Source of the DNA: Candidatus Bathyoplasma sp. NZ
GTDB lineage: Bacteria; Bacillota_I; Bacilli_A; MAG-NZ
NCBI GenBank assembly: GCA_013332095.1
Contig: JABENI010000017.1
Location: 1 to 32,008, forward strand
Direction of reading: 5' to 3'
Length of the DNA: 32,008 nt
In this document: one piece after another, positions 1-32,008 of the stretch
Numbering within the stretch: position 1 is the stretch's first letter
Layout: each line of letters opens with the position of its first letter
The notes under the pieces: model-generated
The model's database searches: none
Seen by the model: the letters and a program-made list of their open reading frames with translations, nothing else
Told to the model about the DNA's origin: nothing
Program-made: the position numbers and the translations under genes

Positions 1-2622
1 TTGTACTATAGAGATACAGACACATCCCAATTTTGCATAGTCTAAGGCTCTTATTTTTAGATTTACTTATTAATACACGATACAGACACATCCCAATTTT
101 GCATAGTCTAAGGCACAAGATTCTATTAGAAGAGATGATAATAGGATACAGACACATCCCAATTTTGCATAGTCTAAGGCTTTCCAATGAATGACATTGA
201 TTGTCTACCAGATACAGACACATCCCAATTTTGCATAGTCTAAGGCTAAAGCATTTTTTGTTATATATCCATTGCAGATACAGACACATCCCAATTTTGC
301 ATAGTCTAAGGCTAAATAACTGTGAAACCGTTGCCCCTGATGGATACAGACACATCCCAATTTTGCATAGTCTAAGGCCTATTATCGTTGCCGTTAATGA
401 TCGTGGTAGATACAGACACATCCCAATTTTGCATAGTCTAAGGCATTTGTAAAAGCATATCACCTACAATTATAGATACAGACACATCCCAATTTTGCAT
501 AGTCTAAGGCTTCTTTTCTAAAAGTATTTAAATCTCCTATGATACAGACACATCCCAATTTTGCATAGTCTAAGGCTGAATATTTTAATGGGTCGTAAGT
601 TACATTGATACAGACACATCCCAATTTTGCATAGTCTAAGGCAATAATAGCATTTACAATTGGACACATAGAGATACAGACACATCCCAATTTTGCATAG
701 TCTAAGGCTTTGCAGTATTTAATATGTGAATGTGGATAGATACAGACACATCCCAATTTTGCATAGTCTAAGGCATTTTTTATTCATACTTGATATGCTG
801 GTATGATACAGACACATCCCAATTTTGCATAGTCTAAGGCGTTTGTTTCGACTTGGCACTGTATCTATAAGATACAGACACATCCCAATTTTGCATAGTC
901 TAAGGCGAGCAAGTTGTATTTGAATTCGTTGTACGGGATACAGACACATCCCAATTTTGCATAGTCTAAGGCTTGCTTATGGGAGGCTTGATAAATTTTC
1001 ATGATACAGACACATCCCAATTTTGCATAGTCTAAGGCATAGACCAGTAAATGTTGGTAGTGAAATAGGATACAGACACATCCCAATTTTGCATAGTCTA
1101 AGGCTTCATCAAATGTTATAAATAAATCTAATATGATACAGACACATCCCAATTTTGCATAGTCTAAGGCTTCATCAAATGTTATAAATAAATCTAATAT
1201 GATACAGACACATCCCAATTTTGCATAGTCTAAGGCTTGTTTTTTTAGGAAATACATTGCTAAGTCGATACAGACACATCCCAATTTTGCATAGTCTAAG
1301 GCTTATTGTATCTCCACCTGATGTGTTCCCTTGATACAGACACATCCCAATTTTGCATAGTCTAAGGCGTTTTTCTTTTCTTCGATTGTATTAATTTTGA
1401 TACAGACACATCCCAATTTTGCATAGTCTAAGGCTACTATTCGCTTCAGCTGTTATAATTACGTGATACAGACACATCCCAATTTTGCATAGTCTAAGGC
1501 TTGCAAATGATTGTTCAGAGTTAAAGATATGATACAGACACATCCCAATTTTGCATAGTCTAAGGCCTGTAAAATTAATAGTAGTCGGTGTTATTTGATA
1601 CAGACACATCCCAATTTTGCATAGTCTAAGGCTTTATAAATCCACCAATACCATACATAAATGATACAGACACATCCCAATTTTGCATAGTCTAAGGCTC
1701 GTATACCAAACTATCAGTTAAAGTCTTTGATACAGACACATCCCAATTTTGCATAGTCTAAGGCTCGTATACCAAACTATCAGTTAAAGTCTTTGATACA
1801 GACACATCCCAATTTTGCATAGTCTAAGGCTATCGCTACCATTTCGGTAGACTTCTCATTGATACAGACACATCCCAATTTTGCATAGTCTAAGGCGTAG
1901 TTTTTACAAACCACTGTTTTTATTAAGATACAGACACATCCCAATTTTGCATAGTCTAAGGCTGTGACATTAGATATATTCCAAGTCATACAGATACAGA
2001 CACATCCCAATTTTGCATAGTCTAAGGCAAGAATTCTGATAGGAGAATATTAAATGAAGATACAGACACATCCCAATTTTGCATAGTCTAAGGCCATCTG
2101 CTAGAGTTTTACCTTTAGTATTTAGATACAGACACATCCCAATTTTGCATAGTCTAAGGCATGATGGTACTTTATTATCTGAGCAAATAGGATACAGACA
2201 CATCCCAATTTTGCATAGTCTAAGGCTAGTAAATCAAAGTCTATATCATTCAATAAGATACAGACACATCCCAATTTTGCATAGTCTAAGGCAGTCGGAC
2301 ATAATAACAATATATCGATAGAGATACAGACACATCCCAATTTTGCATAGTCTAAGGCTTCAACTATTTGTTATTGGAGCGACAAGAAGATACAGACACA
2401 TCCCAATTTTGCATAGTCTAAGGCTATAAAAGATAGTATTGATTATGCTGTAATGATACAGACACATCCCAATTTTGCATAGTCTAAGGCTTTATTACTT
2501 TACTACTGCTATAGGTGTTTGATACAGACACATCCCAATTTTGCATAGTCTAAGGCTTATCTTCCATCGATGTTTTAGATATGTCAGATACAGACACATC
2601 CCAATTTTGCATACTTTAATAC
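1..2622 (+). CRISPR. Type II-C CRISPR array, 39 intact repeats plus one 3'-degenerate repeat
   Basis: Repeats are 36 bp, starting at 13 and then every 66 bp to 2521, with a further repeat at 2587 whose last third has decayed. The repeat begins GATACAGACACATCCC and ends GCATAGTCTAAGGC. All intact copies look identical by eye, and every spacer is exactly 30 bp (39 full spacers plus a partial one at 1-12). Spacers 1105-1134 and 1171-1200 are identical, as are 1699-1728 and 1765-1794. Transcription is inferred to be on the plus strand, because the tracrRNA anti-repeat at 8102-8143 is transcribed from the minus strand and only pairs with a plus-strand repeat. The leader should therefore lie left of the window. 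Protein-like reading frames across this stretch are artefacts of the repeat period. Confidence 0.98.
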
Positions 2623-2805
2623 AGAAGAATCCTTATATAATCCAAACATCCCTCAATTTTGTATAGCATAATAATCCAATCTGTGCTATACTAAGTAGAA
2701 ACTTCACATAGTTCATCTCAATTTTGCATAGTCTAATATTTAATAACTTACAAAATGAGTTAGTGTATTGATACAGACACATCCCAATTTTGCATAGTCT
2801 ACAAA
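2623..2805 (+). repeat. Degenerate leader-distal CRISPR repeats
   Basis: Three further repeat copies follow the main array. Those near 2638-2673 and 2704-2739 are heavily mutated but keep the CATCNC-CAATTTTG core. The copy at 2770-2805 is identical to the consensus over its first 32 bases. They sit 66 bp apart from each other, but the step from 2587 to 2638 is only about 51 bp, suggesting a deletion of about 15 bp. The last copy ends within about 10 bp of the cas2 stop. Decay at this end agrees with it being the oldest part of the array. Confidence 0.85.
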
Positions 2806-2808
2806 AGA

Positions 2809-3141
2809 CTAATCTATGATAATCATTGGATTATCACTGATTAGTTTTTCATTTTCTCTCATTTTTCCTTTAATGAATATCATATTTGTGTATTGATGTT
2901 CTGTTAGAGTTAAAACTCTTATGTCTCCAAATTTAGGATTCATTTTTAATAATCTGTTTAGTTGCTTATGCATTTCTACTTTATTTTTACAAAACTTTGT
3001 GTAAATAGAATATTGAACCATTATATATCCTAATTTTATTAAACTGTTCCTGAAATCTGAATAGTTTTTTTGTTCTTCTTTGGTTTTCACAGGTAAATCA
3101 TACATGACTAATAATCTCATTTGACTATATTTGCTCATCAA
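2809..3141 (-). CDS. cas2: CRISPR-associated endonuclease Cas2
   Basis: The 110-residue protein has the usual Cas2 length and a ferredoxin-like pattern. Near the N-terminus is the first-strand motif LLVMYDLPV, whose Asp is the conserved Cas2 acidic residue. It is followed by a helix (YSDFRNSLIKLGYIMVQYSIY) typical of type II Cas2. Cas2 dimers bridge two Cas1 dimers in the spacer-integration complex. The gene overlaps the end of cas1 by 17 bp, so the two are probably translationally coupled. It is the last gene of the cas9-cas1-cas2 operon and ends against the degenerate tail of the array. No csn2 or cas4 follows, which supports subtype II-C. Internal Met codons near the N-terminus leave the exact start slightly open. 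Confidence 0.95.
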   Translation of the reverse strand: MMSKYSQMRLLVMYDLPVKTKEEQKNYSDFRNSLIKLGYIMVQYSIYTKFCKNKVEMHKQLNRLLKMNPKFGDIRVLTLTEHQYTNMIFIKGKMRENEKLISDNPMIIID

Positions 3142-4039
3142 TTAGATCTATTTCTACAATTTCTGGTGTCAACAATACGGTTTGCTTACCTTTTAAAATG
3201 TTAACATAACTTTTCATCATTTCTGCTATTGCGTACGAAACAGTATAAACTTTATTTTTTATTAAAATTTTTTTATTTACTATATTAATTATTTTTTTTC
3301 TCATTGTAAAAGATAAAGGTAACGATAAACAATCAAAGTTTAAAAAAATATAGTAATCTATTAAAGGTCTAAACGGTTCAATTAAATCATAAGCTAAATT
3401 AAAACAATTAGATTTGCTGCTGTGCCAAATACCTAATTTTGAATCTAATCCATATTTAGTTAATTCTTTTATAATTACTGATACTAAAATCTTATAACCA
3501 TAATTTAATCCAGCATTTACTGCATCATCATAAAAGCGTATAAATTCTGTTCCAAATAAACTATAAAAATATACTTTTGCTGCACTACTTTCCCTATTTT
3601 TTATATCTGCATCCACTACTTCTGTAGCATAATTTTCAAGCATTTCTACATATTTTGTTTGATTGGTTGCTATTTTAAGCACTTTTGATTGATTGAGTAT
3701 TTTTGCTTTAATAATTTGATTCCACAACTCATCTTTTACTTTTTGTTTTAATTCTAATTGTAAATAAAATATTTCTAACTGATTGTAGTGGTTATTAAAA
3801 GATGTAATTAAAGATACGGGAGTATGAAACTCATCACATAAATATATTCCAATATTATTTTTACTACATGTTGTGATAAATCTAGTTGTCATAATTAAAT
3901 TAGGGTCTTCTATTAATACAATTGAAATTTCATCTAGGGGGATAATCAATTCTTCTTTTGTTTCTTTAATAATTAAAATATTACTATTTTTTATTCTTAT
4001 TTTTTCTGCTTTTTTAATTAAAAGTTGTCTAAAACTCAT
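3125..4039 (-). CDS. cas1: CRISPR-associated integrase Cas1
   Basis: The 304-residue protein matches type II Cas1 in length and layout: a beta-rich N-terminal domain (about 1-80) and an alpha-helical catalytic domain. Likely metal ligands are Glu150 (NRESSAAKVYF), His206 (GIWHSSKSN) and Glu221 (YDLIEPFRP), the E-H-E/D set of Cas1. It would catalyse insertion of new 30-bp spacers at the leader end of the array, together with Cas2. It begins 15 bp after the cas9 stop and overlaps cas2 by 17 bp, giving a compact operon. All expected catalytic positions are present and there is no sign of damage. Confidence 0.97.
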   Translation of the reverse strand: MSFRQLLIKKAEKIRIKNSNILIIKETKEELIIPLDEISIVLIEDPNLIMTTRFITTCSKNNIGIYLCDEFHTPVSLITSFNNHYNQLEIFYLQLELKQKVKDELWNQIIKAKILNQSKVLKIATNQTKYVEMLENYATEVVDADIKNRESSAAKVYFYSLFGTEFIRFYDDAVNAGLNYGYKILVSVIIKELTKYGLDSKLGIWHSSKSNCFNLAYDLIEPFRPLIDYYIFLNFDCLSLPLSFTMRKKIINIVNKKILIKNKVYTVSYAIAEMMKSYVNILKGKQTVLLTPEIVEIDLIDEQI

Positions 4040-4054
4040 AGGAAAAATGATAGA

Positions 4055-7000
4055 TTATTTCAATCTATCATATTCTCCTAAAATATTTAATTTATAAATA
4101 GCAATATTTTTAATTTGTGAAACCGTAATTGTACATTGAGAAAAATATTTTGTAAATAATTTATTTTCAATTAAATCTAATTGATCTCCTATTATGGAAC
4201 CTATCTCAAATATTCCACTTGTAAACCCTTTAACGTAAGCAAATGATTTTTGCCCTTTTTTTAATTCTATTTCAATTAAGTCTTGTGGATACAATCTAAA
4301 TTGATAATCATATTTCTCTTTAATTTCGGAAGTTGATAATATTTCATGTTTTATTCCTTGCCCCCACCACACTGTTAATTTAGGTTCTCCAATTATTTTT
4401 TCTGTATTTAAATTTTTCTTATATTTTTTTTCTAATTCAATATTAAAAGTATTTCTTTGAACAAAATAATAATTACCTTCATTATTTATATAGATGTCGA
4501 TACAGACTACATCCGCAAAACGAACATATTTCCCATCTTTTAATTCACCCATTTTACTTACATCACCTGATTCAATCATTTTTACTTTTTTAATTGGTCT
4601 ATCATTATTTAAAGTAGGATATTGTTCTTTTTTTCCTGAATTTAGCCAATTACAAATAGCCTCATATATGTGTTTAGCTCCCTTATCTTTATTAAATATT
4701 TTTTCAACATTTTTTTTATTAATATTTTCTATGCTAACTCTTTTTAATACCAGTCCGGTATTTTTATCAACACCATAGATAGTATCTTTATGTAACCTCG
4801 TATTTCTTCTATCAATTTTTTCTTTAACAGGAAAAATTGGTCGTATATTTCTATACTTTCCATCTTCTGCAAATTCGTCTTCAAATAATTTTTTCTGTTT
4901 TTCAATATCTTGCTCATACAATCTATATTTTACTTCTTTGACAAAATTTTTGTAAGGCAATGGAAACTCATCTTTTTTTGATTTTTCAAACTGATCAACT
5001 TCTACAACTACTCCATTTTCATCATAAAAAATTTCTGTGCTTCCATTATTTTTAGCTTTTTTTATTTCTTCTCGTTGATAACTTTTTGTTGCTCTTACTA
5101 ACAATCTGTTGTTTAAACAAGCAGTCGCAACTGCATCCAGTACGTGATGGATATGATTTTCACGGTTTTTCTTAATCGTAACTTTATTTAGTTCAGTATT
5201 AAACTCGTTAATTAGACATATGAAATAAATTTTTTGTTCAGTAGAAAAATTATATTTAGAGATTGAAATATCATTGTTACCGATTCTCATAAGCAAACCA
5301 TACAAAGAGTCATCACTATCTTTCACAATTTCGTTTATTGTTTCTGAGTTTATTACGCAAAAATTTTCAATCGCCTTATTCAGATTTTTCTCTTCTGCTG
5401 TTAAAGGAATTTTCCCTTCTTTTTTAGTTTTCAAAGTAAGAGTAACTTCTTTTCCTACTTGGACATTCCCAGTTGTAGGAATCATTTTCAAAGAAATTGA
5501 TTTTTCAATCAGTCCTCTATCAAACTTAACTTCATCAACAAATTTATAGTACTTTTTATTTTTATATTCTAAAGAATCAATTGAATGCGTAAATCTATCA
5601 ATTCTCCATTTTTTCTTCATCATGCTGACTGCTTGTGCATTATATCCTTTTATTTCGCCGTTTACATTTAATGTATTTGTTAAAACTTTACAAATATATT
5701 TATTGATAAATCTAGTATCATTTAAACTACGTTGTTTCCATCCCTCATCAATTTCCTTCGCAAAATATCGCGTTTTTTTTCCTTTTGAGATGTGTATATT
5801 GTTATCAATATTTTTTACAAAATTGTTCCATCGTTCTTTTGAAAATTTTAAAAAATGCTCAAACGGTATTTTATTTCCTTTTTGTTGATTTTCTTCGCGT
5901 TTAACCAATGTTTTGTTTTTATAACTATCATCAAAACATCTGGAGTAAGGAATGATGTGATCTACTTCATAGTCATTTGTAAACAATCTATCTTTTACTA
6001 TATTTTTATCACTATATGCACATCTACCTAATTGCTCTTCGTATAATTTATATTTTACCACATCATCTTTACTGACATTTGACAAACTATTAAAGTCAAA
6101 ATCTTTGTAAATTTTGTATTTAATTCTTTCATTATTTCCATAATTATTGAGCATATCTCTTTCAATACTAAATCTTTTTGACCTAATATGTGCCATATCT
6201 CTTGCTGCTTCAATATTGATGTTTTCTGGTCTACCATATTCATCAATAACTGCATTGATAATTTTTATCGTTTTTGCTATTACTCTAATTACACGGGGAT
6301 TAGTCATATCATTTGGAAATAATTCTAATATTTTTTTGATTGATGGTACTCTATCTGCTTTTTCAATACTAATATTAATTTTTGAATGGTCGTAACCTGC
6401 TTTTTCCATCGCTTCGCTATACTCGTAACCTGCTAACATTAAAGGATTTATTTTATGTAATACTTTCAGTGACAAACTGCCTGAATCTGAATATGTGTTT
6501 AATTTTCTGAACAGTTCGATATCTTCTTCAGAAAAATCAAAGTTAGAAACATATTTAACATTGCCATTTTTCATAAAATATTCGGTTAATTTAATATCCG
6601 TCTTATAGTAGGTTAAGCCTGTAACAATATCATCCAATTGCTCAATCGTGAATTCTTTAAAATAGTTTTCATCTTTTTTATTTTTTATTTCACTAATTAT
6701 TTTTTTAAAATTTTTAAATTCATAAAATTTTTTAGCAAGAACTTTATCATTTTTTATTTTTATAAATTTTTGGTCTTTGAAATCAATTTTTTCATCTTTA
6801 GTGAATTCATGTTTTTCTCTATATTTCTTAACACATTCACTAAATTCTTTTCTATCCAAATTTACATTATCAAAAACAATATCTTCAATACCGATTAAAT
6901 CATAAATAATTTTATACGTTATATTATATTTATAATCAAGCACTTTTTGATGTATTTTTTTGATAATTTCTTTATCTAATTTCTCTTTTATTCTTTTCTT

Positions 7001-7915
7001 TCTTTTGGGTTTTGCTGATTTTTCATCTTCTACAAGTTGTTCATCGTTTTCTAAGTTAGGTAAATAGTATCTTAAATTATGTAATTTTTGGAGAAATGTT
7101 GAAAATTCATTCGATGGACAACATTTTGCTGCTCTATTTTCATTTTTCTCAAAGTTACACTTTCCAAACATTGCACTAAAATCGACTTTATATTTTGAAT
7201 CGCCACCAGGACCTTCTGAGAAGTCTCTTTGTGAAAAACAAATTTCTAAATATTTATCTTTAAAATCTTGATCAATTATTTTAAATTCTAACTGTTTATC
7301 TAATAGTACTGTCGCTTCTTCTTCAATTACTGCACGACCAAATATTATCTCATAAGTATCTTTGTTCCGCACGTTTTTATTTTCATTGTGTAGTAAATCT
7401 TCTAAATACTCTGATGGATACATTTTTTTTTCTGCTAAAATAGCTACCATCTTATTCATTGATTCTTTTAAAACTCCATCCTCTTTACTTTCACTAACAT
7501 CTTTTCTATTTGATTTAAACCCTCTGTGTTTAACGTAGTGAACTAAAGCTATTGCTAACTCTTCTTCCGTTAATTTTTCTTTTAGTCCTTTCGATTTTAC
7601 TTGATAAGGATCTAACTCTGTATTATTAAAAAAGTTATCATCTAAAATTAAATTGTATTTATTTTTAAATAAGTATTTAGTTCTTCCAATTCGATGTCTT
7701 CTTCTCCTAACTAATCGGCGTGCACCTCGCGTTTCTCTTCTGGCTGCAGCTGCTAAATTCCCTTTATCATCTTCTAAAGAATCAACTAATAAAACATTAG
7801 CATCAATAATATGGGTCACATTGTTTTCTTCATCTAATCCAACTACTCCCCAACCAACTGAGCCAATTCCTAAATCTAAGCCTAAATTATATTTCAGCTT
7901 TCTTTTGCTTTCCAT
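4055..7915 (-). CDS. cas9: CRISPR-associated endonuclease Cas9 (type II-C)
   Basis: The 1286-residue protein carries the full Cas9 architecture. RuvC-I is LGLDLGIGSVGWG with catalytic Asp14; an Arg-rich bridge helix spans about 59-78; a long recognition lobe extends to about 555. RuvC-II holds NIEAARDMAH with Glu569. The HNH domain contains YEVDHIIPYSR with His653 and a downstream Asn (SYKNKTLV). RuvC-III is HHVLDAVATA with Asp927, followed by a C-terminal PAM-interacting region. All nuclease residues are intact, so it should cut both DNA strands when guided by crRNA and tracrRNA. An extended -10 element (TGC-TATAAT, 7954-7962) and an AAAGGA-type ribosome site precede the ATG. The length is larger than many II-C Cas9s but below most II-A ones. 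Subtype is called from the lack of csn2/cas4 and the array orientation. Confidence 0.97.
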   Translation of the reverse strand: MESKRKLKYNLGLDLGIGSVGWGVVGLDEENNVTHIIDANVLLVDSLEDDKGNLAAAARRETRGARRLVRRRRHRIGRTKYLFKNKYNLILDDNFFNNTELDPYQVKSKGLKEKLTEEELAIALVHYVKHRGFKSNRKDVSESKEDGVLKESMNKMVAILAEKKMYPSEYLEDLLHNENKNVRNKDTYEIIFGRAVIEEEATVLLDKQLEFKIIDQDFKDKYLEICFSQRDFSEGPGGDSKYKVDFSAMFGKCNFEKNENRAAKCCPSNEFSTFLQKLHNLRYYLPNLENDEQLVEDEKSAKPKRKKRIKEKLDKEIIKKIHQKVLDYKYNITYKIIYDLIGIEDIVFDNVNLDRKEFSECVKKYREKHEFTKDEKIDFKDQKFIKIKNDKVLAKKFYEFKNFKKIISEIKNKKDENYFKEFTIEQLDDIVTGLTYYKTDIKLTEYFMKNGNVKYVSNFDFSEEDIELFRKLNTYSDSGSLSLKVLHKINPLMLAGYEYSEAMEKAGYDHSKINISIEKADRVPSIKKILELFPNDMTNPRVIRVIAKTIKIINAVIDEYGRPENINIEAARDMAHIRSKRFSIERDMLNNYGNNERIKYKIYKDFDFNSLSNVSKDDVVKYKLYEEQLGRCAYSDKNIVKDRLFTNDYEVDHIIPYSRCFDDSYKNKTLVKREENQQKGNKIPFEHFLKFSKERWNNFVKNIDNNIHISKGKKTRYFAKEIDEGWKQRSLNDTRFINKYICKVLTNTLNVNGEIKGYNAQAVSMMKKKWRIDRFTHSIDSLEYKNKKYYKFVDEVKFDRGLIEKSISLKMIPTTGNVQVGKEVTLTLKTKKEGKIPLTAEEKNLNKAIENFCVINSETINEIVKDSDDSLYGLLMRIGNNDISISKYNFSTEQKIYFICLINEFNTELNKVTIKKNRENHIHHVLDAVATACLNNRLLVRATKSYQREEIKKAKNNGSTEIFYDENGVVVEVDQFEKSKKDEFPLPYKNFVKEVKYRLYEQDIEKQKKLFEDEFAEDGKYRNIRPIFPVKEKIDRRNTRLHKDTIYGVDKNTGLVLKRVSIENINKKNVEKIFNKDKGAKHIYEAICNWLNSGKKEQYPTLNNDRPIKKVKMIESGDVSKMGELKDGKYVRFADVVCIDIYINNEGNYYFVQRNTFNIELEKKYKKNLNTEKIIGEPKLTVWWGQGIKHEILSTSEIKEKYDYQFRLYPQDLIEIELKKGQKSFAYVKGFTSGIFEIGSIIGDQLDLIENKLFTKYFSQCTITVSQIKNIAIYKLNILGEYDRLK

Positions 7916-7953
7916 TAATCTAATTTCCTTTCTTTTTTTACAATATTTTTTAT

Positions 7954-7962
7954 ATTATAGCA
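7954..7962 (-). promoter_or_regulatory. cas9 operon promoter (extended -10)
   Basis: On the minus strand the bases read TGC-TATAAT, a perfect extended -10 element, about 40 bp before the cas9 start. No good -35 hexamer is seen 17 bp upstream, which extended -10 promoters can tolerate. Transcription would start near 7947. Confidence 0.6.
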
Positions 7963-8042
7963 TATTTATACAAGTTTTACCATATCTTTATCGTTGTTTT
8001 TAAAAGGTAAACAACTATTTTTTCAATAAAAATATCTAAATC

Positions 8043-8070
8043 AAAAAAGGGTAGATTTCTCTACCCTTTT
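8043..8070 (-). terminator. tracrRNA intrinsic terminator
   Basis: The stem GGGTAGA / TCTACCC with a four-base loop is extended by A-T pairs and followed on the minus strand by a run of six T. It marks the 3' end of the tracrRNA. Confidence 0.88.
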
Positions 8071-8157
8071 CCTTTAAGTCAATCTTGACTACGTCATTCT
8101 GACTTAATACAAAATCATCCCAACTTTGCATAGTCTAGAGCCGAGACACTTCGGCTC
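8043..8157 (-). ncRNA. tracrRNA
   Basis: A segment at 8102-8143 matches the CRISPR repeat with a short internal mismatch block, so on the minus strand it is an anti-repeat. Alignment gives a lower stem (repeat GATACA), a four-base internal loop (repeat GACA against ATTT) and a long upper stem (CATCCCAA and TTTGCATAGTCTA), the usual type II duplex with a bulge. Downstream in the RNA is a nexus-like stem (AAGTCA / TGACTT enclosing TGAC / GTCA, about 8076-8105). A terminator hairpin follows at 8043-8070. A promoter with a 17-bp spacer lies just upstream at 8164-8192. Expected length is about 115 nt. The gene lies directly upstream of cas9 on the same strand. Confidence 0.92.
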
Positions 8158-8163
8158 TTCTAC

Positions 8164-8192
8164 ATTATATCTGATAATTCTTTTTTTGTAAA
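8164..8192 (-). promoter_or_regulatory. tracrRNA promoter
   Basis: On the minus strand, -35 TTTACA (8187-8192) and -10 TATAAT (8164-8169) are separated by exactly 17 bp. The start point is predicted near 8156-8157, at the base of a GC-rich hairpin that opens the tracrRNA. Confidence 0.85.
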
Positions 8193-8198
8193 GTTTTT

Positions 8199-8261
8199 TT
8201 ACCATTTTTCTCCAATAATTTCAATAACCGTAAATAATAAGACTAACAATCCAACAATCAT
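8199..8261 (-). CDS. Possible 20-residue hydrophobic peptide
   Basis: A short reading frame starts at ATG 8261 and encodes MIVGLLVLLFTVIEIIGEKW, a single potential membrane helix with a charged tail. It follows pheA by about 20 bp on the same strand and ends just upstream of the tracrRNA -35 box. Two TTG codons in frame upstream could extend it to 26 residues. No convincing ribosome binding site is seen, so it may be chance. No function can be assigned. Confidence 0.2.
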   Translation of the reverse strand: MIVGLLVLLFTVIEIIGEKW

Positions 8262-8283
8262 TCTTATTTGAACCAACAACTAA

Positions 8284-9357
8284 CTACAGTAAATCATAAA
8301 CACCTATTACTTTAACCATAGCACATTTCGCCTTTAATTTTTCTAACATTTTTTTAGCTTCGGTAGTTGAAATATCTCCCTCTACTTCTGTATAAAAATA
8401 ATATCCCCAGGCTATTCCTTTTACTGATCTTGATTTAATATTGTTTAAACTAAAGCCGTGTTTCGCAATTAAATGCAAAATATCAACTAATCCTCCGCTC
8501 TCAGAGTCATCATCAACGGTAAAGATTAAACTGAATTTTGAAGCACTTTCTCTTCTTTCTTTCTTTAGTACAATAAATTTAGTTTGGTTATCATCTGAGG
8601 TATTTATATTACTAACTAATATTTCTAAATTGTGAACTTCTGCTGTTTCTTTTGAACCAATGGCAGCAATCGTATAATCATTTTTTTCTTCTACTAATTT
8701 AGCACTTAAAGCAGTATTTCCATAAGGTATCAACTCAAATTGATAATCTGCTAAAAACTTCTCACTTTGGTGTAGTGCTTGATGATGAGAGTAAACTTTT
8801 TTAATATTTTCAATTTTTGTTCCTTTAATAGCTAACAAATTCTGTTTAATATTTATGCTAAACATTGCATTGATCTTCAAATCGTATTTAAAAAGTAAGT
8901 CCAGCACTTCTCCGACTTCACCGGTATACGAATTTTCAAAAGGGATAACTGCTGTTTCTACTTCCCCTTTATTTACTCCGATAATAGCAGCTTCGAAAGT
9001 ATTGTATTTTTTTATTTGATTATTTGGATACATTTTTTTTAAAGCAAGGTAAGAGAAAGCACCTTCAGTTCCTTGAAATCCCACAACCCCTTTAGTTAAA
9101 AGGGAATTTTGATACGCTTTAGAATTTTCCATCGTTTTGCTTAAAAAATCTTTGTAAAACGGTTTTAAACTGTCTTCTTTTAAATACTCAAGATTTTTAT
9201 TTAACATTTCTGCTTCTCTTTTTGGATCAAAAACTGCTAATCCATTTTCTACTTTGTAGGCAATGACCTTTTTTACTGCTGCCATTCTCTCTTCGTATAG
9301 CTGGGCAATTTCTCTATCTACTTTATTAATTTTTTTTCTAGCTTCATTTAGTTTCAT
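8284..9357 (-). CDS. pheA: Bifunctional chorismate mutase / prephenate dehydratase (P-protein)
   Basis: The 357-residue protein has three parts. Residues 1-85 form an AroQ-type chorismate mutase helix bundle (starting KLNEARKKINKVDREI). Residues 90-268 form the prephenate dehydratase domain, with VGFQGTEGAFS, the ENS motif at 141-143 and the conserved TKF at 259-261. Residues 272-357 form an ACT domain (HGFSLNNIKSRS) that in this family binds phenylalanine for feedback control. It converts chorismate to prephenate and then to phenylpyruvate. It is divergent from the aro operon. GAGGA lies before the ATG, and a plausible promoter (TTGAAG-16-TAAAAT, 9411-9438) sits about 55 bp upstream. No terminator is obvious after the gene. 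Confidence 0.96.
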   Translation of the reverse strand: MKLNEARKKINKVDREIAQLYEERMAAVKKVIAYKVENGLAVFDPKREAEMLNKNLEYLKEDSLKPFYKDFLSKTMENSKAYQNSLLTKGVVGFQGTEGAFSYLALKKMYPNNQIKKYNTFEAAIIGVNKGEVETAVIPFENSYTGEVGEVLDLLFKYDLKINAMFSINIKQNLLAIKGTKIENIKKVYSHHQALHQSEKFLADYQFELIPYGNTALSAKLVEEKNDYTIAAIGSKETAEVHNLEILVSNINTSDDNQTKFIVLKKERRESASKFSLIFTVDDDSESGGLVDILHLIAKHGFSLNNIKSRSVKGIAWGYYFYTEVEGDISTTEAKKMLEKLKAKCAMVKVIGVYDLL

Positions 9358-9410
9358 TATTGTTCCTCACTTATAAAACATTTTATTAATCTTAACATAT
9401 TTTATTAATA

Positions 9411-9438
9411 ATTTTATCGTTTTTTTTTTAACCTTCAA
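9411..9438 (-). promoter_or_regulatory. Probable pheA promoter
   Basis: On the minus strand, -35 TTGAAG (9433-9438) and -10 TAAAAT (9411-9416) are 16 bp apart. The leader to the pheA start would be about 45 nt, with no T-box or attenuator seen. Confidence 0.5.
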
Positions 9439-9500
9439 TTAAACAAACAGTAAAATTGTTCACTGCGATAAGATTTAAAAAACATTTTAAAATGAAATTC

Positions 9501-9529
9501 TTGATTTTTTTCTATATCTGTAGTATGAT
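9501..9529 (+). promoter_or_regulatory. aro operon promoter
   Basis: -35 TTGATT (9501-9506) and -10 TATGAT (9524-9529) are 17 bp apart. The start point near 9536 gives a leader of about 205 nt before aroB, long enough to hold the leader peptide and the terminator described separately. Confidence 0.75.
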
Positions 9530-9566
9530 ATATCAAACGTTACACTAACGTCGGGAGAGATTCGTT

Positions 9567-9641
9567 ATGAAAAGTTATATATTATCTAAACAGACAACTG
9601 AAAAATTTTATTTTTATTACTATATTACGCCTTTATACTAA
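9567..9641 (+). CDS. Leader peptide of the aro operon attenuator (24 residues)
   Basis: A ribosome site (GGGAGAG, 9553-9559) sits seven bases before ATG 9567. The encoded peptide is 24 residues and its second half is FYFYYYITPLY, with seven aromatic codons in eleven. Across the peptide there are six Tyr and two Phe. Such a cluster ahead of a terminator is the signature of ribosome-mediated attenuation, where scarce charged tRNA stalls the ribosome and lets polymerase read on. The regulated operon makes Tyr and Phe precursors and ends with tyrA, which fits the codons. The stop codon overlaps the 5' arm of the following hairpin (9630-9640). Too short for routine gene callers; the peptide itself probably has no other function. 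Confidence 0.78.
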   Translation: MKSYILSKQTTEKFYFYYYITPLY

Positions 9642-9679
9642 ACAAGGTTATTTTTCAAATAACAAATATAGTATAAAGG
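9630..9679 (+). promoter_or_regulatory. Leader hairpin between leader peptide and terminator
   Basis: CCTTTATACTA (9630-9640) pairs perfectly over 11 bp with TAGTATAAAGG (9669-9679). Inside the loop is a second stem, GTTATTT / AAATAAC. The 5' arm covers the last codons and stop of the leader peptide, so a ribosome positioned there would block it. This makes the hairpin a likely switch element, though which fold is anti-terminating is not resolved by eye. Confidence 0.7.
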
Positions 9680-9716
9680 AAAAACACAATCTAAACAGTT
9701 AGAATGTGTTTTTTTT
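9680..9716 (+). terminator. Attenuator terminator ahead of aroB
   Basis: AAAAACACA (9680-9688) pairs with TGTGTTTTT (9705-9713), a single A-A mismatch follows, then TCTAA / TTAGA closes a four-base loop. Eight T follow directly (9709-9716). It lies between the leader peptide and aroB, so it would cut off the whole operon when formed. Confidence 0.82.
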
Positions 9717-9740
9717 ATTAAAAAAAAGGAGGCTTAAGCG

Positions 9741-10739
9741 ATGAAATTAACAGTTAATTTAAAAAATAGTAGTTACCCCATTTATATCCGAGAAAATATT
9801 TTAACAGAAATCAATGAATACGTTGACTTAAACCGCAACGTAATAATTATTACCGATGACAAAGTTCCCCGTATTTACGCAAAAAAAGTATTAGAACAAT
9901 GTTTAAATGGATATATTTATACTGTCCCCTCAGGTGAAATAGCTAAATCATTTAAGTCCTATACCGAGATACTAGAAGATTTAATCGAAAAAAACTTTTC
10001 TAGAAAAGACTTAGTAATTGCAGTAGGTGGTGGAGTGTGTGGAGATTTAGCAGGATTTGTTGCTGCTTCCTATATGCGAGGGATTGACTTTGTAAACGTG
10101 CCAACAACTATTCTTTCACAAGTTGACAGTAGTATCGGTGGAAAAGTTGGAATCAACGCTTGTGGCAAAAAAAACATGGTCGGTGCCTTTCACCAACCAA
10201 AAGTTGTCTTTATTGATATCACCACCCACCAAACTTTAGACAAACGTCAAATAAGCAACGGTTTAGCCGAACTGATTAAACATGGCTTAATTTTCGACAA
10301 AGATTTATTTAACGACTTAAAAACGGAAAATATTTTCAAAAATATCGATGAGTACATCTACCGTTCATTATTAGTCAAAAAACAAATAGTAGAACTTGAT
10401 GAAAACGAAAGTGGTTTACGAAAATGTTTAAATTTCGGTCATACTATTGGACACGCAATCGAAAGTTACTATGGCATGGACCAGTATTTACACGGTGAAT
10501 CAGTGGCAATTGGCATGGTTCAAATCACCAAAGATGCTGAAATAAGAAATGAAATAATTAAAGTCCTGCGTAAATACAATTTACCAACCGAAGTCGAGTA
10601 CGACAAAGAAAAATTATATCAACTTATTCTTCACGATAAAAAAGCCCATGATGGCAAAATTAGTTTAATTATCTTAGAAGAGATAGGTATATTTAAAATA
10701 ATCGAAATAGAGATTAATAAAATAGTCAATTATTTATAA
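9741..10739 (+). CDS. aroB: 3-dehydroquinate synthase
   Basis: The 332-residue protein is close to the usual AroB length. It has the NAD-binding AVGGGVCGDLAGFVA segment (94-109), PTTILSQVDSSIGGKVGIN (121-139) and the metal ligands Glu177 (GLAELIKHG), His234 (NFGHTIGHAIE) and His251 (LHGESVAIGM). It converts DAHP to 3-dehydroquinate, the second step of the shikimate pathway, in the cytoplasm. A strong AGGAGG site precedes the ATG. It is the first gene of the operon, controlled by the attenuator in its leader, and is followed 9 bp later by aroC. Confidence 0.97.
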   Translation: MKLTVNLKNSSYPIYIRENILTEINEYVDLNRNVIIITDDKVPRIYAKKVLEQCLNGYIYTVPSGEIAKSFKSYTEILEDLIEKNFSRKDLVIAVGGGVCGDLAGFVAASYMRGIDFVNVPTTILSQVDSSIGGKVGINACGKKNMVGAFHQPKVVFIDITTHQTLDKRQISNGLAELIKHGLIFDKDLFNDLKTENIFKNIDEYIYRSLLVKKQIVELDENESGLRKCLNFGHTIGHAIESYYGMDQYLHGESVAIGMVQITKDAEIRNEIIKVLRKYNLPTEVEYDKEKLYQLILHDKKAHDGKISLIILEEIGIFKIIEIEINKIVNYL

Positions 10740-10748
10740 GGAGGAATT

Positions 10749-11849
10749 ATGAATACAACACTAGACAACTTAAAAATAAATTTATTTGGTGAATCACACG
10801 GACCGCTGATCGGAATAACCGTTGCTGGTTTAGCAAGTGGCATCAAATTAGATTTAAAACTTATCAATGATATGTTAGAACGCCGAAAGCCGAAAGGGAA
10901 AATCTCTACTCAGCGTCAAGAAAGCGATCAGTTTAAAATAGTAAGTGGTTACTTCAATGGCTATACTACCGGAACACCCCTGACAATTATTATTGAAAAC
11001 AAAGCCCAACAATCCAAAGATTATTCAAAAATCAAAGATATCTTAAGACCGAGTCATGCTGATTTTACGGCTTACGAAAAATACCAAGGTTTTCAAGATT
11101 ACCGTGGTGGTGGTCATTTTTCCGGTCGCTTAACTGCCCCAATAGTTGCTTTAGGAGCAATTGCCACGCAAATTTTAAATAGCCATAACATTAAAATCGC
11201 CACGCAAATTAAAAGTATTAAAAACATCCAAAATATTAGTTTTATCAATCAACAAAATTTAGAAACAAAGATTGATAGTTTAAACAAATTAAACTTTCCC
11301 GTTTTAGACCAAGAAATTAAAAATAAAATGCACGACTTAATATTAGCTACCGCTAAAAACCACGATTCTGTCGGCGGCACTTTAGAATCGATTATCATCG
11401 GACTAGACCCTGGATATGGCGAACCTTTTTTCAACTCCATTGAATCTAAATTATCGCATTTAATATTTTCTATCCCAGGGGTTAAAGGTATTGAGTTTGG
11501 GCTAGGATTTGCTATTACTAACTACTACGGTAGTGAGATCAACGATTCCTTTTGGATTGAACATAACTCCATCAAAACTAAAACTAATAATAACGGTGGT
11601 CTTAACGGCGGTATTAGTAACGGAATGCCTATTCTTTTAACTACCGCTGTTAAACCAACTCCTTCTATCTTTAAAGAGCAAAACACCGTAAATTATAAAA
11701 CTAAAGAAGAAACTAAATTTACTATTGAAGGAAGACATGACCCTGCTATTATTCACCGCGCAGCCGTTGTCCAAAGCAGTATGATTGCTATCGGTATTTT
11801 AGATACTATTATCTCCCGTGAAGGATATTTATGGATGGTGAAAAAATGA
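10749..11849 (+). CDS. aroC: Chorismate synthase
   Basis: The 366-residue protein contains the family signatures: LFGESHGPLIG at the N-terminus, RRKPKGKISTQRQESD (about 46-61) and the C-terminal EGRHDPAIIHRAAVVQSS. It removes phosphate from EPSP to give chorismate, using reduced FMN, as the last common step. An AAGGAGGA-type site precedes the start. Its TGA stop overlaps the likely aroE start as ATGA, pointing to translational coupling. It sits out of biochemical order, second in the operon. Confidence 0.97.
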   Translation: MNTTLDNLKINLFGESHGPLIGITVAGLASGIKLDLKLINDMLERRKPKGKISTQRQESDQFKIVSGYFNGYTTGTPLTIIIENKAQQSKDYSKIKDILRPSHADFTAYEKYQGFQDYRGGGHFSGRLTAPIVALGAIATQILNSHNIKIATQIKSIKNIQNISFINQQNLETKIDSLNKLNFPVLDQEIKNKMHDLILATAKNHDSVGGTLESIIIGLDPGYGEPFFNSIESKLSHLIFSIPGVKGIEFGLGFAITNYYGSEINDSFWIEHNSIKTKTNNNGGLNGGISNGMPILLTTAVKPTPSIFKEQNTVNYKTKEETKFTIEGRHDPAIIHRAAVVQSSMIAIGILDTIISREGYLWMVKK

Positions 11850-13087
11850 TTGGTCTCGTAGGAAAAAAATTACCTTATAGTTTTTCAAAAATCATTCATG
11901 AAAAACTATCTGAAGTAGATTATAAATTAATTGAACTAAATGAAAAAGAATTCGCTAATTTTTTCACTAAAAAAGAGTTTGAATTTGTTAATGTTACTAT
12001 CCCTTATAAAGAAGCTGTCTTTCCTCATTTAGACTATATTGACCCTTTAGCTAATAGAATTAAAGCTGTTAATACAGTGATTAATAAAGATGGTAAACTA
12101 CACGGTTATAATACTGATTATTACGGTTTTAAATATTTGTTAGAGAGAAATAATATAATAGTAAAAAATAAAAAAATATTAATTTTAGGTACAGGGGGAA
12201 CTAGTAAAACAATAACGGCAGTACTAACTGACCAAAAAGCAAAGAGTATTAGTTATGCTGGCATCGAAAAATTTTCTGAATGTTTACGTTATGAGGATTT
12301 AGAACAAACTACTGATTATCAGTTAGTAATTAATGCTACACCTGTTGGAACAACGCCAAATTTAGATAGTTTGCTAATCAATTTAGATTACTTTCCAAAA
12401 GTAGAATGTGTAATCGATGTTATTTATAATCCTTTAAAAACACACCTTTTAATTGAAGCAACTAAAAGAAATATCAAAGCAGTTAATGGTTTAGAGATGT
12501 TAATATCTCAAGCTTTTAAAGCTGCTCAGTTATTGAACCCTAAATTGACAGTTGAAAATTTACAAAAATTAGAAAAAGAAATCAAAGCACAGCAATACAA
12601 CATTGTTTTAATCGGCATGAGTACCTGTGGAAAAACTGCAGTTGGCATTCATATTTCTTCCCTTTTGAAAAAAAACTTTATCGATACTGATCGAGAAATT
12701 GTCACCAAAGAAAAAAAATCAATAGTTGATATTTTTGCAGAAAATGGGGAAAAATACTTTAGAAAAATAGAAAGTCAAATTGTTTTAGAAAATTCCCTGA
12801 AAAACGATTTAGTAATAGCTACCGGTGGTGGGGTTATTGAAAATGAATTAAATATTAAATATTTAAAACAAAACGGGGTTATTATTTTCATCCACCGCGA
12901 CTTAGAGTTACTCCTGCTCGCGACTGATCGACCATTATTAAAAAGTAAAGAAATTTTAACTGAACTGTATAATAGGCGTTTACCTATCTATCAAAAATAC
13001 GCTGATATCACAATTTACAATAATAATAGTATTAAAGAAGCCGTTTTAGGAATAAAGAGGTTCTATGATGAATATTTTAGTTATTAA
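11846..13087 (+). CDS. Shikimate dehydrogenase - shikimate kinase fusion
   Basis: With the start at ATG 11846 (ATGA overlap with aroC) the protein has 413 residues. ATG 11831 is in frame but lies inside aroC and is less likely. Residues 1-250 are AroE: YSFSK substrate loop, catalytic Lys55 (NVTIPYKEAV), Asn89 and Asp91 (GYNTDYYGF), and the NADP-binding GTGGTSKT at 115-122. Residues 251-413 are AroK: Walker A GMSTCGKT at 257-264, DTDREI at 280-285, ATGGGVI at 325-331 and the RPLL lid. It would reduce 3-dehydroshikimate and then phosphorylate shikimate, two consecutive steps on one chain. Both halves keep their key residues. Usually these are separate proteins. Confidence 0.94.
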   Translation: MIGLVGKKLPYSFSKIIHEKLSEVDYKLIELNEKEFANFFTKKEFEFVNVTIPYKEAVFPHLDYIDPLANRIKAVNTVINKDGKLHGYNTDYYGFKYLLERNNIIVKNKKILILGTGGTSKTITAVLTDQKAKSISYAGIEKFSECLRYEDLEQTTDYQLVINATPVGTTPNLDSLLINLDYFPKVECVIDVIYNPLKTHLLIEATKRNIKAVNGLEMLISQAFKAAQLLNPKLTVENLQKLEKEIKAQQYNIVLIGMSTCGKTAVGIHISSLLKKNFIDTDREIVTKEKKSIVDIFAENGEKYFRKIESQIVLENSLKNDLVIATGGGVIENELNIKYLKQNGVIIFIHRDLELLLLATDRPLLKSKEILTELYNRRLPIYQKYADITIYNNNSIKEAVLGIKRFYDEYFSY

Positions 13088-13511
13088 TGGTCCTAATTTA
13101 AATCTTTTAGGTTTAAGAGAAAAAAATATTTACGGAGACCAAAGTTACAACGACTTAGTAGATTTTATTAAAAAAATTTCTGTCCAAGAAAAGATTGAGG
13201 TTGAAGTATTTCAAAGTAATCACGAAGGTCAGATAGTTGATAAAATTCAAGCAGCATATGGTAAAATTGATGGCATATTAATTAATCCCGCGGCTTATAC
13301 CCATACTTCTATCGCCATCCTAGATGCCTTAAAAGCAGTCCAAATTAAAGTAGTTGAAGTCCATTTATCAGATATTTATCAAAGAGAAACTTTTAGACAT
13401 CATTCCTATATAAGTTTAGTCGCCAGTAAAACTTATTCTGGAGAGGGTTTTTTAGGATATCAAAAAGGTCTTCAATATTTAAAAAATATAATTTTGAAAG
13501 AGGAAAAATAA
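13068..13511 (+). CDS. aroQ: 3-dehydroquinate dehydratase, type II
   Basis: The protein (147 residues from ATG 13068) has the type II fold signatures INGPNLNLLGLRE, catalytic Tyr in KNIYG, INPAAYTHTS, the His of VEVHLSDI and RETFRHHS. It dehydrates 3-dehydroquinate to 3-dehydroshikimate. Two ATG codons are adjacent (13065 and 13068); the second is better spaced from AGAGG. The gene begins inside the end of the aroE-aroK fusion (about 20 bp overlap). Confidence 0.95.
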   Translation: MNILVINGPNLNLLGLREKNIYGDQSYNDLVDFIKKISVQEKIEVEVFQSNHEGQIVDKIQAAYGKIDGILINPAAYTHTSIAILDALKAVQIKVVEVHLSDIYQRETFRHHSYISLVASKTYSGEGFLGYQKGLQYLKNIILKEEK

Positions 13512-13512
13512 A

Positions 13513-14529
13513 ATGATAGTAACAATGAAAAAAGATACTCCTCAAGAAGAGGTCTTAAAATTAAAAAATGAATTAGAAAAATTGAATTTACAAACAAGAG
13601 ATATTACCGGTGACAACTATATCGTCTTCGGTATTGTCGGCGATACCACGATTTTAGATAAAAATTTTATCTTATCAAATCCCTACGTGGAAAATGTGAC
13701 TCGGGTGCAAGCACCATACAAAAAAGCCAACCGCTTATTTCATCCGGAAAACACAATAGTTGAAGTCGAAGGAATAAAAATCGGCGGTAATAATCCGATA
13801 GTTATAATCGGTGGTCCCTGCTCAATCGAAAGTGAAAAACAATTGATGGAGATTGCTAAAGAAGTTAAAAATGCCGGCGCTGTTATGCTTAGAGGGGGAG
13901 CTTATAAACCGCGTACTTCTCCTTACGCTTTTCAAGGTATGGGAATAGCTGGTTTACTGCTGATGGAAAAAGCTAAAAAAGAATATGGTTTGCCTTCCGT
14001 TTCCGAAATGATGGCGGTGGATAAAATAGATGAATTTATCGAACACTGTGATATTATCCAAATCGGTGCTCGAAATATGCAAAACTTTGATCTCTTAAAA
14101 GCCGTAGGTAAAACGAACAAACCGGTATTATTAAAAAGAGGTTTAAGCAACACCATCGAAGAGTGGTTAATGTCTGCTGAATACATTATGGCCGGAGGAA
14201 ATGAAAATGTAATTTTATGTGAACGTGGTATTCGCACATTTGAAAAATACACGAGAAATACCTTAGATTTAAGTGTTATTCCCATTATTAAGAAAAAATC
14301 ACATCTCCCGATTATTATCGACCCTAGTCATGCCACAGGAAAATGGGATTTAGTAGAATCAATGGCTCTAGCAGCGATTGCTGCTGGTGCAGACGGTTTA
14401 CTTATTGAAGTACACAACAAACCTGAAGAGGCGATGAGTGATGGACCCCAATCATTAAAACCCGAAAACTTTGCCAATTTAATTAAAAAAGGAAGAAAAA
14501 TTGCCGAAGTTTTAGGCAGAAAAATATAA
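13513..14529 (+). CDS. aroF: 3-deoxy-7-phosphoheptulonate synthase (DAHP synthase, type I-beta)
   Basis: The 338-residue protein has an N-terminal ferredoxin-like regulatory domain (about 1-70) and a TIM-barrel catalytic domain. The latter includes GGPCSIES with metal ligand Cys103, LRGGAYKPRTSPYAFQG, IGARNMQNFDLL, LKRGLSNT and IDPSHATGKWDLV. It condenses phosphoenolpyruvate with erythrose 4-phosphate, the committing step. In this family the N-terminal domain binds Tyr and/or Phe for feedback inhibition, which would complement the transcript attenuation proposed upstream. GAGGA precedes the ATG. The stop overlaps the aroA start by one base (TAATG). Confidence 0.95.
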   Translation: MIVTMKKDTPQEEVLKLKNELEKLNLQTRDITGDNYIVFGIVGDTTILDKNFILSNPYVENVTRVQAPYKKANRLFHPENTIVEVEGIKIGGNNPIVIIGGPCSIESEKQLMEIAKEVKNAGAVMLRGGAYKPRTSPYAFQGMGIAGLLLMEKAKKEYGLPSVSEMMAVDKIDEFIEHCDIIQIGARNMQNFDLLKAVGKTNKPVLLKRGLSNTIEEWLMSAEYIMAGGNENVILCERGIRTFEKYTRNTLDLSVIPIIKKKSHLPIIIDPSHATGKWDLVESMALAAIAAGADGLLIEVHNKPEEAMSDGPQSLKPENFANLIKKGRKIAEVLGRKI

Positions 14530-15794
14530 TGCGTGTCAAAATTAGTAATTCAAAAGTAAGTGGCACCGTCCAAATCCCCCCTTCTAAAAGTATGAGTCAC
14601 CGAGCAATAGTCCTAGCAAGTCTAGCAAAAGGTACCAGTAAAATTAGTAACTTAATTTTCTCTGATGATATTATTGCCACAATCGAAGCGATGAATTCAC
14701 TCGGAGCAAAAATTGAAAAACAAGGTAACGATATTACAGTAACCGGTATCGAAAACTTTAATTTAAATAAAAAATTAACTTTAAACTGTAACGAATCAGG
14801 ATCAACTTTAAGATTTTTAATTCCGCTTGCTTCGCTATTTGACCAAGAAGTTAAGTTTACTGGTCAAGGAAAATTATTAGAGCGTCCTCAAACTGTCTAT
14901 AACGACATTTTCAAAAAGCAAAATAAATACTTTCAACACAATAAGGATTCAATTGTTATTAAAGAAAAGCTCAGTGCCGGAACTTTCAAAATAGATGGCT
15001 CGATAAGTAGCCAATTTATTACTGGTTTACTGCTGACTCTGCCCTTTTTAAAAGAAGATTCCACTATTGAAATAACTGAACCTTTTGAATCTTCTTCTTA
15101 CGTTACTTTAACGATCAATTTAATGAAATTATTTTCTTTAAAAGTTGAACAAATAGATCCATTAACCTTTAAAATAAAAGGTAATCAACAACCGTTAGCC
15201 ACTGACTATTGCGTTGAAGGAGACTTTTCCCAATTAGCCTTTCACGCTGTTTTAGGAGCGATTAACAACGACTTGACACTCACCGGAATAGATCATAGTT
15301 CCAACCAAGGTGATAAAGTTATCATCGATATTTTAAAAAAAGCCGGCTGTAAAATTGCAGAAATTGAAAATGGCTACAAAATATACAAAAGTGATTTAAA
15401 AGCTCAGCTAATTGATTTAGCTGATTGTCCAGATTTAGGTCCTATTTTAACAGTGCTGGCTGCTTGTTCCGAAGGAACGACTGAATTCATCAATGCTGAG
15501 CGTTTAAGGATTAAAGAAAGCGACCGTATTTTAGCGATGGAAACTAATTTAAAAAAATACGGAATCGACTTTTCATCTACTGCTTCAACGATGACGATTA
15601 CCGGCGGAATTCTTAAGCAAAGTGCAGTTGTCGATAGTTTTAACGACCACCGAATTGCGATGAGTCTAACCGTTTTAGGAACAATTTTAGACGGTGAAAC
15701 AATAATTGAAGATGCGAATGCTATCACTAAAAGTTATCCCAACTTTTATCAAGTAATTAAAAATATTAAGGGAAGAGTTGAGACAATTGATTGA
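14529..15794 (+). CDS. aroA: 3-phosphoshikimate 1-carboxyvinyltransferase (EPSP synthase)
   Basis: The 421-residue protein has the two-domain EPSP synthase pattern: PPSKSMSHRAIVLASL with the shikimate-3-phosphate Lys at residue 20, NCNESGSTLRFLIPLAS, the central DHSSNQGDK, AERLRIKESDR and FNDHRIAMSLTVLG near the end. It transfers enolpyruvate from PEP to shikimate 3-phosphate. It shares one base with aroF (TAATG) and overlaps tyrA. Length and motifs are normal. Confidence 0.97.
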   Translation: MRVKISNSKVSGTVQIPPSKSMSHRAIVLASLAKGTSKISNLIFSDDIIATIEAMNSLGAKIEKQGNDITVTGIENFNLNKKLTLNCNESGSTLRFLIPLASLFDQEVKFTGQGKLLERPQTVYNDIFKKQNKYFQHNKDSIVIKEKLSAGTFKIDGSISSQFITGLLLTLPFLKEDSTIEITEPFESSSYVTLTINLMKLFSLKVEQIDPLTFKIKGNQQPLATDYCVEGDFSQLAFHAVLGAINNDLTLTGIDHSSNQGDKVIIDILKKAGCKIAEIENGYKIYKSDLKAQLIDLADCPDLGPILTVLAACSEGTTEFINAERLRIKESDRILAMETNLKKYGIDFSSTASTMTITGGILKQSAVVDSFNDHRIAMSLTVLGTILDGETIIEDANAITKSYPNFYQVIKNIKGRVETID

Positions 15795-16650
15795 GAAAAA
15801 TTCGAAATTTTTGATTATCGGCTTAGGGTTAATAGGTGGTTCTTATGCTCTTAATTTAAAAGAAAAAGGTCATACCGTTTACGCTATCGATATTTCAAAA
15901 AAAACTTTGGCATATGCCCTCAATAATAAAATTATCGATCAGGGAAGTTCTAATTTAACTGATTTTATCAATAAAGTTGATTATATTATTTTAGCAGTAT
16001 ATCCTCATTTAGTTTTAGACTATCTAAGTAAAATCGCCACAAAAGCAAAAAACAACTTAATCATAACTGATGTAACCGGAATTAAAGAAGCAATCGTCGA
16101 TAAAGCCGAAAAAATCTTACCTGATAATACCGAATTTATCGCTAGTCATCCGATGGCTGGTAAGGCAGTTGGTAGTATTTTTAACGCTTCCTTAAATTTA
16201 TTTAAAGATGCTAATTTTATCATTACCCCAACAACTAACTCTTCTCCTGAAGCAATTACCTTTTTAAAAGATTTAGCAACTACACTTGGCTTTGCTAAAA
16301 CAACTCAATTAATGCCAAAAATGCACGATAGGATGATTGCTTATACTTCGCAGTTAACCCACGCCATAGCAGTTAGTTTAATCAATGTTACCCCAAGTGA
16401 AGAAATCTTTAAATACTCTGGTGATTCCTTTAAAGATTTAACTAGAATCGCTGAAATTAACGAGGTCCTTTGGAGTGAACTGTTTTTAAACAATAAAAAT
16501 AATTTAGTTGAACAAATAGATACTTTTATCGATGAATTGACAGATTTACGGAACATTATTAATGATTGTCAAAAAGATAAATTATCGCAAAAGCTGATTA
16601 ATTCTACCATTTTAAAAAGAAAATTTAACGACCTTAAAAAAAAGGACTAA
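15778..16650 (+). CDS. tyrA: Prephenate dehydrogenase
   Basis: The protein of up to 290 residues begins with an NAD-binding motif (FLIIGLGLIGGSYA) and has the family's ASHPMAGKAVGS and the helical C-terminal half with AYTSQLTHAIAVSL. It oxidises prephenate to 4-hydroxyphenylpyruvate, the precursor of tyrosine. Start is TTG at 15778 or, with better spacing from GGAAGAG, TTG at 15787; both lie inside the end of aroA. It stops right after the catalytic domain, so the C-terminal ACT domain present in longer Bacillus-type enzymes is absent. Last gene of the operon, so tyrosine is the nearest end product. Confidence 0.94.
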   Translation: MRQLIEKNSKFLIIGLGLIGGSYALNLKEKGHTVYAIDISKKTLAYALNNKIIDQGSSNLTDFINKVDYIILAVYPHLVLDYLSKIATKAKNNLIITDVTGIKEAIVDKAEKILPDNTEFIASHPMAGKAVGSIFNASLNLFKDANFIITPTTNSSPEAITFLKDLATTLGFAKTTQLMPKMHDRMIAYTSQLTHAIAVSLINVTPSEEIFKYSGDSFKDLTRIAEINEVLWSELFLNNKNNLVEQIDTFIDELTDLRNIINDCQKDKLSQKLINSTILKRKFNDLKKKD

Positions 16651-16665
16651 TAAAGTCCTTTTTTT
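16637..16665. terminator. Bidirectional terminator shared by tyrA and argF
   Basis: A7-GGACT and AGTCC-T7 form a symmetrical hairpin with a five-base loop. It works as an A/T-tailed terminator on both strands. It overlaps the last codons of tyrA on the plus strand and the stop codon of argF on the minus strand, so the two convergent operons are separated by no extra DNA. Confidence 0.88.
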
Positions 16666-17641
16666 AAATCATCGTTGCATAGATTATCGCTTTAATCGTA
16701 TGCATTCTATTTTCTGCTTGGTCGAAAACTACCGCGTGTTTTGATTCATGCACTTGATCAGTAACTTCCATTTCCTTAATTCCATATTTTTGATATATTT
16801 CTAAACCAACTTTCGTCTTCAAATCATGGAAGGCCGGCAAACAGTGCATGTATATCACATCTTTTTTAGCATTTTTAATAATTTCAGAATTTATTTGATA
16901 TTTTTTCAAAAGTTCAATTCTTTGATCCCATACTTCATTTGGTTCGCCCATTGAAACCCAAACATCAGTGTACAAAACATCAGCATTTTTAGTAGCTTTC
17001 AGCGGATCAACTTCGATAATTAATTTGCCACCACTAATTAAATTAAGTTGTTGGCACTTTTCGGTAATTTCTCCATCGGGATTATATCTTTTGGGACAGG
17101 TTACTGTCAATTCTAATCCTAGTTTAGCCGCAATTATCATCAAGGAATGAGTAACATTATTATTGGCATTTCCTAAATAAACTATTTTTTGCTTGGCTAA
17201 TCCTCGGTGTTCGATAATTGTTAAAATATCCGCTAATGCTTGAGTAGGGTGATACTCATTTGTCAGTCCGTTCCATACTGGTACTCCTGCGTATTTACTT
17301 AAAGTTTCGACGATTTCTTGTCCGTATCCCCGGTATTCGATACCATCAAAGATTCTTCCTAACACTCTTGCCGTATCTTTAATGCTTTCTTTTTTTCCTA
17401 TCTGTGACCCAGTTGGTCCTAAATAGGTAGTTTTCATTCCTAAATCACTAGCTGCTACTTCAAAAGAACAACGGGTTCTAGTCGATTCTTTTTCAAAGAT
17501 TAAAACAATATTTTTACCTTTTAAAGGTTGGTTAATAATGCCAGCTTTTTTATCTGCTTTTAGTTTTATAGCTAAATCTATTAATTTCATAATTTCTTCT
17601 TTGGTGTAGTCTAAAAGGGTTAATAAACTTCTTCCTTTCAT
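16664..17641 (-). CDS. argF: Ornithine carbamoyltransferase
   Basis: The 325-residue protein shows all family signatures: carbamoyl phosphate-binding STRTR (53-57), HPTQ (131-134), the ornithine-binding DVWVSMGE (226-233) and HCLPAFHD (266-273). It makes citrulline from ornithine and carbamoyl phosphate. Its place as the last gene of a biosynthetic arg operon, next to argG and argH, favours the anabolic enzyme over a catabolic ArcB, although sequence alone cannot exclude use in both directions. It starts 4 bp after the argG stop. Confidence 0.95.
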   Translation of the reverse strand: MKGRSLLTLLDYTKEEIMKLIDLAIKLKADKKAGIINQPLKGKNIVLIFEKESTRTRCSFEVAASDLGMKTTYLGPTGSQIGKKESIKDTARVLGRIFDGIEYRGYGQEIVETLSKYAGVPVWNGLTNEYHPTQALADILTIIEHRGLAKQKIVYLGNANNNVTHSLMIIAAKLGLELTVTCPKRYNPDGEITEKCQQLNLISGGKLIIEVDPLKATKNADVLYTDVWVSMGEPNEVWDQRIELLKKYQINSEIIKNAKKDVIYMHCLPAFHDLKTKVGLEIYQKYGIKEMEVTDQVHESKHAVVFDQAENRMHTIKAIIYATMI

Positions 17642-17645
17642 AAAA

Positions 17646-18842
17646 TCACCCCTTTTTACTCATATTGATAATTTTACTACTCAGACTAAATAATTTTATA
17701 AATCCATCGGCATCGGCATGATTGTATAGTTCACTTTCCCCAAATGTACTTATTTCATCCATATATAGACATTGTTTGGCCGATCTAGTTGCTGGTAAGA
17801 CATTTCCTTTATAAAGTTTAAGTTTAATCACTCCGGAACAATTTTGATGTAACTTATCGATAAAACAATCCATCGCTTCTTTTAAAGGACTAAACCACAA
17901 TCCTTGATAAAGTATTTCGGCGTATGAAATTGACATGTGCTTTTTATAAGCTAAGGACTTGGCATCTAAACAAATACTTTCTAACTCTTTTAATGCTTCC
18001 ATTAAAATAGTTCCCCCTGGTGTTTCATAAATACCGCGTGACTTCATTCCTACTACTCTGTTTTCGACAATATCGGTAACCCCAATGGCGTGTTTCCCCC
18101 CCATTTTATTTAATAGGGTTAACAATTTTTCCCCATTTAAGCTCTCCCCATTTACTTTTTTAGGATAGCCTTCAACGAATTCAATTTCCACGTACTCCGG
18201 CGTATCAGAGGCTTTTTCTAATGTTTTAGTCATTAAATATAATTCATCTGCTTGATGCTCATTTTCTAAATACTCAATGTGTCCCCCTTCATGGGAAATA
18301 TGCCATAAATTATGATCACGCGAATAAATCTTTTCTTTCGTTACTGTCAGGGGAATATTTCTTTCATTAGCATAATCAATCGCTTGTTCTCTTGAGACAA
18401 TGTCCCATTCTCTCCACGGAGCAATAATTTTAATTGAGGGGTCTAACGCAGCAATCCCTGTTTCAAAACGAACTTGGTCATTTCCTTTACCTGTACAGCC
18501 GTGACAAATATATTTTGCTCCTTCTTTTTGCGCAACTTTAACTAATTCTCTGGCGATTAGTGGTCTGGCGTAAGCCGTTCCTAATAAATATTTTTCTTCA
18601 TAAACGGCTAGTGCTTTTAACCCCCGAAAAGCAAATTTTTCCACAAACTCATTTTTAACATCGATGACGTACGCTTTCGAAGCTCCTGATAATTTAGCTT
18701 TTTCTTCAATTTTACTTAAATCATCATCTTGTCCAACATCAACACAGACGGCAATTACTTCTAATTCATAATTTTCTTTAATCCAAGGAATGATTATTGA
18801 AGTATCTAATCCTCCTGAATATGCTAAGACTACTTTTTCCAT
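17646..18842 (-). CDS. argG: Argininosuccinate synthase
   Basis: The start is set at ATG 18842, giving 398 residues. It is preceded by GAGGAA at good spacing and begins MEKVVLAYSGGLDTS, the normal ArgG N-terminus. An in-frame ATG at 18857 is possible but less likely. The ATP-binding SGGLDTS (9-15), CTGKGNDQVRFE and YSRDHNLWHISHEGG are family marks. It joins citrulline and aspartate at the cost of ATP. The ribosome site overlaps the argH stop, suggesting coupled translation. Confidence 0.96.
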   Translation of the reverse strand: MEKVVLAYSGGLDTSIIIPWIKENYELEVIAVCVDVGQDDDLSKIEEKAKLSGASKAYVIDVKNEFVEKFAFRGLKALAVYEEKYLLGTAYARPLIARELVKVAQKEGAKYICHGCTGKGNDQVRFETGIAALDPSIKIIAPWREWDIVSREQAIDYANERNIPLTVTKEKIYSRDHNLWHISHEGGHIEYLENEHQADELYLMTKTLEKASDTPEYVEIEFVEGYPKKVNGESLNGEKLLTLLNKMGGKHAIGVTDIVENRVVGMKSRGIYETPGGTILMEALKELESICLDAKSLAYKKHMSISYAEILYQGLWFSPLKEAMDCFIDKLHQNCSGVIKLKLYKGNVLPATRSAKQCLYMDEISTFGESELYNHADADGFIKLFSLSSKIINMSKKG

Positions 18843-18853
18843 TTTTAATTTCC

Positions 18854-20173
18854 TCACTTTCTAATTTCTACCTTATTTCCCATTTTTAAAAGATTTTCAT
18901 AATCGATATACTGATAAACGCTATCTTCTATTAACTGACAAAACTGTTTTAATTTAGTCAATTCGATATCTTCGATAGCCAAATTATTTTGTTCACCGTA
19001 TTGAACGATTTTCCCTACTACTTCGTGAGCATCTCTAAAAAACATTCCTTTATTAACTAAATAATCAGCTAGAGCGGTAGCATTTAAAAATCCTCCTTTT
19101 ACTGCTTTTTTTAAATTATCCGGATTAACTTTTAAAGTTTCTAACATCCCTGTTAAAATTGTCACACAATCCGCTGTTGTATCAATCGCATCGAAAAATG
19201 CTTCTTTATCCTCTTGCATGTCTTTGTTGTAAGTTAAAGTTAAACCTTTTAAAGTTACTAGTAAGGTAATTAAATTTCCATAAACTCTTCCTGTTTTTCC
19301 TCTTATTAGTTCCGCCCCATCTGGATTTTTTTTCTGAGGCATTATCGAACTACCTGTCGAGTAAGAACTATCAATAGTTACAAACTTAAACTCTTGTGAA
19401 CTCCAGATGATTAATTCTTCGCTAATTCTACTCATATGCATCATTAAAATCGCAAAACAACTCATCAGTTCTAGTAAATAATCACGGTCACTGACCCCGT
19501 CCATAAAGTTATCTACTGGCTTGGAAAAACCTAAAATATTAGCTGTCAACTCACGGTCAATATTATGCGTCGTTCCAGCTAGTGCCCCACAACCTAACGG
19601 ACTTTCATCCATAATTACCAAAGCATTGTTAATTCTTAAAATATCCCGTTTAAACATCTGGTAATAAGCCAGCAGATGGTATTTAAAAGTTACTACTTGT
19701 GCTCTTTGTAAATGAGTATATCCCGGCATTAGATAGTTATTGTTGTTGGCTAATACTTCGACTACCTCGTTTAATTTATTTAACTTTTCTAACAACAAAT
19801 TAGTAATTTTTTTCGTGTACAATTTCATATCTACCGCTACTTGGTCATTTCTTGATCTCCCTGTATGGAGTTTTTTGCCGACATCACCAATTCTTCTAGT
19901 AAGTTCGATTTCCACGAAACTGTGGATATCCTCATAACTATCAGCAATAATTAATTCTCCTGATTCGATATCGTTTAAGATCTGTTTTAATTCTTTTTCA
20001 ATTACTAAGTATTCTTCTTTTGAAACAATTTTACTTTGATAAAGCATTTCTACATGTGCTAAACTCCCTTGAATATCTTCATAGTAAAATCTTTTATCAA
20101 ATTTTATTGAACTGTTAAACTTATCCATAATTTGTTCTACTTCTTTATCAAATCTGCCGCCCCATAGTTTCAT
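18854..20173 (-). CDS. argH: Argininosuccinate lyase
   Basis: The 439-residue protein begins MKLWGGRF, as ArgH usually does. It has LHTGRSRNDQVAVD (102-115), the catalytic His154 in PGYTHLQRAQ and the fumarase-superfamily signature GSSIMPQKKNPD (274-285) with its catalytic Ser. It splits argininosuccinate into arginine and fumarate, the final step. The start shares one base with the argD stop (TAATG on the minus strand). Gene order argH before argG is the reverse of the common argGH. Confidence 0.97.
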   Translation of the reverse strand: MKLWGGRFDKEVEQIMDKFNSSIKFDKRFYYEDIQGSLAHVEMLYQSKIVSKEEYLVIEKELKQILNDIESGELIIADSYEDIHSFVEIELTRRIGDVGKKLHTGRSRNDQVAVDMKLYTKKITNLLLEKLNKLNEVVEVLANNNNYLMPGYTHLQRAQVVTFKYHLLAYYQMFKRDILRINNALVIMDESPLGCGALAGTTHNIDRELTANILGFSKPVDNFMDGVSDRDYLLELMSCFAILMMHMSRISEELIIWSSQEFKFVTIDSSYSTGSSIMPQKKNPDGAELIRGKTGRVYGNLITLLVTLKGLTLTYNKDMQEDKEAFFDAIDTTADCVTILTGMLETLKVNPDNLKKAVKGGFLNATALADYLVNKGMFFRDAHEVVGKIVQYGEQNNLAIEDIELTKLKQFCQLIEDSVYQYIDYENLLKMGNKVEIRK

Positions 20174-21348
20174 TAGTTATCTCCTTTTTCATAAGTAGCT
20201 AAAACTTCACTTAAAATAGCAATCGCTTGATCTACATCTTCTTTTTTAATTACTAACGGTGGCACTAGTCTAAAGGTGTTTGTTCCCGCTCTAGCAATTA
20301 ACAACCCTTTTTCCAGACATTTTTCAATTATTATCGCTGAATCAATGGTTAATTCAACACCGACTAGTAAACCGTATCCTCTGATGTTTTTCAGCAAATT
20401 GCTTTCTATTTGATTTAATTTTTCAAACAAATATTTGGACATTTGCTTGACGTTTGTAAGTATTCCGTTTTCAACAACTTCGGTTAAAACATAATCGATT
20501 GCCGTACTAGCTAATAAATTTCCCCCAAAAGTACTTCCGTGAGTTCCGGGGGTGATTGCCGTAGCTACTTTTTTGGTAACTAAAGTCGCACCTAACGGAA
20601 ATCCTCCGCCTAACCCTTTAGCCGTTGTCACTATATCTGGCTTAAGATTGTACTTTTGATAACTGTATAAGTAACCACTTCTCCCCACACCAGTTTGTAC
20701 TTCATCGATAATCAGTAAGATCTTTAACTCATCGCATAATTTTCTAACGTCGTGAATATAATCATAATCAGCTTCAATCATTCCACCTTCACACTGCATT
20801 AATTCTAAAATAACCGCACAGGTATTAGCAGTTATTGCTTTCTTTAAAGAAGTTATGTCGTTGTATTCACAATGTCTCACTCCTGGAAGTAACGGTACAA
20901 ATGGTGCTTGATATTTTGCTTGGCCAGTTAACGTGAGTGCTCCTAATGTTCGCCCGTGAAAAGAATTTTTAGCGGAAATAATTTCAAACTTCTCTTTTCC
21001 TAATTTTTCTTTTCCATATATTCTCGCAAACTTGATAGCTGCTTCCACAGCCTCAGTTCCACTGTTACAAATAAACACTCGGTCCATTCCACTATATTTT
21101 TTTAACTTTTCTGCTGCCGTTACGCCAATTTGATGTTGATACAAGTTAGACACATGCATTAATTTATCGATTTGATTTTTTAAAGCATTTTTAAAGCCTT
21201 CGTTACTATAACCTAAAGAATTAACAGCTATGCCTGCTACAAAATCTAAATATTTTTTGCCAGTATTGTCATATAGATAAACACCCTTTCCCGATTCAAA
21301 TGTTAAATCCGGTACTCCATAAGTGTTGACAAACAGATCTTTATACAT
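20173..21348 (-). CDS. argD: Acetylornithine aminotransferase
   Basis: The 391-residue class III PLP enzyme has CNSGTEAVEAAIKFAR (94-109), SFHGRTLGAL (129-138), the cofactor-binding Asp in IIDEVQTGVGRSG (213-225) and the Schiff-base Lys244 in TTAKGLGGGFPLGA. It transfers an amino group from glutamate to N-acetylglutamate semialdehyde. Family members can also act on related substrates, for example in lysine synthesis, but the operon places it in arginine synthesis. One-base TAATG overlaps join it to argB before and argH after. Confidence 0.95.
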   Translation of the reverse strand: MYKDLFVNTYGVPDLTFESGKGVYLYDNTGKKYLDFVAGIAVNSLGYSNEGFKNALKNQIDKLMHVSNLYQHQIGVTAAEKLKKYSGMDRVFICNSGTEAVEAAIKFARIYGKEKLGKEKFEIISAKNSFHGRTLGALTLTGQAKYQAPFVPLLPGVRHCEYNDITSLKKAITANTCAVILELMQCEGGMIEADYDYIHDVRKLCDELKILLIIDEVQTGVGRSGYLYSYQKYNLKPDIVTTAKGLGGGFPLGATLVTKKVATAITPGTHGSTFGGNLLASTAIDYVLTEVVENGILTNVKQMSKYLFEKLNQIESNLLKNIRGYGLLVGVELTIDSAIIIEKCLEKGLLIARAGTNTFRLVPPLVIKKEDVDQAIAILSEVLATYEKGDN

Positions 21349-22217
21349 TATTTTTCCTCCTTGAATAGCGTTCCGATACCCTTTTTAGTTAATAACTCTA
21401 AAATCATACTATGTTGAATAGTTCCATCAATAATATGAACATTTTTCACACCATCTTTTACTGCTTTTAAACAGCAATCTACTTTGGGAATCATGCCATC
21501 GCTAATTATTTTACTTTTAATTAATTTTTCGCCATCTTTTAAATCAATTAGGGTTATTAAGGAATTTGGATCTTCTTTATCTTTTAAAACACCCACGACG
21601 TTAGTCAAAAAAATTAATTTTTCGGATTTTAAACTACTGGCAATTGCCGCTGCTACATCATCAGCGTTAATGTTACAAGTATTTCCCTCATCATCAATTC
21701 CAATAGGAGCGATAACCGGGATAATTCCTTGATCGAGTAAAGAGTTAATAAATTTTGTATTTACTTCTTTCACTGTTCCCACAAAACCAATATCACCATT
21801 TTTTACTTTATCTACTTTTAATAAATTAGCATCTAATCCACTTAAACCAACTGCTTCTAAGTTGTGTTGACCGATTAATTTAACAATATTTTTATTTATT
21901 TTACCTGCTAGAACCATTTGAACGACATCGATTGTTTGCTCATCAGTTACTCTTAAACCATCTAAAAATTCCGATTTTATTTGCAGATCATTTAACATCT
22001 GGGTAATTGCTAATCCCCCACCGTGGACTAAAATAGGTTTCATCCCAATTAATCTCATTAAGACAATGTCTTCGATAATATTTTCAATCATCCTTGCTTC
22101 TTGCATCGAACTTCCACCGTATTTAACAACTATTTTTTTACCGGAAAACTTTTTAATATACGGTAGCGCCTCGACTAAAGTGCTCGCTTTCTCTAAATAT
22201 TTTTCTAAATTTACCAT
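21348..22217 (-). CDS. argB: Acetylglutamate kinase
   Basis: The 289-residue amino acid kinase has KYGGSSMQ (33-40), LVHGGGLAI, the NINADDVAAAIAS segment and GMIPKVDCCLKAV. It phosphorylates N-acetylglutamate. The length (about 290) and the N-terminal extension of about 20 residues before the first strand resemble the hexameric, arginine-inhibited ArgB type, so feedback control by arginine is plausible but unproven. Its start overlaps the argJ stop by one base. Confidence 0.96.
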   Translation of the reverse strand: MVNLEKYLEKASTLVEALPYIKKFSGKKIVVKYGGSSMQEARMIENIIEDIVLMRLIGMKPILVHGGGLAITQMLNDLQIKSEFLDGLRVTDEQTIDVVQMVLAGKINKNIVKLIGQHNLEAVGLSGLDANLLKVDKVKNGDIGFVGTVKEVNTKFINSLLDQGIIPVIAPIGIDDEGNTCNINADDVAAAIASSLKSEKLIFLTNVVGVLKDKEDPNSLITLIDLKDGEKLIKSKIISDGMIPKVDCCLKAVKDGVKNVHIIDGTIQHSMILELLTKKGIGTLFKEEK

Positions 22218-23437
22218 TAGCTTCGATACTCCCCATTAATTTTTATATACTGATAACTTAAATCACAGCCCCAAGCTTTTGTGCTGATGTCGCCTTGATT
22301 CAATTCAATATCAATAAGTAACTCTTTTTTATTTAAAATCTCCAACGCTTTTTCTTCACTAAATGCAACTGGACTGCCCTTTTCAAACAATAAAATGCTA
22401 TTGGTAAAGTCAGAAATTTTTAAAATTATTTTATTTAAATCAAAGTGGCTTTTGGAATACCCCATGGCACAAACAATTCTTCCCCAATTAGCATCACTAC
22501 CAAAGATAGCCGTTTTAACTAAACTTGAGGAAGCCACACTCAAAGCAATTTTTTTTACTTCTGCTAGATTTTTTCCACCCTTTACTGCTACTTCAAACAT
22601 TTTGGTAGCACCTTCACCATCTTTGATAATTTCTTTTGCTAAATATTCATTAACAAAATACAATGCTTCTTTAAATTTATAATAATCCTGACCTTTACTT
22701 GTTATTTTTTGATTACCACTCAGACCATTGGCCATCACTAAAATAGTGTCGTTTGTTGAAGTATCACCATCAACGGTTATCATATTATAAGTATCATCGG
22801 TAATTTCTAAAACTAATTTGTCTAATAATTTTTTATCAATAGCTACATCAGTCGTTACAAAAGCTAACATCGTTCCCATGTTCGGATGAATCATCCCTGA
22901 ACCTTTCGACATTCCCCCAATTTTAACAACTTTACCTGCTAATTCGATTTCTACTGCTATTTCTTTTTTTCTAGTATCAGTTGTTAGTATCGCTTCACTA
23001 GCATTGTTGTCCACTTCTAATCCTGAACTTAAAGTTGGAGCTATTTTTTTTATTCCCCGAACAATTTTTTCAATTGGTAAAATTACTCCGATTACTCCTG
23101 TCGAACAAACGTATACTTCTGCACTGTCCACGTTTAAACTTTTCGCGGCAGTTTCACAGATCAATTCAGCATGCTCATAACCTAATAGTCCGGTACAAGC
23201 ATTAGCGTTTCCACTATTGATGACCACTGCTTTAAATTTATTTCTGTTTTTAAGTTTATCAATAGCTAATTGAACTGGAGCAGCTTTGACAATATTTTTA
23301 GTAAATGCCCCTGCTACAATTGCCTCAGCATCAGTGTAAATAACAGCCAAATCTTTTTTTAATTTGCGGATACCACAGTTTATTCCGTTAGTTAAAAAGC
23401 CTTTTGCTGCGGTAACGCCACCTTTAATAATTTTCAT
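22217..23437 (-). CDS. argJ: Glutamate N-acetyltransferase (ornithine acetyltransferase)
   Basis: The 406-residue protein has the self-cleaving ArgJ layout: VINSGNANACTG (72-83), VCSTGVIG (110-117), and KGSGMIHPNMGTMLAFVTTD (178-197) with the nucleophile Thr189 following Gly188, where the precursor is cut into alpha and beta chains. It recycles the acetyl group from N-acetylornithine to glutamate. No argA or argE is present here, fitting the cyclic pathway. Whether it also uses acetyl-CoA cannot be told by eye. GGAGGG precedes the ATG, 11 bp after argC. Confidence 0.96.
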   Translation of the reverse strand: MKIIKGGVTAAKGFLTNGINCGIRKLKKDLAVIYTDAEAIVAGAFTKNIVKAAPVQLAIDKLKNRNKFKAVVINSGNANACTGLLGYEHAELICETAAKSLNVDSAEVYVCSTGVIGVILPIEKIVRGIKKIAPTLSSGLEVDNNASEAILTTDTRKKEIAVEIELAGKVVKIGGMSKGSGMIHPNMGTMLAFVTTDVAIDKKLLDKLVLEITDDTYNMITVDGDTSTNDTILVMANGLSGNQKITSKGQDYYKFKEALYFVNEYLAKEIIKDGEGATKMFEVAVKGGKNLAEVKKIALSVASSSLVKTAIFGSDANWGRIVCAMGYSKSHFDLNKIILKISDFTNSILLFEKGSPVAFSEEKALEILNKKELLIDIELNQGDISTKAWGCDLSYQYIKINGEYRS

Positions 23438-23448
23438 ACTAACCCTCC

Positions 23449-24495
23449 TTATAAAAACATTGGGATTATTTTCAATCCACTATTTTCTGCCAATCCAAAC
23501 ATTAAGTTCATATTTTGGATGGCTTGACCTGCTGCCCCTTTTACTAAATTATCAATACTAGAAATCACGATAATTCGCTTGGTTCTTTGATCAATTTTAA
23601 AATTAATATCGCAGTAGTTCGAACCTTTCACTAAATTAGTTTCTGGATAACTATTTTCTTTTAACAACCTGATGAATTGTTCACCTTTATAATAATTTTG
23701 ATATTTTTTTTTAATTTCCTCATAACTGTATTGCTTGCTTAAATTAGCATAGGCGGTTACTAAAATACCTCTGTTCATCGGTAATAAGTGCGGGGTAAAA
23801 TTTACTACTATCGGTTTTTTAGCAACATAACTCAATTGTTCTTCAATTTCTGGTGTATGTCGGTGATTCGCTATTCCATACGCTTTGTAACTTTCATTAC
23901 ACTCGGTATAATGAGTTGTTGCATCTGGTTTTCTTCCTGCTCCGGTAATTCCACTCGCCCCATTGATAATTATTGATTTTTCATCAATTAAATTCGCTGC
24001 TAATAAAGGCGACAAGGCTAAAATTGAGGCCGTAGTATAACACCCGGGATTACCAACAATTCTGCTTTTTTTTATTTTTTCTCTATTCAATTCAGATAAA
24101 CCATACACTGCTTCTTTTAAAACATCAGTCGATAAATGTTCAGTTTTGTACCATTCTTGATAAACGTTGACATCTTGCAGTCTAAAATCCGCCCCTAAAT
24201 CGATGACTTTAACTTTTTTCAACAACAGATCATCGATTAATCCCGAAGTAATTCCATGAGGTAGCGCAAAGAAAATCACATCTACTTCTTCACTAAATTT
24301 AGCAATATCTTGTTTTTGACAACGTTCAGGATAAATATTTACAAAATTTCTAAATACTTCACTATACTCTTTATCGACATAAGATTGGGAAGTTATTCCT
24401 TTTAAACACACATTTGGGTGATTTAGTAATAGTCTGACCAATTCTTCACCAACATAACCGGTAGCTCCTACTACTAAGACATTTATTTTTTTCAT
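23449..24495 (-). CDS. argC: N-acetyl-gamma-glutamyl-phosphate reductase
   Basis: The 348-residue protein has the NADP-binding VVGATGYVGEELVRLL (8-23), FFALPHGITS, and the catalytic Cys152 in GNPGCYTTASILAL with the conserved HRHTPEI (211-217). It reduces N-acetylglutamyl phosphate to the semialdehyde. It is the first gene of the argCJBDHGF operon, has a strong AGGAGG site, and lies directly behind two T-box riboswitches that would control the whole operon. Confidence 0.96.
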   Translation of the reverse strand: MKKINVLVVGATGYVGEELVRLLLNHPNVCLKGITSQSYVDKEYSEVFRNFVNIYPERCQKQDIAKFSEEVDVIFFALPHGITSGLIDDLLLKKVKVIDLGADFRLQDVNVYQEWYKTEHLSTDVLKEAVYGLSELNREKIKKSRIVGNPGCYTTASILALSPLLAANLIDEKSIIINGASGITGAGRKPDATTHYTECNESYKAYGIANHRHTPEIEEQLSYVAKKPIVVNFTPHLLPMNRGILVTAYANLSKQYSYEEIKKKYQNYYKGEQFIRLLKENSYPETNLVKGSNYCDINFKIDQRTKRIIVISSIDNLVKGAAGQAIQNMNLMFGLAENSGLKIIPMFL

Positions 24496-24517
24496 ATTAT
24501 TTTCCTCCTTTTAAAGC

Positions 24518-24760
24518 AAAAAATCCTTAAATTTAATCTAAGGACGAATTACCGTGTTACCACCTTAGTTCATAATTAAAAACAACTATGCACTCTTAAT
24601 CGTTTAACGCACAATTGACGTATTAGCCTCACTATTCGACTAACAAGTTCACAGACACGTTCGTAACTCTTAAAATACTGTTTCACACCAACCAACAGTT
24701 CTCTTTGCTTTTAATAGTTTACTACTACTTCTGTTCTAGACTTTATTTAGTTTTTACCTA
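24518..24760 (-). promoter_or_regulatory. T-box riboswitch 2 (arginine), proximal to argC
   Basis: On the minus strand the T-box core reads AAGGTGGTAACACGG and ends TTCGTCCTT (24541-24570). An overlapping terminator pairs TCCTTA with TAAGGA before a T run (24518-24546). Upstream is stem I, with ACAG / CTGT pairs, the GGTGTGAAAC element and a specifier region reading TTACGAACGTGTC. CGT (24657-24659) or CGA in it would select tRNA-Arg. The core deviates from consensus (AACACG where ACCGCG is usual), but the TGGT that pairs with the tRNA acceptor end is kept. Confidence 0.88.
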
Positions 24761-24765
24761 AAATC

Positions 24766-25018
24766 AAAAAAAATCCTCATAAATATATGTTTTCATATAT
24801 CAAAGGACGAATTATCGCGGTACCACCTTAATTCATAATTAAAAATAATTATGCTCTCAAATGTTTAACGCACAACTTACGTGTCAGCCTGATTATTCAT
24901 TTCGACTAACAAAGTTCACAGACACGTTCGTAAATTTTAAAACACTGTTTCACACCAAACAACAGCTCTCTTTAGTTTTAATAATTTCTACTACTTCTGT
25001 TCATAACTTTATTCTACT
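24766..25018 (-). promoter_or_regulatory. T-box riboswitch 1 (arginine), promoter-proximal
   Basis: The T-box core is near consensus: AAGGTGGTACCGCG, then ATTCGTCCTTT (24802-24830, minus strand). Its terminator pairs TCCT and ATATATG with CATATAT and AGGA, followed by seven T (24766-24808). Stem I begins near 25000 with AAAGTT / AACTTT and ACAG / CTGT, and has GGTGTGAAAC at the apical side. The specifier region again reads TTACGAACGTGTC, with CGT at 24924-24926. It is very similar to T-box 2, so the pair probably arose by duplication. Confidence 0.92.
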
Positions 25019-25024
25019 TCTCCA

Positions 25025-25052
25025 ATAATAACACATATAATATTTTTGTCAA
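25025..25052 (-). promoter_or_regulatory. arg operon promoter
   Basis: On the minus strand, -35 TTGACA (25047-25052) and -10 TATTAT (25025-25030, preceded by TGT as in an extended -10) are 16 bp apart. No second promoter is visible between the two T-boxes, so one transcript passes both. Confidence 0.82.
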
Positions 25053-25124
25053 CAAAATCCATTTATTTATTTTTAGCATCTACTAATATATTTTCATTAA
25101 TTTACTTACTATCGTTAAATATCA

Positions 25125-25153
25125 TTGACTTTTACCACAATTAAATATATAAT
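25125..25153 (+). promoter_or_regulatory. tRNA-Leu promoter
   Basis: -35 TTGACT (25125-25130) and -10 TATAAT (25148-25153) with a 17-bp spacer lie about 20 bp before the mature tRNA 5' end. Confidence 0.8.
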
Positions 25154-25171
25154 GTTATAGCATTCAATTAT

Positions 25172-25254
25172 GCGGGTATGGCGGAATTGGCAGACGCGCT
25201 AGATTTAGGCTCTAGTTCTTCGGAGTGCAAGTTCAACTCTTGTTACCCGCACCA
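25172..25254 (+). tRNA. tRNA-Leu (anticodon UAG)
   Basis: Acceptor arms GCGGGTA and TACCCGC pair, followed by A and an encoded CCA. The anticodon stem CTAGA / TCTAG encloses the loop TTTAGGC, giving anticodon TAG. A variable arm (TTCTTCGGAG) and a T-arm with TTCAACT are present, as in leucine tRNAs. Confidence 0.96.
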
Positions 25255-25257
25255 TAA

Positions 25258-25290
25258 AATAACTAGCATAAATTGCTAGTTTTATTTTAC
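25258..25290 (+). terminator. Terminator after tRNA-Leu
   Basis: AACTAGCA (25261-25268) pairs with TGCTAGTT (25274-25281), followed by TTATTTTA. Confidence 0.7.
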
Positions 25291-25369
25291 CTCAATGTTC
25301 TGCTTAAACTAAAGTTTTTTAATAGTAAAATATTAATTTATTTTACTAAAATAAGATAAAAGGTGGCCG

Positions 25370-25996
25370 ATGATGATAATGATAAATAAAAAATTAAAAG
25401 CTTATATTTTAGCCGATATTAGACCAATCTATCATACTTTTGACAACGCCCACAATACTGAGCATTTTAATGATGTTATCCAACAAAGTTTAAAGTTAGC
25501 AAAAAAAATAAATAGTGAGAAAAAAACAATTGATGTAAACATGGTTTATACGATTGCTGCCTTTCACGATTTAGGCGTTGCTGTAGATAGAGAAACACAT
25601 CACCTTGAATCGGCTAAGATTTTAAGAAACGATGACTTTATCAAATGGTTTTATACTAAAAAACAAATTGATACCATGGCGGAAGCTATCGAAGATCACC
25701 GCGCTTCTGGGGATACCCCTAGAAACGTCTACGGTAAAATAATTTCGGATGGTGATCGAATATACGACTACAAAAAAATATTGACTCGTTGTATTAAGTA
25801 TCGCCTTGATTTAGATGAAGAGACACAATTTATTGAAACACGCAAACACATTTTCGAAAAATATTCGAGTATGGGTTATTTAAAAGAGTTTTATTTTAGA
25901 GAAAAAAATTCGGTAGTCCAAGAAAAATTCGATTTGTTTTGCAGTGATGATGATTTTGCTAAACATGAGTTTAATAAAATACGCAAAAAAATATAA
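25370..25996 (+). CDS. HD-domain phosphohydrolase family protein
   Basis: The 208-residue protein has an HD-domain metal site: His32 region (NTEHFNDV), the His66-Asp67 pair (AAFHDLG), His110 (EAIEDHRAS) and Asp residues in ISDGDRIYD (126-134). This arrangement matches small YedJ-like HD hydrolases, which act on nucleotides or other phosphate esters, but the substrate cannot be predicted. AGGTGG precedes a cluster of in-frame ATG codons (25370, 25373, 25379), so the exact start is uncertain. It appears monocistronic, with its own terminator at 26010-26042. Confidence 0.78.
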   Translation: MMIMINKKLKAYILADIRPIYHTFDNAHNTEHFNDVIQQSLKLAKKINSEKKTIDVNMVYTIAAFHDLGVAVDRETHHLESAKILRNDDFIKWFYTKKQIDTMAEAIEDHRASGDTPRNVYGKIISDGDRIYDYKKILTRCIKYRLDLDEETQFIETRKHIFEKYSSMGYLKEFYFREKNSVVQEKFDLFCSDDDFAKHEFNKIRKKI

Positions 25997-26009
25997 ATAG
26001 ATAACTACA

Positions 26010-26042
26010 AACAGGATAAACGAATAGTTTATCCTGTTTTTT
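26010..26042 (+). terminator. Terminator after the HD-domain gene
   Basis: AACAGGATAAAC (26010-26021) pairs perfectly with GTTTATCCTGTT (26027-26038) around a five-base loop. The last pairs run into a stretch of six T. Confidence 0.88.
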
Positions 26043-26044
26043 AG

Positions 26045-27583
26045 TTAAAATAATTTATCTAATTTATGCAACAACTTAGAAAATATATTGTTGTGTTTTT
26101 CGTAAATAAAGTCTTGATTATAAATATTATCAATTTCATTTTTTTTAGCGTATATTGAATAGACGTACTGATTACCATTGGCAATTGACTTGATGGCTAT
26201 CTCTTCTATTCTACTACCTACAACACTACTTTTTACTTCGATATCAATCCAATTTGCTCTTCGATCAAAAATAGTAAATTTATCTGTTTTAATTTTTAAA
26301 TCTGTAGCGTAATGCTTAATGCCTGAAATTTCAACATAATCAATTTCAATATCTTTATCAACTTCAGCATTTTCATCAAAAAGTAAATTTATCTGATTAT
26401 CTTTTAAAAAATATTGATTTAATCTCGGTAATTTATTTAAATCTTCTGGGGTGTAACCTGTTGCTATTTGATAGTTGGGATAAACTAGTAAATCTTGCTT
26501 AACGTTCGTTAGATTTTCGTTCCAACTTAAAAATTTATAGCCAGTTGCGCTTATTACCGGAAAACTACCATTTCCTCCGGACTCTACTAATTCAGTCTTG
26601 ACTATTTCATCAACAAAACCAAAATAAGTAATTAAAAATTTATTGTTTACTGTTTTCCCTTCTACTTTTACTTCTTCAGTTATCTCATGATCGTTACTCC
26701 ATTCAATAGATAAATCTTTATACTGATCTAAATTCACCCTTGAACCATATTTTACTTGTTGGGTATCCACTAGCAAATCATCAAGGTAGATATCGATTGA
26801 AAATTCCTCTTCTTGATATACTGGATGCAGTTCTAAATTACTAGTAATGTTAGTTAAATTATCCGACCAATTTAAAAACTTTTTACCTGCTATTTCTGTT
26901 GGTAAAATTATTTCTAAATCACCGCCATATAAAACTTCTTTTTCTGCTATTACCTGCCCATCTTCATCATAAAATTTTACAGTGTATTTTTCTCTTTCAA
27001 AAACCCCTCTAATTTGCAAGTTTTGTTGAACATCTAATAAAAGCCTTTCATCTATTCCAGTCAAAATAAATCCTTCTTTTACAGGAAGTGGGGATAACTC
27101 CAGAGAGGCCCCGCTTGGAACTAAATAACTATCTATCAATAGATTATCAATATAAAGCTCTACCGTATAATTATTTTCTTCTTTCGCGTAAATAGCTTTT
27201 ATTTCCAGATTACTCTGAATATTGGTTAATTCCGAACTCCAATCAATAAAAAGATAGTCTTCCTTATCAATATCTCTGTTGTATCTAAGATCATACCCAT
27301 TTGGTAAAAAACTATTCCACTCCGTATGAACATAATTTTCTTTTTCTTCTTCGGTAAAAAATATTATACTATCGCCTTCTTTTACTCTATAGTGATAAAC
27401 TTTATTATCTACATCTATATTTACATTGTAGTACTGATCAACTAGTGCAGACCAATTCATACAAGCATCGTAGGTTAGTATATTTTCAGTTATCAAAAGT
27501 TCGCACTGATTATTAATTACTATCGGTTCTTTTAAAAGATCACCTGGTAATGATCCGGATAAAAAAAGTAGTCCTAATAACAT
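26045..27583 (-). CDS. Secreted or surface protein with Listeria-Bacteroides-type repeats
   Basis: The 512-residue protein starts with a hydrophobic stretch (LLGLLFLSGSLPG) that could be a short signal peptide but lacks the usual Lys/Arg. Residues about 135-375 hold four divergent repeats of the InlB B-repeat/Flg_new kind. Each has a strand pair such as YTVKFYDEDGQVI, then YGG or SGG, then a [KF]FLxW-N-LTN turn and a [IL]xVYPxY ending. The C-terminal 140 residues (from about 376) are unlike the repeats, end in a basic-hydrophobic helix and have no LPXTG or transmembrane anchor. Such repeats occur in cell-surface proteins of Gram-positive bacteria. GAGGTGA precedes the ATG. Partner and function are unknown. 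Confidence 0.7.
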   Translation of the reverse strand: MLLGLLFLSGSLPGDLLKEPIVINNQCELLITENILTYDACMNWSALVDQYYNVNIDVDNKVYHYRVKEGDSIIFFTEEEKENYVHTEWNSFLPNGYDLRYNRDIDKEDYLFIDWSSELTNIQSNLEIKAIYAKEENNYTVELYIDNLLIDSYLVPSGASLELSPLPVKEGFILTGIDERLLLDVQQNLQIRGVFEREKYTVKFYDEDGQVIAEKEVLYGGDLEIILPTEIAGKKFLNWSDNLTNITSNLELHPVYQEEEFSIDIYLDDLLVDTQQVKYGSRVNLDQYKDLSIEWSNDHEITEEVKVEGKTVNNKFLITYFGFVDEIVKTELVESGGNGSFPVISATGYKFLSWNENLTNVKQDLLVYPNYQIATGYTPEDLNKLPRLNQYFLKDNQINLLFDENAEVDKDIEIDYVEISGIKHYATDLKIKTDKFTIFDRRANWIDIEVKSSVVGSRIEEIAIKSIANGNQYVYSIYAKKNEIDNIYNQDFIYEKHNNIFSKLLHKLDKLF

Positions 27584-27604
27584 TTAATCACCTCTATCAT
27601 ATCT

Positions 27605-27641
27605 TTACTAATAATAAAAAAATTTCTTTTTAAGAAATTTT
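27605..27641 (-). terminator. Terminator after ogt
   Basis: AAATTTCTT and AGAAATTT form an A/T-rich hairpin with flanking A and T runs in the 58-bp gap between ogt and the downstream surface-protein gene. The stem has few G-C pairs, so it may be leaky; no clear separate promoter for the downstream gene is seen. Confidence 0.5.
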
Positions 27642-28091
27642 TTATTTGTTATTTTTTTCTAGATTGATTAAGTAGTCTTTTAAGTCTAAACCACCAGCAA
27701 AGCCAACTAACTTTCCATTAGAGCCAACTACTCTATGACAGGGGTAAACGATAGGAATTTTGTTTTTGTTGTTGGCGTTTCCAACTGCTCTACAAGCTTT
27801 CGGATTATCTATCTTAATAGCAATGTCTTTGTAAGATGCTACTTCACCGTAAGGAATTTCTCTTAATGCCTGATAAACTTTTCTTTGAAAATCAGTTGCC
27901 TGATAATTTAACTTAAAAGTAAACTCTTTTCTTTTACCTTGGAAATACTCTAATAATTCGCGGTAGACAGTTTCTAAACACTCCGGTATTTTATCATGTA
28001 GAGCTTTTTTTACAAATTCGATTTTTGATACTCCGTTAGTATCTCCCTCAATCACTACTGCGTATTTATCAAACTTTAAATAACAGTCCAT
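27642..28091 (-). CDS. ogt: Methylated-DNA--protein-cysteine methyltransferase
   Basis: The 149-residue protein has a poorly conserved N-terminal part (1-65) and the C-terminal AGT domain with TDFQRKVYQALREIPYG (67-83), the Tyr/Arg turn SYKDIA, the DNA-reading RAVGNANNKN (101-110) and the acceptor Cys118 in VYPCHRVVG. It transfers the O6-alkyl group from guanine to its own Cys, a single-use repair reaction. GAGGTGA precedes the ATG. It is divergent from tRNA-Trp. Length is normal for Ogt-type proteins without an Ada domain. Confidence 0.95.
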   Translation of the reverse strand: MDCYLKFDKYAVVIEGDTNGVSKIEFVKKALHDKIPECLETVYRELLEYFQGKRKEFTFKLNYQATDFQRKVYQALREIPYGEVASYKDIAIKIDNPKACRAVGNANNKNKIPIVYPCHRVVGSNGKLVGFAGGLDLKDYLINLEKNNK

Positions 28092-28118
28092 TTTTTCACC
28101 TCAAATAGTTTAATTTTC

Positions 28119-28147
28119 TTGATTTATAGTCAATATCTTGTTATAAT
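28119..28147 (+). promoter_or_regulatory. tRNA-Trp promoter
   Basis: -35 TTGATT (28119-28124) and -10 TATAAT (28142-28147) are separated by 17 bp and lie about 20 bp before the tRNA. Confidence 0.8.
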
Positions 28148-28165
28148 AATAATGCTGTTAAACAC

Positions 28166-28240
28166 AGGGGTATGGTGTCAACGGTAGCACACCGGTCTCC
28201 AACACCGTTAGTACGGGTTCAAATCCTGTTACCCCTGCCA
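28166..28240 (+). tRNA. tRNA-Trp (anticodon CCA)
   Basis: Acceptor arms AGGGGTA and TACCCCT pair, followed by G and encoded CCA. The anticodon arm has CGGT / ACCG around CTCCAAC, giving anticodon CCA. The T-arm has GGTTCAAATCC. It borders the accessory region that follows. Confidence 0.96.
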
Positions 28241-28254
28241 TATTTTAACATATT

Positions 28255-28279
28255 AGAGCCAAAAAGGCTCTTTTTTTTA
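28255..28279 (+). terminator. Terminator after tRNA-Trp
   Basis: AGAGCC and GGCTCT form a stem with a loop of five A, followed by a run of T. Strong intrinsic terminator. Confidence 0.9.
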
Positions 28280-28309
28280 TTAATTCGGTAAAATTTTCCA
28301 TTTTCTCTC

Positions 28310-28338
28310 TTGACATTTTTGGATTAGTATATTATAAT
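28310..28338 (+). promoter_or_regulatory. Strong promoter of the small membrane peptide gene
   Basis: TTGACA (28310-28315) and TATAAT (28333-28338), both perfect consensus, are 17 bp apart. The start is expected near 28345, about 35 nt ahead of the peptide ATG. Confidence 0.87.
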
Positions 28339-28379
28339 TTAATACATTATATAAAAGAAAGGCGGTGAAGAATATAAAT

Positions 28380-28538
28380 ATGAAAATTAAAAATAAAAAG
28401 GATAAGAGTAAAATTGTTAATATTACTTTTAATATTGGATTACATAAATCAAATAAAATGAACTGCTATTATGCTCTAAACATATTAGCAATTCTAATAG
28501 TGATAATAAATAACTTAATCCAATTTTTGTCTATCTAA
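28380..28538 (+). CDS. Small membrane peptide, candidate type I toxin
   Basis: The 52-residue peptide has a very basic N-terminus (MKIKNKKDKSK) and a C-terminal membrane helix (ALNILAILIVIINNLIQFLS). GGCGGTGA lies about 11 bases before the ATG; an in-frame GTG at 28365 is an alternative start. A perfect-consensus promoter drives it. A convergent promoter at 28671-28699 would make an RNA antisense to its 3' end, with a long hairpin (28548-28584) in the overlap. That layout is typical of type I toxin-antitoxin loci with small hydrophobic toxins. The usual toxins carry the helix at the N-terminus, the reverse of this one, so the call is tentative. No family is recognised. Confidence 0.5.
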   Translation: MKIKNKKDKSKIVNITFNIGLHKSNKMNCYYALNILAILIVIINNLIQFLSI

Positions 28539-28547
28539 ATCAACTTG

Positions 28548-28680
28548 CACCATAAAGCCAGTCGCAACGACTAGCTTTATGGTGGACAGGTTAGTATTTA
28601 AAAATATGTTTTATTTTTTAATCTGACCACACACTATAGACCTGCAAGTAATTAATTACTTCGGTAATTAATTTTAACAC
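28548..28680. other. Three consecutive hairpins downstream of the small peptide gene
   Basis: Hairpin 1 (28548-28584) pairs CACCATAAAGC with GCTTTATGGTG and AGTCG with CGACT, with one mismatch. Hairpin 2 (28590-28630) pairs GGTTAG with CTGACC around an A/T-rich inner stem. Hairpin 3 (28650-28673) pairs AATTAATTAC with GTAATTAATT around a TTCG tetraloop and is followed by TTAAC. Hairpin 3 could end the plus-strand transcript; hairpin 1 has no T run on either side. Confidence 0.6.
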
Positions 28681-28699
28681 ATATAATTATGAATATCAA
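28671..28699 (-). promoter_or_regulatory. Antisense promoter facing the small peptide gene
   Basis: On the minus strand, -35 TTGATA (28694-28699) and -10 TAAAAT (28671-28676) are 17 bp apart. The start near 28664 would give an RNA running into the 3' end of the 52-codon gene, overlapping hairpins 1 and 2. Confidence 0.55.
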
Positions 28700-29160
28700 T
28701 TTTTTTTGATACCAATATATATCATTCTCATTATTATAATATCCATATATAATATCTTATGCTTTGCTTAATAAAAAATACCGATATAGTTAATTGTATT
28801 AAACTAGACATCACAACAACCGATCTTGCGGATATTTCGAAAAAGGGTAAGCAAAACTATCCCATCGAAATATATTGAGTAAAATTTAAATAGAACGTTC
28901 CCTATTATTAATACATAATAAAAAAATTCATTAGTTTAACTTACCGATGCAAATACATCGCATCAACCTAATGATAAAAAAAATATTAAACATAAAAAAT
29001 TATTTACCTCTTGCCGTTCCTGCACTGATTATTTGAACTGTGGGGGGAAAAGATTTTAACAAATATCAACATATTAAATTATAAGATCGAAATAATAATC
29101 ACCTCAATTGTCACTATAGGGGGAGAGCCCTACCCCCGTAGACAAATAGATTTTATAATC
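28700..29160. other. AT-rich stretch without a clear gene, containing structured segments
   Basis: No convincing coding region is seen. A 9-bp perfect stem ATATTTCGA / TCGAAATAT (about 28829-28871) encloses a GGG / CCC inner stem. A nested hairpin at 28930-28973 pairs TCATTAG with CTAATGA and GATGC with GCATC, and on the minus strand is followed by seven T, so it may end minus-strand transcripts. At about 29117-29145, GGGGG and CCCCC pair with flanking CTA / TAG. A frame of 39 codons at 28759-28878 overlaps the first stem and lacks a ribosome site. Confidence 0.45.
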
Positions 29161-29170
29161 TATCCTAATT

Positions 29171-29677
29171 TTACATAAATAAATCTACATCTAAATCTTT
29201 TTCACTTGCTACTGCCACTATTTTCTTATTCTCTTCTTCAAATTGTAGTACAATTTTATATTCTTCTATCAACTCTTCATAACGTTAATCGAAAAATGAA
29301 TTGAAAATGAATTTCTTTGTTAATCTAACTTGGTATCTATAATATGTGCTACCATCTTTTCTTTGACCTTTAAATAAACAAATTGGTACTGGTTGTACAT
29401 GAACCGATTCTCTAATATCTTTTTTATATTTGGATTCTAATAATTGATATAATATATAATTGATTATATATTTTTGCTCTCGCTCTGTTTTTAATTGTAC
29501 TTTTAATTTTTCATCAAATTCTAAATGAAAGATTCCGTATGTCTCTCCATTTTGTCTAGATATTTTTTCAAATCTTAATAATTCTCTAGGACATGATTTT
29601 AAATTCTCAGCTGATAAATCATAGAATTTTAAAGCAGAATGTTGATTCAATTTAATGCTTTTAACTTCTTTATCCAT
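29171..29677 (-). pseudogene. Hypothetical protein, 130 residues, probably truncated by an in-frame stop
   Basis: The open frame runs 29677-29285 (130 residues; AAGGAT precedes the ATG). It ends FIFNSFFD at a TAA, after which the same frame stays open for 37 further codons (RYEELIEEYKIVLQFEE through LDVDLFM) before the next stop near 29171. A single base change (AAA to TAA) would explain this. The protein is rich in Lys and Glu, with QPVPICLFKGQRKDGSTYY near the end, and no family is recognised. It is the last gene of a minus-strand run of small proteins. A functional 130-residue protein is also possible. Confidence 0.5.
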
Positions 29678-29697
29678 TTATCCTTCTCTCTTCAATT

Positions 29698-29851
29698 TTA
29701 ACTTTCTAAATTTATTTTTATCCATTGTTCATTTTTAAAGTTGTTTTCTAATGATTTTTTGTACTTATAGTTTTGTAGCACGGACATTTTACAAGCTCCA
29801 TGAAATATCTACTTCTTCAATTACTGCATCACATTCTATGCAATAAATCAC
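29698..29851 (-). pseudogene. Small Cys-containing protein, probably frameshifted
   Basis: A GTG at 29851 overlaps the stop of the preceding gene (GTGA). It opens a frame beginning VIYCIECDAVIEEVDI that stops after 20 residues. Removing one T from the TTT of the Ile16 region joins it to another frame (HGACKMSVLQNYKYKK through WIKINLES) and gives a 50-residue protein ending 20 bp before the next gene. The CxxC pair and later Cys hint at a metal-binding fold. The evidence for a frameshift is the snug fit to both neighbours; neither half is recognised. Confidence 0.35.
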
Positions 29852-30120
29852 TTGTATTGTTGCTTTAATATTTGGGTAGTGATGCATATTTTTTTACAAT
29901 ATCCAGCTTTCTCTAAAAACAATCGAATTATTTTTGCAGTATCTTTATGTGATATAATCTCTTCTTCGGATAGCTTTAAAATTTCTTCCAATTTTTTATC
30001 AAGTTTCATACTTTCATTTTCTATTAATTCATTTAATTTATTTCCTATCTTGACTTCTAATTCCATATTTTCATTCTCAAATAATTTATTAGAATGAGTT
30101 CTTATCTTTTCATTTATCAT
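29848..30120 (-). CDS. Hypothetical helical protein, 90 residues
   Basis: The protein is almost entirely charged and helical, with two similar segments (KLFENENMELEVKIGNKL and ELIENESMKLDKKLEEIL), suggesting a short coiled coil or internal duplication. A less charged tail follows (KAGYCKKICITTQILKQQYK). AAAGGA precedes the ATG. The start overlaps the stop of an upstream 28-codon frame (ATGA), and its own stop overlaps a GTG. Not recognised; the setting suggests a phage or mobile-element gene. Confidence 0.55.
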   Translation of the reverse strand: MINEKIRTHSNKLFENENMELEVKIGNKLNELIENESMKLDKKLEEILKLSEEEIISHKDTAKIIRLFLEKAGYCKKICITTQILKQQYK

Positions 30121-30203
30121 AGATAAATTCCTTTCAAATATTCTATAATGTTAAATTCACTGCCACTTATTCTTACATTTTTATATAAATCAATTCTGTA
30201 CAT
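30117..30203 (-). CDS. Possible small peptide, 28 residues, coupled to the next gene
   Basis: ATG 30203 opens a frame of 28 codons beginning MYRIDLYKNVRISGSEF, whose TGA overlaps the next ATG (ATGA). The frame is open for another 24 codons upstream without a start, so it may be the end of a larger decayed gene. No ribosome binding site is evident. Confidence 0.3.
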   Translation of the reverse strand: MYRIDLYKNVRISGSEFNIIEYLKGIYL

Positions 30204-30600
30204 ATTACTAAAAATAAATTCACTGAAAATATTGCTAAAAACAATTTCAGAATCTAAATTTATTTTATATTTTTATTTTTAATCAATAAGGTATTTTTTT
30301 CTTTATAATAATCATAACAATTATTTTTATCTATTAAAAATTTTCAAATTTAATATTACGGATCATTCCAATTTATCTTTATATTCATTTTTTATATCCT
30401 TTCTAAATTTATATTTAAAAAATAAAGATACTGAGTACTTGCATCAAACAAATTAAATTATATGCGAGGTATTAGTTGATTTTAAATCAACTTACAATCC
30501 ATTATATACTATGTTGATTTAAAATCAAATATTTTGTTGATTATTTTTCTATTTTCATTGCTTAAATATTACAAACTGTTATATTTAAGATGGTGATAAA
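30204..30600. other. Divergent control region of the accessory module
   Basis: No gene is seen apart from a ten-codon frame near 30387 on the minus strand. The right part (30470-30600) carries two operator-like palindromes and a minus-strand promoter. The left part (30204-30470) is very AT-rich and would form a leader of some 300 nt if the minus-strand promoter serves the small genes. Confidence 0.5.
30475..30529. promoter_or_regulatory. Paired operators of the S24 repressor with minus-strand promoter
   Basis: Two near-identical 17-bp palindromes lie at 30475-30491 (GTTGATTTTAAATCAAC) and 30513-30529 (GTTGATTTAAAATCAAA), with centres 38 bp apart. A minus-strand promoter fits between them: -35 TTGATT inside the right palindrome, then 16 bp, then TATAAT at about 30502-30507. 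A bound repressor would block this promoter and probably its own gene to the right. Binding by the adjacent repressor is inferred from position. Confidence 0.7.
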
Positions 30601-31290
30601 ATGAATATTAATAAACAATTAAAAAATTTAAGAGAAAATAAAAACTATAAACAGAAAAATGTTTACGAATATTTGGATGTAGATAAATCAACTTATTCTA
30701 AATATGAAAAAGGTACTCTACAACCTTCGATAGATGTTTTAAAAAAACTAGCTAAGTTTTATAATGTTTCTACTGACTACATATTAGGGATAAATGAATC
30801 TAAAAACATTTTTTTAAATAGTAAAAAATTAACACAAAATGAAATAAAAAATTATTTAGAAAACGATATAGTTTTTATGAATCAGGTTGAACGTATAGTA
30901 AATATTCCTGTACTGGAATCTATATCTACTGGATTACCTGAATTGTCCGATGAAGATAATATTGATGAATATGAAATTACAATGCTTCCTTCATATGGTA
31001 ATAAAAAAGGCTTCTTTTATTTGAAAATAAAAGGTGAGTCTATGGAACCTACATTATATGAAAATGATTATGCATTAGTTTATGCTACTAAAGATATAAA
31101 AAACAATGATATTGTAGTTGTTGGATTAAACGGAAATGAAGCTCTGATAAAAAGATATCAATGCTATGAAAATGGTGATTGCTGGTTAATTGCTGACAAT
31201 CCTAAATATCAACCATTGAAACTTGAAGAAGATCATCAACCGTATATAATTGGTAAAGTGATTGAAAGCAAAAAAAAATTCTACAAATAG
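30601..31290 (+). CDS. XRE-family repressor with S24 (LexA/CI-type) peptidase domain
   Basis: The 229-residue protein has an N-terminal helix-turn-helix (about 4-62, with KQKNVYEYLDVDKSTYSKYEKG and a YNVSTDYILG ending). A linker leads to a C-terminal S24 domain with Ser147 in IKGESMEPTL and Lys184 in EALIKRY, the Ser-Lys pair used for self-cleavage in LexA and phage CI. A possible cleavage site is Thr110-Gly111 (ISTGLPEL), which differs from the usual Ala-Gly. It probably represses both itself and the divergent small genes through the two upstream palindromes, with release on DNA damage. GATGGTGA precedes the ATG. hsdS follows 24 bp later. Confidence 0.9.
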   Translation: MNINKQLKNLRENKNYKQKNVYEYLDVDKSTYSKYEKGTLQPSIDVLKKLAKFYNVSTDYILGINESKNIFLNSKKLTQNEIKNYLENDIVFMNQVERIVNIPVLESISTGLPELSDEDNIDEYEITMLPSYGNKKGFFYLKIKGESMEPTLYENDYALVYATKDIKNNDIVVVGLNGNEALIKRYQCYENGDCWLIADNPKYQPLKLEEDHQPYIIGKVIESKKKFYK

Positions 31291-31314
31291 AATATTTAAG
31301 GATTGGTGAGCGAG

Positions 31315-32008
31315 ATGAACAATGTTCCAAAGTTGAGATTTAAGGAATTTGTAAATTCTTGGAGAAAGCAGAAAATTGAGGAACTCGGCAGTATTGCTCG
31401 AGGTAAATCAAAACATAGACCTAGAGGCGATTTAAGATTATATGGAACCAAATATCCACTAATTCAAACAGGTAATGTAAAAAATTCTAATTTATATATT
31501 ACTGAATACGAAAAAGCATATTCTGAATTTGGATTAACACAAAGCAAATTATGGGAAAAAAATACTTTATGTATTACAATAGCAGCTAACATAGCAGAAT
31601 CAGCAATTTTAGGGATAGATGCTTGTTTTCCTGATAGTATAGTTGGATTTATTAATAACAAAAATTCTAATGTTTTATTTGTCAAATATTTATTTGACAA
31701 TATGAAAACAGTAATTCAAAGATTATCTACAGGAATTGCACAAGATAATTTTAATTTAGATAAAATGAAATTATTGAATTTTATAATCCCAAACATTTAT
31801 GAGCAGAACAAAATAGCTTTTATGATCAGTTCCATAGATAAAAAGATTTTATTATTGTTCAATAAACTAAAGCTCCTTAATTTATATAAAAGAGGATTTG
31901 TTCAAAGATTTAAAAAAATTGATGTATCACAAAGTTTTTACATAAAAGATATATTTAATATTACTAGAGGAAATGTTGTACCGAAAAGATCTTTATCACC
32001 TGAAAATA
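31315..32008 (+). CDS. hsdS: Type I restriction-modification specificity subunit HsdS (partial, cut by window end)
   Basis: From ATG 31315 the frame is open to the window edge (231 codons). It begins VPKLRFKEFVNSWRKQKIEELG, the common HsdS start. It contains a first target recognition domain with IQTGNVKNSNLY and ends that domain with the typical LSTGIAQDNFNLDKMKLLNFIIP. Next is the conserved helix (IYEQNKIAFMISSIDKKILLL to LYKRGFVQRF), after which the second domain begins (YIKDIFNITRGNVVPK). HsdS picks the DNA sequence for type I modification and restriction. GGTGAGCGAG precedes the start. It lies 24 bp after the repressor gene and no hsdM or hsdR precedes it. Confidence 0.9.
   Translation, partial: MNNVPKLRFKEFVNSWRKQKIEELGSIARGKSKHRPRGDLRLYGTKYPLIQTGNVKNSNLYITEYEKAYSEFGLTQSKLWEKNTLCITIAANIAESAILGIDACFPDSIVGFINNKNSNVLFVKYLFDNMKTVIQRLSTGIAQDNFNLDKMKLLNFIIPNIYEQNKIAFMISSIDKKILLLFNKLKLLNLYKRGFVQRFKKIDVSQSFYIKDIFNITRGNVVPKRSLSPEN

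Follow-up and report, generated by a model that had tools for sequence, protein, structure and literature searches.

A candidate phenylalanine/tyrosine leader-peptide attenuator of the aro operon in Candidatus Bathyoplasma and its counterparts in Erysipelotrichaceae

Described attenuators and the aro leader

The pheA, trp and his operons of E. coli are controlled by leader-peptide attenuators. They resemble the leader described here in their short ORF with end-product codons, their alternative hairpins and their intrinsic terminator before the first gene; the present host, in contrast, belongs to the Bacillota, and the target is an entire chorismate-to-tyrosine operon. For the his operons of Erysipelotrichales, histidine attenuators have been published (PMC9413887). 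These have the bacterial order, a tandem-codon leader peptide, and terminator and antiterminator hairpins in common with the aromatic leaders of Erysipelotrichaceae, but they carry His codons before a his operon, and an aromatic version is not described there. At hisS/hisZ of bacilli, His leader peptides replace T-boxes (PMC2965389); they differ from the aro leader in their His codons and in their tRNA-synthetase-like genes. Ribosome-mediated attenuation was shown by mutation for the Rli60 ilv-leu attenuator of Listeria (PMC5864092) and is also known for a leucine-rich attenuator peptide of the Gram-positive S. aureus (PMC5794164), both of which differ from the aro leader in concerning branched-chain amino acids and in their unrelated RNA. 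A first-pass annotation of the locus had called peptide attenuation typical of Proteobacteria, with Gram-positive bacteria mostly using T-boxes, TRAP or protein repressors. A view of peptide attenuation as foreign to Gram-positive bacteria is outdated: published cases from Bacillota concern His (PMC2965389, PMC9413887), Leu (PMC5794164) and branched-chain genes (PMC5864092). T-boxes (RF00230) likewise sense tRNA charging but, unlike the aro leader, bind the tRNA directly and have no leader ORF. A literature search found no aromatic leader-peptide attenuator for this bacterial group, and no Rfam family matches the aromatic leaders. Leader-peptide attenuation itself is known; the Phe/Tyr target and the variant are new.

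The window, i.e. the whole analysed stretch of 32,008 nt from Candidatus Bathyoplasma sp. NZ, contains the following features around the leader:

8284-9357, minus strand: divergent pheA (chorismate mutase-prephenate dehydratase), an arrangement shared with leader L004
9501-9529, plus strand: candidate sigma-A promoter TTGATT-17-TATGAT by consensus match (-35 TTGATT at 9501-9506, -10 TATGAT at 9524-9529, spacer 17 nt)
9553-9560, plus strand: Shine-Dalgarno-like sequence (SD) GGGAGAGA of the leader ORF, recognised from the sequence
9567-9641, plus strand: leader ORF MKSYILSKQTTEKFYFYYYITPLY, 24 codons and TAA, with counterparts in 40 Erysipelotrichaceae aroB leaders
9630-9640, plus strand: strand C, the 5' arm of hairpin H1, CCTTTATACTA, overlapping the leader ORF end; the pairing C:E covaries in both subtypes of relatives
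9647-9663, plus strand: small hairpin inside the H1 loop, GTTATTT/AAATAAC, with a 7-bp inner stem (9647-9653/9657-9663)
9669-9679, plus strand: strand E, the 3' arm of H1, TAGTATAAAGG, forming an 11-bp stem with strand C
9680-9716, plus strand: intrinsic terminator (hairpin 9680-9713, T8 at 9709-9716), ending 24 nt before aroB
9741-10739, plus strand: aroB (3-dehydroquinate synthase), first operon gene, ATG at 9741
10749-16650, plus strand: remainder of the operon, namely aroC, an aroE-aroK fusion, aroQ, DAHP synthase, aroA and tyrA (Pfam for aroE-aroK, DAHP synthase and tyrA)

The genes that we take to be aroC, aroQ and aroA were named from sequence and general knowledge. The shikimate dehydrogenase-shikimate kinase fusion lies at 11831-13087 (Pfam). 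On the other side of the leader, positions 460-7915 hold repeat-derived ORFs (ALDYAKLGCVCI units) with the appearance of a CRISPR array and, beside them, proteins resembling Cas2, Cas1 and a 1286-aa Cas9, which suggest, by appearance, a type II system adjoining pheA.

The ribosome site, the 24-codon aromatic ORF, the 11-bp hairpin over the ORF end and the T8 terminator before aroB, as listed in the first-pass annotation, are all present in the sequence. Its promoter holds as regards consensus hexamers with a 17-nt spacer; it is a consensus match alone, because promoter-like matches around the AT-rich leader do not exceed shuffles (9 observed vs. 13.4). The Phe/Tyr run FYFYYY occupies codons 14-19 (9606-9623), Tyr24 adjoins the stop codon, and H1 spans this stop codon. 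The small hairpin in the H1 loop sits in AAGGTTATTTTTC, which is similar to a motif found in subtype I relatives, GGTTnTTTTT. The predicted fold of the 185-nt leader is better than that of 200/200 shuffles (z -3.4). By sequence, the window has several features of an attenuator: a short ORF with a ribosome site, a run of end-product codons and a terminator before the first gene. The codons count as end-product codons because FYFYYY and Tyr24 precede an operon ending in tyrA, pheA is divergent, and 41 leaders encode Phe and Tyr but no Trp.

To assess chance occurrence, positions 9358-9740 were shuffled 3000 times with dinucleotide content preserved. The combination of SD, ORF with at least 5/7 aromatic codons and terminator was found in 0/3000, and the relaxed combination with at least 4/7 aromatic codons in 1/3000. 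A perfect 11-nt inverted repeat is present in 2.7% of the shuffles and a 10-nt direct repeat like ATCTAAACAG in 9%, a chance-level frequency that lends no support to the earlier suggestion that this repeat takes part in antitermination. Scanning the window's own genome for runs of six aromatic codons yielded 155 matches, compared to 171 for the reversed pattern, i.e. background. Six aromatic codons alone are unremarkable in this AT-rich genome; the weight rests on context and comparative data.

Positions 9536-9716 quite probably constitute a ribosome-mediated transcription attenuator that couples aroB-aroC-aroEK-aroQ-aroF-aroA-tyrA to charged tRNA-Phe and tRNA-Tyr, a function in vivo that we infer from the parts of the leader and from the comparisons below. 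When these charged tRNAs are scarce, the ribosome would stall on the Phe/Tyr codons, and the downstream RNA would adopt a fold without the terminator at 9680-9716, so that transcription continues into the operon. With ample supply, translation would proceed to the stop codon and the terminator would form. Phe/Tyr attenuation is the best reading because leaders recur, subtype II helices covary and their predicted folding tracks ribosome position.

Recurrence of the leader and its targets in Erysipelotrichaceae

Erysipelotrichaceae belong to the same class as the family of the window. Their 40 aroB leaders nearly all have Phe/Tyr runs and terminators, and a leader plus terminator is found in 34/63 of the nonredundant upstream regions in which aroB comes first, compared to 0.35 in shuffles. 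Examples of the encoded peptides are MHTSKFYYFYYE, MRKNAYFYYYE, MKTLTNTFYFYFR and MNSYKSNYFYYFYF. Across 41 leaders, Phe and Tyr make up 38% of the residues and Trp is absent (0/552 residues). The final Phe/Tyr codon lies 0-2 codons ahead of the stop codon, and a terminator is found in nearly all. The SD is missing in eleven leaders, some of which may represent leaderless mRNAs as judged from their sequence, since a -10-like box directly precedes the ATG in several of them. Leader ORFs without SD include L044, L048, L054, L057, L084, L105, L113 and L143.

A covariance model (R1) was built from 15 subtype II leaders. It recovers the known Erysipelotrichaceae sites as well as further ones, and the new matches bring new Phe/Tyr leaders. 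One lies before a DAHP synthase gene (L252 in genome G118, leader MIKLDKKGFYYFYYR); others precede an operon for a PF04392 ABC transporter, namely L253 (MNDLVNTALHQVNYFYFIFC), L254 (MKKDKLAIKTFSANYYYFYYS), L255/L256 (MKNINNLNQAQQWSYYYYFS) and L257 (METTKTLLIQHQAYYFYFYFR). The L255/L256 leaders have one Trp codon besides their Phe/Tyr codons. The transporter is probably of the type that is controlled by a T-box as TrpX in Streptococcus suis (PMC9382623), and the target set of aro operon, DAHP synthase and Trp/Tyr-type ABC transporter points to Phe/Tyr supply. Outside Erysipelotrichaceae, R1 gave weak matches only; the window's own genome has no R1 match at E<=0.01 and no PF04392 transporter.

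Ribosome position and alternative helices

In subtype II, hairpin P2 (GGGC..GCCC, with a short run of U), strand E and the terminator follow the leader stop codon in this order. Strand E (consensus GGCnnTATCTA) has three complementary partners: the leader end C (TTTAGATA); D (TAGATAnTGCC), which makes up the 3' half of P2; and F, which comprises the terminator arm and loop. Cognate and noncognate duplexes were compared in 14 leaders: C:E, D:E and E:F each gave p<=5e-5, and the controls C:F, D:F and P2:F gave no signal (p 0.54-0.73). Pair counts in the alignment agree, with covariation scores of 0.235 for E:F (0.158 in shuffles, 0/500 of which reach 0.235) and 0.263 for D:E (0.189 in shuffles, 1/500), and slid controls of both are far lower.

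Ribosome masks were applied as an imposed footprint during folding of transcripts truncated ahead of the 3' arm of the terminator. Three states were compared: no ribosome, a ribosome stalled with its A site on the Phe/Tyr run, and a ribosome at the stop codon. In this order, the mean number of pairs is 5.1, 7.7 and 3.0 for E:F, 3.4, 3.5 and 10.7 for D:E, and 7.9, 2.2 and 0 for C:E. A noncognate F cuts E:F at the stall to 2.8-5.0 pairs. The predicted states are thus terminator, antiterminator and terminator; they are clear in 8/14 subtype II leaders, partial in L051, L096 and L155, and missing in L050, L098 and L112. The result holds with footprints of -14..+15 and -12..+13 (11/14) and is weaker with -15..+17 (stall above stop in 7/14). 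In the proposed mechanism, strand E would pair with C in the absence of a ribosome, with F as antiterminator when the ribosome is stalled on the run, and with the freed hairpin strand D once the ribosome has reached the stop codon. This would distinguish subtype II from the E. coli pheA, trp and his attenuators: the stop-codon ribosome frees D for E and C competes for E, giving E three partners. The evidence leans slightly towards a wider picture, in which attenuators of this new layout, with one strand and three partners, control an aromatic regulon in Erysipelotrichaceae and in one or more further lineages of the class. The regulon would comprise the aro operon, DAHP synthase and the Trp/Tyr-type ABC transporter, and untranslated and fully translated leaders would both terminate.

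The window resembles subtype I in the GGTTnTTTTT-type motif of its H1 loop. C:E covaries in subtype I (p<=5e-5). Candidate antiterminators D:F and E:F of this subtype were rejected (p 0.86 and 0.15), and a sliding scan returned C:E together with a weak signal between C and the terminator (z -3.2), which depends on the chosen frame (p 0.002 to 0.26) and counts as a lead at most. In folding of the window itself, H1 is formed or nearly so with the A site on codons 14-18, shortened at codon 19, and gone with the ribosome at Tyr24 or the stop codon. The terminator forms at every position tested in the search for an antiterminator by masking, and no strong upstream pairing partner of its 5' arm was found. 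The first-pass annotation had suggested folding with and without a ribosome footprint as a check; in the window, such folding gave no antiterminator. Its proposal of a leader peptide that senses Phe/Tyr charging is well supported by recurrence before aroB, DAHP synthase and the TrpX-type transporter and by subtype II covariation. Anatomy and kinship of design make the window leader a probable member of the leader-peptide attenuators.

A translated, aromatic-rich leader followed by a constitutive terminator would set a fixed low read-through and leave regulation to the promoter or to enzyme feedback. It would agree with a window terminator that folds in all ribosome states and with the lack of an antiterminator among the candidates examined in the window and in subtype I. 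We nevertheless consider it unlikely, as it fails to explain why 41 leaders keep Phe/Tyr codons and no Trp at a constant distance from the stop codon, why the subtype II switch helices covary, and why the same element precedes DAHP synthase and the transporter.

The leader could also act on translation or RNA stability, with a helix A:D (leader SD/AUG region with the H1 loop) that hides the leader SD/AUG in SD-bearing subtype I leaders, and with the peptide setting mRNA decay or reinitiation. A:D does covary in these leaders (p 0.005), and L035-L045 show it in very strong form, yet nearly every leader is separated from aroB by an intrinsic terminator, and the SD-less leaders, most of which have no strong A:D, retain both C:E and the terminator. 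These findings make this explanation very improbable. In L035, L037, L038, L040-L042 and L045, the helix is long and reaches up to -22 kcal/mol; according to the folding models, such leaders may shut off their own translation.

Least credible of all is a chance ORF in front of an operon that is controlled by another RNA sensor (T-box, riboswitch): the window's own genome does have ten T-box-like leaders, one of them before pheS (recognised from its sequence), but an Rfam scan at 9490-9760 gave no match above threshold and no T-box (RF00230) match, and the chance control gave no hit.

Distribution, origin and coexistence with T-boxes

Relatives were compared as the first-pass annotation had suggested. 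The Phe/Tyr codons are kept in Erysipelotrichaceae and subtype II covaries, as expected for an attenuator; the window's own family, however, is without the leader. Of its three other genomes, G001 and G002 have aroB, in both cases inside an operon and with no aromatic leader, so that neither serves as a close relative for covariation in the window. A scan of 18 further operons of the class (looser settings, positive control) gave no aromatic leader, and about 38 aroB loci from its other families had none either. Of 80 named aroB loci covering many phyla, one has a leader, that of Solobacterium sp. RGIG615, itself a member of Erysipelotrichaceae.

In the AroB tree, the window protein is placed outside the Erysipelotrichaceae clade (100/98) and near lineages of the class without leaders. 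On this basis, the idea that the aro operon was acquired horizontally from Erysipelotrichaceae was rejected; because of the same placement, the window leader is either old and lost elsewhere or of independent origin. ArgH, looked at with regard to contig contamination, is carried by few relatives and is hence uninformative. In Anaerostipes sp. 992a (Lachnospiraceae, L157), AroB falls inside the leader-bearing Erysipelotrichaceae clade and the leader is absent; judging from these sequences, the gene was likely transferred without its regulator.

Two tandem T-box leaders are located before argC in the window (24537-25013, minus strand; Rfam 136.9 and 124.5 bits). With ten T-box-like leaders in the genome, the earlier statement that T-box and leader-peptide attenuation coexist is borne out. 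The T-box before the gene that reads as pheS (L306, C9:25807-26017) scores 92.9 bits, slightly below the cut-off. Apparently, tRNA-Phe is sensed by a T-box before pheS and by a leader peptide before aroB, an exchange of sensors within one genome.

These leaders would add the aromatic pathway to the short list of amino acids for which sensing by leader peptides is known in Bacillota. The subtype II leaders are predicted to form a compact three-state switch governed by ribosome position, which is directly testable. Erysipelotrichaceae are a common gut family, of whose regulation little is known.
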